Assembly: GCA_016873275.1 (NCBI GenBank)
Contig: VGXO01000007.1
Coordinates: 1-64,000 of the forward strand
Direction: 5' to 3'
From: Phycisphaerae bacterium
GTDB lineage: Bacteria > Planctomycetota > Phycisphaerae > Phycisphaerales > SM1A02
Length of the DNA stretch: 64,000 bases
Positions 1-64,000 of this stretch are shown in pieces. Position numbers and translations under genes: made by a program. The notes beneath the pieces were generated by a model, which worked only from the letters and a program-made list of their open reading frames with translations, had not been told where the DNA came from and ran no database searches. Each line of letters begins with the position of its first letter. The first letter of the stretch is position 1.

Positions 1-300
1 CTGTCCTCCACGAAGTCCCAGCACCACACGTCGTTCGGACGCGTCGCACGCCGACGATCGATCCCGTTCGCCGAAACGCCAAGACGCCGCTTTCTCCGCT
101 GTCACCGCGGCACGCGAAGACCCTCCCGGCGGCACAGGCGGTGCACCCGCTTGTGGTTCACACGCCATCCGTCCAGACGAAGGCGCCCGCACACCATCCG
201 GTAGCCGTACCGCGGATGAGCCCGCACGATCTCCTCGAACCGCCCGACGAGCGCCGACTCGTCGGGCGCGATGCGAATCACGTACCGCTGCGTCGAACGA
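1..300 (-). pseudogene. IS3-family transposase OrfB, N-terminal part, broken
   Basis: Reading the minus strand from 299 down to 1 gives recognisable OrfB sequence. It runs RSTQRYVIRIAPDESALVG, then HPRYGYRMVCGRLRLDGW, then NHKRVHRLCRREGLRVPR. An in-frame TGA interrupts it at about 103-105, after which it resumes as QRRKRRLGV and reaches NDVWCWDFVED at the start of the DDE (rve) domain. The stop sits where family members have an arginine or glutamine, so a single-base nonsense change is the simplest reading. Upstream coding is also lost to the 301-393 inversion. The gene continues beyond the window. Confidence 0.8.
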
Positions 301-673
301 TGCCCCTCGCGGCGGAGGGCGGTCGTGAACCACGTGCAGGGGCACCTCGGATGCTCGCAGCGTCGGACCTGTTCGGTGCTGGGCCAGCTTGCGGTTTTCC
401 CAGGTAGTCGTTCGCCTCCCGCAGGATCGCGATGTCGAGCTCCTTCTCCGCCACCAGACGCTTCAGCCGGGCGTTCTCGATCTCGAGCTCCTTCAGTCGC
501 CTCGCCTCCTCGCTCTTCATGCCGCCGTACTGGTTTCGCCAGCGGTTGAAGGTCGCCTCACTGACGCCCAGATGCTGCAGCACCTGAGCCACCGTCCGGC
601 CGCCTGCCAGCATCGTCTCCGCCTCGCGAAGCTTGTTGATCACCTGCTCAGGCGTGTGCCGTGTCCGTTGCAT
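278..673 (-). CDS. IS3-family transposase OrfA (tail altered by inversion)
   Basis: This is the small regulatory or DNA-binding protein of an IS3 element. Residues 1-90 match the family: RHTPEQVINKLREAE at the start, a helix-turn-helix (VAQVLQHLGVSEATFNRWRNQYGG), then a leucine-rich coiled coil ending in ILREANDYLGK at about residue 92. OrfA normally ends about there and OrfB continues by a -1 frameshift. Here the last roughly 40 residues are translated from a DNA segment that appears inverted (about 301-393), so the tail is not expected to be functional. The start is ATG at 673. No product other than the short OrfA itself is expected. Confidence 0.8.
   Translation of the reverse strand: MQRTRHTPEQVINKLREAETMLAGGRTVAQVLQHLGVSEATFNRWRNQYGGMKSEEARRLKELEIENARLKRLVAEKELDIAILREANDYLGKPQAGPAPNRSDAASIRGAPARGSRPPSAARGIVRRSGT
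301..393 (+). other. Inverted internal segment of the IS3 orfB
   Basis: On the minus strand this stretch gives no OrfB-like sequence in any frame. On the plus strand, from 301, it reads CPSRRRAVVNHVQGHLGC followed by SQRRTCSVLGQL. That is the piece normally found in IS3 OrfB between the DYLGK junction and RSTQRY. The flanks on both sides read correctly on the minus strand. A local inversion of about 93 bp therefore explains the data. The endpoints are approximate (a few bases either way). Confidence 0.7.
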
Positions 674-748
674 CGAGAGTCTCCAGGGCCCAACCGGGAC
701 CCGACGGGACTCTCGTAGCGGGTGGATCAGTTTTCGGGGGGCAGGTCG

Positions 749-1098
749 GCGGCGGCTCCACCCGCCGACGCTGGCCGCGGCGCCTGGGGGTGCCGGCCGA
801 GAGTCGGGACCGGGGTAGCGACTCCACCCGTGCGAGCGAGCAATCGCGCGATCCAGTTCCAGACCATCAGGTGCCTCCGCGAGCGATTGGCAGCGATCGG
901 CGGCTCACGCCCGGGGAATCAAGCATGCTGTCGGGGCAGCGATCGCGCAAGCTGGCTGGTGTTCGAGTGTCGCGACGAACGCCCTGGCGCGATGAGAGAG
1001 GATCAGAGATGCGGCGCGTCGAGTCCTCGGGACTTCGCGGCGGACCTCGGGCACGCCGAGGGATCGGTCCGCCTTGCCCGCTAGACTCTCGTCATGCG
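749..1098. other. Gene-free interval between IS remnant and tRNA-Pro
   Basis: About 350 bases with no convincing gene. Open frames here are short, Arg/Ser-rich and not like any family I recognise. No hairpin with a U-tract and no clear promoter stand out before the tRNA. Confidence 0.5.
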
Positions 1099-1172
<74 letters not shown>

Positions 1173-1210
1173 TTGAGGATCGACCCGGGCCGCCGCGAGG
1201 CAGCTCCCGT

Positions 1211-1330
1211 TCCGCGAGGTGCGCCTCCGCGAGGTGCGCCTCCGCGAAGTGCGCCTCCGCGAAGTGCGCCTCCGCAAGGTGCGTCTCCGCGAGTCGTGCT
1301 TCTGGGAGGTACGCTTCTGCGAGGTCCCTC
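1211..1330. repeat. Eight tandem copies of a 15-bp repeat
   Basis: Eight contiguous 15-mers start at 1211. The first two are tccgcgaggtgcgcc and later copies drift (tccgcgaagtgcgcc, tctgggaggtacgct). Because 15 is a multiple of three, both strands stay open. The plus strand reads RLREV repeats and the minus strand reads (L/F)AEAH repeats, which have the five-residue Leu/Phe periodicity of pentapeptide-repeat proteins. No intact pentapeptide gene surrounds it, so it is either a remnant or a simple repeat. Confidence 0.9.
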
Positions 1331-1338
1331 CGCCGGGG

Positions 1339-1935
1339 ATGGACCACCTCGCCGGGGACTTCCAAGTCGCCTCCACTCACGTGTTCGGGATCGCCATGGG
1401 GATCATCGCCAAGCGCTCCAAGTGGCTCGACGTCGCCTCGCGGCGCGGGAGGGTCCGCGTCGTGGAGGTCGGCGGCGGATTCCGGCGGGCGTCGTTCGTG
1501 GCGAGCCTCGCGGCGAGCCTCGCGGCGATGCTGCTCGGCGGGCTGACCTACGTCCTGCATCGCCCCGAGTCGCTCTGGATGTTCCGATGGTTCGAGGCGC
1601 TCGGTCTCGATGGCGTCGTGCAGGCGATGCGCGGCTCGTGGCTCGCCCGGTCGTGGCGTCCGCCTGCTTGGTGGATCGGCTCGGCGCCCGCGGCGCTCTG
1701 GCTCGCGAGCGGGATCCTCGCGCTCCGCGCCGCGTGGACCGGACCCTCCGATCCGGCGCGACCGATCTGGCTGCTCCTGCTGCTCGCCGCCGCCGCCGCG
1801 GGCGAGCTCGGTCAGCTCGTCGGCGTCGTGCCCGGCACCTTCGACCTCGTCGACCTCGCCGCGATGACCATCGCCGCAGCGGTCGCGCTCGCGTGGACCG
1901 GCTGCTTTCATCCCATCCTCCGGAGGAACGCATGA
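1339..1935 (+). CDS. Hypothetical integral membrane protein with VanZ-like motif
   Basis: A predicted protein of 198 residues with about four membrane segments: FVASLAASLAAMLLGGLTYV, a segment around SAPAALWLASGILAL, WLLLLLAAAAAGELGQLVG, and AAMTIAAAVALAW. The stretch ELGQLVGVVPGTFDLVDLAA resembles the conserved E...Q...FD..D pattern at the end of VanZ-like proteins, but the rest is not clearly VanZ. I chose ATG 1339; ATG 1396 (MGIIAKRSKW) is equally possible. Its TGA overlaps the next ATG (ATGA at 1932-1935), so it is probably co-transcribed with the secreted two-domain protein downstream. Function unknown. Confidence 0.55.
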   Translation: MDHLAGDFQVASTHVFGIAMGIIAKRSKWLDVASRRGRVRVVEVGGGFRRASFVASLAASLAAMLLGGLTYVLHRPESLWMFRWFEALGLDGVVQAMRGSWLARSWRPPAWWIGSAPAALWLASGILALRAAWTGPSDPARPIWLLLLLAAAAAGELGQLVGVVPGTFDLVDLAAMTIAAAVALAWTGCFHPILRRNA

Positions 1936-2939
1936 ACCTTCGTGCCCATGTCCGATCGGCGGCGGTCGCGCTCGTCCTCGGAGTCCTTGCCCTCGGCAGC
2001 ATGGACGGCTCGGAGGGAGGCGATCCGATCGCCGAGGCGGAAGGCCAGATCGAGGAGGGAGAGCTCGCGCTCGAGGAGGCACGCCTGCGGCGCGAGGTCG
2101 AGGCAGAGCTCCGAGCGGCGGACGATCGCCGCCGGCTCGAGGGCGGACGCGCCACGAGCTCGCGTCCTGCCGGCACCGACGCGGCGGACGGGGCTGCCGC
2201 GCGTCCGATGACGATCCGAACCGACCTTCCCGCGGTCCTCGCCACGCTCTCCGACGAGGGGTACACCGCCGACCAGCGCGATGCCCTGTTCGAGCGGGAC
2301 TTCGAGGATCGCTGGTTCCTCGTCGAGGGTCGGATCACGGACGTCGGAACCTGGATGGGCCGCAAGTACGTGACGATCGAGGTGGCGCCAGGGAACCTCT
2401 GCGACGTCTACCTCGACGACTCGTTCGACATCCTCTCCGTCCGCAAGGGCGGACTTGGTCGCTTCATCGGCACCTTCAGCTTCCTCGGGACCGGCGTCAT
2501 GTTCCATCGCCAGTTCGAGGAAGGTCGCGAGGCGCCCGCGGACCTCGCCGCCACCGCGAGCGGGCGACCGACCTCGCCGGAGCCTCCGCGGTCGGCGCCT
2601 CCGCAGACCGGTCCGCGCGGCGAGGTGCGGCGCATCATCGCGCAACTGTGGGATGGCTCGTTGAGCTTCGACCAGCGCGAGGCGCTCTTCGACCGCGAGC
2701 ACAAGGGGCGGACGGTCGAGATCCGCGGCCGCGTCTCCGACGTCGGCACGTGGCTCGGCGAGAAGTACGTGACGATCGACCTCGGCGGCGGGCACCTCGT
2801 CGACGTCTACCCCGGGGAGGACTTCGACCTCCTCTCGATCCGCCTCGGGGAGTCCCGCGGGTTCGTCGGTCGCTACGAGTTCCTCGGCGTCCCGGAGATG
2901 TTCCATCACCGGATCGAGTCGGCGTCGGAGACCCGCTGA
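1932..2939 (+). CDS. Secreted protein with a tandemly duplicated ~90-residue domain
   Basis: A 335-residue protein. Residues 1-24 look like a signal peptide (VRSAAVALVLGVLALGS), followed by an acidic, Arg-rich helical stretch (about 30-70) and a low-complexity linker. Two homologous domains follow at about 100-195 and 235-330. Both run L..D......DQR.ALF.R, then a RIxDVGTW.G.KYVTI core, then VDVY..xDFDxLS and a final F.G...FLG..xMFHxx. The pattern suggests a small beta-rich fold, perhaps OB-like, but I recognise no family. A strong CGGAGGA Shine-Dalgarno lies 4 nt before ATG 1932, and the start overlaps the upstream stop. No catalytic motif is visible. Confidence 0.8.
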   Translation: MNLRAHVRSAAVALVLGVLALGSMDGSEGGDPIAEAEGQIEEGELALEEARLRREVEAELRAADDRRRLEGGRATSSRPAGTDAADGAAARPMTIRTDLPAVLATLSDEGYTADQRDALFERDFEDRWFLVEGRITDVGTWMGRKYVTIEVAPGNLCDVYLDDSFDILSVRKGGLGRFIGTFSFLGTGVMFHRQFEEGREAPADLAATASGRPTSPEPPRSAPPQTGPRGEVRRIIAQLWDGSLSFDQREALFDREHKGRTVEIRGRVSDVGTWLGEKYVTIDLGGGHLVDVYPGEDFDLLSIRLGESRGFVGRYEFLGVPEMFHHRIESASETR

Positions 2940-3163
2940 GCCGAGGGCTCGCGGCGCAGACCGGCTGGCGTCGTCCTCTGGAGCCACGCGCGGCTCCGCG
3001 AGCACGGTCTACCGGCGACGGGAGATCTCATGGCTTGACGGGGCTTCCTCCCGAATCCCCGCCTCCCGCATCCCCCGCCTCTCCGCACTCGCGCCTCCCG
3101 CTCGCCCGCTCCCACCTTCCCATCGATCGAACCAACTGCCGCGGAGATCGGGACCGAGTCTTG

Positions 3164-3214
3164 AAGCCTCCTCGGCAGGTTCGTAGCGCCGGGCTGGTCG
3201 AGCCAAGGAGGCTT
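3164..3214 (+). promoter_or_regulatory. Inverted repeat that could sequester the Shine-Dalgarno
   Basis: AAGCCTCCT (3164-3172) is perfectly complementary to AGGAGGCTT (3206-3214). The right arm contains the AAGGAGG Shine-Dalgarno of the following gene (ATG 3217). In the mRNA this 9-bp stem with a 33-nt loop would hide the ribosome-binding site. That is the geometry of a translational switch or RNA thermometer. Confidence 0.55.
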
Positions 3215-3216
3215 GC

Positions 3217-4278
3217 ATGCACCAGACCTGGTTCTCCCTCGCCGCCGTGAGCGTGCTTGTTGGCTCGCTCTTCTCCATCGACCGTGCCGAGGCGCAGTCG
3301 ATGGGTCCGGACTTCGCCAAGGACTACGAGATCGTCGACCTCGGCTCGGTGCCCGGTCTTCCGCCGCCCGCGGGCGGGCTCGTGATCCGCGCCGACGAGC
3401 CCAACACGCTCTACATCGGCGGCAGCGCGAACGGGAGCGCCGGCGCGGTCTACCGCGTGGGTCTCGCCCGGGACACCCTCGGTCGCATCACGAGCTTCGG
3501 GTGCGCCGCCATCTCCTCGTTCGCCTCGGCGCCGAACATCGACGGCGGGCTCTTCTTCGGACCAGGCAACGTCCTCTTCTACACCGGCTACCCGAACAAC
3601 GTGATCGGACAGATCGCGCCCGGCGCGACGGCTCCCACCAAGATCATCGACCTCGGCTCGCTCGGCATCGCGGGCTCGACCGGATCGGCGACGGTCGTGC
3701 CCTCCGGGTTTGCCGGCGCTGGTCGCCTCAAGATCCTGTCCTACAGCGCAAGCACCTGGTACGACGCGGCACTGGTGGCGGATGGCGCCGGGACCTACGA
3801 CATCGTCGGCGTCTCGCCGGCGATCGCGATCACCGGCGGTCCCGAGGGCGTGGTCTACATCCCCGCGGGCAATCCTCAGTTCGCCACCGAGTCGATCCTC
3901 GTCGCGGAGTACCAGACCGGTCGGGTCGGCGCCTACGAGGCGAATGCGAACGGCGATCCGGTCTCCGGCACGCGCCGCGACTTCGTGACCGGGCTCGGAG
4001 GCGCGGAGGGCGCCGCGATCGATCCCGTCACGGGCGACTTCCTCTTCTCGACCTTCGGCGGCGGGAACCGCGTGGTGGTGGTGCGTGGCTTCACGATCTC
4101 GCCGACCTGCGTGGGCGACCTGAACGGGAGCGGCACGGTCGATGGCGCCGACCTCTCGATCCTCCTCAGCTCGTGGGGCGACTGCGGCAGCTGCCCGGCG
4201 GACCTGAACGGCGACTGCGTGGTCGACGGGGCGGACGTGAGCATCCTCCTTGCCTCGTGGGGACCCTGCAGTCCCTGA
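3217..4278 (+). CDS. Secreted protein with C-terminal dockerin-like repeats
   Basis: 353 residues. Residues 1-27 are a signal peptide ending RAEAQS. The body (28-295) is rich in Gly, Ser and beta-strand-like segments with recurring DLGS, GGLF and EGVVYIP turns, suggesting a beta-propeller-like exported protein. The last 55 residues contain two calcium-binding dockerin-type repeats, DLNGSGTVDGADLSILL and DLNGDCVVDGADVSILL, each followed by a tryptophan-glycine. Such tails are common in exported planctomycete proteins and probably act as an anchoring or sorting module. No cohesin is encoded in the window. The Shine-Dalgarno AAGGAGG lies 5 nt before the ATG but can pair with an upstream complement. 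Confidence 0.8.
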   Translation: MHQTWFSLAAVSVLVGSLFSIDRAEAQSMGPDFAKDYEIVDLGSVPGLPPPAGGLVIRADEPNTLYIGGSANGSAGAVYRVGLARDTLGRITSFGCAAISSFASAPNIDGGLFFGPGNVLFYTGYPNNVIGQIAPGATAPTKIIDLGSLGIAGSTGSATVVPSGFAGAGRLKILSYSASTWYDAALVADGAGTYDIVGVSPAIAITGGPEGVVYIPAGNPQFATESILVAEYQTGRVGAYEANANGDPVSGTRRDFVTGLGGAEGAAIDPVTGDFLFSTFGGGNRVVVVRGFTISPTCVGDLNGSGTVDGADLSILLSSWGDCGSCPADLNGDCVVDGADVSILLASWGPCSP

Positions 4279-4380
4279 GGTCGCGGAGCCGGAGCGTCCT
4301 GAGGCGGTCGCGGCGGGCGGACCGCGAGCACGACGTCACCGGCACGAGCGATCAGGCGTCGCCTGCGGCGATCCTCCGGC

Positions 4381-4386
4381 GATACT
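4381..4386 (+). promoter_or_regulatory. Candidate -10 element (GATACT) 6 nt from start
   Basis: GATACT ends exactly 6 nt before ATG 4393 and no Shine-Dalgarno intervenes. It is a weaker member of the TANNNT-N6-start pattern seen at other genes here, and a leaderless transcript is inferred. Confidence 0.35.
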
Positions 4387-4392
4387 GCCTCG

Positions 4393-5667
4393 ATGCACGA
4401 GTCGGAGCATCGCGAGGTCGTGATCCTCGGCGGAGGCGCGATGGGCACCGCGGCGGCGCTCGCGCTCGCGCGGCGCGGGATCGACGCGCTCCTCCTCGAG
4501 CGATGGACGATCGGGCATCGCCTCGGCAGCTCGCATGGCGGCACCCGCGTCTACCGCCTCGCCTACTTCGAGCATGCCGACTACGTGCCGCTCCTGCGGG
4601 AGGCGGTCGAGGGATTCCGCCGCGTCGAGGAGGAGTCGGGCGAGCGGCTGCTGGAGTCGTGCGGCGTCCTGATCGTGGGGGAGGATGACTCGACCCTGAT
4701 CTCCGCGTCGGCGGAGTCCGCGCGGCGGCACGGCATCCCGGTCGAGCGGCTCTCGGCGGGCGAGGTCACCGAGCGGTTCCCACAGTTCGTCGGCACGGGA
4801 GGAGGACCTGCGCAGGGACTCCTCGAGCCCGGCGCCGGCTTCGTGCGACCGGAGCTCGCGGTCAGGTCGATGGCGCGGCTCGCCCGCGCGAAGGGCGCCG
4901 AGGTGCGCGAGCGGATCGAGGTCCGCGGCTGGCGCCCGCGTCGAGATGGAATCGAGGTCGAGACGCGCGATGGTCGGATCCTCGCGGAGCGCCTCGTGCT
5001 GACGGCGGGGGCGTGGAGTCCGGGAGCGCCCGATCCCGCAGGGCTCGATCACGCAGCGCGAGATCCCGCCGTGACGCACGGGAGCTCCGCCGATCACCGC
5101 GCGGCGTCGCGGAGCGGACTCCTCTCGCCGATCGACGGAGACCCGTTCCCGATCCCGCTCGTCCCGACGCGGCAGGTGCAGGCGTGGCTCCGGGTGGACG
5201 ACCCCGCGCTCGCCTCGCCCGCGCGGCTCCCCGCGTGGCTCCTCGACCGCCGCGGGCGTCCGGCGCTCTACGGGATCCCGATCGATCCCCGCGCGGGGGA
5301 GGTCGACCTCGGTCGCGGGCTCGCGAAGATCGCCGTCCACGGCGATGGTCGCGCGGTCGATCCGGATCGGTTCGATCGCGCCGCGTCGGCGGAGGAGGTC
5401 GCCTCGCTCGAGGCGCTTGCCCGCGAGCACCTGCCGGGGCTCCGCGGTCGCGTCGCCTCGGCGGGCACGTGCCTCTACACGAACTCGCCGGATGGTCACT
5501 TCGTGATCGACCTGCACCCCGCCGACCCGCGGGTCGCGGTCGCCGCGGGCTTCTCCGGGCACGGGTTCAAGTTCGCGCCGGTCGTGGGCGAGGTGCTCGC
5601 GGACCTTGCCATGACGCGGCGGACCGCGCGACCGATCGGCTTCCTCTCGCTGCGGGCGCGAGGCTGA
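4393..5667 (+). CDS. FAD-dependent oxidoreductase, sarcosine oxidase / MTOX-like
   Basis: A 424-residue DAO-family flavoenzyme that probably oxidises an N-methyl or secondary amine to imine and H2O2 in the cytoplasm. The Rossmann dinucleotide motif GGGAMG is at residues 13-18, followed by an E..T.G...GSSHGGTR stretch typical of monomeric sarcosine oxidase and N-methyltryptophan oxidase. Near the C-terminus, GTCLYTNSPDGHFVID (Cys360) matches the region where these enzymes attach FAD covalently to cysteine, and SGHGFKFAPVVGE is the conserved C-terminal FAD contact. It is about 35 residues longer than usual because of an Ala/Asp/Ser-rich insertion near 215-245. The substrate cannot be told from sequence. 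Confidence 0.85.
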   Translation: MHESEHREVVILGGGAMGTAAALALARRGIDALLLERWTIGHRLGSSHGGTRVYRLAYFEHADYVPLLREAVEGFRRVEEESGERLLESCGVLIVGEDDSTLISASAESARRHGIPVERLSAGEVTERFPQFVGTGGGPAQGLLEPGAGFVRPELAVRSMARLARAKGAEVRERIEVRGWRPRRDGIEVETRDGRILAERLVLTAGAWSPGAPDPAGLDHAARDPAVTHGSSADHRAASRSGLLSPIDGDPFPIPLVPTRQVQAWLRVDDPALASPARLPAWLLDRRGRPALYGIPIDPRAGEVDLGRGLAKIAVHGDGRAVDPDRFDRAASAEEVASLEALAREHLPGLRGRVASAGTCLYTNSPDGHFVIDLHPADPRVAVAAGFSGHGFKFAPVVGEVLADLAMTRRTARPIGFLSLRARG

Positions 5668-5674
5668 GGGCGCG

Positions 5675-6709
5675 TCAGCGACCAGCGATCGACCGCACCG
5701 CCTCGATCGCCCGCTCGATTCCCGCGGCGTCGACGTCGAGGTGGGTGACCGCCCGCACGCGACCGTGCCCCATCGGGATCATGCGGACGCCCTGCGCGGC
5801 GAGGCGGGTGCAGAACTCCGCCGCATCGCCGGGAACCCGCAGGAAGACCATGTTGGTGCGCATGCCGCGGGGCGCCGGCTCGACCTCGATCCCGGGAAGT
5901 CCCGAGAGCCCCGCGGCGAGCCGCATCGCGTGGGCATGGTCCTCGACGAGGCGGGCGACGTGATGCTCGAGGGCATGGATCGCCGCGGCGGCGAGGAGAC
6001 CGCTCTGCCGCATCGCGCCGCCGAACATCTTGCGGAAGCGCCGCGCCCGCCCGATCAGCGCCCGGCTGCCGGCGAGCGCCGAGCCGACCGGGGCACCGAG
6101 ACCCTTCGAGAAGCAGACCGAGGCGCTGTCGGCGCTCGCGGCGAGGAACTCGCCCGGCGCGTAGCCCCGCGCGATGCAGGCATTCCAGAGCCTCGCGCCA
6201 TCGACGTGGACGTGGAGCCCGAGGTCGCGGGCGGCGGAGGCGACCGCCCGGAACTCCTCGCGCCGCCAGGCGGTGCCGCCCGCGCGGTTCACGGTGTTCT
6301 CGACGACGAGCATCCGCGAGCGCGGCGCGTGCTGGTCGCTCGGACGGACCGCCCGGCGGACGGACTCCGCGTCGAAGACTCCCGCCTCGCCCTCGAGCGG
6401 CTGCGTCATGCAGCCCGAGAGCGCCGCCGGCGCCGCGGTCTCGTAGTGAAGGACGTGCGAGTCGCGGTGGCAGATCACCTCGTCGCCCGACTCGCACGCC
6501 GAGCGAATCGCGAGCTGGTTCGCCATCGTGCCGCTCGGGACGAGGATCGCCGCCTCCATCCCAAGGATCGCCGCGACGGTGCGCTCGAGGCGCTCGACGG
6601 TCGGGTCGTCGCCGAGGACGTCGTCGCCGAGCTCCGCGGCGGCGATCGCCTGCATCATCGCGGGCGTCGGACGGGTGACGGTGTCGCTTCGGAGGTCGAT
6701 CGGTCGCAC
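5675..6709 (-). CDS. ltaE: Low-specificity L-threonine aldolase
   Basis: 344 residues. A PLP-dependent fold-type I enzyme that splits threonine or allo-threonine into glycine and acetaldehyde. The N-terminus RPIDLRSDTVTRPTPAMM is diagnostic, as is LVPSGTMANQLA around 57-67. HVDGAR (168-173) supplies the PLP-binding aspartate and SKGLGAPVGS carries the Schiff-base lysine, K202. I place the start at GTG 6709 because RPIDLRSDT begins right after it and a TACACT hexamer lies 6 nt upstream. It overlaps the 3' end of the uracil-DNA glycosylase gene by 55 nt, so its promoter lies inside that gene. The length is normal for the family. Confidence 0.93.
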   Translation of the reverse strand: MRPIDLRSDTVTRPTPAMMQAIAAAELGDDVLGDDPTVERLERTVAAILGMEAAILVPSGTMANQLAIRSACESGDEVICHRDSHVLHYETAAPAALSGCMTQPLEGEAGVFDAESVRRAVRPSDQHAPRSRMLVVENTVNRAGGTAWRREEFRAVASAARDLGLHVHVDGARLWNACIARGYAPGEFLAASADSASVCFSKGLGAPVGSALAGSRALIGRARRFRKMFGGAMRQSGLLAAAAIHALEHHVARLVEDHAHAMRLAAGLSGLPGIEVEPAPRGMRTNMVFLRVPGDAAEFCTRLAAQGVRMIPMGHGRVRAVTHLDVDAAGIERAIEAVRSIAGR

Positions 6710-7425
6710 GGCGCGAGTGTAGCGGCGGGGTCTCGCGAGCCGGCGATCGCGATCGCCCGCCGAAGCACCTCGTCGAGCATCGCGGGGACGAGCCGCCGGG
6801 TGAAGGTGTTCTGCTGGCTCGGGTGGTAGGCGCCGAGGAGGACCAGTCCTCCGAGGGCGAGCTCCGCGCCGTGGGCGAAGCGCGGGCGGGGACGCGGCAC
6901 TACTTCGCCCGTCTCGGCGAGCGCCGCGAGGAGCGCGCTCCACGCGATCCCGCCGAGGGCGACCGCGACCCGCGGCGAGAGGACCTCGAGCTCGCGGAGG
7001 AGGAACGGTCGGCAGCGGGCGAGCTCGGCGGGCGTCGGGCGGTTCGCGGGGGGCGCGCAGCGGGCGGCGGCGGTGACGTAGACGCCGCGCAGCACCAGTC
7101 CGTCGTCGCGCGAGGTCGAGGTCGCCTGGCTCGCGAGCCCGACGCGGTGGAGGCTGGCGAAGAGGAAGTCGCCCGAGCGGTCGCCGGTGAAGAGCCGTCC
7201 CGTGCGGTTCGCCCCGTGCGCGCCTGGCGCGAGCCCGACGAGGAGGATCCGCGCCTGCGGATCGCCGAAGCCCGGCACCGGGCGCGACCAGTAGGACTCC
7301 GTCGCGAAGGCGCGTCGCTTTTCCTCCCCGACCCGCTCGCGCCATCGGCGGAGCCGCGGGCAGCGATCGCAGGCGACGACCTCGCGGGCGAGGACGCGAA
7401 GCTCGCCCGCGTGGGCGTCGCTCAC
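6655..7425 (-). CDS. Uracil-DNA glycosylase, family 5 (UdgB-type)
   Basis: 256 residues. It removes uracil, and in this family often hypoxanthine, from DNA to start base-excision repair. The family-5 active-site motif GLAPGAHGANRTGR.FTGD is at 64-82, and the second motif HPSQQNTF is at 201-208. Four cysteines (C19, C22, C123, C138) are spaced as for the 4Fe-4S cluster of families 4 and 5. The GTG start at 7425 overlaps the stop of the upstream gene (GTGA), indicating translational coupling. The C-terminal 18 codons overlap the start of the threonine aldolase gene. Such repair would suit a genome with this much cytosine. Confidence 0.93.
   Translation of the reverse strand: MSDAHAGELRVLAREVVACDRCPRLRRWRERVGEEKRRAFATESYWSRPVPGFGDPQARILLVGLAPGAHGANRTGRLFTGDRSGDFLFASLHRVGLASQATSTSRDDGLVLRGVYVTAAARCAPPANRPTPAELARCRPFLLRELEVLSPRVAVALGGIAWSALLAALAETGEVVPRPRPRFAHGAELALGGLVLLGAYHPSQQNTFTRRLVPAMLDEVLRRAIAIAGSRDPAATLAPCDRSTSEATPSPVRRPR
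6716..6721 (-). promoter_or_regulatory. Candidate -10 TACACT, 6 nt from GTG start
   Basis: The minus strand reads TACACT, six bases, then GTG (6709). The spacing fits a leaderless transcript. The hexamer lies within the coding region of the upstream uracil-DNA glycosylase gene. Confidence 0.6.
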
Positions 7426-8159
7426 GGCGCGGCGGGCTCGGCGGCGCCGGCTCGCCTCGGGACGAGGGTCATCCCGCCTGCCGCCTCGACGACGAGCTCG
7501 TACGCGTCGCCGGGTCTGACCTTCTTGTAGACCGCCTCGCCCTGCGCGACCCGCACGCCCTGCGCCTCCGCGGCGGCGGGATCGGAGGCGAGGCGCCAGA
7601 AGCTCCGCCAGACCGACTGCTCGAAGCGAGACCGCTCCGCGAGGGCGTAGCCGTCGGGGATCCCGCCGGGCGTGTCGATCGGCAGACCGTCCGCGGGCGG
7701 CATGCGGTCGGAGTAGATGCGCCGCAGGAGGACGATCGTCGAGCCGCGGAGCGGATCGCCCGCGGCGACGCTCTCGGCGGCGAAGCGGGCGGTCCAGACA
7801 TCGACGAAGAGGACGTCGCCGGGGATCGAGTACTCGCGGCGACCAAGCTCGCGACCCTCCTCGTCGAGCTCGACGAAGCGAAGATCGGTGACCACGCCGA
7901 CCTCGCCGCCGGGTCCCGCGGCGAGGGCGGGGTTCTGGGCGAGCACCTCGATCACCGCGCGTCGCTGACCTCGCGAGAGCCGCTCGATCATCGCCTCGCG
8001 GCGGGCGATCTCCTCCGCCATGCGCGACTCGAGGGCGGCGATCTCCTCGCGGAGGCGGCGCTCGCGGTCGAGGTAGACCGTCCAGAGCACCGCGCCGGCG
8101 ACGGCGCCGAGCAGGGCGGTGAGGAGGAGGGTGCGGAGTGGTCGAAGGGGACCGGTCAT
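7422..8159 (-). CDS. Membrane-anchored coiled-coil protein, unknown function
   Basis: 245 residues. One N-terminal membrane anchor (LRTLLLTALLGAVAGAVLWTV, about 8-28) is followed by a charged coiled coil (RERRLREEIAALESRMAEEI and on to about residue 66). A globular periplasmic-side domain with PGDVLFVDVWTARFAAE and a conserved-looking LLRRIYSDRMPP segment follows. I do not recognise the family. Its stop overlaps the GTG start of the uracil-DNA glycosylase gene, so the two are co-translated, but nothing in it suggests DNA repair. Confidence 0.75.
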   Translation of the reverse strand: MTGPLRPLRTLLLTALLGAVAGAVLWTVYLDRERRLREEIAALESRMAEEIARREAMIERLSRGQRRAVIEVLAQNPALAAGPGGEVGVVTDLRFVELDEEGRELGRREYSIPGDVLFVDVWTARFAAESVAAGDPLRGSTIVLLRRIYSDRMPPADGLPIDTPGGIPDGYALAERSRFEQSVWRSFWRLASDPAAAEAQGVRVAQGEAVYKKVRPGDAYELVVEAAGGMTLVPRRAGAAEPAAP

Positions 8160-8280
8160 CGGCGGGGACCTCGGAGGCGTCGGGCGACGAGGGGAGATCG
8201 GCAGGAATCGCCGCCCGCCCGCAGGGGTTCGCGCACCGATCGCGGGCGTCCGATGCTCGCGGGATCGCGAGCACAGGATG

Positions 8281-8350
8281 GCGATCGCAGCCTCGCGATC
8301 GCAGCCTCGCGATCGCAGCCTCGCTCTCGCAGCCTCGCTATCGCAGGATG
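8281..8350. repeat. 14-bp tandem repeat with GCGATCGC palindromes
   Basis: Three perfect copies of gcgatcgcagcctc (8281-8322), one variant (gctctcgcagcctc, 8323-8336) and a partial fifth. Each perfect copy contains the octamer palindrome GCGATCGC. The TAG stop of the next minus-strand gene (8338-8340) falls inside the last unit. Confidence 0.9.
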
Positions 8351-8937
8351 CCGGGGTCCGCCGGGCGACCCGCGAGGGTCTCGAAGGTCACGCGGCGGAT
8401 CCGCCATGAGCCGTCGGGATCGCGGCGCACCTCGAAGACCCAGCGGGTGACGACCGAGGCGCCCTGCGAGCTGTCGGTCTCGGTGCGGCAGGCGAGGCTC
8501 ACTCGGGCGCGATCCGACGCGGTCGTCTCGCCGTCGAGCGAGAGGATCGCGTTGTCGCGGATCCGGTGCTGCCTGCCGAGCGATCGGAAGGCGCCCTTGA
8601 GTCCCTCGATCCCCGTGCCCGGGCTCGACTCCGAGCCGAAGTGGAGCGACGCGTCGTCGGAGAGCGACGCGAACATCCCCTGCGGCGAGTCGAAGTCCGC
8701 CGCCTCGGCGGCGCGCACGAGCCGCTCGACGAGCCGCTCGCCGTGCCCGCCGGGCGTCGTCACGAGGAAGGAGAGGAGGACCACGACCCCGGCGAGCGCT
8801 CCGGCGACGAGCGCCGCGACGAGGAGCCGCTGCTCCTGACGCGAGACCGCGAGCCATCCGAGGATGCCCGCCGCGAGGAGGAGCACCGCGGTCGGGACGA
8901 ATGGTCGCTCGAGGATGGAGACGAGGAAGGAGGGCAT
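8338..8937 (-). CDS. Two-TM protein with SnoaL/NTF2-like domain
   Basis: 199 residues. Two adjacent hydrophobic helices (VPTAVLLLAAGILGWLAV and LLVAALVAGALAGVVVLLSFLV) occupy residues 14-60. A C-terminal alpha+beta domain (65-195) follows, with LVRAAEAADF, LSDDASLHF, IRDNAILSLDGET and the tail WVFEVRRDPDGSWRIRRVTFE. That order matches SnoaL-like/NTF2-like domains, which bind small molecules or serve as structural modules. The ligand is unknown. It lies 38 bp downstream of ruvB on the same strand and may be in that transcript. Confidence 0.75.
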   Translation of the reverse strand: MPSFLVSILERPFVPTAVLLLAAGILGWLAVSRQEQRLLVAALVAGALAGVVVLLSFLVTTPGGHGERLVERLVRAAEAADFDSPQGMFASLSDDASLHFGSESSPGTGIEGLKGAFRSLGRQHRIRDNAILSLDGETTASDRARVSLACRTETDSSQGASVVTRWVFEVRRDPDGSWRIRRVTFETLAGRPADPGILR

Positions 8938-8975
8938 CGCCCGCGGAGGTCCCGATCAGGCGCGGGTCGTCGCGA

Positions 8976-10001
8976 TCAGAAGAGCCCGCGGGCGGGCGTC
9001 GCGCCGATCGAGGCGCCGAGGTGCGACTTCGAGGCGGGAGTCAGCATGCGGCCCTGCCGGGTCCGGGCAAGGAAGCCGATCTGGAGGAGGTAGGGCTCGA
9101 CCAGGTCCTCGAGCGTCGCGGCGTCGTCGCCCATGCTCGCGGCGATCGCCTCGAGCCCCGCCGGACCGCCGTCGTAGATCCCCTGCAGCGTGCGGAGGTA
9201 CTTGCGGTCGAGCTCGTCGAGACCGAGGTGGTCGATTCCCTCGAGGGCGAGCGCCGCCTCGACGACCGCGAGGTCAAGCCCGCCCTTCGCGCGGACCTGC
9301 GAGAAGTCGCGCACGCGGCGGAGGAGCCGCAGCGCCACCCGCGGCGTGCCGCGGCTCCGCTCGGCGATGAGCCGCTCGACCGCGGGCGGCGGAGCGAGCC
9401 CGAGCAGCCCCGACGCGCGGCGGAGGATCGCCCCGAGCTCCTCGACGCCGTAGAAGCCGAGGTGATGCGCGATCCCGAAGCGGCTGCGGAGCGCCTGGGT
9501 GAGGAGCCCCGCGCGGGTCGTCGCGCCGATCAGCGTGAAGGGTCGAAGGTTGATGGTGACGGTGCGGGCGTGGAGCCCGCTGTCGACCGTGAAGTCGACG
9601 CGGAAGTCCTCCATCGCCGGATAGATGTACTCCTCGACCGCGGGCGGGAGCCGGTGGATCTCGTCGATGAAGAGGACGTCCCGCGGCTCGAGCCGGGTGA
9701 GCGTCCCGATGAGGTCGCCCGCCTTGGTGAGCGCGGGGCCGCTCGTGACGTACGCCCGCGAGCCCATCTCGTGGGCGATGACGTGGGCGAGGGTCGTCTT
9801 GCCGAGCCCCGGAGGACCATGGAGCAGCACGTGCTCCATCGCCTCGCCGCGCTGCCGCACCGCGGTGAGGGCGATGCCGAGCCGCTCGATGAGCTCCTTC
9901 TGCCCGACGTACTCGGCGATCCGCGCCGGGCGCAGGGCGACGTTCGCCTGCTCCTCCTGCGGAGCCTCCTCCGTCGCCGACACGACCCGCTCGCGGCTCA
10001 T
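8976..10001 (-). CDS. ruvB: Holliday junction branch-migration helicase RuvB
   Basis: 341 residues. The AAA+ motor that, with RuvA, drives branch migration of Holliday junctions. Walker A is HGPPGLGKTT (61-70), Walker B is FIDEIHRLPP (111-120), sensor 1 lies near LIGATTRAG, and the C-terminal winged helix includes GGPAGLEAIAASMGDDAATLEDL and GR..T. I use ATG 10001: a GGAGG Shine-Dalgarno lies 5 nt upstream, whereas the alternative GTG 6 bases earlier would sit on top of it. lemA is 19 bp upstream. ruvA is encoded 47 kb away at 56.7 kb rather than beside it. Confidence 0.97.
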   Translation of the reverse strand: MSRERVVSATEEAPQEEQANVALRPARIAEYVGQKELIERLGIALTAVRQRGEAMEHVLLHGPPGLGKTTLAHVIAHEMGSRAYVTSGPALTKAGDLIGTLTRLEPRDVLFIDEIHRLPPAVEEYIYPAMEDFRVDFTVDSGLHARTVTINLRPFTLIGATTRAGLLTQALRSRFGIAHHLGFYGVEELGAILRRASGLLGLAPPPAVERLIAERSRGTPRVALRLLRRVRDFSQVRAKGGLDLAVVEAALALEGIDHLGLDELDRKYLRTLQGIYDGGPAGLEAIAASMGDDAATLEDLVEPYLLQIGFLARTRQGRMLTPASKSHLGASIGATPARGLF

Positions 10002-10020
10002 GCCCACCTCCCTGCGCGGC

Positions 10021-10587
10021 TCAGAACTTGACCTTCGGCGCCTCGCGCTCCGCGGGCGCCGCGACCTCGAAGAACGATCCCGCCTCGAAGTTGAACATGC
10101 CCGCGATCACGCTCGCGGGGAACATCGCGATCTGCTCGTTGTAGTCGCCGACCGCGCGGTTGTAGTTCTGCCGGCTGAAGCCGATCGAGTTCTCGGTGGC
10201 GGCGAGCTCCCGCTGGAGCTCGAGGAAGTTCGCGTTCGCCTTGAGGTCGGGGTACGCCTCGGCGACCGCGAGGAGCCGCCCGAGCGCGCCGGTCAGGAGC
10301 CCCTCGGCGGCGCCGGCGGCGGCGGGTCCCTGCGCCGAGACCGCGGCGCTCCGCGCCTTCATCACCGCCTCCAGCGCCTCGCGCTCGTGCGAGGCGTAGC
10401 CCTTCACGGTCTCGACGAGGTTCGGGATCAGGTCGTGGCGCCGCTTCAGCTGCACGTCGATGTCCGACCAGGCGCCCTGCGAGCGGATGCGGAGCTGCTG
10501 CAGGCGGTTGTAGACCCCGATCCCCCAGAGGAGCGCGATCAGCAGGATCGCGCCCATGACGATCACGGCAATCAACAGAGGACCCAT
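10021..10587 (-). CDS. lemA: LemA family protein
   Basis: 188 residues. One N-terminal membrane helix (LLIAVIVMGAILLIALLWGIGVYN) is followed by the all-helical LemA domain: RSQGAWSDIDVQLKRRHDLIPNL at the start, then PDLKANANFLELQRELAATEN, then YNRAVGDYNEQIAMFPASVIA. The function of the family is unclear, and it is often found near phospholipid or membrane-associated genes. ATG 10587 is preceded by AGGAGAG with a 5-nt gap. A TACGAT hexamer further upstream could be its -10, giving a short leader. Confidence 0.93.
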   Translation of the reverse strand: MGPLLIAVIVMGAILLIALLWGIGVYNRLQQLRIRSQGAWSDIDVQLKRRHDLIPNLVETVKGYASHEREALEAVMKARSAAVSAQGPAAAGAAEGLLTGALGRLLAVAEAYPDLKANANFLELQRELAATENSIGFSRQNYNRAVGDYNEQIAMFPASVIAGMFNFEAGSFFEVAAPAEREAPKVKF

Positions 10588-10663
10588 CGGGACTCTCCTG
10601 CGTGGCGAGGAACGCATCGTAGGGATCCCGCCGTCCGCTGCGCCCGCTCGGTGGCGGCGGCGG

Positions 10664-10669
10664 TACGCT
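10664..10669 (+). promoter_or_regulatory. Candidate -10 TACGCT upstream of RNase D gene
   Basis: TACGCT ends 12 nt before ATG 10682, predicting a leader of only about 5 nt. No Shine-Dalgarno is present. Confidence 0.4.
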
Positions 10670-10681
10670 GCCCGATCCCCG

Positions 10682-12061
10682 ATGGACGTCCCCGAGTCCA
10701 AGCCGCCCGCCTCGAGCCACCGACGCCGCAAGCGTGCCGCGTGGCACAAGCAGGCGGATGGCGCGGTCGGCGCGCCGACCCCGGTCCTCGAGCACCCGCT
10801 GGTCCCCTCCGGCGATCCGCTCCTCGTCGAGGACGCCGCCACGCTTGCCGCGCTTGGGGCAAGGCTCGCCGAGGCGTCGCTCGTCGCGTTCGACACCGAG
10901 TTCATCGGGGAGGAGTCCTTCCGCCCGCGGGTCTGCCTCGTGCAGGTCGCGACCGAGCGGGAGGTCGCCCTGATCGACCCGCTCCGCCTCGAGGCGCGGG
11001 GCGAGCAGGGGGCGCTCGTCGAGTTCCTCGGGCGGCTCGCCGAGGAGTCGCCGACCGTCCTCGTGCATGCCGGGTTCCACGACGTGGAGGCGATCCGCCT
11101 CGCGGTCGGTCGCGATCCGCGCGGGGTCATCGACACCCAGATCGCCGCCGCCATGGCGGGGCTTCCCTTTCCCTCGAGCCTCGCCACCGCCCTCGAGTCA
11201 CTTGCCGGGCACCGCCCCGCGAAGGGGCACACCTTCACCGACTGGGACGCGCGACCGCTCTCGCGGACCCAGCTCCTCTACGCCGCCGACGACGTGCGGT
11301 ACATGCCGCTCCTCTGGAGCCGGCTGTCGGAGGAGCTCGCGCGGCGGGGGCGCCTCGAATGGGCGCGACGGGAGAGCGCCGAGAAGCTCGCGGAGGCGCC
11401 CTTCGATCCCGCGAGCCAGGTGCGCCGCATCGCCCGGGGCGAGCTCGTCGGCGCCGAGAACCGAGGGCTCGTGCGGGCGCTCGTCCTCGAGCGGCACGCG
11501 ATCGCCCGCGAGCACGACCTGCCGCCGCGGGCGACGCTTCCCGACGGCGCGCTCGCCGAGATCGCCCGTCATCGACCCGCGAGCGTCGAGGAGTTCCGAC
11601 GCCTCAAGGGGATTCCTGGTCGGACCATGAAGGAGTGCCCGGAGCGGCTCGTCGCGACGATCGCGCGGGCGCTCGCCTCGCCGCCCCCCTACGACCCGCT
11701 CGGCGAGCTCCTCGCCGACCGTGTCGTGCGGGAGGAGACCGACCGGGCGTGGCCGATGCTCCAGGCGCGCTCTATCGAGCTCGGGCTCGCGCCGGAGCTC
11801 GTCCTCGTCCGCGCCGACTTCGCGCGGTGGCTCGCCCGCGAGGTCGCGGAGGTCCGCGGGATGCCGGTCCGCGCGGAGGCGCCCGCGCCGCGGGAGTCTC
11901 CCTTCGAGCCCGGATCGTGGCGCGACGAGGCGCTCGGCGGGCTCGCGCGGGAGCTGCGGGCGTCGATCCGCCCACCGTCGCTGGAGGACCCGCCGCGGCG
12001 GCGTCGCCGTCGTCGCCGCCGCTCGAAGCCGCCCGCGGAGGGCGGCGGGGCGGCGAGCTAG
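10682..12061 (+). CDS. rnd: Ribonuclease D with arginine-rich tail
   Basis: 459 residues. A 3'-5' exoribonuclease that trims tRNA and other stable RNA 3' ends. The DEDDy catalytic set is complete: FDTEF (D71, E73), HAGFHDVEAI (D134) and YAADDVRY (Y200, D204). A C-terminal HRDC-type region follows (RLKGIPGRTMKECPERLVATI). The N-terminal 35 residues are a basic extension (SSHRRRKRAAWHKQ), and the protein ends in a run of ten arginines before a short Gly/Ala tail. Both ends may help bind RNA. ATG 10682 is the first start that follows a promoter-like hexamer. Confidence 0.93.
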   Translation: MDVPESKPPASSHRRRKRAAWHKQADGAVGAPTPVLEHPLVPSGDPLLVEDAATLAALGARLAEASLVAFDTEFIGEESFRPRVCLVQVATEREVALIDPLRLEARGEQGALVEFLGRLAEESPTVLVHAGFHDVEAIRLAVGRDPRGVIDTQIAAAMAGLPFPSSLATALESLAGHRPAKGHTFTDWDARPLSRTQLLYAADDVRYMPLLWSRLSEELARRGRLEWARRESAEKLAEAPFDPASQVRRIARGELVGAENRGLVRALVLERHAIAREHDLPPRATLPDGALAEIARHRPASVEEFRRLKGIPGRTMKECPERLVATIARALASPPPYDPLGELLADRVVREETDRAWPMLQARSIELGLAPELVLVRADFARWLAREVAEVRGMPVRAEAPAPRESPFEPGSWRDEALGGLARELRASIRPPSLEDPPRRRRRRRRRSKPPAEGGGAAS

Positions 12062-12136
12062 GTCGCGCTGGCCCGCCGTCGGCGTCTTCCAGGGCATGGC
12101 TCCTCCTCGGAGCCAGCAAGCCTCGAAGTCCCCGAC

Positions 12137-12186
12137 GTGTTACCCATGTCTCCGAACACCCGTTACCTATGTCTCCGGTCTGTACA
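12137..12186. repeat. Two near-identical ~24-bp direct repeats, IS-end-like
   Basis: gttacccatgtctccgaac and gttacctatgtctccggtc are 24 bases apart and differ at a few positions. The pair is less GC-rich than its surroundings and resembles transposon end sequences. No transposase is next to it, so it may be a solo end left by an excised or decayed element. Confidence 0.45.
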
Positions 12187-12208
12187 GCGGAGCGACGCGG
12201 GGGAGTCG
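12186..12208 (+). repeat. 23-bp direct repeat, copy 1
   Basis: The 23-bp segment beginning agcggagcgacgcgggggag occurs here and again at 12789-12811, so the two copies bracket the 83-bp repeat cluster. Confidence 0.7.
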
Positions 12209-12277
12209 TGAGGCGCTCGGCAGGTTCATGACTTCGCGGCGATCGCAGGCAACCCGTTCATCGGATCTCCCCTCCGT

Positions 12278-12298
12278 CTCGCTGGCTTCGCCAGCGAG
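12278..12298. repeat. Perfect 9-bp stem hairpin
   Basis: CTCGCTGGC-TTC-GCCAGCGAG is a perfect inverted repeat with a 3-nt loop, embedded in a longer palindromic neighbourhood. There is no T-run, so it is not clearly a terminator. Confidence 0.7.
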
Positions 12299-12530
12299 CC
12301 ACCTCCCCGACCTCGCTGGGCTCGGTCGAGGAGGAGTTTCGGAGCTACGGCGTGGGTCGAGGCAGCGGAGTTCCTGAGTGCGTCGCGGCATTCGCGACCT
12401 CGGGAACTCCTCCCCGCGGCTGCAGCCGTGGGGAGGTGTCGCCGAGCGCAGCGAGGCGACGGAGGGGACCAACTCCGACGGATGACTCCCGCCACGCGGA
12501 CTTCGCACGCGGAAGTGCACCGCGTACGTC

Positions 12531-12779
12531 GGGACCGCACCCGGGAGGTTCGTGGCGGACCCGATGCGGGCAGGATGCCCGCGGTCCACATCGGGCTCGA
12601 ACGAGTCCTCCACGGGACCGCACCCGGGAGGTTGGTGGCGGATCCGATGCGGGCAGGATGCCCGCGGTCCACATCGGGCTCGAACGAGTCCTCCACGGGA
12701 CCGCACCCGGGAGGTTCGTGGCGGATCCGATGCGGGCAGGATGCCCGCGGATCACATCGGGCTCGAACGAGTCCTCCAC
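12531..12779. repeat. Three tandem copies of an 83-bp repeat
   Basis: Copies lie at 12531-12613, 12614-12696 and 12697-12779, almost identical. Each begins gggaccgcacccgggaggtt and contains the hairpin GCGGGCA-GGA-TGCCCGC. The unit length is not a multiple of three, so it does not encode a protein repeat. Confidence 0.95.
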
Positions 12780-12788
12780 TCTCCCGCG

Positions 12789-12811
12789 AGCGGAGCGACG
12801 CGGGGGAGTCG
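12789..12811 (+). repeat. 23-bp direct repeat, copy 2
   Basis: Second copy of the segment at 12186-12208, in the same orientation, just downstream of the 83-bp repeat cluster. Confidence 0.7.
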
Positions 12812-12835
12812 GACTTCGAGCGGAGCTCGAAGTCC
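12811..12835. terminator. Perfect 11-bp stem hairpin downstream of vsr
   Basis: GGACTTCGAGC-GGA-GCTCGAAGTCC is a perfect 11-bp stem with a 3-nt loop, about 100 bp beyond the stop of the minus-strand vsr gene. There is no U-tract. It could slow transcription arriving from vsr or be part of the dispersed repeat family. Confidence 0.4.
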
Positions 12836-12938
12836 GGTGGGGGTGGTCCGAAGCACGACGAACGGAGGCGTGGCGACGACTCGATGAGCGACGTCTCGAT
12901 CGGCGGGCCGCGACGTTCGTCGCGAGTCGAACCCCCCC

Positions 12939-13478
12939 TCACCCGCGTCGCGAACTGCGTTCGCGCCGCGACCTCTCCCGCTCGTCGCGCGGCTCCTCGC
13001 GGGAGAGGTGGCGCGCTCCTGCCTGACGCGAGGCTCGTCGGGGCGGGGTCGTCCGCGCGGCGATCTCCCGCGCGGCGATCTCCCGCGCGAGGCGCCGCCG
13101 GACCCGCTCGGGGTCGCGCAGGCGGCACTCCCAGATCACGATCACCCGGAAGCCGAGGCGGCGCAGCAGCCGCGCGACGCGGCGGTCCCGCGCGACGTTG
13201 CGGGCGAACTTCTCCCGCCAGAAGCGACGGCGCGTCGCCGGATGCGTGGCGCGGGCGCAGCCCTGATGACGGTGCCAGAAGCAGCCGTGGACGAGGATCG
13301 CGATCCTCTCGCGGACGAGGACGAGGTCGGGGGAGCCGGGCAGGTCGCGGCGGTGGAGCCTCGCCCGCGCGCCGAGCCCGCGGAGGATCGCCCGCACCGC
13401 GAGCTCCGGCTTCGTGTCGCGACCGCGGATCCGCGCCATCCGCTCGCTCCGCTCGCGGGGGGTGAGGAAGTCCGCCAT
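12939..13478 (-). CDS. vsr: Very short patch repair endonuclease Vsr
   Basis: 179 residues. Vsr nicks next to the T of T:G mismatches that arise when 5-methylcytosine deaminates. The N-terminus TPRERSERMARIRGRDTKPE is characteristic. Catalytic D51 is in GSPDLVL. HGCFWHRHQGC supplies H64, W68 and H69 together with the zinc ligands C66, H71 and C74, and a further zinc cysteine lies in IWEC (C118). The C-terminal 45 residues are an Arg-rich, repetitive extension partly made of AREIAAREIAAR and running toward the repeat region, so the natural end may have been extended by repeat growth. No cytosine methyltransferase gene is next to it. An EVE-domain gene lies 29 bp upstream. Confidence 0.93.
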   Translation of the reverse strand: MADFLTPRERSERMARIRGRDTKPELAVRAILRGLGARARLHRRDLPGSPDLVLVRERIAILVHGCFWHRHQGCARATHPATRRRFWREKFARNVARDRRVARLLRRLGFRVIVIWECRLRDPERVRRRLAREIAAREIAARTTPPRRASRQAGARHLSREEPRDERERSRRERSSRRG

Positions 13479-13507
13479 GAGGAGAGGTCGCGGGCGAGGT
13501 CCGGTCG

Positions 13508-14023
13508 TCAGGCTCGCCGCGCCGCGCGGGCGAGCCCGAGCACGACCTCGAGGTGCTCCCGCGAGACCGGCTGCACGCTGAGGCGCTGCCCGCGGGCAAG
13601 GAGCGGCATCCCCGCGAGGCGGCGCTCGGCGCGAAGGACCTCGAGGGAGACGATCGCCGGGAACTTCTCGACGAACTCGACCTCGACCATCATCCAAGTG
13701 GGCGCGCCGCGGCGGGACTTGGGATCGTGTCCATCGGAGCGGGGATCGAAGGCGGTGGGGTCGGGACGCGGCCCGCCCGAGACCCGACCCAGACCGACCA
13801 CGCCGGGCGGCTCCGCGTTCGAGTGATAGAGGAGGACCGGATCGCCGACCTTCATCGCGTCGCGCATGAAGTTCCGCGCCTGGAAGTTCCGCACGCCGTC
13901 CCAGCCGGTGCGGCGGTCGCGGCGGAGGTCGTCGATCGAGTAGACCTCCGGCTCGGTCTTGAGGAGCCACGCCGCGGGCGTCGCGGCGGCGGGTCGCGCG
14001 GGCTTGGTTGGGGCGCTCTTCAC
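13508..14023 (-). CDS. EVE domain protein
   Basis: 171 residues. After a 16-residue Lys/Pro/Ala leader it reads AAWLLKTEPEVYSIDDL, then GWDGVRNFQARNFMRDAMKVGDPVLLYHSN. It continues with GVVGLGRVS and ends with MPLLARGQRLSVQPV. This is the standard bacterial EVE (PUA-like) fold, which binds nucleic acid with modified bases in characterised members. The start is GTG 14023. The minus strand upstream has TATCCT and a GAGGA Shine-Dalgarno. It precedes vsr on the same strand, so both may be expressed together. Confidence 0.9.
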   Translation of the reverse strand: MKSAPTKPARPAAATPAAWLLKTEPEVYSIDDLRRDRRTGWDGVRNFQARNFMRDAMKVGDPVLLYHSNAEPPGVVGLGRVSGGPRPDPTAFDPRSDGHDPKSRRGAPTWMMVEVEFVEKFPAIVSLEVLRAERRLAGMPLLARGQRLSVQPVSREHLEVVLGLARAARRA

Positions 14024-14090
14024 GCGGGAGTCCTCGTCGGGTCGAGGATAGCGGCGGGACGCGACCTCCCTGCGGCGGCGACCTGCCCCG

Positions 14091-14096
14091 TATCCT
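14091..14096 (+). promoter_or_regulatory. Candidate -10 TATCCT
   Basis: TATCCT lies 29 nt upstream of ATG 14126 and would give a leader of about 22 nt. No strong Shine-Dalgarno is visible in that leader. Confidence 0.3.
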
Positions 14097-14125
14097 GCCG
14101 GTTCCCGAGTTCACGGATCGCGTCG

Positions 14126-15589
14126 ATGCCGATCATCCCGAGCGCCGTCGCGTGCCTCGTCCTCGCCTCCGCCGCCGCGCCGCAGGCGCCGCCGGGGCCT
14201 CCCGCCGAGGAGGCTCCGAGGATCGACCGCCCCGGCGAGCCGCCGGCGATGGAGGAGTCGGAGCGCCGCGAGCGCGCCCGGCGCGACGCGCTCGAGCAGC
14301 TCCGCCGCGAGTGCCTGCCGGAGCCGATCACCGAGGAGGACCTCCGCGCGTTCGCCGAGGAGGTCGGGGCGAGCGAGGAGTCGAAGGCGCTGCTGCCGCG
14401 GATCGCCGAGAACTACCGCCGCGCGTGGGCGGACCTCGACCGGCGGATCGCCTCGGAGATCCGTGGTCGCCTCGAGGCGTCCTACCGCTTCGACGAGCGC
14501 ACCGAACGCATCGCGGCGGTGCCGACGCCGGAGCTCCTCGAGCTCCTCGCCGCGCGGTCGAGGCTCGTCGACGCGGTCGTCGAGGCGGACGCGGCGGTCT
14601 TCCGCGAGCTCGAGGCGATCGGCGACCCGCTGCGGCGCACGCTGCTCGCCGACATCCGCCACGAGCGCCTGCAGCGGGTCTTCCGGCGACGCGAGGTGCT
14701 GCCCGGCGCGACGCTCGACCTCATCGACCTGCTCGCGGACCTCGAGATCGACGCCTCGGCGCGGATGGGGATGCTCGAGGCGATCGAGCGCTATCGCCGC
14801 GACCACCAGCGCCTGATCGAGGCGAGGTTCCGCGAGGGGCTCGCGATCGACGCGGAGGAGGCGGCGCTCCGGACGAATCTCCTTCCGGCGTGGGAGCTGC
14901 TCGCCGCGCCCGCGGAGCGCGCGGAGATCGAGGCGGAGCGCCGCGACCTCGCCCGTCGTGCCGCCGAGCTCGACGTGCCGCTGCGGGCGCTCCTGCGGGA
15001 CGCCCTCGTCGCCTGGCGGCGGATCCTGCCCGACGAGGAGGGTCGCCGGCTGCAGGAGGCGTACCAGCGTCTCACCTATCCGGAGCTCTTCCGCGACGAG
15101 GTGCGGCTTGCGGCGCTCGTCGAGCGGGTCTCCAAGGCGGCGGCGTTCGACGAGGCGAAGATCGCCGCGGTCGGGCTCTCGATCGACCGCGCCTCCCGCG
15201 AGCTGCAGCGACCGGGGCTCCTGCTGATGGAGCTCGCGGACTCGCTCGTCGCGGTCGAGGCGCTTCCCGATCCCGCGGACCGCGCGGAGGCGGAGATGCT
15301 GCTCGAGTCGCGGATCCTCGAGGTCCTCGACCGACGCCGCGACCGGATCGACGCGGCGGTGCGGGAGGTCGCCACGCTCGTCCCCGGCGAGCGGGTCGAG
15401 GCGACGGCGGCGATCGCCGAGTTCACGGAGACCGACGCGAGCCTGCGGCGGGCGGCGGGGTTCCGCCGCGCGGCGCTTGGGCGGTCGATCGCGGCGCTGC
15501 GGGAGCTGGCGAGGAATCCCCGAGCGAGCGAGGAGCCCCAACAGCGCGATGAGCGCGAGCAGAGGGACGCGGAGCCAGCGGTTCCCTGA
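14126..15589 (+). CDS. Secreted, highly charged helical protein of unknown function
   Basis: 487 residues. A short signal peptide (VACLVLASAAAPQA) is followed by a Pro-rich linker and then an almost entirely helical body dominated by Arg, Glu, Ala and Leu (for example ERRDLARRAAELDVPLRALL). No catalytic motif, membrane segment or known domain is evident. The composition suggests long coiled helices exposed in the periplasm. The C-terminus is polar (QQRDEREQRDAEPAVP). The ATG follows a promoter-like TATCCT. The downstream gene encodes a cyclophilin lipoprotein, also exported. Confidence 0.75.
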   Translation: MPIIPSAVACLVLASAAAPQAPPGPPAEEAPRIDRPGEPPAMEESERRERARRDALEQLRRECLPEPITEEDLRAFAEEVGASEESKALLPRIAENYRRAWADLDRRIASEIRGRLEASYRFDERTERIAAVPTPELLELLAARSRLVDAVVEADAAVFRELEAIGDPLRRTLLADIRHERLQRVFRRREVLPGATLDLIDLLADLEIDASARMGMLEAIERYRRDHQRLIEARFREGLAIDAEEAALRTNLLPAWELLAAPAERAEIEAERRDLARRAAELDVPLRALLRDALVAWRRILPDEEGRRLQEAYQRLTYPELFRDEVRLAALVERVSKAAAFDEAKIAAVGLSIDRASRELQRPGLLLMELADSLVAVEALPDPADRAEAEMLLESRILEVLDRRRDRIDAAVREVATLVPGERVEATAAIAEFTETDASLRRAAGFRRAALGRSIAALRELARNPRASEEPQQRDEREQRDAEPAVP

Positions 15590-15629
15590 CCGCGCGACGA
15601 CAACGACCGCCTGAGGGCTCCGTCGCCGC

Positions 15630-15635
15630 TACGCT
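15630..15635 (+). promoter_or_regulatory. Candidate -10 TACGCT, 6 nt from ATG
   Basis: TACGCT, then gccggc, then ATG 15642. The spacing predicts a leaderless transcript, and no Shine-Dalgarno could fit between them. Confidence 0.6.
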
Positions 15636-15641
15636 GCCGGC

Positions 15642-16352
15642 ATGGCTCATGCGACGACTCACGCGAGGGTTCACCTGACGAGAAGGCATCGCTCGCCCCG
15701 CCTCGGAACGCCCGCCGCGGCGCTTGGCGTCCTCCTCCTCGCGGCGTGCTCGCGCGAGGAGGCGACGGCGCCCGCCGCGCCCGCGCCAGCGACCTCGACC
15801 GCCGCCGCGCCGGCGGCGATCGGACCGCTGCGGGCGCGGTTCGAGACGACGCAGGGACCCTTCGTGGTCGAGCTCCTCGCCGAGGGCGCGCCGCGCACGG
15901 TCGCGAACTTCTGCCTGCTCGCGACGCGAGGCTTCTACGACGGTCAGGAGTGGTACGGGCAGAGCCCGGTCGTGCGGCAGGTGGGACGACCGCGCCCGGA
16001 GTTCACGACCGGCTACGAGCTGCCGCGGGAGTTCGTCCCGGGCACCTGGTTCGACGCGGGTGGTCGCCTCGCGGCGTCGCTCACGAGCGACTCCGACGCC
16101 TCGCTCGCGCACGGGAGCGGGGTCTTCCTGACCATCAAGCCGCAGGAGCGCTGGAACCTCGTCTATCCGATCTTCGGCAGCGTGGTCGAGGGACAGGCGT
16201 CGGTGGACATGCTCCGCGACGGCGACCGCCTGATCTCGGTGCGGATCGAGGGCGATCCGGCGCCCCTGTGGGCGACGATGCCCGCGGAGGTCGCGGCGTG
16301 GCGGGCGGCGCTCGACCGGCTCGGGGCGGTCCCGCCGGTCGCGCGGGAGTGA
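15642..16352 (+). CDS. Cyclophilin-type peptidyl-prolyl isomerase, lipoprotein
   Basis: 236 residues. The N-terminus is basic, then hydrophobic with a lipobox LLLAAC (Cys36), so the protein is probably anchored to a membrane by lipid. An Ala/Pro linker leads to a cyclophilin domain: RFETTQGPFVVELLAEGAPRTVANF at the start, then LATRGFYDG and later GSGVFLTIKP and IFGSVVEGQASVDML. The usual FHR and Q.FF catalytic stretches are degraded (WYGQSPVVRQVG replaces the FHRV region), so isomerase activity is doubtful. It may serve as a binding chaperone in the periplasm. Confidence 0.8.
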   Translation: MAHATTHARVHLTRRHRSPRLGTPAAALGVLLLAACSREEATAPAAPAPATSTAAAPAAIGPLRARFETTQGPFVVELLAEGAPRTVANFCLLATRGFYDGQEWYGQSPVVRQVGRPRPEFTTGYELPREFVPGTWFDAGGRLAASLTSDSDASLAHGSGVFLTIKPQERWNLVYPIFGSVVEGQASVDMLRDGDRLISVRIEGDPAPLWATMPAEVAAWRAALDRLGAVPPVARE

Positions 16353-16383
16353 TCGCCGCCGTCGCGCCGTCCCGCCGCGATCA

Positions 16384-17106
16384 TCAGTTCCAGCTCATGC
16401 CCTTCGGCCAGTCCTTCCACGCCTGCTTGTCGGCGAGGGCGACGAGGCGGTCGAGCTGCTCGAGCTCGCCGGTGAGGAGCCGCGCCCGGCGGCGGGCGTC
16501 GGACTCCTCGAGGATCCGGTAGCGGACCTCGTCGTCGCGGAGGAGCGCGAAGCTCACCAGCTCGACGAGGGCGTGCGTCGGCACGTCCTCGCGGGCGATC
16601 CACTGCCGCACCGCGTCGGCGCTCGCCATGCGGCGGAGGCGCGGACCCTCGAGCAGGTGCCGGAGGCGTCGTCGGGTCTCGACGAGGCGGGGCATCGCGC
16701 GGGTCGACTCGAGCGGCACCATCTTCGCGAGGCGGTAGAGCCGCCGACCCTCGGGCTCGATGATCTCGACGATCCGCGCCCGGCAGACTCCATGCAGCAC
16801 GAGGTTGTGCCGACCGTCCGGAAGCCGCTCGTGCTGCACGATCTTGCCGACGCAGGCGGCAGGCCGAAGCGGCGGCTCGCCGATGGTCGCGCCCTCCCAC
16901 TCGGGACCCGCGTAGGTCGCCATCGCGATCGGCTTCGCCCGCAGCACCGGACCGCCCGCGACCGGTCGCAGGCAGTCCTCGACCATCTGCCGGTAGCGCG
17001 CCTCGAAGACGTGCAGTCCCTGCGGCGCGTGCGGCAGCAGCACCGATCCCGCGAGGGGGAAGAGCGCGATCGGCTCGTTGAAGTCGATGGAGATCGTCTC
17101 CGCCAC
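16384..17106 (-). CDS. LON N-terminal (substrate-binding) domain protein
   Basis: 240 residues. It consists of a LON substrate-binding (PUA-like) domain without the ATPase or protease parts. The start IALFPLAGSVLLPHAPQGLHVFEARYRQMVEDCL is diagnostic, and the rest follows with IATYAGPEWEG-like and HNLVLHGVCRARIVEI segments. Stand-alone proteins of this type are common, and their role, probably peptide or nucleotide recognition, is not settled. GTG 17106 is chosen because the N-terminus aligns there and TACCAT lies exactly 6 nt upstream on the minus strand. Confidence 0.88.
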   Translation of the reverse strand: MAETISIDFNEPIALFPLAGSVLLPHAPQGLHVFEARYRQMVEDCLRPVAGGPVLRAKPIAMATYAGPEWEGATIGEPPLRPAACVGKIVQHERLPDGRHNLVLHGVCRARIVEIIEPEGRRLYRLAKMVPLESTRAMPRLVETRRRLRHLLEGPRLRRMASADAVRQWIAREDVPTHALVELVSFALLRDDEVRYRILEESDARRRARLLTGELEQLDRLVALADKQAWKDWPKGMSWN

Positions 17107-17112
17107 GCCGCG

Positions 17113-17118
17113 ATGGTA
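17113..17118 (-). promoter_or_regulatory. Candidate -10 TACCAT, 6 nt from GTG
   Basis: The minus strand reads TACCAT, six bases, then GTG (17106), with no Shine-Dalgarno. It fits the leaderless pattern. Confidence 0.6.
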
Positions 17119-17191
17119 GGGCGCGGAGGGGCGCGGTCGGGCACGCGTCCATCGGTCGGCGAGGTCGAGGCGCCGCTGCGTCGATCGGACC

Positions 17192-20100
17192 CTACTGCCC
17201 GAAGCCGGCGACGCCGCCCGAGGGGGCGGTGACGCCGGGGATCGAGAACAGGACCGACACCGCGACCTGGTCGAGGATCAGGTCGTAGCCCCCGGTGAGG
17301 GCGAGGTTGAAGTCGGGGAAGCTCCGCTCGAGCGTGCCGGTGACCGCGCGGAACTCGCCCTCGCGGAGGTCGTACTGCGGGCTGAACGTCGCGCGGTAGC
17401 GGCGGTTGATCTGGTAGCCGAGCCCGCCCTGCAGCAGCTCCGTCTGGTCCGGCGCGAGGTAGCGGTACTCGAGGAAGGTCTGCACCTGCGGCGAGTGCTG
17501 CATCGAGAACCCGACCGAGCCGAGGGCGAGGTTCTCGAGGAAGCCGCTCGTCGTGATGAGGGCGCGGTCCTCGAGCATGTAGATCGCCTTGCCCGCGAGG
17601 GTGAAGGTGTCGCTGACCTCCCAGGTCGAGGAGCCGTAGAGGTGGCTGCCCCACTGGGAGAGCTCGGGCCGCCACGCGAAGAAGCGGGGGATCGGCGATT
17701 GGGCGTACCGCTGCAGCGTCTGCGGCGAGGTCGTGTCCGGCTGGAAGTCGTCGCTCGAGGGATTCAGCGACGCGCCGACGTCGAGGGTGAGGAAGTCGAC
17801 GCTCCGCCACGCGCCGGCGCCGCCCCGCTGGGTCTGCCAGCGCTGGCGGACGCCGAAGGCGACCGCGGCGGCGCCGGTCGCGCCCTCGATCGTCTGGTCG
17901 TAGACCGGCAGCGGGCTGTCGGCGAGCGAGTCGTAGCCGTACCAGACCGTCGCGTAGGGCTCGATGGTGTGCCGCACCCGGTTGAGGTCGAAGAGGCGGC
18001 TCCGCATCGAGTCCTCGATGCGGCTGAAGGTGATGCTGAAGCGGCTGCCGCCGCCGCCGAGGAAGCGGACGCTGTTCGACTCGGGGGAGTACTCGCGGAG
18101 GAACTCGCCGCCCGCGTAGCCGGCGAGGGTCACCGACGCGAAGGGGGTGATCTTGAGCGGACCCCACGCGAGCGGCACGGCGAGCTCCTGCCGGCTGTCG
18201 AAGCGCATCAGGGTGTCCTGGCTGTAGCCGGACTGCGCGTAGAGCTCCTGCACCGCGACGTTCGGGTTCGAGACGCCGAAGGTCTGCGCCTGCACGCCGA
18301 GGGTCTGGGCGGTGCCGGAGGTCACCTGCAGGCGCATGTAGTCGTAGCGGTACTCGCTCGTCCAGCTCAGCGAGTCGCCGAAGAGCGAGTCGCCGACCCG
18401 CTTGTAGGCGACGCTCGGGAAGCGGTAGACGGTGTAGCCGCGGCTCGCGATGAGCCACGAGTTCGAGAGGAAGTCGTTGAGGTCGTACTTGAGGGCGAGG
18501 TCGAGGAGCGTGTTCTCCGAGGAGTAGGTCAGCCCCATCGAGGTCTCGTACTCGCGGCGCATCTCGTAGTCGAGGCGGCGCCAGGTGGTCACGAAGCTCT
18601 CGTCGGAGATCCAGTTCGCCTGCCCGCGGAGCGTGAACTCCTCGGAGAGCGTGGTGATGAAGTCCGCGTCGGCGATGCCCCGCCCGCCCGCGTCGGTGTC
18701 CTGGATGATGCCGGCATCGGTGATGTCCTGTCCCGCCGAGCTGTAGAGACCGTAGAGGTCGAGCCCCGCGAGGCTCGTCTGGTCCTGCCAGCGGAGCTTG
18801 GTGCCGAGTCCCGGACCGCGCTCGGTGAAGCCGTCGATCTCGAGGTCGGCGGCGAGCTCCTCCGGCGCCTCCACGCCGAGGAGCGCGATGAGGTCCCAGC
18901 GGGTCTCGATCTCGACGCCGCGGAACTCCTCGTAGCCGACGGTGGTCGACTTGAGCGGGATCTTCTCGGGCGATCCGGTGAAGGATGGCCAATAGAAGAA
19001 GGGGGTCTCCTCCGAGCGGAGCACCGCGTGCTCGCCCTCGACGTAGGGTCCGTCCGGACGCTCGGTGATGGTGAGGTCGCGCATGCCGAGCGAGAGGTGC
19101 GGCGTGAAGAACTCGCTCGTCGAGACGACCGCCTCGGACGCCTTCCACTGGTCGGCGGCGACCTGCCGCATCTCCTTCGCCCGCGCGTAGACGGTCAGCT
19201 CCTCCCGCAGCCGCACGTAGGTCCGCAGCACCGCGTCCACCGCCAGCGCCTGGTTGTTGGGCAGGTCGTAGTAGACCTTGTCGGCACGGAGGGTGATCAC
19301 GCCGTCCGTCGCGACGACGCCGCCCTCGAGGTAGATGCCGATCACGCTCGAGACGTCGACCGCGGCGGCGCCTCCGCGGAGCGACTCCATCGCGCCCTCG
19401 GCGGTGAAGATCACGCCGCGCTCGGCGGAGAGCTCGAGGCGGCGGGCGTCCGCGAGGTCGCCCGCGACGTAGTCGACCGTCACCCCGCGCTCCGCGATGA
19501 TCGCGCTCGAGTCGGGATCGATCGTCGTCGCCCCCGCGGTGAAGCTCACCACGCCGCCCGGTCGGAAGATCGGCACGTTCTCGAGGTCCGGTCGCGGCAG
19601 GAGGATCGAGGTCGGAAGCTCGGGGAAGACCTGCGCGGTGGTCGGCGCCGGACCGCCGGGGACGAGCGCCACCTCCTGCGGCTTGGGCGAGTCGATCGCC
19701 GGTCGACCGGTCAGCGGCGGCGGCGAGGCGAGCAGGCGCCGGAGGTACTCGGCGAGGCGGCGCTCGCCCGCGGAGAGGAGCGGCGAGGTCGGCGCCGCGG
19801 CGCGCTCGATCGACGCGACCTCGAGGGTCGTCGCGCCGGTGGTGCTGCCGGTGACGAGGAGGTCGGTGCCGCCCACCACGAGACCCGCCCGCTGGGTCGG
19901 CTCGCGGACCTCCGAGAAGTAGATCGCGAACTGGGTGATGACGCCCTTCGCCGAGGGCATCCGGTTGATCCAGACCACGGCGCCATCGGAGCGGAAGCGG
20001 TAGCTGCCGACCTGGATGACCACGTCGTCCTGAAGGACCAGCCGCTGGGTGTCGTCGACCCGCCACGCGAAGGCGCTGCTCGACTTGAGCGAGAGCGGAT

Positions 20101-20341
20101 CGGCGAGGGGCTCGATCGGCAGCACGAAGCCGCCGAGGCTCTGACCCGCGATCGGGGCGCGGAGGGTGCCGGTGGTCGTGGCGGGACCGGGCGCTGCCGC
20201 GGCGGGCGGCGCCGCGGCGGGAGTCGATGGCGGCGGCTCGGCGGGCGCCTGCGCGGGCGCCTGCGCCGGCGCCCGCGCCACCAGCGCCGCGAGCGCGACG
20301 AGGGCGGCGATCCCGGTCCGTCGGGGCGCAGGGGTCCTCAC
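17192..20341 (-). CDS. lptD: LptD-like outer-membrane LPS assembly protein
   Basis: 1049 residues. An N-terminal signal peptide (GIAALVALAALVARA) and an Ala/Pro linker are followed by OstA-like beta-jellyroll repeats at about 70-420 (LVLQDDVVIQVGSYRFRSDGAVV, GVITLRADKVYYDLPNN, VYARAKEMRQ). The C-terminal half is a large beta-barrel region containing HAVLRSEETPFFYWPSF, a form of the LptD entry motif, and many alternating aromatic strands. It should sit in the outer membrane and insert lipopolysaccharide. It is longer than E. coli LptD (about 780), with extra sequence between the jellyroll and barrel. It follows the ubiA-like gene by 26 bp but has its own promoter-like TATCTT 7 nt before GTG 20341. 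Confidence 0.8.
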   Translation of the reverse strand: MRTPAPRRTGIAALVALAALVARAPAQAPAQAPAEPPPSTPAAAPPAAAAPGPATTTGTLRAPIAGQSLGGFVLPIEPLADPLSLKSSSAFAWRVDDTQRLVLQDDVVIQVGSYRFRSDGAVVWINRMPSAKGVITQFAIYFSEVREPTQRAGLVVGGTDLLVTGSTTGATTLEVASIERAAAPTSPLLSAGERRLAEYLRRLLASPPPLTGRPAIDSPKPQEVALVPGGPAPTTAQVFPELPTSILLPRPDLENVPIFRPGGVVSFTAGATTIDPDSSAIIAERGVTVDYVAGDLADARRLELSAERGVIFTAEGAMESLRGGAAAVDVSSVIGIYLEGGVVATDGVITLRADKVYYDLPNNQALAVDAVLRTYVRLREELTVYARAKEMRQVAADQWKASEAVVSTSEFFTPHLSLGMRDLTITERPDGPYVEGEHAVLRSEETPFFYWPSFTGSPEKIPLKSTTVGYEEFRGVEIETRWDLIALLGVEAPEELAADLEIDGFTERGPGLGTKLRWQDQTSLAGLDLYGLYSSAGQDITDAGIIQDTDAGGRGIADADFITTLSEEFTLRGQANWISDESFVTTWRRLDYEMRREYETSMGLTYSSENTLLDLALKYDLNDFLSNSWLIASRGYTVYRFPSVAYKRVGDSLFGDSLSWTSEYRYDYMRLQVTSGTAQTLGVQAQTFGVSNPNVAVQELYAQSGYSQDTLMRFDSRQELAVPLAWGPLKITPFASVTLAGYAGGEFLREYSPESNSVRFLGGGGSRFSITFSRIEDSMRSRLFDLNRVRHTIEPYATVWYGYDSLADSPLPVYDQTIEGATGAAAVAFGVRQRWQTQRGGAGAWRSVDFLTLDVGASLNPSSDDFQPDTTSPQTLQRYAQSPIPRFFAWRPELSQWGSHLYGSSTWEVSDTFTLAGKAIYMLEDRALITTSGFLENLALGSVGFSMQHSPQVQTFLEYRYLAPDQTELLQGGLGYQINRRYRATFSPQYDLREGEFRAVTGTLERSFPDFNLALTGGYDLILDQVAVSVLFSIPGVTAPSGGVAGFGQ

Positions 20342-20348
20342 GCGGGGG

Positions 20349-20354
20349 AAGATA
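20349..20354 (-). promoter_or_regulatory. Candidate -10 TATCTT, 7 nt from GTG
   Basis: The minus strand reads TATCTT, seven bases, then GTG (20341), in the 26-bp gap after the ubiA-like gene. Confidence 0.55.
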
Positions 20355-20367
20355 CCCGCGGCGCGAC

Positions 20368-21342
20368 TCAGCGCCGGTAGACGATCGGTCGGTTCGCGAG
20401 CGCGGTCACCTCGCGGACGACGACCATGCTCGTCACGCCGAGGAGCGCGAACGCCGCGATGCCGAGCGCCTCGCGGGGACGGTTGATCGCGAGCATCCAC
20501 GCGACCGCGTAGATGCACGGCCAGAGGCTTCCATAGCGGCGGAGCTTCTCCGCCGCGGCGGCGCGGTCGAGCCCCGCGGTCTTCCGGCGGGCGATCCAGA
20601 GGAAGCCGACCACCGCGAGCACCGGCCACGCCATGCCCCCGCTCGTGAGGCTCTCCGGCCAGAAGCCGCCGGAGTCCGACTGCCACCATCCCGCGAGGAG
20701 GATCGCCGCCGACCACGCCACCCACCCCGCGGCGAGGGCGGCGCCCGCCCGCGGCGTGAGCAGCGGTCGCTTCTCCTCGAGCAGGTAGATCGCCGTCGCG
20801 ACCGCGGTCGCGTGGGTCATCGAGAGCCAGACCGGCAGCATGAAGGTGAGCTGATGGTTCGGGATCAGCATGTGCACCGCGTGCACGAGCCCGATCACGA
20901 TGAGCCCGACCGCCGGCACGTGCTTGCCCGCGGCGTCGTAGAAGAGGATCCCCGCCGCGACGAGCGCGGTGAGCACGATGCCCGCGGTGCCGAACGCCGC
21001 GGAGGTGACCATCGCGACGAGGAGCGCCCCGAGCGTCAGCACCGCCGCCTGCCCGACGCGGACGCGCCCCGCGGGGATCGGTCGCTGCGGGCTGAACGCG
21101 CTGTCGTGGCGGGCGTCGAGCAGGTCGTTGAGGGCGCCGCCGAAGGAGAAGAGCCCGACCGCGACGACCGCGCCGACCGCGAGGGCTCCCGCGAGCGGCA
21201 GCTCCGACGCGGGGAGGTAGACGTACTCCGGCTGCGTGCGGGTGAGGAGGATCACCAGCCACATGTCCGCGACCGCGCCGAACGCCATGGTGAGGCGGGT
21301 GAGCTGGATCGCGGTCAGCACGCGGAGCAGGAACCGCTTCAC
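20368..21342 (-). CDS. UbiA-family prenyltransferase (membrane)
   Basis: 324 residues with about eight or nine membrane helices. The first aspartate-rich motif NDLLDARHDSAFSPQRPI is present (polyprenyl diphosphate and Mg binding). The second is divergent, around FYDAAGKHVPA. Members transfer prenyl chains to aromatic or sugar acceptors in quinone, heme or lipid synthesis, and the acceptor here is not evident. The start is GTG 21342, 7 nt after a minus-strand TAGCAT. Divergent to ribH and upstream of the lptD-like gene. Confidence 0.8.
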   Translation of the reverse strand: MKRFLLRVLTAIQLTRLTMAFGAVADMWLVILLTRTQPEYVYLPASELPLAGALAVGAVVAVGLFSFGGALNDLLDARHDSAFSPQRPIPAGRVRVGQAAVLTLGALLVAMVTSAAFGTAGIVLTALVAAGILFYDAAGKHVPAVGLIVIGLVHAVHMLIPNHQLTFMLPVWLSMTHATAVATAIYLLEEKRPLLTPRAGAALAAGWVAWSAAILLAGWWQSDSGGFWPESLTSGGMAWPVLAVVGFLWIARRKTAGLDRAAAAEKLRRYGSLWPCIYAVAWMLAINRPREALGIAAFALLGVTSMVVVREVTALANRPIVYRR

Positions 21343-21349
21343 GCCGCCG

Positions 21350-21355
21350 ATGCTA
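21350..21355 (-). promoter_or_regulatory. Candidate -10 TAGCAT, 7 nt from GTG
   Basis: The minus strand reads TAGCAT, seven bases, then GTG (21342). Part of the recurring leaderless-type arrangement. Confidence 0.55.
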
Positions 21356-21439
21356 CCGACGCGCGACCATTGCCCCGGTCGGGACGCCGCCGTAGCATCG
21401 CCCTTCGCCCGCGCGCCGGGCGTCCTCGACGGAGCCACG

Positions 21440-21955
21440 ATGCGAAGCGACCACGACGTCCCCGACGCCGCCCGCCCGGTCCCCGACGCCAAGGGGCTCG
21501 TGGTGGCGGTCGTCACGAGCCGCTATCACCACGAGGTGACCTCGGCGCTTCGGGAGGGCGCCGAGCAGGCGTTCGTCGACGCGGGCGGAGACCGCGGGTC
21601 GCTCCTCTCGGTCGAGGCGCCGGGCTCCGTCGAGCTCGTGTCGATCTCCTCGGCGCTTGCCCGTCGCCACGACGTGGACGCGGTCGTCGCGCTCGGCTGC
21701 ATCGTGACCGGCGAGACGCGGCACGACCGCTACATCGCCGAGGCGGTGGCGAACGCCCTCGCGATGCTCGCGGCGGACCTCGCGAAGCCGGTCGCGTTCG
21801 GGGTGCTCACCGTCGCGAGCATGAAGCAGGCCCGCGACCGCGCCGGAGGTCGGCGGGGGAACAAGGGCGTCGAGGCGATGGAGGCGGCGGTGCTTGCCGC
21901 CGCGGCGATCCGCGGGGCGTCGAGGCTCCGGGCGTCGTCGGCGGGAGGTCGCTGA
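21440..21955 (+). CDS. ribH: 6,7-dimethyl-8-ribityllumazine synthase
   Basis: 171 residues. It catalyses the penultimate riboflavin step, condensing the ribityl-pyrimidinedione with dihydroxybutanone phosphate in the cytoplasm. Typical motifs are VVAVVTSRYHHEVTSAL, the substrate loop EAPGSVELV, ALGCIVTGETRHDRYIAEAV and FGVLTVASMKQARDRAG followed by GNKGVEAM. ATG 21440 has a GGAG Shine-Dalgarno. TAGCAT at about 21392-21397 is a possible -10, giving a leader of some 40 nt. nusB follows after one base, the order ribH-nusB being common in bacteria. Confidence 0.95.
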   Translation: MRSDHDVPDAARPVPDAKGLVVAVVTSRYHHEVTSALREGAEQAFVDAGGDRGSLLSVEAPGSVELVSISSALARRHDVDAVVALGCIVTGETRHDRYIAEAVANALAMLAADLAKPVAFGVLTVASMKQARDRAGGRRGNKGVEAMEAAVLAAAAIRGASRLRASSAGGR

Positions 21956-21956
21956 G

Positions 21957-22385
21957 ATGGCGATCAACCGCAACGCCCGCCATGCCGCGCTCGTGACCAT
22001 GTACCAGCTCGACGTCGTGGCGGACCCCGACGAGGCGTCGCTCTCGGCGTCGGTCGAGGAGGCGCCGGGCTCGGCGGCGGACCACCGCCGCGGGCTCGAG
22101 GCGGGTCGCGCCGCCTTCGCCGTCCGCGACCGCGCCGACGCGGCGCTCGGACCGATCGCCGCGGAGTGGCCGCTCCACCGCCAGCCGGTCATGGACCGCA
22201 ACATCCTCCGCCTCGCCTGGTGGGAGATGCAGGAGGCGGGCACGCCGCCGGCGCTTGCGATCAACGAGGCGGTCGACCTCGCCAAGGAGTACGGCACCGA
22301 CCGCAGCAGCGCGTTCGTGAACGGCGTGCTCGGGGCGTTCCTGCGCGGCGTCCGCGAGGCGGTGCCGGCGCCCGCGGAGGCGTGA
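21957..22385 (+). CDS. nusB: Transcription antitermination factor NusB
   Basis: 142 residues. An all-helical RNA-binding protein that acts with NusE/S10 in rRNA antitermination. Recognised by NRNARHAALVTMYQLD at the N-terminus, DRNILRLAWWEM in the middle and the C-terminal LAKEYGTDRSSAFVNGVLGAFL. GGGAGG precedes the ATG. It begins one base after the ribH stop and its own stop overlaps the ftsY start, so all three genes form one operon. Confidence 0.95.
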   Translation: MAINRNARHAALVTMYQLDVVADPDEASLSASVEEAPGSAADHRRGLEAGRAAFAVRDRADAALGPIAAEWPLHRQPVMDRNILRLAWWEMQEAGTPPALAINEAVDLAKEYGTDRSSAFVNGVLGAFLRGVREAVPAPAEA

Positions 22386-23314
22386 TGGGGATCCTGACCG
22401 CCGCCGCCGCCGCGATCCGCCGAGGGCTCGCCCGCACCGCGGAGGCGCTGGTCGGGCTCCGGGCGTTCCTCGCCGGACGCCGCATCGACGAGGCGCTCCT
22501 CGCCGAGGTGGAGAAGCGGCTCCTCGCCGCCGACGTCGGCGTGCGCACCACCCGCGAGATGGTCGCGTCGCTCCGCCGCGACTGGCTCGCGGGCAAGGTC
22601 TCGCGCGGCGAGGAGGTGGTGCCCTTCCTCAAGCAGGAGCTCCGCCGCCGCTGGGAGGGACTCGACTGCTCGCTCGCCCGCGCGACGACGAAGCCGACGG
22701 TGATCCTCGTCGTCGGCGTGAACGGCTCGGGGAAGACGACGAGCGTCGCGAAGATCGCCGCGAGCCTCAAGGCGGAGGGTCGCAGCGTGATGCTCGCCGC
22801 CGCCGACACCTTCCGCGCCGGCGCCGTCGCGCAGCTCGAGATCTGGTCGCGCCGCCTCGGGGTCGACCTCGTCAAGGGCGCCGAGGGCGCCGATCCGGCG
22901 GCGGTCGTCTTCGACGCCGCGCAGGCGGCGGTCGCGCGGGGAGTCGACGTCCTGCTCGTCGACACCGCGGGCAGGCTCCACGTGCAGGAGACGCTGATGC
23001 GGCAGCTCACCAAGATCCGCGACGTCGTCGCGAGGCGGATCCCGGGCGCGCCGCACGAGGTGCTCCTCGTCCTCGACGCGACCGCCGGGCAGAACGCGAT
23101 CCGCCAGGCGGAGGTCTTCACCAAGGCGGTGCAGGTGACCGGGATCTTCCTGAGCAAGCTCGACGGGACCGCCCGGGGCGGCGTGGTGATGGCGATCCGC
23201 GACGAGATGGGGCTGCCGGTCAAGCTCGTGGGGGTGGGGGAGCGACCGGAGGACGTCGAGCCGTTCGACCCGGAGACCTTCGTCGAGGGGATGTTCTCGG
23301 AGGATGCGTCCTGA
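22385..23314 (+). CDS. ftsY: Signal recognition particle receptor FtsY
   Basis: 309 residues. The SRP-receptor GTPase that docks ribosomes translating membrane proteins. The G1 loop is GVNGSGKTT (111-119), followed by DTFRAGAVAQLE (141-152), DTAGR (193-197) and the closing LSKLDGTARGG. The N-terminal acidic A domain of E. coli is absent; only the short N domain precedes the GTPase domain, as in many other bacteria. The start overlaps the nusB stop (TGATG). A GC hairpin at 23344-23366 follows about 30 bp after the stop. Confidence 0.96.
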   Translation: MGILTAAAAAIRRGLARTAEALVGLRAFLAGRRIDEALLAEVEKRLLAADVGVRTTREMVASLRRDWLAGKVSRGEEVVPFLKQELRRRWEGLDCSLARATTKPTVILVVGVNGSGKTTSVAKIAASLKAEGRSVMLAAADTFRAGAVAQLEIWSRRLGVDLVKGAEGADPAAVVFDAAQAAVARGVDVLLVDTAGRLHVQETLMRQLTKIRDVVARRIPGAPHEVLLVLDATAGQNAIRQAEVFTKAVQVTGIFLSKLDGTARGGVVMAIRDEMGLPVKLVGVGERPEDVEPFDPETFVEGMFSEDAS

Positions 23315-23343
23315 CGGGAGGCGCGGGGCGTCCGGATTGGGGC

Positions 23344-23366
23344 GTTCCGCGGCGGGGGAGCGGAAC
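23344..23366 (+). terminator. Weak hairpin downstream of ftsY
   Basis: GTTCCGC and GCGGAAC form a 7-bp stem with a 9-nt loop 30 bp after the ftsY stop. There is no T-tract, so this is only a candidate attenuator or terminator. Confidence 0.25.
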
Positions 23367-23478
23367 CGCGGCACTCCCCGGCGGTTCCTACAGTGTCGCC
23401 GCGTCGGAGATCCCCAACCCCCCGGCGACGCCGATGAGACGAGTGCCTCCGCCCGACGTCGCCGACGAAGCCCCCGCC

Positions 23479-24153
23479 ATGCCGATCCCGAGACGCCGCC
23501 GCGGCGGCTTCACCATCATCGAGACGCTCGTGACGATCGGGATCATCGTCCTCCTCGCGGGGCTCCTCGTCCCGATGGTCGGGCGCATCCGCGACGAGTC
23601 GGTCTCGACCCAGTGCCTGAACAACCTGCGGCAGCTCGGACCGGCGATCGAGTCCTATCGGATCTCGAACAAGGACGTCCTGCCGATGGCGGACTTCCTT
23701 CCGGTCGCCACCGCGAACGGTCCGGAGGGCGGGCTGCCGGGACTCCTCAAGGCGACGATCCCCCTCGACGACCCCGCGTGGCGCTGCCCCGCCGACTTCG
23801 ACGAGGAGTCGCTCGTGACCGGCACGAGCTACTACTACATGCCGGGGCTCCTCCGCTACAGCCCGCAGGTGCAGGTCCCGGTGGCGCAGGCGCTGCTGCC
23901 GCTCGTCCTCGACGGGACGCTCTCGCAGTCGCAGATCGACCGCCAGCGGATCCAGCTCGAGGGTCGGCTCGTCACCCGCTTCTACGACGCGAGCAGCGAC
24001 GCGCGGAAGTTCGCGCTGCTCTCCGACAGCCAGGACCGTCATCCGGTCGGCGACCGCAACCCCCGCAACGGGCTCTTCCGCGACGGCAGCGTCGGGGCGA
24101 TGCCGAAGCCGGAGGAGCTCGCCGAGTCGATCGGCAACGAGGTGGACCCGTGA
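23479..24153 (+). CDS. Type IV pilin-like prepilin (H-X-DG-like)
   Basis: 224 residues. The N-terminal prepilin signal RRRRGG is followed by FTIIETLVTIGIIVLLAGLLVP, with the conserved Glu at position +5 after the cleavage site. Then comes CLNNLRQLGPAIESYR and a C-terminal NGLFRDGSVGAM, close to the H-X9-DG type of prepilin-processed proteins expanded in planctomycetes. It should be processed by a prepilin peptidase and assembled in the inner membrane or a pseudopilus. I chose ATG 23479 because it leaves a short basic leader; an upstream ATG at 23434 would add 15 residues. Its stop overlaps the next gene (TGATG). Confidence 0.85.
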   Translation: MPIPRRRRGGFTIIETLVTIGIIVLLAGLLVPMVGRIRDESVSTQCLNNLRQLGPAIESYRISNKDVLPMADFLPVATANGPEGGLPGLLKATIPLDDPAWRCPADFDEESLVTGTSYYYMPGLLRYSPQVQVPVAQALLPLVLDGTLSQSQIDRQRIQLEGRLVTRFYDASSDARKFALLSDSQDRHPVGDRNPRNGLFRDGSVGAMPKPEELAESIGNEVDP

Positions 24154-24875
24154 TGGGCGTCTCGTGGTGGGAGGTCCGCGGGTGGATCGACCAGCACCGC
24201 CGCTGGCTGACCGCGGCGTTCGCGGTGGTCGCGGTGCTCCTCCTCGCGGGCGGCGCGTTCGCGTGGTGGTCGAGCCGCTGGCGTCCGCCGCCGTCCATCT
24301 TCGACTCGCCGGTCGACGACGCGCTTGGCTACCTCGCGATCGACGACTTCAACCGCCTGCCCCTCGAGGAGCGGGTGCGGTTCATGCTCGACTTCGCCAA
24401 CCGCTTCCGCGGCCTCGAGCAGGGCGAGTCCGCGGTCGTGGCGGCGTTCATGGCGGGTCTCACCGGCAAGGCGCGGGAGCAGCTCCTGCAGAACATGCGG
24501 ATCCTCGCGAAGGACATCCTCGTCGAGGGCGCCGCGACCTACGTCGACCTGCCTCCCAAGGAGCGCGGCGCGTTCATCGACGCGTGGCTCGTGCGCTGGA
24601 GCAAGGTCGGCGAGGAGATGGCGCTCGGCGCGCCGCGGGAGCGGAGCGACGAGGACCGGATCGAGGAGTTCCGCCGCGAGGCGAGGCGCGGGCAGGAGCG
24701 GCAGCTCGAGCGGCAGCAGGAGCGCCCGACCGACCTCTCGCTCACCGAGGTCGGCGCCGGGCGGTTCCTCGACTTCTGGCAGAGCGACGTCGAGAAGGCG
24801 GCGACGCCCCGGGAGCAGGGGCAGATCACCCGCTTCATGGTCGACGTGCGGAAGAGGCTCAGCGGGGGGCTGTAG
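24153..24875 (+). CDS. Single-pass membrane protein, unknown function
   Basis: 240 residues. One membrane helix (LTAAFAVVAVLLLAGGAFAWW, about 19-39) is followed by a helical, charged domain with LPLEERVRFMLDFANRFRGLE, a Gln/Arg-rich segment (GQERQLERQQERPTD) and a helical tail. No known domain. The TGATG overlap with the prepilin gene implies translational coupling, so it is a good candidate for a partner of that prepilin. Confidence 0.75.
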   Translation: MGVSWWEVRGWIDQHRRWLTAAFAVVAVLLLAGGAFAWWSSRWRPPPSIFDSPVDDALGYLAIDDFNRLPLEERVRFMLDFANRFRGLEQGESAVVAAFMAGLTGKAREQLLQNMRILAKDILVEGAATYVDLPPKERGAFIDAWLVRWSKVGEEMALGAPRERSDEDRIEEFRREARRGQERQLERQQERPTDLSLTEVGAGRFLDFWQSDVEKAATPREQGQITRFMVDVRKRLSGGL

Positions 24876-24877
24876 CG

Positions 24878-25564
24878 ATGGATCGCCCCGTCGCTTCAGA
24901 CGACCCGAGCCTCGACGCCTCGACCCGCGTCCTCGACGACGATCGTTCGTTCCCGCAGTCCCGCACCGCCGCGTCGGGCTGGGCGGCGGCGATGCTTCCC
25001 CTCGGCGGCGTCGCGGCGGTGTGGGCGACGGCGATCGCGTGGTGGCCGACGCTTCCCCCGCAGATTCCGCTTCACTTCGATGGCAGCGGCGTGCCCGACC
25101 GCTGGGGGCCGGCGAGCGTGGCGAACTGGTTCATGCTGCCCTTCATCGCCACGTGGATCGCCGCGTTGGTCGGCGGGGTGGGAGTCTTCCTGCCGGCGCT
25201 GGCGCGAACGTGGCCTGGTCTCGTCAACGTGCCGCAGAAGAAGCGGTGGATGGCGCTGTCCCCGGACGCCCGCGTGCGCACGATCGATCCGGTGCGATGG
25301 CTTCTGGGGCTCGTTGGGCTTCTCGTGAACGGCGCGTGGCTCTGGATCCTCTGGGGCACCCGCTGGGTGGCGATGGATCCGGATCCGGCCAACCCCACCC
25401 GCACGCTCGGCGGCGTGGGCTTGGTGCTCGTCCTCGTGGGCGTGATGCTCGCGGGCGTGCTGCTGGCGACGCTTCGCATGCGAACCCTCGTGCTTCGCGA
25501 GGGTGGGTCGGCCGACCCGCCAAGCGACGTCGCCGGAGCGGGCCTCGTCGCACGCGATCCCTAG
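24878..25564 (+). CDS. DUF1648-domain membrane protein
   Basis: 228 residues with four membrane segments. The DUF1648 signature LPPQIPLHFDGSGVPDRWGPA lies between the first and second helices. It is the N-terminal part of SdpI-like proteins. The remaining helices (VRWLLGLVGLLVNGAWLWILW, GVGLVLVLVGVMLAGVLLA) complete the domain. The start is ATG 24878, 2 bp after the preceding stop, so it belongs to the same operon as the prepilin. Its TAG stop lies inside the promoter-like hexamer of hrpB. Confidence 0.8.
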   Translation: MDRPVASDDPSLDASTRVLDDDRSFPQSRTAASGWAAAMLPLGGVAAVWATAIAWWPTLPPQIPLHFDGSGVPDRWGPASVANWFMLPFIATWIAALVGGVGVFLPALARTWPGLVNVPQKKRWMALSPDARVRTIDPVRWLLGLVGLLVNGAWLWILWGTRWVAMDPDPANPTRTLGGVGLVLVLVGVMLAGVLLATLRMRTLVLREGGSADPPSDVAGAGLVARDP

Positions 25565-25567
25565 GAT
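25562..25567 (+). promoter_or_regulatory. Candidate -10 TAGGAT, 7 nt from GTG
   Basis: TAGGAT, then seven bases, then GTG 25575. The TAG is at the same time the stop codon of the preceding gene. Confidence 0.5.
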
Positions 25568-25574
25568 CCGCGGC

Positions 25575-28151
25575 GTGACCGGATCGAGCGGCGGCAATCG
25601 GCGATCTCGAGCGACGCCCTCGTGGCGCGACCTTCCGGCGATGGCGCTCCGCGAGCCGCTGCGGGCCGCGATGCGCGATCCAGGCGCGGCGGTGCTCGTC
25701 GCCCCGACCGGCTCCGGCAAGACGACCGGCGTCCCGCTCCTCCTCGCCGAGGACGAGTCGATCCGCGGGCGCATCGTCGTGCTGCAGCCGCGGCGCCTCG
25801 CGACGCGGGTCACCGCGGCGCGGGTGGCGGAGCTCCTCGGGACGACGCTCGGCGGCGACGAGGTCGGCTTCGCGACGCGGCACGAGCGGGTGATCACGCC
25901 AAGGACGCGGATCCGCTTCCTCACCGAGGGGCTCTTCCTGCGGCAGGTCCTCGAGCGACCGGACCTCGACGGGGTCGGGGCGGTGGTGCTCGACGAGTTT
26001 CATGAGCGCTCGCTCGACGCGGACCTCGTCTTCGGACTGCTGCGGGACCTGCGGTCGCGGCGGCGGGACCTGCGGGTCCTCGTCATGAGCGCGACCCTCG
26101 GCGCGGAGCCGATCGCGCAGGCGCTCGGGGCGCCGATCCTGACCGCGTCCACGCAGGCGTTCCCGGTCGAGGTCGACTACCTCGCCCGCACGAGCCGCGC
26201 GGAGCCGGAGGACCTTGCCGCGGAGGCGGTCGAGCAGGTGCTCGCGGAACGGTCCGCGGAGGCGGGCGACGTCCTGGTGTTCATGCCGGGCGCCCGCGAG
26301 ATCGCCCGCACGATCGATCGCCTGCGGGGGATCCCCGCCGCGCGGCGCGAGCCGCTCGAGCTGCTGCCCCTCCACGGAAGCCTGCCGCCCGCGGAGCAGG
26401 ACCGGGCGCTCCGACCGTGCCGGCACCGCAAGGTGATCGTCGCGACGAACGTGGCGGAGACCTCGATCACGATCGAGGGCGTGCGGACGGTGATCGACGC
26501 GGGGCTCGTGCGGGTCCACCGGCGGAGCCCCTCGCGACCGCTCGACTCGCTCCGCACCGAGCCGACGAGCCGCGCGACCGCGGATCAGCGGGCTGGTCGC
26601 GCGGGACGCACGGCGCCCGGGCGATGCCTGCGGCTCTGGACCGAGGTCGAGCACCTCCGCCGCGAGGCGCATCCGGATCCCGAGGTGCGCCGGGTCGACC
26701 TCGCGGGCGCGGCGCTCTCGATCCTGCGGCTCGGCTTTCGTGATCCGCTCGCCTTCCCGTGGCTCGACGCGCCGGAGCCCGCGGCGGTCGAGGGGGCGAT
26801 CCGCACGTTGCGGCTCGTCGGGGCGATCGACGAGGCGGGCGAGGTGACCGCCGAGGGTCGGGCGATCGCGGCGCTGCCGCTGCATCCGCGGCTCGGACGG
26901 GTCATGCTCGAGGCGTCGCGGCGGGGCGTCGTCGATCGCGCCGCGGGCTGCGCGGCGATCCTCTCCGAACGCGACCTCTTCCCGCCCGGACGCGCCCCGG
27001 ACCTCTCCCGCTTCGATCGCGCGGAGGATCCGCCCTCGGACCTGCTTCGGCAGGCGCGGATGCTCGAGGCGTTCATGCGGCGCGACGAGCTTGACGAGGG
27101 CGATGGTCCGCGGATCGACCGGCGGGCGCTGCGGGAGGTGGCGGCGGTCGCGGGTCAGCTCGAGCAGCTCGCGGGTCGGAGCCTCGCGGACGCGGGGAGC
27201 GTCGCGGGCGGCGGCTCGAGCGAGGACCTCGTCGCCTGCCTGCTGCGGGCGTTTCCCGACCATCTCGCCCGCCGCCCCGACCGCCAGCGGAGCCACGCCC
27301 TGATGCCGGGTCGGCGGCGGGTGCGGCTCGAGCGGGACTCCGCGGCGGCGCTGCCGGGACCGGTGCTCGCGCTCTCGATCCGCGAGGATCCGGCGGGCGA
27401 GGGCGAGACGGTGCTCGCGATGGCGACGAGCGTGCCGCCCGAGTGGCTCCTCGCGGCGCTGCCGGAGTCGGTCGAGGAGCGGCGCGAGCTCGTCTGGAAC
27501 GACCGCGTCGCGGCGGTCGAGGAGCGGGAAGTGATCCTCGTCGCGGGGATCGAGATCGACGAGGTGCGTCGTCCGCCGCGCGGCGAGGAGGCGGTCGCAT
27601 GGGCGTCGGAGATGCTCGCCGCGAGGATCGACGCCGGAGAGGTCGCGCTTCCCGGGTGGGACGAGGCGGTGGATCGGTTCATCGACCGCGTCCGCTGCGT
27701 CGCGGCATGGCGACCGGACCGCGGGCTTCCGGTCTTCGACGACGCCGACCGCCGCGCCGCGCATCGGCGGCTCGCCGAGGGCGCGACCCGCGCGGGCGAG
27801 CTCGCGGGACGCGACGTGCTTGCCGCCGTCGAGGGGCTCCTCACCCGCGAGCAGTCCGCGATGGTCCGCGCCATGGCGCCCGAGCGGATCGAGCTTCCCT
27901 CCGGCTTCCGCATGAAGATCGAGTACGCGCCGGGGCAGCCGCCCCGCGGTCGCGCGAGGATCCAGGACCTCGTCGGGCTCGCCGGATCGCCGATGGTCGG
28001 CGGCGGCGCGGTGCCGGTCCTTCTCGAGATCCTTGCGCCAAACCAACGCCCGGTGCAGGTGACCGCCGACCTCGCGAGCTTCTGGAAGGAGCTCTACCCC
28101 CGGCTCCGGGGGGAACTGAGCCGGCGGTACCCCCGGCACAAGTGGCCCTAA
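25575..28151 (+). CDS. hrpB: ATP-dependent helicase HrpB
   Basis: 858 residues. A DEAH-type superfamily-2 helicase. Walker A APTGSGKTTG is at 43-52, motif Ia around VVLQPRRLATR, DEFHERSLDADL at 140-151 (the DEFH form typical of HrpB), SATLG for motif III, TNVAETSITIEGV for motif V and QRAGRAGRT for motif VI. The HA2 region and the HrpB C-terminal domain follow, the latter ending YPRHKWP as in the family. GTG 25575 is preferred over ATG 25641 because it keeps the conserved LP just ahead of the first helix and follows a promoter-like hexamer. The cellular role of HrpB is poorly defined. Confidence 0.93.
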   Translation: MTGSSGGNRRSRATPSWRDLPAMALREPLRAAMRDPGAAVLVAPTGSGKTTGVPLLLAEDESIRGRIVVLQPRRLATRVTAARVAELLGTTLGGDEVGFATRHERVITPRTRIRFLTEGLFLRQVLERPDLDGVGAVVLDEFHERSLDADLVFGLLRDLRSRRRDLRVLVMSATLGAEPIAQALGAPILTASTQAFPVEVDYLARTSRAEPEDLAAEAVEQVLAERSAEAGDVLVFMPGAREIARTIDRLRGIPAARREPLELLPLHGSLPPAEQDRALRPCRHRKVIVATNVAETSITIEGVRTVIDAGLVRVHRRSPSRPLDSLRTEPTSRATADQRAGRAGRTAPGRCLRLWTEVEHLRREAHPDPEVRRVDLAGAALSILRLGFRDPLAFPWLDAPEPAAVEGAIRTLRLVGAIDEAGEVTAEGRAIAALPLHPRLGRVMLEASRRGVVDRAAGCAAILSERDLFPPGRAPDLSRFDRAEDPPSDLLRQARMLEAFMRRDELDEGDGPRIDRRALREVAAVAGQLEQLAGRSLADAGSVAGGGSSEDLVACLLRAFPDHLARRPDRQRSHALMPGRRRVRLERDSAAALPGPVLALSIREDPAGEGETVLAMATSVPPEWLLAALPESVEERRELVWNDRVAAVEEREVILVAGIEIDEVRRPPRGEEAVAWASEMLAARIDAGEVALPGWDEAVDRFIDRVRCVAAWRPDRGLPVFDDADRRAAHRRLAEGATRAGELAGRDVLAAVEGLLTREQSAMVRAMAPERIELPSGFRMKIEYAPGQPPRGRARIQDLVGLAGSPMVGGGAVPVLLEILAPNQRPVQVTADLASFWKELYPRLRGELSRRYPRHKWP

Positions 28152-28238
28152 GAAAGGACCGGGAGCGAAGAGCGGGGACGGCGATCTGGACGAGTCTTCC
28201 CGCAAGTGCTTGTTTGAGAGCGACTTGCATCAAAACCG

Positions 28239-28267
28239 TTGAAGTTCGGAGGGTGTCCCGATAAACT
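28239..28267 (+). promoter_or_regulatory. Candidate sigma70-type promoter for folC
   Basis: TTGAAG (28239-28244), 17 bp, then TAAACT (28262-28267). The start codon is 9 nt further on, so the transcript would have at most a few untranslated bases. The surrounding 60 bp are clearly richer in A/T than the genes. Confidence 0.5.
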
Positions 28268-28276
28268 CTGCCCCCT

Positions 28277-30106
28277 ATGCCTCGAAACGCCAATTCGCCC
28301 TCTCGGAAGCCTGATCCCACCCCCTCGAACCCCACGGGGACGGTCAAGAAGGGTGGCAAGGCGGAGGGCGGCGGGGCGTCGGGGGGGGCGAAGCCCAAGC
28401 CGAAGCCGAAGCCTGCTCGGGAGACGCCCGCCACCCCGAAGCTGACCGTCCCAGACTCCGGCAACCCCGCGGGCAAGACGACGGTCGTCGGCACCGCGAA
28501 GGGCGCGAAGAAGCCCGCTCGGACGACCTCTGCGAAGCCGAGCGCCGGCCCCGCCAACCTCTCCCCTAAGCCGGCCCCCAAGCCTGCGCAGAAGCCTGCG
28601 CAGAAGCCTGCGCCGAAGTCGGCGACGAAGCCCGCCGCGACCGGCAAGGGAAGGTCGGCGCCGACCGCGACGTTCACCGAGGCGAAGCTCGCCGGCGACG
28701 CGAAGCGGGGGAAGGCGGGCTCGGGAGAGATCTCGAACTACGCCTCGGCGCTTCGATGGCTCCACGACCGCGCCGACATCGAGCGGATGCGGGTCGTCCG
28801 CTACAGCGACGACGCCTTCAAGCTCGACCGGATGCGCGAGTTGCTTCGGCGGCTCGGGAACCCGCACGAGCAGGTCCGCACCATCCACGTCGGCGGCACC
28901 AACGGCAAGGGCGCGACGGTCGCGATGCTCGCCGCGATGCTCGAGGGCTGCGGCTACACCGTCGGGCAGTACGTGAGCCCGCACCTCCTCGACGTGCGCG
29001 AGCGGATCTCGATCAACGGCGCCCCGATCGACCGCGCGTCCTTCACCGACGCGATCCGCGCGGTCGCCGAGGCGGCGGTCGGACTTCCCCAGCCACCCAC
29101 CTTCTTCGAGGTCATCACCGCCGCCGCGTTCAAGCACTACGCGGAGGAGGCGGTGGACATCGCGGTCATCGAGGTCGGGCTCGGCGGGCGCCTCGACTCG
29201 ACGAACGTGATCACGCCGGAGATCTCGATCATCACCTCGATCGACCTCGACCACACGCGGCTGCTCGGCTCGACCCGGGCGGAGATCGCCCGCGAGAAGG
29301 CGGGCATCTTCAAGCCGGGCGTGCCGGCGCTCGTCTTCGATCCGGACGCCCCGGTGGAGGCCGTCTTCCGCGAGGTCGCCGCGAAGGTGGGGGCGCCGCT
29401 CCGCATCGTGAACAAGGACATCGAGTTCTCGAGCCGCTTCTGCTCGAGCCCCGACCTCGGTCCCCACACCCGCGTCTGCCTCTACACCCAGACCAGCCGC
29501 CTCGAGCACCTCCCGGTGCCGCTGCCGGGCGAGCACCAGGCGGGGAACTGCGGGCTCGCCCTCGCGGCGATCGACATCCTCCGCTCGAGCGGGCTCGTGT
29601 GCCCGGAGGACAAGGTCACCGCCGGTCTCGCCCGCACCCGCGTGCCGGGCCGCATGCAGGTGGTGCACGAGCGTCCCAAGGTGCTCGTGGACGGCGCGCA
29701 CAATCCGGCGTCGATCACCGCCCTCATGAAGTGCGCGGGAGCGCACGTCCCCTACGACTCGATGGTCTGCGTCTTCGGCTGCTGCGCCGACAAGGACGTC
29801 GGGGCGATGCTCGACCGCGTGAGCCTCGGCGCGGACAAGGTGATCTTCACCCGCGCCAGCGGCAATCCTCGCGCGATGGATCCCGACGAGCTCCATCGGA
29901 TGTTCATCGAGCGGAGCGGCAAGATGAGCCAGGTCGGTCGGACCCTCGAGGAGGCGCTCGAGCTCGCCGAGCGAGCCGTCAGCCGCGAGGACCTCATCTG
30001 CGTCACCGGCAGCTTCTACCTCGTCGGCGAGGCGATCAAGCACTTCGCGGGGAAGGACTTCAAGGGCGACCCCGCGACGCTCGCGTCGTCGGCGTGGGTC
30101 GGCTGA
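28277..30106 (+). CDS. folC: Folylpolyglutamate/dihydrofolate synthase with long N-terminal extension
   Basis: 609 residues, about 170 longer than usual. Residues 1-150 are a low-complexity Lys/Pro/Ala/Gly tail with KPKPKPKPARE and KPAQKPAQKPAPKSATKPA repeats. The Mur-ligase-like core starts near 152 (YASALRWLHDRADIERMR), with the ATP loop HVGGTNGKGATVAM (204-217), then SPHLLDVRERISING, EVGLGGRLDSTNVI, SIDLDHTRLLG and DGAHNPAS. It adds glutamate to dihydropteroate or folates. The core also shows two unusual cysteine-rich spots (FCSSPDLG, CVFGCCADKD). Reading frame, codon use and promoter position support the long start. Confidence 0.93.
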   Translation: MPRNANSPSRKPDPTPSNPTGTVKKGGKAEGGGASGGAKPKPKPKPARETPATPKLTVPDSGNPAGKTTVVGTAKGAKKPARTTSAKPSAGPANLSPKPAPKPAQKPAQKPAPKSATKPAATGKGRSAPTATFTEAKLAGDAKRGKAGSGEISNYASALRWLHDRADIERMRVVRYSDDAFKLDRMRELLRRLGNPHEQVRTIHVGGTNGKGATVAMLAAMLEGCGYTVGQYVSPHLLDVRERISINGAPIDRASFTDAIRAVAEAAVGLPQPPTFFEVITAAAFKHYAEEAVDIAVIEVGLGGRLDSTNVITPEISIITSIDLDHTRLLGSTRAEIAREKAGIFKPGVPALVFDPDAPVEAVFREVAAKVGAPLRIVNKDIEFSSRFCSSPDLGPHTRVCLYTQTSRLEHLPVPLPGEHQAGNCGLALAAIDILRSSGLVCPEDKVTAGLARTRVPGRMQVVHERPKVLVDGAHNPASITALMKCAGAHVPYDSMVCVFGCCADKDVGAMLDRVSLGADKVIFTRASGNPRAMDPDELHRMFIERSGKMSQVGRTLEEALELAERAVSREDLICVTGSFYLVGEAIKHFAGKDFKGDPATLASSAWVG

Positions 30107-30119
30107 GCTGAGGACGGAC

Positions 30120-30139
30120 CCGCCGCGGACGCTCGGCGG
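30120..30139. terminator. Weak hairpin between convergent genes
   Basis: CCGCCG and CGGCGG form a 6-bp stem with an 8-nt loop in the 35-bp gap between folC and the convergent membrane-protein gene, inside a wider CTGAG/CTCAG pair. Suggestive only. Confidence 0.25.
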
Positions 30140-30141
30140 AC

Positions 30142-30798
30142 TCAGCGCGGCTCGCGGGGCGCGGGAGGCTCCGCGCGGACCGGGGTCCGCATGATCCACC
30201 ACAGCCCGACCGCCACGCCGAGCACGCTCAGGACCCACATCGGCGGCAGGTAGGCGTGCGACGCGTTGATGTTGAGCCCGCGGCACCATCCCATCGCGAG
30301 GACGTGGGCGAGGAGCGCGAGCATCGCGGCGATCGAGATCCTCCGGCGGACCGCCTCCGACCACTGCGGACGCGCGAGCAGGAAGACGAGCGCCGCCGCG
30401 AGACCGCCGCACATGAAGACGAGCTCGCCCTCGAAGCTCATCCGCGGCGCGATCGCGGGCGCGTCCGCGGTCGCCGCCTCGATCGGTCGGAAGAACTCCT
30501 TGAAGTACGCCGGCTCGAGGATGGCGAGCGACATCGGGACGTGCCAGATCACGCCGAAGACGCCCGCGCGGAACCAGTCGCCCGGCGCGACCTTCGCCGA
30601 GCCCCCGCGGGCGAGGCGCCGCTGGGCGAGGAATCCCAGCGCGAGGCAGAGCGCCGCCGCCATCGAGACCCCCTTGTTCACCACGAAGACCGGAAGGCTC
30701 TCGAGGTTCTGCGGCGCGAACGCCACGTAGCGGACCATCGAGTAGGCGAGGGACGCGAGGTAGAGACCGCCGATCCATGCGAGGGTCGGTGAAGGCAT
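30142..30798 (-). CDS. Six-helix membrane protein, unknown function
   Basis: 218 residues with about six membrane segments, from AWIGGLYLASLAYSMVRYV to YLPPMWVLSVLGVAVGLWWIM. Polar positions are conserved-looking: NKG between helices 1 and 2, WH in VFGVIWHVPMSL, and NASHAYLPPMW before the last helix. It looks like a ferric-reductase-like or cytochrome-type integral protein, but I cannot name a family. The start is ATG 30798. A minus-strand TACAAA lies 6 nt upstream, a weak version of the recurrent -10. Confidence 0.65.
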   Translation of the reverse strand: MPSPTLAWIGGLYLASLAYSMVRYVAFAPQNLESLPVFVVNKGVSMAAALCLALGFLAQRRLARGGSAKVAPGDWFRAGVFGVIWHVPMSLAILEPAYFKEFFRPIEAATADAPAIAPRMSFEGELVFMCGGLAAALVFLLARPQWSEAVRRRISIAAMLALLAHVLAMGWCRGLNINASHAYLPPMWVLSVLGVAVGLWWIMRTPVRAEPPAPREPR

Positions 30799-30958
30799 GC
30801 GACGTTTGTATCACGCGAGGCGTGCGGTCGAGGCTCGCGTCGCGGGTCGCGCCGGTCCGTCGGCAGCCCGCGCGGACCATGCGCCTCTCGCGGAGCGGGC
30901 GCCGAACCACGCGGGTACAACACGCGGTCCGAGCCTCTCCGGACGAGCCGATCCGACG

Positions 30959-33832
30959 ATGACCGAGCCTGCCCCGAACGACCTGCCCCACCGCTACAGC
31001 GGCGCCTACGCGAACCGCCTCGAGGAGGCGTGGCAGGCGCGGCTCGAGGCGGAGGGCGCGTTCCGCCAGCCGAATCCAGGCGAGCCCGGCTTCGACCCGT
31101 CGCGACCGAAGTTCTACTGCCTCGACATGTTCCCGTATCCCTCCGGTGCGGGCCTGCACGTCGGGCATCCCGAGGGCTACACCGCGACCGACATCATCTG
31201 CCGCTACAAGCGGATGAAGGGCTTCAACGTCCTGCACCCGATGGGTTGGGACGCGTTCGGCCTGCCCGCCGAGCAGTACGCGATCGCGACGGGCGTCCAC
31301 CCCGAGGTCACGACGACGAAGGCGATCGACACCTTCCGCCGGCAGCTGAAGCGCTTCGGCTTCTGCTACGACTGGTCGCGGGAGCTCGCGACGATCGATC
31401 CGGGGTACTACCGCTGGACGCAGTGGATCTGGCTGCAGGCGTACGGCTCGTGGTTCGATCCGGCGCTGCGGAAGGCGCGACCGATCGCGGAGCTCGAGGC
31501 GACGCTCGCCCGCGAGGACCGCGCGATCGAGACCGCCGCCGGACCGCGCCGCTGGAGCGCCTGCTCGCGGCTCGAGCGGCAGGCGCACCTCGACCGGCAT
31601 CGCCTCGCCTACCTCGGCGAGCAGACCGTCAACTGGTGCCCGAAGCTCGGCACGGTGCTTGCCAACGAGGAGGTGATCGACGGGCGGAGCGAGCGCGGCG
31701 GTCACCCGGTGCTGCGGATGCCGCTCAAGCAGTGGATGTTCCGCATCACCGCCTACGCCGACCGGCTGCTCGAGGACCTCGCCCTCGTCGACTGGCCGGA
31801 GTCCACCAAGACCCTGCAGGCGGAGTGGATCGGTCGGAGCGAGGGCGCGGAGGTCCGCTTCGCGCTCGACGACGGCTCCGGCGAGTCGCTCGAGGTCTTC
31901 ACGACGCGCCCCGACACGATCTTCGGCGCGACCTACATGGTGGTCGCCCCGGAGCACCCGCTCGTCGCGCGGGCGGTCGCGCGGTCGGGCGATCCCCGCC
32001 TCGCCGCGTACGTCGAGGCGGCGCGGAACCGCGCCGACGTCGACCGCCAGCAGTCGAAGGAGAAGACCGGCTGCCCGACGGGACTTCACGCGGTGAATCC
32101 CGCGACCGGCGGCCGCATTCCCATCTGGACCGCCGACTACGTGCTCATGGGCTATGGCACCGGGGCGATCATGGCGGTGCCCGCGCACGACGAGCGCGAC
32201 TTCGAGTTCGCGCGGGCGTTCGATCTCCCGATCGTGCAGGTCGTCGAGGTGCCGGGCACGCCCTTCACCGGCGAGCAGGCGAACTCCGGCGAGGGCACCG
32301 CGGTGCGGAGCGCGAGCGCCGCGACCGGACTCTCGATCGACGGGCTCGCGACGGCGCCGGCGAAGGCGGCGGTGATCGCGTGGCTCGAGGCGAGGCGGCT
32401 CGGGGCGCGACGAACGAACTACCGCCTCCGCGACTGGCTCTTCTCGCGGCAGCGCTACTGGGGCGAGCCCTTCCCGATCGTCTACGACGCGGAAGGGCTG
32501 CATCACCCCGTGTCGGCGTCGGCGCTGCCGGTGGCGCTGCCGCCGCTCGCCGACTACTCGCCGATCGAGAGCGACTCGCCGCAGCCGCCGCTCGCGAAGG
32601 CCGCCGACTGGGCAAGGACCACCGCCGGCGCCGCGGGAGTGGACCCGGCGGTCCTTCCTCCCGACGCGCCGGTCGTGCGCGAGACCAACACCATGCCCGG
32701 CTGGGCAGGGAGCTGCTGGTACTACCTCCGCTACTGCTCGCCGCGGGCGATCGATCGCTTCGTCGATGCCGGCGCCGAGCGCTACTGGATGCTCTCCCGC
32801 CGGCGCTCCGCGGGCGCGGGACCGGCTCCGGACCGCTTCGATCCCGCGACCTGCCACGCCGGAGGCGTCGACCTCTACGTCGGCGGCGCGGAGCACGCGG
32901 TGCTCCACCTGCTCTACGCGCGATTCTGGCACAAGATGCTCTTCGACCTCGGGCTCGTCTCGACCCCGGAGCCGATGGGTCGGCTCTTCCATCAGGGGAT
33001 GATCACGAGCTTCGCCTACCAGCGGCGCGACAAGAGCCTCGTCGCGGTGGACCTCGTCGAGGAGCGGTCGGACGGAACCTTCGTCGAGAAGGCGACCGGC
33101 GAGGCGGTGACGCAGATCGCCGCGAAGATGTCGAAGTCGCTCCGCAACGTCGTCAATCCAGACGACGTGATCGCCGAGCATGGAGCCGACACCTTCCGGC
33201 TCTACGAGATGTACATGGGTCCGCTCGAGGCGTCGAAGCCCTGGAACACCCGCGACATCGTGGGCGTCTTCCGCTTCCTCCAGCGGACGTGGCGGCTCGC
33301 GATCGACGAGCGGACCGGCGAGCCGCTCGGCGCGGCGACCGCGGATCCCGCGATCGAGAAGCTGCTCCACCGCACCATCGCGAAGGTCGGGGAGGACATC
33401 GAGCGCCTCGCGTTCAACACCGCGATCGCGGCGCTGATCGAGCTCGTCAACGCGGCGACCCGCCCGACCGGCATGACCGATCCCACGCGGGGCGGCATGA
33501 CCCGCGACCAGCTCGAGCGCCTCGCGCGGATCCTCTGGCCGTTCGCGCCCCACGTCGCCGACGAGATCGCGGCGCGCCTCGGCGCGACCGGCGGGCTTCA
33601 TCGCGCGGCGTGGCCGTCCTTCGATCCCGCGATGCTCGTCGAGGACGAGGTCGAGATCCCCGTGCAAGTGCAGGGGAAGCTGCGGGCACGCATCAAGGTG
33701 CCCGCGAAGGCGAGCGCTGCAGAGATCGAGGCGATCGCGCTCGGCGACCCGCAGGTCGTCCCTCATCTCGGCGGCAGACCGCCCAAGAAGGTGATCGTCG
33801 TGCCGGGGCGGATGGTCAACGTGGTGACCTGA
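30959..33832 (+). CDS. leuS: Leucyl-tRNA synthetase
   Basis: 957 residues. Class I synthetase charging tRNA-Leu. The nucleotide-binding PYPSGAGLHVGHPEGY is at 59-74 (the HIGH box reads HVGH). The editing domain includes FTTRPDTIFGATYMVVAPEHP and GYGTGAIMAVPAHDERD. ETNTMPGWAGSCWYYLRYC lies before the second active-site half, and KMSKSLRNVV has KMSKS at 723-727. It is about 100 residues longer than E. coli LeuS, partly from an insertion after the first Rossmann half (LARKARPIAELEATLAREDRAI-like region near 180-205) and a Pro-rich stretch around 540-560. ATG 30959 fits the family start. The gene is followed directly by a long repeat array. Confidence 0.96.
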   Translation: MTEPAPNDLPHRYSGAYANRLEEAWQARLEAEGAFRQPNPGEPGFDPSRPKFYCLDMFPYPSGAGLHVGHPEGYTATDIICRYKRMKGFNVLHPMGWDAFGLPAEQYAIATGVHPEVTTTKAIDTFRRQLKRFGFCYDWSRELATIDPGYYRWTQWIWLQAYGSWFDPALRKARPIAELEATLAREDRAIETAAGPRRWSACSRLERQAHLDRHRLAYLGEQTVNWCPKLGTVLANEEVIDGRSERGGHPVLRMPLKQWMFRITAYADRLLEDLALVDWPESTKTLQAEWIGRSEGAEVRFALDDGSGESLEVFTTRPDTIFGATYMVVAPEHPLVARAVARSGDPRLAAYVEAARNRADVDRQQSKEKTGCPTGLHAVNPATGGRIPIWTADYVLMGYGTGAIMAVPAHDERDFEFARAFDLPIVQVVEVPGTPFTGEQANSGEGTAVRSASAATGLSIDGLATAPAKAAVIAWLEARRLGARRTNYRLRDWLFSRQRYWGEPFPIVYDAEGLHHPVSASALPVALPPLADYSPIESDSPQPPLAKAADWARTTAGAAGVDPAVLPPDAPVVRETNTMPGWAGSCWYYLRYCSPRAIDRFVDAGAERYWMLSRRRSAGAGPAPDRFDPATCHAGGVDLYVGGAEHAVLHLLYARFWHKMLFDLGLVSTPEPMGRLFHQGMITSFAYQRRDKSLVAVDLVEERSDGTFVEKATGEAVTQIAAKMSKSLRNVVNPDDVIAEHGADTFRLYEMYMGPLEASKPWNTRDIVGVFRFLQRTWRLAIDERTGEPLGAATADPAIEKLLHRTIAKVGEDIERLAFNTAIAALIELVNAATRPTGMTDPTRGGMTRDQLERLARILWPFAPHVADEIAARLGATGGLHRAAWPSFDPAMLVEDEVEIPVQVQGKLRARIKVPAKASAAEIEAIALGDPQVVPHLGGRPPKKVIVVPGRMVNVVT

Positions 33833-33842
33833 GGGCAGGGCG

Positions 33843-33862
33843 GCGCCTGCGGCCGCAGGCGC
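33843..33862. repeat. Perfect 20-bp palindrome, copy 1 of 4
   Basis: GCGCCTGCGGCCGCAGGCGC is fully self-complementary. Identical copies lie at 34053-34072, 34458-34477 and 34668-34687, two per module of the repeat array. Confidence 0.95.
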
Positions 33863-34052
33863 TGGGTTCGGGTGCTGGTGCTTCGGGAGTCTCGCGAGGC
33901 TTCGGACACGGCGCGGGCGGCCGCCTGGCCGACCGTCGAGGTGCGCACACGGGCGTGGCCTGTGGACCCAGTGGACCTTGTGGACCCAGTGGAGGTGGAC
34001 GGCGTGTGGACGGTGGACGTTGGTGCGCTCGTCTCGCGGGAGTCCGGACACG

Positions 34053-34072
34053 GCGCCTGCGGCCGCAGGCGC
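34053..34072. repeat. Perfect 20-bp palindrome, copy 2 of 4
   Basis: Same palindrome as at 33843. It ends the first module. Confidence 0.95.
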
Positions 34073-34457
34073 GGGGTTCGGGTGCCGTGCTTCGGAAGGC
34101 GTGCGTGACTCCGGAAGCCCGTGCGTCGGAAGGCATCCGCCCGTCACTGCAGCGCTTCGCCCACCCACCTGTCCACCGGGTCCACTGGGTCCACCGGGTC
34201 CACGTCCACCGATTCAAAGTCCCACGACGACGGAAGGCATCCGCCGCGCGAGCCTGTGCTACGGAAGGCTTGCGTGACTCCGGAAGCCCGTTCCTCGCAA
34301 GGCTCCCGCCCGTCACCGCAGCGCTTCGCCCACCCAGTCGTCCACCGGGTCCACTGGGTCCACCGGGTCCACGTCCACCGACCCGAAGTCCCATGACGAC
34401 GGAAGGCGTCCGCCGCGCGAGCCTGTGCGACGGAAGGCGTGGGTGGCTTCGGACGCG

Positions 34458-34477
34458 GCGCCTGCGGCCGCAGGCGC
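34458..34477. repeat. Perfect 20-bp palindrome, copy 3 of 4
   Basis: Same palindrome as at 33843. It starts the second module, 615 bp from copy 1. Confidence 0.95.
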
Positions 34478-34667
34478 TGGGTTCGGGTGCTGGTGCTTCG
34501 GGAGTCTCGAGAGGCTTCGGATACGGCGCGGGTGGCCGCCTGGCCGACCGTCGAGGTGCGCACACGGGCGTGGCCTGTGGACCCAGTGGACCTTGTGGAC
34601 CCAGTGGAGGTGGACGGCGTGTGGACGGTGGACGTTGGTGCGCACGTCTCACGAGAGTCCGGACACG

Positions 34668-34687
34668 GCGCCTGCGGCCGCAGGCGC
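34668..34687. repeat. Perfect 20-bp palindrome, copy 4 of 4
   Basis: Same palindrome as at 33843. It ends the second module, 615 bp from copy 2. Confidence 0.95.
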
Positions 34688-35454
34688 GGGGTTTAGTTGC
34701 CGTGCTACGGCAGGCGTGCGTGACTCCGGAAGCCCGTTCCTCGCAAGGCTCCCGCCCGTCGCCGCAGCGCTTCGCCCACCCACCTGTCCACCGGGTCCAC
34801 TGGGTCCACCGGGTCCACGTCCACCGATCCGAAGTCCCATGACGACGGAAGGCGTCCGCCGCGCGAGCCTGTGCTACGGCAGGCGTGCGTGACTCCGGAA
34901 GCCCGTGCTTCGGAAGGCATCCATCATCCATGGTGCAGCGCTTCGCCCACCCAGTTGTCTACTGGGTCCACTGGGTCCACCGGGTCCACGTCCACCGATT
35001 CAAAGTCCCATGACGACGGAAGGCGGCCGCCCCGCGAGCCTGTGCTACGGCAGGCGTCCGCGACTCCGCTTGCCCGTGCTTCGTCAGGCATCCGCCCGTC
35101 ACTGCAGCGCTTCGCCCACCCAGTTGTCCACCGGGTCCACTGGGTCCACCGGGTCCACGTCCACCGATTCAAAGTCCCATGACGACGGAAGGCGGCCGCC
35201 GCGCGAGCCTGTGCGACGGAAGGCTTGCGTGACTCCGGAAGCTCGTTCCTCGCAAGGCTCCCGCCCGTCACTGCAGCGCTTCGCCCACCCACCTGTCCAC
35301 CGGGTCCACTGGGTCCACCGGGTCCTCGTCCACCGACCCGAAGTCCCCCGACGACGGAAGGCGTCCGCCAGCCCCCGCCCCGATAACGCCCCTCCCGCCC
35401 GGGCGATCTCCCATCTCCTCGTGGACTCGCGGTGGTCTCCCCGATGCCTCGGAC

Positions 35455-35460
35455 TATCCT
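35455..35460 (+). promoter_or_regulatory. Candidate -10 TATCCT
   Basis: TATCCT lies 68 nt before ATG 35529, predicting a leader of about 60 nt that carries the AGGAGCT Shine-Dalgarno. Confidence 0.35.
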
Positions 35461-35528
35461 CGAACCGGGTCGCGGTCCGCCGCGTGTGACACCCTTCCAA
35501 GGTCCGCCTTCAGGAGCTCACGAAGCCG

Positions 35529-37367
35529 ATGGTCGAGCGTCGCGCGGTGCGTTGGCGGGTGTTCGTCGGCGCCACCGCGGCGTGGACGCTCGCCCTCTCG
35601 GCGTCGGCGCAGGTCCGCGTGGTGACCTGGAACATCGCGCGGCTCCAGGGCGACCCCGATGCCATCGAGGAGGTGCTCGCGACCCTCGCCGAGGACGACC
35701 GCCCCGGCTTCGCCGAGGCGCCCTCGATCGTGGTCTTCCAGGAGGTCACCTCCTCCTCGCTCGCCGGGATCTCCGCGCTCGTCGCCGCCGGCGCGGGTGG
35801 CGTGCCCTACCAGCTCGCGACCTACACGAGCTCGCCCTCGGAGGACTCCTCCGGCGGCGCCATCGCGCTCTTCTACCGCTCCGACCGCCTGCAGGAGGTC
35901 GCCGCGCAGCACCGCGACATCGCGACGGGCGCCGGACGCAACAGCGACCGCTGGAGCCTGCGCCTCGTCGGCTATCCCGAGCCGATCGGCTCGCTCTGGA
36001 TCTACGGCAGCCACCTCAAGGCAAGCAACGATGCCGAGAGCCGGGCGGCGCGCCTCGCCGGCGCGAACGCGCTCCGCGCCGACATGGCGACGCTCCCCGC
36101 GGGCTCGCGGATCATGCTCGTCGGCGACCTCAACCTCTACGTCAACACCGAGTCCGCCTACGTCGCGCTCCTCGCGGGCGGCGGGCTGCTCGATCCGCTC
36201 GGCAGCGGCTCGTGGTCCGGCGGGTCGAACGCCCTCAAGCACTCGCAGTCGCCCCGCGACGTCTCGGTCGGCGGGCTCGTCGGCGGCGCGATGGACGACC
36301 GCTTCGACTTCCAGCTCGTCTCGCCCGCGCTCTCCGATGGCGCCGGGCTCGACCTCATCGGCGGCACCTATCGATCGGTCGGCAACGACGGCGCGCACTA
36401 CGACCAGGCGATCAACGCGGGGAACAACCTCTACTTCCCCGGGCAGGTCGCCCGTTCGAACGCGCTCGCGGATGCGCTCTTCGATTCGAGCGACCACCTG
36501 CCGGTCGCGACCGACCTCCGGCTCCCCGGGGTCCTCGTGGCGGCGATGAGCGACGACCTCGGGCGGGCGTTCCGCGGCGCGACGGTGCCGATCGCGGTGG
36601 TCCTCTCGAACGGCGCTCCGGGCGCGAACCTCCAGCGGAGCGCCCCGATCGCGGTGACCGTCGAGGGCGTCGAGGGCGCGGTCGGCGCGACCTCCGCGAC
36701 GGCGCCGCTCCTGCCGGCGACCGTGACCGCGACGGTCCTCCTCGACTGCTCGACCGCCGGGACGCTCGACGTCGTGGTCGAGGCGCGGGCGAGCGGCGAG
36801 GTCGCGAACGCGGTGTTCCCGCTGCAGGCACAGGCGGAGGTGCTCGAGCCCGCGCGACCCTCGCTCGAGGCGGGCGCGGTCGTCGAGGAGATCGAGGCGT
36901 CGATCGAGGTCGAGCCGGGCACGCCGCAGGTCGTCGAGTTCCTGATCTACAACCTGCCGGCGCCGCCGCCGCAGGGGGTGCTCGAGGTGGACGAGGTCCT
37001 CGTGGCGCCGGGACCGATCTCCCTCGTCGAGGCGCCCGCGACGGTGGGCGTGCTTCCCGGCGTCCTCCGCGTCTCGGTCGATCCGGCGCTCGTGCCGACG
37101 AAGGGATGGCAGGGCTCGATCGAGATCGAGGTCTCTGACGAGGACCTTCCCGGCGCCCGCGCGGCGTCGCTCGTGATCCAGCTCGCGGTGTCGGTCGCCG
37201 ACGCAGGCGACCCCGCGGACCTGAACCACGACGGGATCGTGAACGGGGCGGACCTCGCGATCCTCCTCGGTGCCTGGGGAGGCTCGGGTCCCGCGGACCT
37301 GAACGACGACGGGATCGTGAACGGGGCGGACCTCGCGATCCTCCTCGGCGCCTGGAGCAGCGGATGA
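35529..37367 (+). CDS. Secreted endonuclease/exonuclease/phosphatase-like protein with dockerin
   Basis: 612 residues. A signal peptide (1-27, ending SASAQ) precedes an EEP (DNase I-like) domain at about 28-335. It contains VRVVTWNIARLQ, VVFQEVTSS (metal-binding Glu), YGSHLKAS (His), LVGDLNLYVN (GDxN) and the terminal SSDHLPV (SDH). That is a full catalytic set for a metal-dependent phosphodiesterase acting outside the cell. Two Ig-like or beta-rich segments follow (340-555). The C-terminus has two nearly identical dockerin repeats, DLNHDGIVNGADLAILL and DLNDDGIVNGADLAILL. An AGGAGCT Shine-Dalgarno precedes the ATG. Confidence 0.88.
   Translation: MVERRAVRWRVFVGATAAWTLALSASAQVRVVTWNIARLQGDPDAIEEVLATLAEDDRPGFAEAPSIVVFQEVTSSSLAGISALVAAGAGGVPYQLATYTSSPSEDSSGGAIALFYRSDRLQEVAAQHRDIATGAGRNSDRWSLRLVGYPEPIGSLWIYGSHLKASNDAESRAARLAGANALRADMATLPAGSRIMLVGDLNLYVNTESAYVALLAGGGLLDPLGSGSWSGGSNALKHSQSPRDVSVGGLVGGAMDDRFDFQLVSPALSDGAGLDLIGGTYRSVGNDGAHYDQAINAGNNLYFPGQVARSNALADALFDSSDHLPVATDLRLPGVLVAAMSDDLGRAFRGATVPIAVVLSNGAPGANLQRSAPIAVTVEGVEGAVGATSATAPLLPATVTATVLLDCSTAGTLDVVVEARASGEVANAVFPLQAQAEVLEPARPSLEAGAVVEEIEASIEVEPGTPQVVEFLIYNLPAPPPQGVLEVDEVLVAPGPISLVEAPATVGVLPGVLRVSVDPALVPTKGWQGSIEIEVSDEDLPGARAASLVIQLAVSVADAGDPADLNHDGIVNGADLAILLGAWGGSGPADLNDDGIVNGADLAILLGAWSSG
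37215..37360 (+). repeat. Two 78-bp near-identical dockerin-coding repeats
   Basis: Copies begin at 37215 and 37293 (gcggacctgaac...) and differ at only a few bases over about 63 nt. They encode the two calcium-binding loops of the dockerin tail. The low divergence points to recent duplication or gene conversion. Confidence 0.85.
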
Positions 37368-37431
37368 ATCCGGGACCTCGCCGCGGAGAAGCGGACGAGG
37401 TCGAGTGGACCCACGACGGGAGAAGCACCTC

Positions 37432-38304
37432 ATGAACGCCCTGCACCTCACCCTGCCTGCCCTGCGCCGCATCCCGATCCTCGCGATCGCCGGCGCGATC
37501 CTCGCGTGGACCGCGCCCGCCTCGGCGGACGTCGTCGAGATGACCACGGTCAAGGACAACACCCTGATCGAGGATCCCTCGCTTCCCGTCAGCGCCGGCG
37601 CCTCGACGAGCTTCTACTCCGGTCGGGTCGGCTCGAACGGCGGCACGACGCTCCGGCGCGGGCTCCTGCAGTTCGACGTCGCCGCGCAGGTGCCCGCGGG
37701 AAGCACGATCACCGCGGTCACCCTGCAGGTCCGCTGCAGCAAGGTCCCCACGGGTAGCCAGGCGCAGCTGATCAAGCTCCACCGCATGCTCGCGAGCTGG
37801 GGCGAGGGCTCGTCGGTCTCCTTCGGCGGCGGCGGCGCGCCCGCGACGCCGGGCAGCGCGACTTGGGTCAGCCGCTTCCACCCGGACCTTCCCTGGACGA
37901 CGCCGGGCGGGCAGTTCGCCGCAGCGCCGAGCGGTTCGACCTCGGTCGGCGCGGTCGGCTTCTACACCTTCGCGTCGAGCGCCGGCATGGTCGCCGACGT
38001 GCAGGCGTGGCTTGACGATCCCGCCTCGAACCATGGCTGGGCGGTGATCGGCAACGAGGTCGTGCCGCAGAACGTGCGGCGCTTCGAGACCCGCGAGTCC
38101 ACCTCGGCGTGGCGCCCGCAGCTGGTCGTCACCTTCGTGCCGCCCTCCACGAACCCCTACGACCTCAACGGCGACGGCATCGTCAACGGCGCCGACTTGT
38201 CGATCCTGCTCGCCCAGTGGGGCGGACCCGGCACCGCCGACTTCAACGGCGACGGCGTCGTGAACGGCGCGGACCTTGCCCAGCTCCTCGGGGCGTGGAC
38301 CTGA
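37432..38304 (+). CDS. Secreted DNRLRE-like domain protein with dockerin
   Basis: 290 residues. A signal peptide (about 1-32, ending APASA) is followed by a beta-sandwich domain with TTVKDNTLIEDPSLPVSAG, RRGLLQFDVAAQVPAGSTI, NHGWAVIGNE and RRFETRES...WRPQLVVTF. That order is typical of DNRLRE/CBM-like surface proteins. Two dockerin repeats close it: DLNGDGIVNGADLSILL and DFNGDGVVNGADLAQLL. A GGGAGAAG Shine-Dalgarno precedes ATG 37432, 64 bp after the nuclease gene, so the two exported proteins may share a transcript. Confidence 0.82.
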   Translation: MNALHLTLPALRRIPILAIAGAILAWTAPASADVVEMTTVKDNTLIEDPSLPVSAGASTSFYSGRVGSNGGTTLRRGLLQFDVAAQVPAGSTITAVTLQVRCSKVPTGSQAQLIKLHRMLASWGEGSSVSFGGGGAPATPGSATWVSRFHPDLPWTTPGGQFAAAPSGSTSVGAVGFYTFASSAGMVADVQAWLDDPASNHGWAVIGNEVVPQNVRRFETRESTSAWRPQLVVTFVPPSTNPYDLNGDGIVNGADLSILLAQWGGPGTADFNGDGVVNGADLAQLLGAWT

Positions 38305-38321
38305 TCTGCCGCGCAAAGGAA

Positions 38322-38349
38322 CGCCCCCGGCGCTGGGCGTCCGGGGGCG
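38322..38349. terminator. Strong GC hairpin between dockerin gene and tRNA-Cys
   Basis: CGCCCCCGG (38322-38330), a 10-nt loop, then CCGGGGGCG (38341-38349): a perfect 9-bp stem. It lies 17 bp after the plus-strand stop and directly beyond the 3' end of the minus-strand tRNA, so it could end transcription from both sides. No T-tract. Confidence 0.6.
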
Positions 38350-38350
38350 A

Positions 38351-38424
38351 AGGCCGAGGTGGGATTCGAACCCACGAATAACGGATTTGCAATCCGTCCC
38401 CTTGGGCCACTTGGGTACTCGGCC
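38351..38424 (-). tRNA. tRNA-Cys (anticodon GCA)
   Basis: 74 nt on the minus strand. Acceptor GGCCGAG pairs with CTCGGCC, discriminator T. The anticodon arm is ACGGA-TTGCAAA-TCCGT with anticodon GCA. The T-arm contains GGTTCGAATCC. CCA is not encoded. Confidence 0.96.
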
Positions 38425-38480
38425 GGGGAGGGGAATCTTCGCAGGTCGGCGGGGTCTCCGTCAACGACCGATCCGATGCA

Positions 38481-39449
38481 TCACTTCTCCGCGGCGTTCG
38501 CCGTGCGGAGCGAGCCGGCGGGGACAAGGCGAAGACCGACGAGGTCCACCGTCGCGGCGGGCTCGCCGCTGAGGTAGGCGACCGCCGAGTCGCCGCGGAC
38601 CGAGATCAGCTCCGCCCCGATCGCCTGCCTCGTCACCGCGTCGCGCACCTCGGTCGTGCCGTCGCGCTCGACGAGGCGAAGCCGGTCGCCGGTCGAGAGC
38701 CCGGCGTTTCGACCGACGTCGAGGATCACCTCGCGTCGCCCCTTCACCGAGGCGATCTCGAGGCGCAGCCCGCTCGCGGTCGGCAGCTCCTCGACCACCG
38801 CGACCACCTCCGCGACCGCCTCGGAGGTCGCCTCGCCGAGGGGCGTCGACCAGAAGAGGTAGCTGCGCGGGGAGAGTCCGTCGTAGCCGTCGCGGAGCGT
38901 GACCTCCTTCGGGACGTCCTCGGCGCTTCGAAGGAGGTCCTGCCGGACGACGAGACCGTCCTCGAGCCGGATCACCTCGAGCTCGACCGCGACGAACGCC
39001 TCGTTGCGGCTTCCGAAGAGACCCGTCCGCGTGAGGGTGCCGCCTCCCACCTCGGCGGTGTGGAGGAAGTCGGTGACGCGTCCGACGACGAGGTAGTCGG
39101 CGTCCGGCGCGAGCGCGCGGGCGGCGGCGAGACGCGCCTCGCGGTCGCCGCCCGGATCCTTCGAGAGGATCCGGACGTCGACCGCATGGTCGTTCCGAAG
39201 CATGCGGGCGACCGCGTCCGAGACCGCCGGGCCGACGCCCTTCCAGCCGAGCGGGTTCGAGCCGGGATCGGCGAACGGCGCCATCACCACGACGAGCCGC
39301 GCATCCATCGACGCCTTCTGCACGCCGGACTCGGTCCGCGCGGCGGGCGCGTCCTGGTGCGAGAGGCGAGGGGCCGAGCAGGCTCCGAGCGAGAGGGCGA
39401 GCGAGAGGGCGAGCGAGAGGGTCCTTCCGAGCAGCATCGCGGGTCGCAT
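38481..39449 (-). CDS. CsgG/FlgT-like lipoprotein
   Basis: 322 residues. Lipoprotein signal SLALSLALSLGAC, cleaved before Cys24. The body has VVVMAPFADPGSNPLGWKGVGPAVSDAVARML, YLVVGRVTDFLHT and VAVELEVIRLEDG, the layout of CsgG, LpoB and FlgT-type periplasmic lipoproteins built on an alpha/beta TolB-like domain. A C-terminal beta-rich SH3-like domain follows (VILDVGRNAGLSTGDRLRLVERDGT), as in FlgT. A role in an outer-membrane complex is inferred. No flagellar or curli genes lie nearby. The signal peptide is encoded by a 12-bp tandem repeat. Confidence 0.7.
   Translation of the reverse strand: MRPAMLLGRTLSLALSLALSLGACSAPRLSHQDAPAARTESGVQKASMDARLVVVMAPFADPGSNPLGWKGVGPAVSDAVARMLRNDHAVDVRILSKDPGGDREARLAAARALAPDADYLVVGRVTDFLHTAEVGGGTLTRTGLFGSRNEAFVAVELEVIRLEDGLVVRQDLLRSAEDVPKEVTLRDGYDGLSPRSYLFWSTPLGEATSEAVAEVVAVVEELPTASGLRLEIASVKGRREVILDVGRNAGLSTGDRLRLVERDGTTEVRDAVTRQAIGAELISVRGDSAVAYLSGEPAATVDLVGLRLVPAGSLRTANAAEK
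39386..39421. repeat. Three perfect 12-bp tandem repeats in a signal-peptide region
   Basis: cgagcgagaggg is repeated at 39386, 39398 and 39410. On the minus strand each copy encodes four residues (LALS-type) of the hydrophobic core of a lipoprotein signal peptide, so copy-number change would lengthen or shorten that core without a frameshift. Confidence 0.9.
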
Positions 39450-39573
39450 GAGGAGGAAGGATCGGACGCTGGCGGCGTGCGGCTTCAGTTCGCCGGACCG
39501 TCCTCGCGACCGCCACCGCAGGAGAGTTTCGGACGTAGACTCGCGCTCGACCCGCCGCCTTCTCGAGGACGCC

Positions 39574-40440
39574 GTGCGACCGACCCCGACGCCAACCGCC
39601 TGCCTGCTCGCGTGCCTCGCGGCGACGGTCGCGATCGCGCAGGACGCCCCGCCTGCGGGCGAGGCGGCGCCGCCCAAGGTGACCGTGGCTCGCGCTGGTC
39701 GCGTCCCCCTCCTCGGCGAGGGCACCGTCCTCGTCGGGGCGGTCGGAAGAGTCTCCTTCGACGAGGTCGATCGGGTGTGGGTCTTCCGCCCGCGGGTCTC
39801 CTCGCAGGAGCTCGAGCGGGCGCTCGTGATCCTGCCCGGCGAGGTCCGCGCGGAGATCGAGGCGGTCGCGGCGGGCGATCGGTCGGCGATCGAGTCGCGC
39901 GACGTCGAGCTCTTCGGCAAGGTCCTCGTCCACCGGGGGCGGAACTACCTCCTCGCGAGCGCGATCGGCTTCGTCGAGTCGACGGCGCCGACGGTCGCGC
40001 CGGCGCCGGAAGGCGCCGGGGCGCCGCCCGTCGCCGATCCCTCCGACGCGTTCCTCGCGGGCGACGATGCCGCGGCGCGGCTCGAGGCGGAGCTCCTCGC
40101 GCGAGCCGACCGGGCGCCACGGGCGGTCTCCGTCGACGCCGGCGTCGAGGTCGTGCCGGTTCGCGAGCATCGCCTGCACTCGCGCCGCGGGCACCTGCGG
40201 CGCGACCTCGCGAGCGGGACGATGATCTTCGTGCCCGAGGCGGACGGCACCGGCGCGCGGGATCCGCAGCTCGAGCTCCTTCCCTGCGCGATGCTCGAGC
40301 GGCTCGAGGCGGCGGCGTCCTCTCCCTCGGCGCCGAGGATCCTGCGGGTGAGCGGACTCGTGATCGAGGAGGGCTCGTCGCGCTACCTGCTGCCGACCGG
40401 CTTCTCGGCGCCGCGCGAGGGTCGAGGCATCTCGCCGTGA
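39574..40440 (+). CDS. Exported protein of unknown function
   Basis: 288 residues. A signal peptide (TACLLACLAATVAIAQ) is followed by a mixed domain with a beta strand run RAGRVPLLGEGTVLVGAVGRVSF, WVFRPR, ELFGKVLVHRGRNYLLAS and a long Ala/Glu helical middle. A similar beta segment (IMRVSGLVIEEGSSRYLLPTG-like) ends it. The two beta segments around YLLAS and YLLPTG look related, perhaps two half-domains. The start is GTG 39574 with GAGGA upstream. It is divergent from the CsgG-like lipoprotein gene. The stop overlaps the start of a zinc-ribbon gene. Confidence 0.7.
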   Translation: MRPTPTPTACLLACLAATVAIAQDAPPAGEAAPPKVTVARAGRVPLLGEGTVLVGAVGRVSFDEVDRVWVFRPRVSSQELERALVILPGEVRAEIEAVAAGDRSAIESRDVELFGKVLVHRGRNYLLASAIGFVESTAPTVAPAPEGAGAPPVADPSDAFLAGDDAAARLEAELLARADRAPRAVSVDAGVEVVPVREHRLHSRRGHLRRDLASGTMIFVPEADGTGARDPQLELLPCAMLERLEAAASSPSAPRILRVSGLVIEEGSSRYLLPTGFSAPREGRGISP

Positions 40441-40649
40441 GCGGCGGCGACCCGCGGCGGCCCGTGGGCACGCCGCCTGCGGCTCAGGCGAGCAAGAACG
40501 CTCGACCCGCGCCGCCCCCGCGCTGCCCCGCGTGCGGGCGACCGCTCGAGGTGATCGACGTGCATGGGCATGGTCAGTGCCGCTTCTGCGGCACGAACAT
40601 CGATCCCTGCTGCCAGGGAGGTCCGATCGCGCCCGAGGGTCTGCGCTGA
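40437..40649 (+). CDS. Small zinc-ribbon protein
   Basis: 70 residues. A disordered N-terminus is followed by CPACGRPLEVIDVHGHGQC, then RFCGTNIDPCCQ, giving two CxxC pairs of a zinc ribbon plus a terminal CC. The GTG start at 40437 overlaps the preceding TGA (GTGA), so translation is coupled to the exported protein upstream. Likely cytoplasmic, with unknown function. It is too regular in its cysteines to be a chance frame. Confidence 0.7.
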   Translation: MSGGDPRRPVGTPPAAQASKNARPAPPPRCPACGRPLEVIDVHGHGQCRFCGTNIDPCCQGGPIAPEGLR

Positions 40650-40666
40650 GAGGTCGGGCGCCCGCG

Positions 40667-41149
40667 TCAGGCGGCGACCGCGTCCTGCCGGACCTTGGTC
40701 ATCTTCGGGGGGTTCTTCGGACGACCGCTCGAGCGGTCCGCGGGCACGCCGCCGATCGCCCGCACCGCCTCGATCCCCGAGATGACCTTGCCGAAGGCGG
40801 TGTACTGCTTGTCGAGGTGCCTGCAATGCTCGCGACCGAGGCAGACGAAGAACTGGCTTCCCGCCGAGTTCGGATCCGCGGAGCGCGCCATCGAGAGGAC
40901 GCCCTCCTCGTGGGCGCGGTCGTTGAACTCCGCGGGCACCCGCCAGCCGGGACCGCCGGTGCCGTCGCCGCGGGGGCAGCCCCCCTGGATGACGAAGCCG
41001 GGCAGGATCCGGTGGAAGGCGAGGTTGTCGTAGAAGCCGCTGTTGGCGAGCTTCAGGAAGTTCTCGACGTGCTTCGGCGCCACGTCGTTCCACAACTCGA
41101 CCCGGAAGGTCCCGAGGTCGGTCTCGATGGTCACGGTGGGATAGGGCAT
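40667..41149 (-). CDS. Cyclophilin-type peptidyl-prolyl cis-trans isomerase
   Basis: 160 residues and no signal peptide, so a cytoplasmic enzyme that speeds proline isomerisation during folding. A complete cyclophilin: METDLGTFRVELW-like start, FHRILPGFVIQGG (catalytic Arg in FHR), GVLSMARSADPNSAGSQFFVCL and FGKVISGIEAVRAI. TACGAT lies 6 nt upstream of ATG 41149 on the minus strand. A second cyclophilin gene lies directly upstream. Confidence 0.95.
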   Translation of the reverse strand: MPYPTVTIETDLGTFRVELWNDVAPKHVENFLKLANSGFYDNLAFHRILPGFVIQGGCPRGDGTGGPGWRVPAEFNDRAHEEGVLSMARSADPNSAGSQFFVCLGREHCRHLDKQYTAFGKVISGIEAVRAIGGVPADRSSGRPKNPPKMTKVRQDAVAA

Positions 41150-41155
41150 CGACGC

Positions 41156-41161
41156 ATCGTA
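41156..41161 (-). promoter_or_regulatory. Candidate -10 TACGAT, 6 nt from ATG
   Basis: The minus strand reads TACGAT, six bases, then ATG (41149). Leaderless-type spacing with no Shine-Dalgarno. Confidence 0.6.
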
Positions 41162-41189
41162 CGGGCAGGCGCCGATCGGGTCGTCGAGG

Positions 41190-42308
41190 TCATCGACCCG
41201 GATCGACCGCCGCGTCCGGCTCCGGCGGCGCGGAAGGTGGAAGCGGCGAGAGCGGCAGCACGCGGCGGTCGGGACGTCCCTCGCCGGGGCGTCGCGGCGG
41301 CGCCGACCGCAGGAACGCCCGCGTCACGACCGGCGGCGCCTCCGGTCGCCCGCGACCGGCGTCGGCGATCGGGACCGCGGCGATCGCGGTGATGACCTCC
41401 GCGCCATCGACGACCTCGCCGAACGCCGCGTACTGCCCGTCGAGCCGCGCGGTGCCGTCGCGGGAGAGCCCGATGAAGAACTGGCTGCCGGCGGAGTCCG
41501 GATCGTCGTCCCGCGCCATCGAGATCACGCCGAAGTCGTGGCGGAGCCGGCTCGGCTCGAGCGGGATCGAGTAGCCGGGTCCGCCCTCGCCCTCGCCGGT
41601 CGGGTCGCCGCCTTGGATGACGAAGGGGCGTCCCTCGCGGTCGAGCGGAACGACGCGATGGAAGATGGTGCCGTCGTAGAGACCCTCCGCGACGAGCTCG
41701 CGGAAGTTCCACGCGGTGTTCGCCGCCTCGTCGGGTCGGAGCGCGACCACGATCGCGCCGCGGTCGGTCTCCAGCACGGCGTCCATCTCGGGAAAGAGCC
41801 GGAAGCCACCAAGCTGCGGCGGCGTGAATCCCCTCCACTCCTCCGGCGCCGGACCGACGTCCGGATCGAGCGGCTGATCGCCCCATCCGACGACCTTCGT
41901 GTACGGGGTCTTGCCGTCGGGTCGCACCGCGGGCGCCACGCGGATCGGCGGGCGGTCGCGGAGCGGCACGATCACCCACGCCGAGCCGAGCGGCTCGCCG
42001 CCGGAGATCGGCTGCAGCCACGCGGCGCGGTCGAGCGAGTCGATCGCGGGCAGCGCCTCGCAGAGGCGGAACGCTCCCGTCGCGAGCGGACCGGTCTCGT
42101 CGAGGATCCGACCCTCGTGATCGAGGAGGACGATCGTCGCGCCCTCGGGACCGCTCCATCTCGCGTCGATCGCCTGCTTCAGCGGCGTCATCGACCGGGG
42201 GACCTCAAGCGGGGAGGCGCTCACCGGTCCCGTCGAGGAGGGCGGCGGGGCGGCGAGGCTCGCGGCGGCGAGCGTCGCGAGAGGCGTGGCGAGGAGGATC
42301 GCGTGCAT
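41190..42308 (-). CDS. Secreted cyclophilin-type isomerase with N-terminal domain
   Basis: 372 residues. A signal peptide (MHAILLATPLATLAAASLAA) and an N-terminal domain of about 150 residues (ATIVLLDHEGRILDETGPLA, WVIVPLRDRPPIRV) precede a cyclophilin domain at about 185-340. That domain has ETDRGAIVVALRPDEAANT, IFHRVVPLDREGRPFVIQGG, ISMARDDDPDSAGSQFFIGL and FGEVVDGAEVITAI. The catalytic FHR and Q.FF are intact, unlike the lipoprotein at 15.6 kb. It probably acts in the periplasm. The Pro/Arg-rich tail is disordered. The start is ATG 42308. Confidence 0.88.
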   Translation of the reverse strand: MHAILLATPLATLAAASLAAPPPSSTGPVSASPLEVPRSMTPLKQAIDARWSGPEGATIVLLDHEGRILDETGPLATGAFRLCEALPAIDSLDRAAWLQPISGGEPLGSAWVIVPLRDRPPIRVAPAVRPDGKTPYTKVVGWGDQPLDPDVGPAPEEWRGFTPPQLGGFRLFPEMDAVLETDRGAIVVALRPDEAANTAWNFRELVAEGLYDGTIFHRVVPLDREGRPFVIQGGDPTGEGEGGPGYSIPLEPSRLRHDFGVISMARDDDPDSAGSQFFIGLSRDGTARLDGQYAAFGEVVDGAEVITAIAAVPIADAGRGRPEAPPVVTRAFLRSAPPRRPGEGRPDRRVLPLSPLPPSAPPEPDAAVDPGR

Positions 42309-42394
42309 CGGGGGTTCGTCGGACGAGTCGTGGGGGAGTCCGCGGACCACCGCGGTCGGGATCCGCCGGAGGGTCGTTCATCGGCGCAGGGGGG

Positions 42395-42400
42395 TAGCAT
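42395..42400 (+). promoter_or_regulatory. Candidate -10 TAGCAT, 6 nt from ATG
   Basis: TAGCAT, cggcga, then ATG 42407. No Shine-Dalgarno fits, so a leaderless mRNA is predicted. Confidence 0.6.
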
Positions 42401-42406
42401 CGGCGA

Positions 42407-43381
42407 ATGCGACCGGTCGTGATCGCCGCCACGGGGGGCGTGGGCAACCAGCTCTTCCAGTTCGCGGCGGCGCGAGGGATCGCGCGGGCGACGGGTCGAG
42501 CCGTGGAGGTGTGCTACCGGCGGTCCGATCAGACCCGGGCGCGACGGGCGTTCCTCGCGGCGAGGGCGTGGATCCGCGGGCTCGGCGCGGACGCCGACCG
42601 CCGCTACGAGCTCGCCCGGCTTGCCCGCGACCCCGACCTCCTGCGGATCCAGTCGGAGGCGCGGCAGACCAGACCCGAGGAGGATCGCGCCGCAGGTCGG
42701 TCGAGGGGGAGCCTCAAGCAGGCGTCGCGCGGTCGTCCGCTGCCGGAGGCGCGGGTGCTCGTCGAGCCGGACGAGGTCTCGGCGGTGATCGCCGACCCGA
42801 CCGCGGTGCCTCCCGACCAGTTCATCGTGGTCGCGGGGATCCTCGCGGTCGATCGGTTCGTCGCGCCGCAGGTCGAGTCGCTCCGCGCGGCGATCCGACC
42901 TCCCGCGGCGTCCGAGTACGCGCGGCGGTGGCTCGAGCGGATCCGCTCGATGGGACCGGTCGTCGGCGTCCACGTGCGCCGCGGCGACTACCTCAAGCCG
43001 AAGTTCGCCGACACGATCGTGAACCTGAGTCCCGACTGGTACGCCCGCGGCGCGGAGATCCTGCGCGAGCGGCATGGCGGGCTCTCGTTCGTGGTGGTGA
43101 GCGACGAGCCGGCGTGGTGCCGCGTGAACCTGGAGCTTCCGGGACCGACGCACCTCGCCTCTGCCGAGCACCCGACCGATCCGCTCGACGACCTCGCGAT
43201 CCTCGCGGCATGCCGGCACCACCTCGTCGCCAACAGCACCTTCAGCTGGTGGGGGGCGCGGCTCGCCGCGGAGGGCGGCACGCAGGTCGTGCCGCGTCAC
43301 TGGATGAAGGGATCGCTCTTCCACCCCGAGATCCTGCCTCGGTCGTGGACGGTGCTCGACAACGAGACGACCCGCGGCTGA
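42407..43381 (+). CDS. Alpha-1,2-fucosyltransferase-like glycosyltransferase (GT11)
   Basis: 324 residues. The GT11 motifs are clear: GGVGNQLFQFAAARGIA at the N-terminus, GVHVRRGDYLKPKF (the HxRRGDY donor-binding motif) and HHLVANSTFSWWGARLA near the C-terminus. Members move fucose, or related sugars, from GDP-fucose to surface glycans. The GDP-mannose made by manC at 55.6 kb is the usual precursor of GDP-fucose, although the converting enzymes are not in the window. A basic insertion near 85-110 is unusual. Likely part of the scattered surface-glycan genes between 42 and 51 kb. Confidence 0.88.
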   Translation: MRPVVIAATGGVGNQLFQFAAARGIARATGRAVEVCYRRSDQTRARRAFLAARAWIRGLGADADRRYELARLARDPDLLRIQSEARQTRPEEDRAAGRSRGSLKQASRGRPLPEARVLVEPDEVSAVIADPTAVPPDQFIVVAGILAVDRFVAPQVESLRAAIRPPAASEYARRWLERIRSMGPVVGVHVRRGDYLKPKFADTIVNLSPDWYARGAEILRERHGGLSFVVVSDEPAWCRVNLELPGPTHLASAEHPTDPLDDLAILAACRHHLVANSTFSWWGARLAAEGGTQVVPRHWMKGSLFHPEILPRSWTVLDNETTRG

Positions 43382-43421
43382 GCGGCGCCGCCGGACGCGC
43401 GGGTCGGCGTCGAGCCGTCCG

Positions 43422-43427
43422 TATCAT
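43422..43427 (+). promoter_or_regulatory. Candidate -10 TATCAT, 6 nt from ATG
   Basis: TATCAT, ccgcgc, then ATG 43434. The spacing predicts a leaderless gatB transcript. Confidence 0.6.
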
Positions 43428-43433
43428 CCGCGC

Positions 43434-44974
<1,541 letters not shown>

Positions 44975-44978
<4 letters not shown>

Positions 44979-45547
44979 GCGACCCGCGGTCGAGCGACGC
45001 CCATGCCGACGTCGAGCGGGTGCTCGTCTCCGCCGAGGCGATCGCCGCGCGGGTCGACGAGCTCGCCGCGGCGCTGCGGCGGGACCTCGCGGCGGCAGGG
45101 GCGGGAGACGAGGGCATCGTGCTGATGCCGGTGATGACCGGCAGCATGCTCTTCGTCGCCGACCTCGTGCGTCGCCTGCCGCAGAAGCTTCGGCTCGAGC
45201 TCGCGATGGTCTCGAGCTACCCGGGCACCGCGACCACGAGCCGCGGACCGCGCCTCGCCCTTCCGGTGCCGCAGGGGCTCGCCGGTCGGCACGTCGTCCT
45301 CGTCGACGACATCCTCGACTCGGGGCAGACGCTCCGCTTCCTCCGCGGCGAGGTGCTCAGGCAGCAGCCGGCGTCGCTGCGGGCGGTGGTCCTCCTCCGC
45401 AAGCCGTCGCGGGCGCCGGCGGATCTTCCGTGCGAGCACGTCGGCTTCGAGATTCCCGACGAGTTCGTGGTCGGCTACGGGCTCGACTTCGACGGGCTCT
45501 ACCGGAACCTGCCGTTCGTCGGCGTGCTGCGGTCGCCGAGGCGCTGA
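44975..45547 (+). CDS. hpt: Hypoxanthine phosphoribosyltransferase
   Basis: 190 residues. Purine salvage enzyme joining hypoxanthine or guanine with PRPP. The PRPP-binding loop VLVDDILDSGQTL (108-120) is intact, the flexible-loop region is SSYPGTATTSRG, and the family C-terminal part IPDEFVVGYGLDFDGLYRNLPFVGVL is present. Start ATG 44975 overlaps the gatB stop. The next gene is convergent and begins 4 bp beyond the stop. Confidence 0.93.
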
Positions 45548-45551
45548 GGCG

Positions 45552-47963
45552 TCATCGTCCGCCGATCGACGCCGCCTCGGCGGGAGTCTCCGCGTCGGCG
45601 AGCGAGACCGCCCAGCGCCTCGCGGCGTCGCGGTCGACGCGCATCGCGCCATCGCCGTCGACCGGCGCGACGAGGAAGTCGTGGCGGAGCCCCACCGCCG
45701 CGGCGAGCACGCGGAAGCAGGGGTGCAGGTAGCTCGCCGGAAGGATCTCGAGCACCCGGGTCTCCCGGCCGCACCAGACGAGGTTCGAGAGCCCCGCGCC
45801 ATGCGGCGCGACCACCGCCTCGGCGCCGGCGAAGGCGCCGATCTGCTCGACGAAGGAGAGCGTCTCGAGGCGCACCGGCTCGAAGCCGAAGGGTCGGAGC
45901 GCCTCCACCAGCGCCGTCTCCTCGCCGATCCGACGCGCCCCGCGGCGGAGGACGAGCAGCCGGCGCGACGCGAAGGGGCGAGCCGCGCCGAGATACGCCT
46001 GCCGCAGCGACCGCGCGAGGTCCGGCGTCGGTCCGAGCAGGTGACCGATCGCCGTCGAGGCGATGACCTCCCGCGAGGCGAGCTGGGTCAGCGAGCCCAT
46101 CGGGATGCAGCGAGTGGGATCGATCCCGAGGATCTCGAGGCTCTCCGCGATCGCGGGCAGGCGCGAGCGGGGGATCGCGATCGCCGATTCCGCCGCGAGC
46201 AGCCCGGCCTCGCGCACCGCAAGGAGCCTCGGCAGCGCCTCGAGCAGCCAGTGGTAGTAGTTCCCCGCGCCGGCGCAGCCCGCGACGACGATCGGCGCGT
46301 CGATCCGCCGCGGCGCGGGAAGCCACACGTAGCGCCGAAGCGCCCGGTGCATCTCGGGGTCCTGCGCAGCGCCGAAGCGCATGCAGCCGGGCGTGAGGAC
46401 CGGCGAGGCGTCGAGCACGACGTCGCCATCGCGGGTCAGGACCGCCGACTGCCTCCCGAGCACCCGTCCCTCGACGAGGCGGGCGACGAGGTGCGGGCGT
46501 CCTTCGGCCGGGACGGCGCCCGAGTCGAGCTCGCGCCAGCGGACGCCGGCGAGGTCGTGGACCCGCGGGAGCGACGCCGGGACCTCCTCCCGCAGCGTCA
46601 TGCACGCGTCGCCTCCGCCGCGGCAGGCGAGTTCCAGCGACTCCACCGTGCCCCGCGGGGCGTGAAAGAGGACTCGATCGAGGTCCGCGGGCAGACCGCG
46701 CCGCAGACGGGTAAGGGCATGGATGCCGGCGCCGAGGTAGTCCTTGATGCGGACCGGGGGAACGCCCCGCGCCGCCGGAGGCGGCCGCGTGGCGCCGGCG
46801 TCGAGCGCCGCGGCATAGCACGCGGCGTAGCCCGCCGCGGCGGCGGACCAGGTGAACCTCGCGGCGCGGGCGCGACCAGCGGCGACGATCCTCGCGCGGG
46901 TGGACGGCTCGCCCACCAGGCTCCCGAGGTTCCTCGCCAGCGACACGTCGTCGCCGACCTCCGCGAGCATCGCGGCATCCCCGGCGACCTCCGCGCAGCC
47001 GGGGGCACGCATGCACGCGACCGGACAGCCGAGCGACATCGCCTCGAGGATCGGGATCCCGAAGCCCTCGATGCGCGACGGCACCACCAGGGCATCCGCG
47101 AATGCGTACAGGGTGGAGAGGGTCTCGTCGTCCGCCGAGAGGACCCGCACCAGCTCGTCGCCGAGGTCGAGCTCTCGCATCAGGGCGACCTCGCCAGCGC
47201 GGATTCGCCCGCCCCCCACGTTGACGAGGATCCCCTCGTAGCCGGAGCGCCGGAGCGCCGCGAAGGCGCGGATCGCCGTCGGGAAGTCCTTGTAGCGTCC
47301 CCGCGAACCGACGTGCAGCAGATAGCCACGTTCGATCGCTCGCTCGCCGCGGGGCGACGGAAGGCGGAGCCCGTGGGGGATCACGTCCACCCGGTCCTCC
47401 TCGACCCGGTGGACGCGGAGGAGCGCGTCGCGGGTGGCGAGCGAGGGCACGACGATGCGCGTCGCGCGATCGATCGCGAGCTCCTTCGCGGCGAGCGCCG
47501 CCGGTCGTGACTCTCGGTAGGCGGGATCCTCGTCGTTGATGAGGTCGTGGACCGTGATCACCACCGGGACGGGCGAGCGCGGCGAGAACTCGTGCCCGGT
47601 GTCGTGGACGACGAGCGATCCCTGCCAGGCAGCGCGGACCGCGGCGTCGAAGCGGGAGCGCGACCAGCGGAAGGCGGCCTTGCGGAGCTCCCCCGGCAGC
47701 CTGGTGGATCGACCTGCCACCAGCGAGGCGCGACCGCGGGCGCGAGCATCGCGGGCAAGCTCGCGGAGGTGGACGTTGCTGTGGAGCGCCGCGTGGATGG
47801 TCGGTCGCCAGCCGAGGTCTGGCGCCTCGTCGAGCCCGCGGGCGACCTCGCAGAACGAGCGGCTCACGCCGCCGAGGCGCTGCAGCACGAGCCCCTCGGG
47901 GGAGAACCAGACCTTCCTCTCCGAGGAGGCTGGAGCGGCGGCGGGCTCGCGCAGCGCTGGCAT
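45552..47963 (-). CDS. Two-domain glycosyltransferase: GT4-type plus GT61-type (DUF563)
   Basis: 803 residues. The N-terminal half (about 20-400) is a GT4 enzyme: SPEGLVLQRLGGVSRSF at the start, VVHDTGHEFSPR, VVITVHDLIND, YLLHVGSRGRYKDF and the nucleotide-sugar motif VVPSRIEGFGIPILEAMSLGCPV. The C-terminal half (about 420-790) resembles capsular-polysaccharide GT61 proteins: GCAGAGNYYHWLLEALPRL, RRLLVLRRGARRI and EAVVAPHGAGLSNLVWCG. It may add two sugars in succession to a lipid-linked or surface glycan. ATG 47963 follows a minus-strand TAGTCT by 8 nt. It is divergent to a methyltransferase gene and in a surface-glycan region. Confidence 0.85.
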   Translation of the reverse strand: MPALREPAAAPASSERKVWFSPEGLVLQRLGGVSRSFCEVARGLDEAPDLGWRPTIHAALHSNVHLRELARDARARGRASLVAGRSTRLPGELRKAAFRWSRSRFDAAVRAAWQGSLVVHDTGHEFSPRSPVPVVITVHDLINDEDPAYRESRPAALAAKELAIDRATRIVVPSLATRDALLRVHRVEEDRVDVIPHGLRLPSPRGERAIERGYLLHVGSRGRYKDFPTAIRAFAALRRSGYEGILVNVGGGRIRAGEVALMRELDLGDELVRVLSADDETLSTLYAFADALVVPSRIEGFGIPILEAMSLGCPVACMRAPGCAEVAGDAAMLAEVGDDVSLARNLGSLVGEPSTRARIVAAGRARAARFTWSAAAAGYAACYAAALDAGATRPPPAARGVPPVRIKDYLGAGIHALTRLRRGLPADLDRVLFHAPRGTVESLELACRGGGDACMTLREEVPASLPRVHDLAGVRWRELDSGAVPAEGRPHLVARLVEGRVLGRQSAVLTRDGDVVLDASPVLTPGCMRFGAAQDPEMHRALRRYVWLPAPRRIDAPIVVAGCAGAGNYYHWLLEALPRLLAVREAGLLAAESAIAIPRSRLPAIAESLEILGIDPTRCIPMGSLTQLASREVIASTAIGHLLGPTPDLARSLRQAYLGAARPFASRRLLVLRRGARRIGEETALVEALRPFGFEPVRLETLSFVEQIGAFAGAEAVVAPHGAGLSNLVWCGRETRVLEILPASYLHPCFRVLAAAVGLRHDFLVAPVDGDGAMRVDRDAARRWAVSLADAETPAEAASIGGR

Positions 47964-47971
47964 CGCCCGCG

Positions 47972-47977
47972 AGACTA
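47972..47977 (-). promoter_or_regulatory. Candidate -10 TAGTCT, 8 nt from ATG
   Basis: The minus strand reads TAGTCT, eight bases, then ATG (47963). It lies back to back with the plus-strand hexamer at 48051. Confidence 0.45.
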
Positions 47978-48050
47978 CCAGTCCGACCTGACCGCCGGCG
48001 CAAGGGTTCGGTCGATCGCGGCGATCCGCTCGACCGCCGCCCTGCGACGC

Positions 48051-48056
48051 TACCTT
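48051..48056 (+). promoter_or_regulatory. Candidate -10 TACCTT, 6 nt from ATG
   Basis: TACCTT, cgggcg, then ATG 48063. Leaderless-type spacing with no Shine-Dalgarno. Confidence 0.6.
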
Positions 48057-48062
48057 CGGGCG

Positions 48063-48956
48063 ATGCCGCCCGGCGACGCCGACGCGCGAGATCATGCGGA
48101 CGAGGCTCGCTGCCGCCTCTGCGGAGGCGGGACCGACGTGCTCGACCGCGGGCTGGTGCTTGGGCAGTGGCCCGCGCGGCTTCATCGCTGCCGCTCGTGC
48201 GGCTACGTGCAGTTCGCCTCGCCCTCGTGGCTCGACGAGGCGTACGCGGACGCCATCACCTCGACCGACCTCGGGCTGCTGCGTCGGTCGATCCGAAGCG
48301 CCCGCAGGATCCGCGACGTCCTCGCGGTCGCCGACGCCCTCGGAGGTCCGGTGCTCGACTGGGGCGGCGGGCACGGGACGCTCACGCGGCTCCTCCGCGA
48401 CGCCGGGATCGACTGCCTCCACTGGGATCCACGCTGCACGAACCTCTTCGCGCGCGGCTTCGAGGCGGAGCCCGCGAGCCGACGCTGGAGCGCGGTGGTC
48501 GCCCTCGAGGTCGTGGAGCACCTCGTCGATCCCTGGGAGTTCTTCGGATCGGTCGGCCCGATGACCGACCTCGTGATCTTCTCGACGGAGGTGCTCCCCG
48601 AGGAGCAAGGCGAGCCGCCGCCGCTCGCCGCGTGGCCGTACTACGCGCCCGAGCACGGGCAGCACGTCGGGTTCATGGCGGAGCGGTCGATCCGCCTCGT
48701 CGCGTCGAGGCTCGGGATGGCGTGGACGAGGATCGGCTGGACGCACGTCCTGTCGCGCGGGCTCGGTCCGCTCCGCCGCCTCGCGGTCGGCGCCGCCCCG
48801 CTTCGATGGCTCGCCGGGCGGCTCCGGCGGACGCCGAGCCTGCTCATGACCGATCACCGCGCCGCGGTCGATCGCCTGCGCGGATCGCTCGAGGCGCGAG
48901 GCGCCGGTCAGCCGACTCCCGAGAGCCACGCCTCGACGAACCGCCGCGGGTCGTGA
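48063..48956 (+). CDS. Class I SAM-dependent methyltransferase with N-terminal zinc ribbon
   Basis: 297 residues. The first 45 residues contain CRLCGGGTD and HRCRSCGYVQF, a four-cysteine zinc ribbon. The methyltransferase domain follows: VLDWGGGHGTLTRLLRDAGI is the SAM-binding loop, WDPRCT its acidic end, and VVALEVVEHLVDPWEFF a conserved later motif. Zinc-ribbon methyltransferases of this type often modify sugars on nucleotide-linked or surface glycans. Neighbours are glycosyltransferases, which supports that. The 3' end overlaps the convergent glycosyltransferase gene by 49 bp. Confidence 0.85.
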   Translation: MPPGDADARDHADEARCRLCGGGTDVLDRGLVLGQWPARLHRCRSCGYVQFASPSWLDEAYADAITSTDLGLLRRSIRSARRIRDVLAVADALGGPVLDWGGGHGTLTRLLRDAGIDCLHWDPRCTNLFARGFEAEPASRRWSAVVALEVVEHLVDPWEFFGSVGPMTDLVIFSTEVLPEEQGEPPPLAAWPYYAPEHGQHVGFMAERSIRLVASRLGMAWTRIGWTHVLSRGLGPLRRLAVGAAPLRWLAGRLRRTPSLLMTDHRAAVDRLRGSLEARGAGQPTPESHASTNRRGS

Positions 48957-50017
48957 CGCGCCGCGAGCACCGCCGCCGCCCGCCGCGCGGCGGCGGAGGC
49001 GTCCTCCCATCGCTCGATGAGCCGTCGGATCGCGCGATCAAGCGCCTCGGCATCGCCGAACGCGACCACCTCGCCGGCGCCGAACTCGCGGACGAGCGAG
49101 GCAGGCTCGGTGCCCTCGCTCGCGACGATCGCCGATCCGGAGAGGAGCGCGTCGAGGGCGACGCCGCTGACCTGACCGGCGAAGGTCGCGGGGTCGTACG
49201 CGACGAGGGTGATTGCGCCGCGGAAGTTCCCGAGGTAGGCGGCGCGGTCGAGGGGTGCCGGGTCGCATCGCAGACCTCGGTGACCGGATCGCTCGAGGCG
49301 GGCGAGGAGCGGCGACTCGCGGCGCCCGTGCCGACCGGCATGCTTGGTCGAGGACTGGACGAGGAGGGGGATCTCGGCGCGGTCGCGAGACCAGCGCTCC
49401 GCGAGCGCCACGACGCTCGCGAGCCCCTTGTTGAACCGCAGCGACCCCGCCATCAGGACGTGCGACCACGGTGCCGCGGCGGGCGGCGGCGGCGCGAGGA
49501 TCGGATAGTCGATCGCGCGGACCCGCCGCCACCCGAGCGCTCGCAGGGACGCCGCGACCTCCTCCGTCGTCGCGAGCGCGAGCACTCGGCGCCGCGCCGA
49601 GGCTGCCACGCGATGGAGCACGCGGTCAGGGAGGTCGCCGGGTCGCCAGTGGAAGAGGATCGCACCGCGCTCCAGCGACCCGGGGGACGATCCCGGCATC
49701 GAGCACGCCGCGGCGTGGATGCCCCGCGCGGTGAGGAGGAGGGGACGGCGACGAGGGTCAGCGCGACGGAGCGTCTCGACCTCGGCGAGCGCCGAGACGA
49801 GCGGACGCTCCTGCCATGCGATCCGCGGACGACCGCCGCCGGGGGCAAGCCCGCCGCAGGTCGCGGCGGCGCCAGGCGCCGAGACGATCTCGACCTCCTC
49901 GGCGCGGTCCGAGAGACCGGCGACGATCGCGCGGGCGAGCTCCGCGTAGTGTCCGCGCCCCCCGGCGAGCCGCGGCTCGACGAGGATCGGCGCGATCGGG
50001 TCGGACCGGGCGTTCAT
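48908..50017 (-). CDS. Glycosyltransferase, GT4-like
   Basis: 369 residues. The N-terminus PILVEPRLAGGRGHYAELARAIV and the C-terminal Rossmann half (HVLMAGSLRFNKGLASVVALAERW, YDPATFAGQVSGVALDALLSGSAIVASEG, REFGAGEVVAFGDAEALDRAI) follow the GT4 layout, but the acidic nucleotide-sugar motif is weaker than usual. It probably makes a bond in the same surface glycan as its neighbours. The start codon overlaps the stop of the O-antigen-ligase-like gene upstream (ATGA), so the pair is coupled. Confidence 0.75.
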   Translation of the reverse strand: MNARSDPIAPILVEPRLAGGRGHYAELARAIVAGLSDRAEEVEIVSAPGAAATCGGLAPGGGRPRIAWQERPLVSALAEVETLRRADPRRRPLLLTARGIHAAACSMPGSSPGSLERGAILFHWRPGDLPDRVLHRVAASARRRVLALATTEEVAASLRALGWRRVRAIDYPILAPPPPAAAPWSHVLMAGSLRFNKGLASVVALAERWSRDRAEIPLLVQSSTKHAGRHGRRESPLLARLERSGHRGLRCDPAPLDRAAYLGNFRGAITLVAYDPATFAGQVSGVALDALLSGSAIVASEGTEPASLVREFGAGEVVAFGDAEALDRAIRRLIERWEDASAAARRAAAVLAARHDPRRFVEAWLSGVG

Positions 50018-51372
50018 GCGGTGCTCCCGACCGACCGCCCGATGCTCGGGGCGTCCTTGCGCCACGATGCGCCGCCGAGCCATCCGCCGAGCCATCCGTC
50101 GAGCCAGTCGTCCTCCCGACCGAGTCCCCGCGACGCGAGCGCCTCCTGATCTGGTCGCGGCACGAGGACGAGGAGCCCAAGCAGCAAGAGGAGCGCGGAG
50201 GGGATCCCCCGGGCAAGCGCGTGGTCGAACTGGGCGCCCGCGATCGTCGCGGCGAGCATGGCGAGCGCCATCGGAAGCATCGGCTCGCGACGAAGCCGCG
50301 ACCATGCGGCGCGGAGCCCGATGGCGAGCGCCAGCACCCAGAGCATCGCGCCCGTCACGCCGGTCTCGAAGAGGAGATCGATGAGGAGGTTGTGCGCGTA
50401 GCCGACCTCGGCGTGATCCGCGACCGCCTGAAGGCAGGCGAAGCGTTCCGGCTCTGCCTCCTGCAGCGACAGGATCGTCTCGCGCCACGCGCCGAGACCG
50501 TGACCGAACCATGGTCGGTCGAGGCTGACCTCGATCGTCGCCCGCCACATGCACTCGCGGCTTCCGGTCCAGGCGTTGAAGCCGATCCCGAGGCCCTTGC
50601 CGACCGCGCCGCCGAGGGCGAGGCTCGTCCCGATCACGCCCGCGGCGAGGAGCGTGGACGTGGCGGTGATGACGAGCCAGGTCCGCCACCCTCGACCTGC
50701 GAGACCAAGGAGCATGATCACGAGACCGCCGACCGCGGCGGCGAGGAGGACCGCCCGCTGGCTGGAGGTCGCGAGGACGCCGCCTGCGAGGAGGAGCAGC
50801 ACCGCCCCCGCGAGGCGCGGACCAGCGCCGCGGGAGGCGAGCGCCGCGAGCCCGGCGACCAACGCGAGGGGCGCGACGAACGACGCCCGCTCGAGCGCGA
50901 CCTGGATCAGGTCCTCCCCGCGGGCGACGAGCATCAGCGACTCGCTCGCCGAGATCGCCGCGTTCACGCCGCTGCCGAGGACGAGTCCCGCGAGCAGCAG
51001 CCTCCAGCGATGAAGCACCGGGACGAGGAGGAGCGGCAGGATGAACTGCCGCCGCGGCAGGGCGTCGGTCCACTCCGCGATCGGGTTCGAGAGGAGGGTC
51101 ACCGCGACGACGAGAAGGAGCCATGCCGCGACGCAGCGGATGGGTCCGGTCGAGAGGAGCGCTCGACCGCACCGCCACGAGTCCTTGAGGCGCCAGATCG
51201 AGAGCCCGCAGAGCGCCACGAAGAACCCCGCCTCGATGCTCCGCGAGACGACGAGGAAGAAGCACCATCCCGCCGCGGCGAGGGCGTGGATCGCCGCGAG
51301 TCGCCGGTCGCGCTCGTCTCCTGCCGCGAGGGCATCGAGCAGGTCGCGTTGAGGCGGCGGGGGGAGGCTCAT
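50014..51372 (-). CDS. O-antigen ligase / polymerase-like membrane protein
   Basis: 452 residues with about ten to twelve membrane helices. The family hallmark is the large loop between late helices, here GFNAWTGSRECMWRATIEVSLDRPWFGHGLGAW (split by Arg and His residues), followed by YAHNLLIDLLFETGVTGAMLWVLALAIG. These match the Wzy_C/WaaL family that joins finished polysaccharide to lipid A or polymerises repeat units in the inner membrane. The C-terminus is a cytoplasmic Trp/Gly/Asp tail with WLDGWLGGWLGG. The stop overlaps the next gene's start. Confidence 0.85.
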   Translation of the reverse strand: MSLPPPPQRDLLDALAAGDERDRRLAAIHALAAAGWCFFLVVSRSIEAGFFVALCGLSIWRLKDSWRCGRALLSTGPIRCVAAWLLLVVAVTLLSNPIAEWTDALPRRQFILPLLLVPVLHRWRLLLAGLVLGSGVNAAISASESLMLVARGEDLIQVALERASFVAPLALVAGLAALASRGAGPRLAGAVLLLLAGGVLATSSQRAVLLAAAVGGLVIMLLGLAGRGWRTWLVITATSTLLAAGVIGTSLALGGAVGKGLGIGFNAWTGSRECMWRATIEVSLDRPWFGHGLGAWRETILSLQEAEPERFACLQAVADHAEVGYAHNLLIDLLFETGVTGAMLWVLALAIGLRAAWSRLRREPMLPMALAMLAATIAGAQFDHALARGIPSALLLLLGLLVLVPRPDQEALASRGLGREDDWLDGWLGGWLGGASWRKDAPSIGRSVGSTA

Positions 51373-51500
51373 GCGGACGAGGGTCCCGGTCGGGTCGCGT
51401 GGCGCCCGCCTCGTCGCGATGCTACCGGGGCGGGGTCCGGGGCTCGTGCCTGCGGAGCCGGCGCGACGACTTCTCGGCGCGGAATCGGGGACCGCGTCGA

Positions 51501-51506
51501 TAGCAT
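51501..51506 (+). promoter_or_regulatory. Candidate -10 TAGCAT with short leader
   Basis: TAGCAT lies 27 nt before ATG 51534 and the predicted leader contains GGAG (51522). This is a contrast to the leaderless genes. Confidence 0.4.
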
Positions 51507-51533
51507 GGCGGACGACTTCACGGAGATCCCCTC

Positions 51534-52892
51534 ATGACCACGCCCCTCGACCGCCGCCGCTTCGTGCAGACCTCGCTCGCCGCGACCGCCGCGGCGCTCG
51601 CCTGGCGCCCGACCTTCGCCTCGGCCCGCTCCCTGCAGAAGCTGCGGGTGGGCTCGGTCGGCGTCGGCGGCATGGGCGCCTACGACGTGCCGCAGATCGC
51701 CTCGCATCCCGAGGTCGAGATGGCGGCGATCTGCGACATCGACACGAAGGCGCTGAACGCGATGGGAGAGAAGTTCCCCAAGGCGGCGCGGTTCACCGAC
51801 TGGCGGGAGATGCTCGCGACGATGGGCGACTCGATCGACGCGGTCTCGGTGACCACGCCCGACCACATGCACGCGCCGATCACGATGCGGGCGCTCGACG
51901 CCCGCAAGCACGTCTATTGCCAGAAGCCGCTCACGCACAGCGTGAACGAGGGGCGGGCGATCGTCCTGAAGACCGTGCAGAACCCGGGTCTCGCGACGCA
52001 GATGGGCACGCAGGTCGCCTCCTACGACCACAAGCGGCAGGCGATGGAGCTCCTCCGCGACCAGCGGATCGTCGGGCAGGTGAAGGCGATCCATGGATGG
52101 ACCGACCGACCGGTCGGCTTCTGGCCGCAGGGTCGGCCGCGACCGACCGGCGCGAGCCCGATCCCCAACGACGTCGCCTGGTACAACTGGCTCGGCATCG
52201 CGCCGGACCGACCCTACCTCTCCAAGGTCTACCACCCGTTCGCGTGGCGGGGCTTCCGGGACTTCGGCTGCGGCGCCCTCGGCGACATGGCGTGCCACAT
52301 CATCGACACGCCGCTGCAGGCGATGAGCCTGCTCGTGGCGACGGACGTCACGGTCGAGTGCACCGACTCGACCGACGACATGTTCCCGAGCAAGGAGGTC
52401 GTGCGGTTCACCCTCGCCGGGAACGCGTACACCGGCGGGAAGCCGATCCCCTTCGTCTGGCACGACGGCGGGCTGCTTCCCACGCCGCAGGAGCTCGGAC
52501 TTCCCTCGGACGTCGCGATCCCGCAGAACACCGTGGCGATCGTCGGGGAGGGCGGCACCTTCCTCGTTCCCTACGAGGGCAGCGTCGTGTCGCGGCTCTT
52601 CGTCGACGGCAAGGAGCGGGAGTTCGCCAAGCCGACCTTCGCCGATCCGAACCGAAACCACTGGCACCACTGGGTCGAGGGCTGCTTCGGTCGCGCCCGC
52701 ACCCAGACCGACTTCGTCTACGCGGGCACGCTCTGCGAGATGCTCTCGCTCGGGGCGCTCGCCTCGCGCTTCCCCGGCAAGACGCTCCGCTGGGACTCGA
52801 AGGCGATGAGGATCACCAACGACGACGCGGCGAACCGCCTCGTCACCCGCGTCTACCGCGACGGTTGGGACGTGCCGATGCCGACCGCCTGA
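51534..52892 (+). CDS. Tat-exported Gfo/Idh/MocA-family oxidoreductase
   Basis: 452 residues. A twin-arginine signal DRRRFVQTSLAATAAALAW (about 6-25) sends the folded, cofactor-loaded enzyme out. The NAD-binding start KLRVGSVGVGGMGAYDV is followed by ICDIDTKAL, then VSVTTPDHMHAPITMRAL and KHVYCQKPLTHSVNEG (catalytic Lys). The second domain includes YHPFAWRGFRDFGCGALGDMACHIIDT, the usual His-containing active site. Planctomycetes carry many such secreted dehydrogenases that act on sugars or inositols; the substrate is unknown. A strong bidirectional hairpin follows the gene. Confidence 0.93.
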   Translation: MTTPLDRRRFVQTSLAATAAALAWRPTFASARSLQKLRVGSVGVGGMGAYDVPQIASHPEVEMAAICDIDTKALNAMGEKFPKAARFTDWREMLATMGDSIDAVSVTTPDHMHAPITMRALDARKHVYCQKPLTHSVNEGRAIVLKTVQNPGLATQMGTQVASYDHKRQAMELLRDQRIVGQVKAIHGWTDRPVGFWPQGRPRPTGASPIPNDVAWYNWLGIAPDRPYLSKVYHPFAWRGFRDFGCGALGDMACHIIDTPLQAMSLLVATDVTVECTDSTDDMFPSKEVVRFTLAGNAYTGGKPIPFVWHDGGLLPTPQELGLPSDVAIPQNTVAIVGEGGTFLVPYEGSVVSRLFVDGKEREFAKPTFADPNRNHWHHWVEGCFGRARTQTDFVYAGTLCEMLSLGALASRFPGKTLRWDSKAMRITNDDAANRLVTRVYRDGWDVPMPTA

Positions 52893-52938
52893 GCCGGGCG
52901 ACTGAGCCGACCGTCACCTTCGTCCGATGATCGTCGAT

Positions 52939-52970
52939 CGACGAGGAGCGCCCCGCGGCGCTCCTCGTCG
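52939..52970. terminator. Bidirectional terminator hairpin
   Basis: CGACGAGGAGCGCC and GGCGCTCCTCGTCG form a perfect 14-bp stem with a 4-nt loop (CCGC) between two convergent genes. It is the most stable hairpin in the window. No T-run on either side. Confidence 0.75.
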
Positions 52971-52974
52971 TGCT

Positions 52975-54246
52975 TCATGAGGCAACCGGCGTCCGTCTCG
53001 CCCGGGTGAAGGGCAGCACGAGCACCATCGCCGCCTGCAGGATGCCCGCGACGAGGTAGATCGTCGCCGGCTCGAGGCGACCGTCGAGCGGACCGGCGAG
53101 CCGGAGCCCGATCGTGGTCGAGAGGTTGAGGAGCGCCATGTACGCGGTGAACTGCGTCGCCGCGACCCGCGGCGCGGCGATCGACATGAAGAGCGCGAAG
53201 AGCGAGACGTTGAGGACGGCGAGCAGCCCGCTCTCGACGACGAGGTAGGCGACGAGGAGCCCTCGGCTCGACCACCACGGCTCGAGCAGGCCGAACGCGG
53301 CGATCATCGCGCCGAGGAGGAGCGCCGACAGCCCGGCGAGGCGCCGCGGCCCGACCATGTCCGCGAGGAATCCGCCGAGGATCGACCCGCCGAGTCCCGC
53401 CCACACGCCGAGCGTGCCGCTGATCCCGACGTACTCCTCCTTGGTCCAGCCGAGGTCGCCGATGAAGAGGACGTTCGCGACCGGCGCGAGGATCCCGGAG
53501 GGAAGGAGCGCGAGCACCGCGACGAGCGCTGCGGCGAGGCTCTCGCGGCGGAGGAACGCGCGGAGGAGGGACCCGACGAGGTCCGCGAGCGAGCGGGGCT
53601 CGAGCGCCTCGACGGCGGCGCTCGCGCGACCGGCGGTCCACGGGAGCAGCCGTTCGCCCGGTCGCTCCCGCACGAGGAGCGGCAGCAGCATGATCGCCCC
53701 GAGCAGCACCGCCTGGACGAGCATCGTCGCCGCCATGCCGAGGGGACCGATCAGCACGCCGAGTCCGGCGGCGCCCACCGAGGTGCCGAGGTACTTCGAG
53801 CCGTACATGAGCCCGTTCGCGGTGCCGCGCTCCGACTCCGTGAGGAGGTCGACCGCGAGGGCGTCGACCGCGACGTCCTGCAGCGCGTTGAAGCAGTTGT
53901 GGAGGAGGAGGATCGCCCCGAGCGCCCCGAGGGCGACCGCCGGATCGGGGATCGCCGCCATCGCGAGGATCGTGGCGATCATCCCGAGCTGCGCGAGCAG
54001 GATCCAGGGGCGCCGCCTTCCCATCGAGGGGATCGTGAAGCGGTCGACGAGCGGTCCGAACGCCCACTTGAACGCCCACGGGATCATCGCGAGGGCGAGC
54101 GTCGCCCCGATCGGATCGACCCCGAGCCCGCGCTCGGCGAGGTACGCCGCGAGGGTGTAGACGACGAAGCCGTAGGGGATCCCCTGCGCGACGTAGAGCA
54201 GGCAGAGGGTGCCGATCCGCAGCAGCGGACTCGTCGAGAGGCTCAC
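52975..54246 (-). CDS. AmpG-like MFS transporter (PAT family)
   Basis: 423 residues with 12 membrane helices. The PAT/AmpG signatures are LCLLYVAQGIPYGFVVYTLAAYL in helix 1, PWAFKWAFGPLVDRF, GRRRPWILLAQL and NCFNALQDVAVDALAVDLL. Relatives import muropeptides (AmpG) or move acetyl-CoA, so cell-wall recycling is plausible but not proven here. GTG 54246 is chosen because TACCTT lies 7 nt upstream on the minus strand and helix 1 follows directly. Divergent to pgl. Confidence 0.87.
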   Translation of the reverse strand: MSLSTSPLLRIGTLCLLYVAQGIPYGFVVYTLAAYLAERGLGVDPIGATLALAMIPWAFKWAFGPLVDRFTIPSMGRRRPWILLAQLGMIATILAMAAIPDPAVALGALGAILLLHNCFNALQDVAVDALAVDLLTESERGTANGLMYGSKYLGTSVGAAGLGVLIGPLGMAATMLVQAVLLGAIMLLPLLVRERPGERLLPWTAGRASAAVEALEPRSLADLVGSLLRAFLRRESLAAALVAVLALLPSGILAPVANVLFIGDLGWTKEEYVGISGTLGVWAGLGGSILGGFLADMVGPRRLAGLSALLLGAMIAAFGLLEPWWSSRGLLVAYLVVESGLLAVLNVSLFALFMSIAAPRVAATQFTAYMALLNLSTTIGLRLAGPLDGRLEPATIYLVAGILQAAMVLVLPFTRARRTPVAS

Positions 54247-54253
54247 GCCGCGG

Positions 54254-54259
54254 AAGGTA
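54254..54259 (-). promoter_or_regulatory. Candidate -10 TACCTT, 7 nt from GTG
   Basis: The minus strand reads TACCTT, seven bases, then GTG (54246). Part of the recurring leaderless arrangement. Confidence 0.55.
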
Positions 54260-54304
54260 GCGGTCTCTGGTTGCGGCGACGGATGTTCCCGCGAAGATGC
54301 CCCG

Positions 54305-55090
54305 ATGCCCGACTCCACCACGCCCGATCCCATCCCGCTCGAGCCGACGCCGAAGGCGCCGCCGCTTCCCGGCGTCGTCCGCGTCGCCCCGACCTCCGAC
54401 GCGCTCCTCGACGCGCTCGCCGCGGACCTGCTCGCCCAGGCGGTCCAGTGCGTGCGGGCGTTCGGGGACTTCCACCTCGCGCTCTCCGGCGGGCACACGC
54501 CGTTCCCGCTCTACGAGCGCCTGATGTACGACCCGCAGTACCGCGGGCTGCCGTGGCAGCGCACGCACCTCTGGATGGTGGACGAGCGTTGCGTGCCCTT
54601 CGACGATCCGCTGAGCAACTTCGGGAAGATCTCCGAGATCATCGTGGACCACTCCGGCATCCCCCCGGAGCAGGTGCACCCGATCGAGGGGACCGCGGCG
54701 GATGCGGACGTGCGCTACGAGCGGACGCTCCGCGAGGTGCTCGGCTGGCGGGAGAAGGGACACGACCGCCTCGACTTCGTGCTGCTCGGGATGGGCGACA
54801 ACGGGCACACCGCGAGCCTCTTCCCGAACACCGCGGTGCTGCACGAGACCACGCGGCTCGCGGCGCGGTGCTCGGGACCGGACGTGAAGCCGGACCGCAT
54901 CACCATGACCTACCCGCTCCTCAACGCGTCGCGGGTGCTCGCGGCGCTCGTCGTCGGTCCCACCAAGACCGAGATGGTGAAGCGGGTGGCGACCGGTCGC
55001 GACCCGATCGAGGAGATCCCGATCAAGGGGATCCGCCCGGTGGGCGGCGAGCTCCGCTGGTACCTCGACTCCGTCGCGGCGGGCGCCTGA
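54305..55090 (+). CDS. pgl: 6-phosphogluconolactonase
   Basis: 261 residues. It hydrolyses 6-phosphogluconolactone in the pentose phosphate pathway. Diagnostic segments are HLALSGGHTPFPLYERL (sugar-phosphate binding), LWMVDERCVPFDDPLSNFG and DFVLLGMGDNGHTASLFPNT (catalytic His in DGHT/NGHT form), followed by RITMTYPLLNASRVL. The N-terminal 20 residues are Pro-rich and probably disordered. No zwf or gnd lies nearby. Confidence 0.94.
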   Translation: MPDSTTPDPIPLEPTPKAPPLPGVVRVAPTSDALLDALAADLLAQAVQCVRAFGDFHLALSGGHTPFPLYERLMYDPQYRGLPWQRTHLWMVDERCVPFDDPLSNFGKISEIIVDHSGIPPEQVHPIEGTAADADVRYERTLREVLGWREKGHDRLDFVLLGMGDNGHTASLFPNTAVLHETTRLAARCSGPDVKPDRITMTYPLLNASRVLAALVVGPTKTEMVKRVATGRDPIEEIPIKGIRPVGGELRWYLDSVAAGA

Positions 55091-55093
55091 GCG

Positions 55094-55549
55094 TCAGCGG
55101 TCATCCTCGACCGCGTCGGCGGGCGGGTCCCGCCGCGGCGTCGCTCCGGCGTCGAGGAACCCCCGCAGGATCCGCGCCGCGGCGACCGCGTCGAGGCGGC
55201 GCTTCTTCCCCCGCCGCGTGAAGCCGCTGCCGGCGAGGTCGCCCTCCGCGGCGAAGCTCGAGAGCCGCTCGTCGTGGTGATGCACCGCGAGCCCCGTCGC
55301 CGCGGCGAGCGTCGCCGCGAACTCGCGGGTCCGCCGCGCCGCCGGTCCCTCCGAGCCGTCCATGTTGAGCGGAAGCCCCACGACGAGGGCGTCCGGCGCC
55401 TGCTCCCGCACCGCGCGGAGGATCGCCGCGACGAGGCGCGGCCCGGGCGGCTCCTCGATCACCTCGAGCGGGGTCGCGATGCGGGTGCCGTCGTCGCCCA
55501 CCGCGAGTCCGGTCCGGCGTCCGCCGAGGTCGACCGCGAGGTACCGCAT
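55094..55549 (-). CDS. ruvX: Holliday junction resolvase-like RuvX (YqgF family)
   Basis: 151 residues. An RNase H-fold protein for Holliday-junction or 16S rRNA 5'-end processing. AVDLGGRRTGLAVGD (first catalytic Asp), VVGLPLNMDGSEGPAARRTREFA and HHHDERLSS (Glu/Arg) are the family hallmarks, and the third acidic residue is in RRLDAVAAARIL. The start is ATG 55549, 11 bp after the manC stop, so the two are probably one operon. The protein continues with a short acidic tail beyond the usual end. Confidence 0.92.
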   Translation of the reverse strand: MRYLAVDLGGRRTGLAVGDDGTRIATPLEVIEEPPGPRLVAAILRAVREQAPDALVVGLPLNMDGSEGPAARRTREFAATLAAATGLAVHHHDERLSSFAAEGDLAGSGFTRRGKKRRLDAVAAARILRGFLDAGATPRRDPPADAVEDDR

Positions 55550-55560
55550 CGGCGCCGGCG

Positions 55561-56643
55561 TCAGCGGAACGCCCCGGGCACCCGCTCGGCGACGAACTTG
55601 ACCTGCTCGGCGAGCTCGATGGGGCACACGAGGGTGGCGTCGGCGGTGTGCACGACGACGAGGTCCTCGCAGCCGAGGACGCAGATCATGTGCTCGGGCT
55701 CGCTCGAGACCGAGAGCACGCCGCGGCTCTCGACCGCGAAGAGCCGACCGATCACCCGGTTGCCCGCGGCATCCGGCTCGATCGTCTTCGCGAGGCTCGG
55801 CCAGCTCCCGACGTCGAGCCACTTCACCGCCATGGGCACGGTCACGATCGAGAAGGCGTCCGTCGCGGAGGCGGGCTCCATCACCCCGTGATCGACGCTG
55901 ATCTTCGTGAGCGTCGGATAGACGTCGGCGAGCAGCCGCGAGCGGTCGGGGGTGCCCCACGCGGCAGCGATGCGGCGGAGCCCCTCCGCGTTCGCGGGCA
56001 GGAAGCGGTCGAGCGCCCGCATGAAGGACGCCGCCGAGAAGACGAACATCCCGCTGTTCCAGTTCCAGCGCCCGCTCGCGAGGAACGCCTCCGCCCGCGG
56101 GCGCTCCGGCTTCTCGACGAAGGACTGCGCGAGGTAGGCGCCCTCGAAGCCGCCGATCTCCGCGCCGCGCTCGACCCAGCCGTAGCCGGTGGCGGCGAAG
56201 TCGGGGCGGATCGAGAAGGTCACGAAGCGGCTCGGATCCGCCTCGACGAGGCGGAAGCCGAGGTCGAGCGCCCGGGCGAACTCCGCCTGTGGCTCGATGA
56301 GGTGGTCGGCGGTGAGCACCGCGAAGACCGCCGAGGGATCCCTCGACTCGAGGAGCGCCGCGGTGAGCCCGACCGCGTTCACGGTGTCGCGCCCCGCCGG
56401 CTCGCCGAGGAGCTGGTCCTCGGGGATCGCGGGGATCTCCTCCCGGATCGCGGCGCGGAACCGCTCGGCGGTGCAGACGAGTCGGCGGTCCGGATCGACG
56501 ACGCCCTCGAGGCGCTCGACCGCCGCGGCGAGGAGGCTGCGTCCGCCCGGAAGGAGCGGGAGAAGCTGCTTGGGGCGCTCCCGTCGGCTGAGCGGCCAGA
56601 GCCGCGTCCCGGAGCCGCCCGCCATGACCATGCCATGTCGCAT
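55561..56643 (-). CDS. manC: Mannose-1-phosphate guanylyltransferase
   Basis: 360 residues. It makes GDP-mannose from mannose-1-phosphate and GTP for surface glycans. Nucleotide-binding GMVMAGGSGTRLWPLSRRERPKQLLPL sits at the N-terminus, followed by VLTADHLIEP, FVEKPERPRAEAFLASGRWNWNSGMFVF and VDHGVMEPA, all as in the family. The usual C-terminal phosphomannose isomerase half is absent; this is the short form. ATG 56643 lies 6 nt after a minus-strand TACCTT. Divergent to ruvA. GDP-mannose may feed the GT11 enzyme (via GDP-fucose) and others at 42-50 kb. Confidence 0.94.
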   Translation of the reverse strand: MRHGMVMAGGSGTRLWPLSRRERPKQLLPLLPGGRSLLAAAVERLEGVVDPDRRLVCTAERFRAAIREEIPAIPEDQLLGEPAGRDTVNAVGLTAALLESRDPSAVFAVLTADHLIEPQAEFARALDLGFRLVEADPSRFVTFSIRPDFAATGYGWVERGAEIGGFEGAYLAQSFVEKPERPRAEAFLASGRWNWNSGMFVFSAASFMRALDRFLPANAEGLRRIAAAWGTPDRSRLLADVYPTLTKISVDHGVMEPASATDAFSIVTVPMAVKWLDVGSWPSLAKTIEPDAAGNRVIGRLFAVESRGVLSVSSEPEHMICVLGCEDLVVVHTADATLVCPIELAEQVKFVAERVPGAFR

Positions 56644-56649
56644 GGCGGG

Positions 56650-56655
56650 AAGGTA
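56650..56655 (-). promoter_or_regulatory. Candidate -10 TACCTT, 6 nt from ATG of manC
   Basis: The minus strand reads TACCTT, six bases, then ATG (56643). It shares a 75-bp divergent region with the ruvA hexamer at 56704. Confidence 0.6.
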
Positions 56656-56703
56656 GCCGCCTCGGGGGCGGTCGTGGCGGCGGAGGTCGAGCCCGACCCG
56701 CCG

Positions 56704-56709
56704 TACACT
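56704..56709 (+). promoter_or_regulatory. Candidate -10 TACACT, 9 nt from ATG of ruvA
   Basis: TACACT, nine bases, then ATG 56719. The predicted leader is at most about 3 nt. Confidence 0.5.
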
Positions 56710-56718
56710 CGATCCAGA

Positions 56719-57345
56719 ATGATCACGCGGCTGAGCGGGCTCCTCGAGAGGGTGTCGGATGGCGCGGCGGTCGTCGCGAGCGGCGACCTCGCCTATGAGG
56801 TGCTGCTTCCCGCCGCCGAGGTGGCGCGGCTCGAGCGGGAGGTCGGTTCGCGGGTCGTCCTGCACACGATCCACACCTTGGAGGGCGTCTCGCAGGGGGC
56901 GAGCTACCGACCAAGGCTCCTCGGCTTCGCCAGTCCGGAGGACCGGGAGTTCTTCGAGCTCTTCATCACCGTCCGCGGCATCGGTCCGCGGAAGGCGATG
57001 CGGGCGCTCGCGATTCCCTTCCCGCGCATCGCCGAGGCGATCGCCGCGGGCGACGTGGGGCTCCTCTCCTCGCTCCCCGAGATCGGCCGCAAGATGGCGC
57101 AGACGATCTGCGCGGAGCTCGCGGAGAAGGTCGATCCCTACCTGCGCGGCGTTGCGCCCGCCGCGGCGGCGGCGAAGGGCGATCCGCGGCGGCAGGTCGC
57201 CCTCGACGCGATCGAGGTCCTCGTCCAGCTCGGCGAGCCTCGACCCGCCGCGCGGGACCTCGTCGAGCGTGCCGTGGCGGTGCCGGAGGCGCCCGCGTCG
57301 GTCGAGGAGACCGTCACCGCGGCGCTTCGGCTGCGGGGGCGGTAG
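56719..57345 (+). CDS. ruvA: Holliday junction DNA-binding protein RuvA
   Basis: 208 residues. Binds four-way junctions and loads RuvB. An N-terminal OB domain ([54 protein letters not shown]) leads to two helix-hairpin-helix motifs, [15 protein letters not shown] and [16 protein letters not shown]. The C-terminal RuvB-contacting helix bundle includes [12 protein letters not shown]. Normal length. Neither ruvB nor ruvC is adjacent. Its 3' end overlaps the convergent acyltransferase gene by 32 bp. Confidence 0.95.
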
Positions 57346-58105
57346 CGCACGGCCATCCGCTCGCCGCGGCGAGCGTCGCCTGCAGCCTCGCGCCGAAGGC
57401 GGCGGGCTGCTCGTCGCTCGCCGGTCGGAACAAGCCGATCACGCGGACGACGCTCCGGCTGCGGACGAGGAGCGAGGAGAAGATGCGCGGCGCCGGCGTC
57501 CCCTCGACGAGGCACAGGAGGACCGGCGCGTTCCCCCGGGCGGCGAGCACGCCGAGCCCCGTCTCGAAGGGACGAAGCACCCACGGCGGTCGCGCGACCC
57601 CGCCCTCGGGGAAGATCCCGATCACGCCGCCCGCGCGGAGCTCGCGGAGCGACTCGCGGACCGCCGCCACGTCCCTGCCGTCCTGCTCGACCGCGAGCAC
57701 CGCGAAGTGGCGCCACACCGGACCGAGCCACGGCTTCATCTGCCCCCGCCACATCATCCAGCGGATCCGCCGCCGGAGCGGCATCTGGAGGAGGACGGGG
57801 TCGAGCCCGCAGGTGTGGTTCGCGGCGACGATCAGCGGCCCGGCGTCGAGCGCGAGGCCCTCGACGCCCTCAAAGCGGGCGCGGTGCCAGAAGGCGAGGT
57901 AGGCGCCGGCGGCGCGGTGCTCGAGCGCCAGCGCGAGGTCGCCGCCGAAGTCGCTGCGCAGGCGGTCGAGGATCGCCCCCGCGCGGCGGAGGAGGGCGAT
58001 CGACGCGAGCATCGCGACCACCGCCGCCATGGGTCCGAGGACGCCGGCGGCGGGATCGTTCGGGAGGGCGCTCGCGGCGAGGTTGATCATCGTGGTCGAG
58101 GGCAT
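57314..58105 (-). CDS. 1-acyl-sn-glycerol-3-phosphate acyltransferase (PlsC-like)
   Basis: 263 residues. A PlsC-type lysophosphatidic acid acyltransferase, probably membrane-bound. The N-terminal hydrophobic segment is [21 protein letters not shown] (about 19-39). The catalytic HX4D is [11 protein letters not shown] (His and Asp present), and the second motif is [11 protein letters not shown]. The family's other helices are short. Convergent with ruvA. Start ATG 58105; an ATG a few codons downstream (MINLAASAL) is possible. Confidence 0.8.
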
Positions 58106-58174
58106 CGCGGGTCTTCCGCCGCCCGGGTGGTTCCGCTAGTCTCTCGAGAGCTTGCGCCGAGCGGGTCCATTCCC

Positions 58175-61100
58175 ATGCCGCGTCGAGAAGACATCAAGAC
58201 CATCCTCATCATCGGCTCCGGTCCGATCGTCATCGGACAGGGGTGCGAGTTCGACTACTCCGGCACGCAGGCGTGCAAGGCGCTGCGGGAGGAGGGGTAC
58301 CGCGTCGTTTTGGTGAACTCGAACCCGGCGACGATCATGACCGATCCGGACTTCTCGGATCGGACCTACATCGAGCCGATCACGCCGGAGGCGGTGCGGA
58401 AGATCATCCTGCGCGAGCGGGATCTCGGCACGCCGATCGATGCGCTGCTGCCGACCCTCGGCGGGCAGACCGCCCTGAACTGCGCCTGCGCGCTCCACGA
58501 CGACGGCACCCTCCGCGAGTTCGGGGTGGAGATGATCGGCGCGGACCGCGAGGTGATCCGCCGCGCCGAGGACCGCGAGGCGTTCCGGACGCTCGTCGAG
58601 CGGCTCGGGCTCCGCCAGCCCCGCGCCCGCACGGTCACCTCGATCGACGCGGCACGGGAGTTCCTGAAGGAGATCGGGCTCCCCGCGATCATCCGCCCCG
58701 CGTACACGCTCGGCGGCATGGGCGGCGGCATCGCCTACAACCAGGAGGAGTTCGAGGAGATCGTCCGCCGCGGACTCAAGGCGTCGATGATCGGGCAGGT
58801 GCTGATCGACCAGTCGGTGCTCGGCTGGAAGGAGTACGAGCTCGAGGTCGTCCGCGACCGCCACGACAACTGCGTGATCGTCTGCGGCATCGAGAACCTC
58901 GACGCCATGGGCGTGCACACGGGCGACTCGATCACCATCGCCCCGATCCAGACGCTCTCCGACAAGGAGTACCAGCGGATGCGGGACGCCGCGTTCGCGA
59001 TCATGCGGGCGGTGGGCGTGGACACCGGCGGCTCGAACGTGCAGTTCGCGATCGATCCCCGCGGCGGCGAGATGGTGGTGGTCGAGATGAACCCGCGGGT
59101 CTCCCGCAGCTCGGCGCTCGCGAGCAAGGCGACCGGCTTCCCGATCGCCCGCATCGCCGCGAAGCTCGCGGTGGGCTACTCCCTCGACGAGCTCCGCAAC
59201 GACATCACCGGCACCACCTCGGCGTGCTTCGAGCCGTCGATCGACTACGTCGTGGTGAAGATGCCCCGCTGGACCTTCGAGAAGTTCCCCGAGGCGGACG
59301 AGACCCTCACCACCCAGATGAAGTCGGTGGGCGAGGCGATGAGCATCGGGCGGACCTTCAAGGAGGCGCTCCAGAAGGCGATCCGCTCCATGGAGGTGAA
59401 GCGGTTCGGGTTCGGGCTCGACAAGAACGACCGCTGGCTCGCGGTGCGCCGCATCGCGACCCGTCTGAGGCTGCCCATGGACGACCCGAAGGTCGCGGAG
59501 GCGTGCGTCGGGCACGTCGCCGCGGACGGCTCGCCGCTGCAGTGGCCGGTCCCCGAGGACCGCCTCGTCCGCAAGCTCTCGGTGCCGAGTCAGGGTCGCC
59601 TCTACTACGTCCGCTACGCGCTCAAGATGGGCTGGAGCCTCCAGCGGGTGCACCAGCTCACCGGCTACGACCCGTGGTTCCTCGACCAGATGGCGCAGCT
59701 CTGCGAGTTCGAGGAGGAGCTCTGCCGCCACGCCCGGCTCGAGGACTTGCCGCGCGAGGTGCTCGCGGAGGCGAAGCGGCTCGGCTACTCCGACCCGCAG
59801 CTGGCGAACCTCTATCTCGGCGACATCCGCATCGAGACGATCCTCGCGGTGAGGCGGCACCGGAAGCGCCTCGGCATCGAGCCGGTCTACAAGCTCGTGG
59901 ACACCTGCGCCGCGGAGTTCGAGGCGGCGACGCCCTACTACTACTCGACCTACGAGTTCCCGACCGCCGGCGCGACCCGCGCCGACGACGAGATCCGGGT
60001 GAGCGACCGACCGAAGATCATCATCCTCGGAGGCGGTCCGAACCGGATCGGGCAGGGGATCGAGTTCGACTACTGCTGCTGCCAGGCGGCGTTCGCATGC
60101 GAGCGGATGGGCTTCGAGTCGGTGATGATCAACTCGAACCCCGAGACGGTCAGCACCGACTACGACACCTCCGACCTGCTCTTCTTCGAGCCGCTGACGC
60201 TCGAGGACGTGCTGAACGTGGTGGAGCGGCTCAACGGCGGCGGCATCGACGTGCCGGACCGAAGCGGCGGCGTCGTCGGCTGCATCGTCCAGTATGGCGG
60301 GCAGACTCCGCTCAACCTCGCCCACGGGCTCGTCGAGGCGGGCGTGCCCCTCGTCGGCACCGGGCTCGAGGCGATCGACCTCGCGGAGGACCGCGACCGC
60401 TTCAAGGCGCTCGTCGAGGAGCTCGGGCTGGTGCAGCCGGAGTCGGGGATCGCCTACTCGATCGAGGAGGCGGTCGCGATCGCCGGCGGCATCGGCTATC
60501 CGGTGCTCGTGCGTCCGAGCTACGTCCTCGGCGGTCGCGGCATGGAGACCTGCTTCGACGAGGCGAGCCTCCGCCGCTACATGCTCACCGCGGTCGGCGC
60601 GTCGGACCGCACCGACAGTCCGATCCTGATCGACCGGTTCCTCTCGGACGCGGTCGAGGTCGACGTCGACGTCGTCGCGGACTTCGCGCCGCACGACTCC
60701 TCCGCGAGCCCGCTCATCCGCCTCGAGCGCGAGACGCCGAAGGCGGTGGTCTGCGCGGTGCTCGAGCACATCGAGGAGGCGGGCATCCACTCCGGCGACT
60801 CGACGAGCACCGTGCCGCCCTATTCGCTGCCGGCGGCGATCGTCGAGTCGATCCGCGACCAGGCGCGACGCCTCGCCGAGCGCCTCCGCGTGCGCGGGCT
60901 CATGAACGTGCAGCTCGCGGTGAAGGACGGCGTGATCTACCTCCTCGAGGTGAACCCGCGGGCGTCGCGCACGGTGCCCTTCGTGAGCAAGGCGAAGGGG
61001 ATCCCGTGGGCGAGGATCGCCGCCGAGGTGATGATGGGTCGATCCCTGCAGTCGCTCGGCACGCAGGAGGTCCCCGACCACGGCTTCTGGGCGGTGAAGG

Positions 61101-61699
61101 AGTCGGTCTTCCCCTTCAGCCGATTCCCCGGCGTCGACGTGGTGCTCGGACCGGAGATGCGCTCGACCGGCGAGGTCATGGGCGCCGACCGCTCGCTCGC
61201 GGTCGCCTTCGCGAAGGCGCAGATGGGCGCCGGGATGCCGCTCCCGACGAGCGGGGCGGTGTTCCTCTCCGTCCGCGACGGCGACAAGCAGGCGTCGGTC
61301 GAGGTCGCCCGCAGCCTCAAGTCGCTCGGGTTCCTCGTCCACTCGACCGGCGGCACCTTCCGGCACCTCTCCGCCGCGGGCGTCGAGGTCCACGAGCTTC
61401 CGAAGATCTCCGAGGGTCGGCGACCCAACATCCTCGACCTCATCGCGAACGGCGAGATCGACCTCATCGTCAACACCCCGACCCGCAAGGGCGCGCAGAC
61501 CGACGAGGGTCGGATCCGGGCGATGGCGGTGACCGCTGGCGTCCCGATGATCACGACGATCAGCGGCGCCCGCGCCGCGGTGCTCGCGATCCGGGCGCTC
61601 CGCTCGGGCACCTGGGGCGTCTCCGCGATCCAGGACTACTTCCCGGCGTTGGCGAGGTCGCCGGGTGACCTCGCCATGACCGGCTCACCGTCAAGATGA
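58175..61699 (+). CDS. carB: Carbamoyl-phosphate synthase large subunit
   Basis: 1174 residues. Makes carbamoyl phosphate for pyrimidines and arginine together with CarA, which is not in the window. The tandem ATP-grasp halves are clear: the first begins [30 protein letters not shown], with [16 protein letters not shown] and [21 protein letters not shown]. The second half begins [24 protein letters not shown], with [17 protein letters not shown] and [20 protein letters not shown]-terminal MGS-like regulatory domain follows ([16 protein letters not shown] to the end). It is about 100 residues longer than the E. coli enzyme. ATG 58175 fits the conserved start. Confidence 0.96.
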
Positions 61700-61726
61700 C
61701 GGGCCAAGAGGGTCTCGGTTGATAGA

Positions 61727-62611
61727 TCAAGCCTCCGTGCGCGTTGGGTCACCACAGAAGTGCCGGAGCGTGCCCGCTTGGATCAGTTCATCATCGCTTC
61801 GCCGCTTGATCGTGAATCCGATCCCGGAACCACCGTCGATGCCGATCTGGATGCCGCATCCCGCGCCGATCAGTCCGGGCGCGCCATGACCGAAGTGGGT
61901 GCGCCACCACGCTTCGTCGAAGAACCGCTGCACGTAGGCAAGCTGCGTCGCCTCGTGGGTGAAGAGGTACGCACCGAACTCGAGACGAGGCCAGAGGTGA
62001 AGCAGGCAGGTCTTCAGCGACTCGTGGAGGTCCACGTCGAGAAACGCCATGGCGAACCTTCCTTCGATGCCCGGGAGGGAGTTCTCGAAGTAGCCCTTGA
62101 CGAAGCTGCATGCTTCGATCGCGCCAAAGCGACGGAGGTTCTCCTTGACCTCCTCGAGCGCACCCGCGTACTCGCCGGCCGCATAGGTCTCGAATCGACC
62201 GTGAGCGAGCGACACGTGCTCGACGTCGTCGCTCGTTGGGGGCGGAAGTCCCTCGAAGGAGTCGCAGACCACCAGCCTCCGGCCCACCAGCCTGCACGCA
62301 AGCGAGAGCGCGATCGTGCTCGAACCCTTGAAGCATCCGCACTCGATGACATCGCCAGCCATCGACCTGGGCAACGACAGGATCCGAGCTACGAGCGACA
62401 GTTGCTCGCCCAAGCCAGTCGCCGAGACGACGTGTCGCTGTGTCGCGCCCATTTGACGCAGCAGGTCGCGCTTCTGGCGAGTCGTGATCCCGTACTCCTC
62501 GCCGACTCGGGGGTCCATCAGCGGGCGGTAGAGCACTGGTCTCGCGAGCCATGCGAGCAGCCGCCGGTATCGGTGGTAGAAGCGGTCATTCCATCGATGA
62601 TTCGACTTCAC
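61727..62611 (-). CDS. TylF/MycF-type O-methyltransferase-like protein
   Basis: 294 residues. The SAM-binding loop is AGDVIECGCFKGSSTIALSLA, followed by VCDSFEGLPPP (characteristic DSFEG) and AMAFLDVDLHESLKTCLLHLWPRL (metal-binding DxDxxE/D stretch), then GAYLFTHEA. That order fits the TylF/MycF family, which methylates sugar or sugar-derived hydroxyls. No partner glycosyltransferase is adjacent. Codon use is more varied and GC lower than in the neighbouring genes, suggesting acquisition by transfer. Start ATG 62611 is preceded by the AGGAG of GAGGAGTCTCCCGTG. Confidence 0.8.
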   Translation of the reverse strand: MKSNHRWNDRFYHRYRRLLAWLARPVLYRPLMDPRVGEEYGITTRQKRDLLRQMGATQRHVVSATGLGEQLSLVARILSLPRSMAGDVIECGCFKGSSTIALSLACRLVGRRLVVCDSFEGLPPPTSDDVEHVSLAHGRFETYAAGEYAGALEEVKENLRRFGAIEACSFVKGYFENSLPGIEGRFAMAFLDVDLHESLKTCLLHLWPRLEFGAYLFTHEATQLAYVQRFFDEAWWRTHFGHGAPGLIGAGCGIQIGIDGGSGIGFTIKRRSDDELIQAGTLRHFCGDPTRTEA

Positions 62612-62731
62612 GGGAGACTCCTCGGCGCGACGAGGGCGACGTTGCTGGCGATAGATCGATCGTGCTCAGGGTCGCCCAGACCGACACTGGACTCTTCGAG
62701 GCAAGCGTTTCGACTTGAGACCCACCGCTCA

Positions 62732-62769
62732 TCGACGGGTTACTCATCGAGGTGTTACCCGTCGATGCG
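62732..62769. repeat. 11-bp inverted repeat hairpin with GTTACYC motifs
   Basis: CATCGACGGGT (62732-62742) pairs perfectly with ACCCGTCGATG (62759-62769) around a 16-nt loop. The hairpin contains gttactcat and gttacccgt, reminiscent of the gttacccatg pair near 12140. It may be a decayed mobile-element end. Confidence 0.5.
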
Positions 62770-63395
62770 GAATCGATCTCGACTCCGGCTCCAGACCTGA
62801 CCGATAACCTAATCCGGGACCGTTGGGGCGCATGGTCGGTGCATCGTCTCTCGCGCGTGTCGAGCCTTCGGCATTGTTGGATCAGGGGTAAGCGTCGCCC
62901 CCTGGGCGCGAACGATGCGGCGGCGATGCTGATCGTGGTCTGCTCGATCCTCGATGTCCCGAGAGACCTCGGTCGGACTGCAGGCAGGTCTCGGGCGATG
63001 GATGTGCTTGTGTGGCATTGGTCGGACTGGGTCGACGAGACCCGACCGGTCGGAGCCAAGGCGGCGAAGAGGCTTGGCTTCCACGACATCCGCAACCACG
63101 CCTGGGAGCCGTTCGCGGACAAGCAACGCTTGACCCGACGCGGCGGTCGTCCGCATGTCGAACAGCCGTGCGTCCGCAGATGAGCGGATGCTTCGGAGAG
63201 CATCGCCGAAGCTGCCACCGTCCTCCCGCCGCGCCTTGATGCAGGGGCGTCTTCTGCCGCTGTCCGCAACCCACCCCCGGAGCGGCATGCCGGTCGCTCA
63301 GGACCCTTGAACCGGCGAGGACCGATCGTTGGATCCTTGCCTGTATTGAGTTCGAACCGGGAGCAATGGCAGGGGTGGTCGCGTCGCGCCCCCGC

Positions 63396-63401
63396 TACGA
63401 T
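63396..63401 (+). promoter_or_regulatory. Candidate -10 TACGAT, 9 nt from ATG of nuoH
   Basis: TACGAT, nine bases (ccgcctccc), then ATG 63411. There is no Shine-Dalgarno, only pyrimidines. Confidence 0.45.
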
Positions 63402-63410
63402 CCGCCTCCC

Positions 63411-64000
63411 ATGACCCTGCTCCCCACGCTGCTTGCCGCGACCGGCGAGACCCCGGTCCTTGCCCAGATCATCACCGGGGTGGTCGTCGTCCTCGTGATG
63501 GTGCACCTGATCCTCGGCGGGTGCGCCTACTCGATCATGCTCGAGCGGAAGCTCTCCGCCTGGATGCAGGACCGGGTCGGACCGAACCGGGTGGGTCCGA
63601 TGGGACTCCTCCAGCCGATCGCCGACGGTCTCAAGTTCCTCCTCAAGGAGGAGTACGCGCCCAAGGGCGTCGACAAGGTGCTCTTCACGCTTGCCCCGAC
63701 CTTCATCATGGTCCCGGCGATGCTTGGCTTCGTGGTGATCCCGTGGGCGGGGGTGCTCGACCTCTCGAGCCTTCCCTTCGGGCTCAGCGAGAAGCTCGGC
63801 TGGGAAGGCTGGCAGGTCCGGGTCATCGGCGCCGACGTGAACATCGGCGTGGTGTTCATGCTGGCGACCGCGGCGCTTGGGGTCTACGGCGTCGCCCTCG
63901 GCGGCTGGGCGAGCAACAGCAAGTTCAGCTTCCTCGGCGGTCTGCGGGCGGGCGCCCAGATGATCTCCTACGAGATCCCGATGGGGCTCGCGCTCCTCGT
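63411..64000 (+). CDS. nuoH: NADH-quinone oxidoreductase subunit H (partial)
   Basis: The first 196 codons, cut by the window end. Membrane subunit of complex I at the quinone site. It reads VMVHLILGGCAYSIMLERKLSAWMQDRVGPNRVGP, then GLLQPIADGLKFLLKEEYAP, then LAPTFIMVPAMLGFVVIPW and NIGVVFMLATAALGVYGVALGGWASNSKFSFLGGLRAGAQMISYEI. These are the most conserved stretches of NuoH. The beginning has an extra membrane-proximal leader (TLLPTLLAATGETPVLAQ). The rest of any nuo operon lies outside the window. Confidence 0.97.
   Translation, partial: MTLLPTLLAATGETPVLAQIITGVVVVLVMVHLILGGCAYSIMLERKLSAWMQDRVGPNRVGPMGLLQPIADGLKFLLKEEYAPKGVDKVLFTLAPTFIMVPAMLGFVVIPWAGVLDLSSLPFGLSEKLGWEGWQVRVIGADVNIGVVFMLATAALGVYGVALGGWASNSKFSFLGGLRAGAQMISYEIPMGLALL

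Follow-up and report, generated by a model that had tools for sequence, protein, structure and literature searches.

Organization of the repeat array downstream of leuS

We analysed a stretch of 64,000 nucleotides (the window) on contig C7 of a 3.23-Mb genome (G000) assembled in 136 contigs. Between leuS and a gene of the Exo_endo_phos family, the gap holds an array of repeats that starts 10 bp past the leuS stop codon, occupies positions 33843-35369 and is composed of two modules (M) and six units (U) in the order M-U-U-M-U-U-U-U. The array and its two neighbouring genes comprise the following features.

30959..33832, + strand: leuS, the left neighbour
33843..34072, + strand: module M1, 230 bp from palindrome to palindrome
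33843..33862, no strand: perfect 20-bp palindrome GCGCCTGCGGCCGCAGGCGC, left terminus of the array
33962..33993, - strand: 9-bp core of M1, in inverse orientation
34053..34072, no strand: perfect 20-bp palindrome GCGCCTGCGGCCGCAGGCGC
34087..34255, + strand: unit U1
34256..34424, + strand: unit U2
34458..34687, + strand: module M2, 230 bp
34458..34477, no strand: perfect 20-bp palindrome GCGCCTGCGGCCGCAGGCGC
34577..34608, - strand: 9-bp core of M2, in inverse orientation
34668..34687, no strand: perfect 20-bp palindrome GCGCCTGCGGCCGCAGGCGC
34702..34870, + strand: unit U3
34871..35041, + strand: unit U4, 171 bp, with the alternative segment CATCATCCATGGTG
35042..35210, + strand: unit U5, 99.4% identical to a unit on contig C52
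35211..35369, + strand: unit U6, cut at unit position 159
35295..35325, + strand: example of the core, with the 9-bp repeats GTCCACCGG/GTCCACTGG; others at 34171, 34340, 34786, 34957 and 35126
35341..35369, + strand: right terminus AAGTCCC..GACGACGGAAGGCNNCCGCC
35529..37367, + strand: Exo_endo_phos family (nuclease) gene with C-terminal dockerin-like repeats, the right neighbour

The initial annotation had described an array in this gap with six units of 169-171 bp, two modules 615 bp apart and four identical perfect 20-bp palindromes bounding the modules, and our analysis bears out each of these elements. All six units could be placed, with a unit length of 169 bp and, once, of 171 bp (U4). 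M2 follows M1 at an offset of exactly 615 bp and is 95% identical to it over 300 bp. The palindrome was found four times in the window against 0.11 occurrences expected (up to 3 mismatches allowed); M is bounded by an inverted pair of intergenic palindromes that lie 210 bp apart and are perfect at the leuS locus. The position given for the array was also correct, except that its right end is 35369 and not 35365. The complementarity noted between units and modules is real as well: the 9-bp core, which matches the window 27 times where 1.1 matches would be expected, is carried on the + strand of all six U and as its reverse complement in both M, and one flank of M1 aligns together with the core to the reverse complement of U. 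We concur with the initial annotation in setting aside CRISPR and integron attC structures; a CRISPR array was rejected as whole 169-bp units repeat with nothing unique between them. Dockerin-like C-terminal repeats of the DLNHDGIVNGADLAILLGAWG type, located at 37212-37355 and 38119-38301, have at least 80 matches in each of the three genomes from the genus.

Copies in the genome and in related bacteria

The genome was read as stretches around matches together with a 400-kb sample. U gave 36 matches by blastn and 40 by profile search (copies or fragments), the palindrome was present at 21 sites with no more than 2 mismatches, and 72 matches were obtained for the triple core. The copies lie at 16 intergenic sites on ten contigs; since about six of these sites touch contig ends, and some may be the two ends of one array, they represent 13 to 16 separate loci, and all copy counts are lower bounds given the 136-contig assembly and the several arrays that stop at contig ends. 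One copy consists of a single unit (C1:140946-141111), and many others are multi-unit. Copies that diverge by 5-15% occur independently with different unique flanks on ten contigs, which rules out an artefact in the assembly of a single contig, a concern raised in the initial annotation. Several contigs end inside copies, so the repeat probably explains part of the fragmentation of the assembly. Genes were called with a codon model, so that their starts are approximate; those next to the arrays share no common function and include NADH dehydrogenase subunit 3, penicillin amidase, FeoB and a DNA polymerase of the impB/mucB/samB family. Beside another array copy, on contig C52, lies a homologue of pentameric ligand-gated ion channels with Neur_chan_LBD and membrane domains (L033:12347-13456, - strand).

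Neither blastn nor the profile matched U in the two congeners. Among 58 other relatives, blastn returned two marginal matches of 31-41 bp; the profile search gave four weak matches of 20-22 bits in other genera (G004, G027, G038 and G063); the four profile matches and one of the two blastn matches lie in long open frames and were taken as chance. A unit-specific pattern was compared with 84,980 species genomes (from which the genome studied here was possibly left out) and matched none of them exactly, and the unit matched nothing in plasmid and phage collections, which argues against an origin from either. The bare 9-bp motif is present in 47 viral contigs, and these matches could be coincidences, arising for example from Gly-Pro-Pro coding. 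Rows of three 9-bp core repeats, with any spacer, were present in 18 of the 399 other genomes from the order, with at most 4 in each, compared with 84 here. The closest named relatives of LeuS are from Planctomycetota metagenome-assembled genomes, Phycisphaerae among them, several of which we take from their isolate names to originate from lakes; the LeuS-based scan of contigs, which thereby put the organism within Planctomycetota and close to Phycisphaerae, yielded no further copy of the repeat. G001 also has leuS next to the nuclease gene, the two being separated by 875 unrelated bases. At the array on contig C4, colinearity with G001 stops at the array and the two genes on its right stay together in G002, which, as one case, is at most suggestive. 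The proposal that the array is a species-specific satellite is largely right, but what the genome contains is a composite repeat with fixed ends, dispersed over 13-16 loci, and not one satellite.

Fixed ends and likely exchange between loci

We then compared the termini of the copies. In 13/13 readable loci the right end falls at unit positions 157-184, a stretch of 28 bp; for breakpoints placed at random along the unit, such clustering has a probability of about 6e-9. In about 10 of 12 cases, the left end is either the whole palindrome or its right half, with GGGTTCGGG coming next. In terms of architecture, a variable number of units lies between these fixed left and right ends. Aligned with inverse U over its full length, M scores 90 against a shuffle maximum of 52. 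Outside the core, one flank scores 43 (shuffle mean 24, maximum 47) and the other flank shows nothing, so that the similarity is due in part to the shared core; on these alignments, M and U are likely to share a common origin.

For 23 of 28 units the nearest relative lies at a different locus, and units are 90.3% identical within a locus versus 89.3% between loci. When pairs of two-state sites were considered, 188 of 276 failed the four-gamete test, failures that may also stem from recurrent mutation. Together, the nearest relatives at other loci and the four-gamete failures suggest that shuffling or conversion has taken place among copies at different loci. A composite block of 1.37 kb is shared at 92% identity between the leuS array and contig C4, and exchange between loci or the dispersal of whole composite blocks fits the sequences best. 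The suggestion of a recombination hot spot in the initial annotation thus gains indirect support.

A probable composite mosaic repeat family

We consider it probable that the leuS array represents a single locus within a lineage-specific family of non-coding composite repeats, of the bacterial interspersed mosaic repeat kind. The family is dispersed, intergenic, bounded by fixed ends and absent from both congeners; its unit sequences are mosaic and carry neither a coding nor an RNA-structure signal. The basic element would be about 170-200 bp long, with the palindrome or its right half as the left end, GACGACGGAAGGCNNCCGCC as the right end and the conserved core of 9-bp repeats between the two. 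At each locus, U units would have been multiplied in tandem and joined with the related M in inverse orientation. Tandem growth may have proceeded by unequal exchange or replication slippage and homogenization by gene conversion between loci, and the first spread may have come about by copying or trans-mobilization of an element whose ends were defined; the analysis found no agent of spread. For the cell, the repeats would most likely matter as a substrate for recombination and copy-number change, and we do not infer a dedicated host function.

A possible alternative, which we hold to be clearly less probable, is a non-autonomous transposon resembling MITEs or REPINs, whose palindromes and fixed right end are recognized by a transposase acting in trans and whose tandem arrays arise by repeated insertion or rolling copying. 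The fixed ends, the palindromes that bound M and the occurrence of a single-unit copy next to many multi-unit ones would all suit such an element, and REP arrays of Pseudomonas likewise show regular spacing and near-identical distant copies (PMC3116915). However, a search of the genome for a Y1 transposase/RAYT (PF01797) found none while the controls matched, although a gene may have been missed in 136 contigs. Nor did the aligned ends reveal a clear target-site duplication or terminal inverted repeat, and no empty orthologous site could be aligned, as the intergenic DNA of the congeners is too diverged.

Comparison with known repeat systems

As observed here, the MIRU-type units of Mycobacterium form a family that is arranged in tandem at numerous intergenic loci within a single lineage. 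MIRUs are shorter than the present units (a distinction drawn by description and not by sequence) and, to our knowledge, are not combined with palindrome-bounded inverse modules. By architecture the array resembles BIMEs, BOX and STAR elements; it falls under the full definition of none of them, since no RAYT, no conserved stem-loop and no STAR consensus were found.

The BOX elements of Streptococcus pneumoniae are likewise composite and intergenic, with different end modules, a variable tandem middle module and many copies per genome, and are considered parasitic (PMC3049150). They are predicted to form a stem-loop and have end repeats similar to ISSpn2 (PMC3049150), whereas here neither a conserved fold nor a partner IS was found, and we claim no sequence relation. 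BIMEs, REPs and REPINs share with the present family the inverted pairs of intergenic palindromes, the regular arrays, the near-identical distant arrays and the mosaic composition (PMC3116915); in contrast to the short REP, the unit here measures 169-230 bp and the genome lacks a RAYT. STAR elements of Staphylococcus also consist of a short GC-rich direct repeat within a longer recurring sequence and are intergenic, variable in copy number, located at different loci in each species and of unknown function (PMC3532100). Their spacers are distinct and stable per locus (PMC3532100), unlike the present units, which are mixed between loci. The STAR core consensus T(G/A/T)TGTTG(G/T)GGCCC(C/A), searched as TGTTGNGGCCC, had no match in the array at up to 1 mismatch.

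The conserved core

Diversity along the unit is uneven. The value of pi is about 0.2 in columns 1-62, 0.075 in columns 63-86, 0.018 in the core (columns 87-126) and 0.09 to its right, so that diversity in the 40-bp core, built of the 9-bp repeats GTCCACNGG, is about one tenth of that in the left part of the unit. Pure neutral drift would not predict this conservation unless conversion were focused on the core. As the most conserved part, kept in U as well as M, the core could be a cluster of protein-binding sites, similar to iterons or DnaA boxes, that serves titration, nucleoid organization or regulation. Short runs of core-like 9-bp repeats without the rest of U are indeed found at C16:1154-1266, C18:3101-3124, C27:20053-20140 and C38:146-387 (L038-L041); these could be the seed of the larger unit, or remnants. 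We nevertheless regard a binding-site cluster as unlikely. The repeat is absent from the congeners, hence it cannot be required by any essential binding system, and the two boxes at the dnaA locus of the host read TTATCCACA whereas the unit contains TTGTCCACC, which is two bases off and lacks the terminal A. A cluster of DnaA boxes was rejected on this difference.

RNA folding, promoter and coding readings

The initial annotation had proposed the array as a source of structured RNA, in which transcripts could fold into long duplexes. Folding calculations gave z scores of -7.5 (+ strand) and -3.5 (- strand) for the whole array and of -6.1 and -4.2 for M, values that at first sight favour a structured non-coding RNA or a duplex between U and M RNA. 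This stability, however, follows from the palindromes and the inverted copies of core and module. U itself folds no better than dinucleotide shuffles (z of -0.4 and +0.6), and 0 of its 34 predicted pairs showed compensatory changes; RNA structure was rejected for U on these two results. Several palindrome variants at other sites carry single changes, which are mostly uncompensated. The repeat has a mixed orientation relative to its neighbouring genes, and a comparison of the window with Rfam found two tRNAs and no match in the array above the family gathering score. The proposal of a structured RNA is thus not upheld, and we give it little credence.

We assign a similarly low probability to a mobile regulatory cassette, in which the right end GACGACGGAAGGC would lie just upstream of a -10-like hexamer of the neighbouring genes and supply the upstream half of a promoter, with the core binding a dedicated protein. 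GGAA precedes a TANNCT hexamer by 21-23 nt at 3 of the 4 right ends near a start codon, compared with 1 among 41 other gene fronts with such a hexamer, in a test chosen after the ends had been seen; the other right ends abut the 3' ends of genes.

A decayed coding repeat, collagen-like (GPP) or similar, is highly implausible: GGTCCACCG reads Gly-Pro-Pro and a frame GPPGPLGPPGPRPP exists in the core, but the copies are intergenic, the inverted M copies share the core, no relative was found with the unit inside an intact gene, and, in line with the lack of a common reading frame noted in the initial annotation, the 169-bp unit length is not a multiple of three (with a length of 171 bp once) and variable columns spread evenly over the codon positions (23/21/23), on which grounds this reading was rejected.

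Intergenic repeats in the genome

To place the family in its setting, intergenic bases related to another intergenic piece were counted in samples of contigs without U arrays, with coding regions masked by a simple codon model, so that the figures are approximate. Apart from U and M, the genome contains 5191 such bases in a 464-kb sample, compared with 458 bases in 397 kb and 202 bases in 383 kb for the two congeners. Dispersed intergenic repeats in this genome thus exceed those in the samples of the two congeners by a factor of roughly ten or more. A long-read study of lake bacterioplankton reports that structural variants are disproportionately frequent in Planctomycetota and often lie at intergenic tandem repeats (PMC9426551). 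The present family is a clear-cut example of composite-repeat multiplication within a single genome: it is found in neither of two congeners and lacks the RAYT that explains REPINs. A single assembly suffices to read its fixed ends, its tandem growth and its mixing between loci, so that strain-resolved long-read sequencing of lake samples could reveal how such repeats start and spread.

A second palindrome-rich intergenic mosaic is present in the window at 12062-12938. It includes an 83-bp unit repeated three times (12530-12779, 97% identity) and palindromic blocks of the forms CTCTCCCG...GGGGGAGTC and GGGGAGGTG...GGAGGGG. This mosaic belongs to a family of ten pieces, with at least nine others besides 12062-12938 in the sampled genome and no detectable similarity to U or M; members in the same genome include L258:360-736, L258:18533-19780, L260:2815-3703, L261:14232-15690, L250:4944-5390 and L251:1-395.
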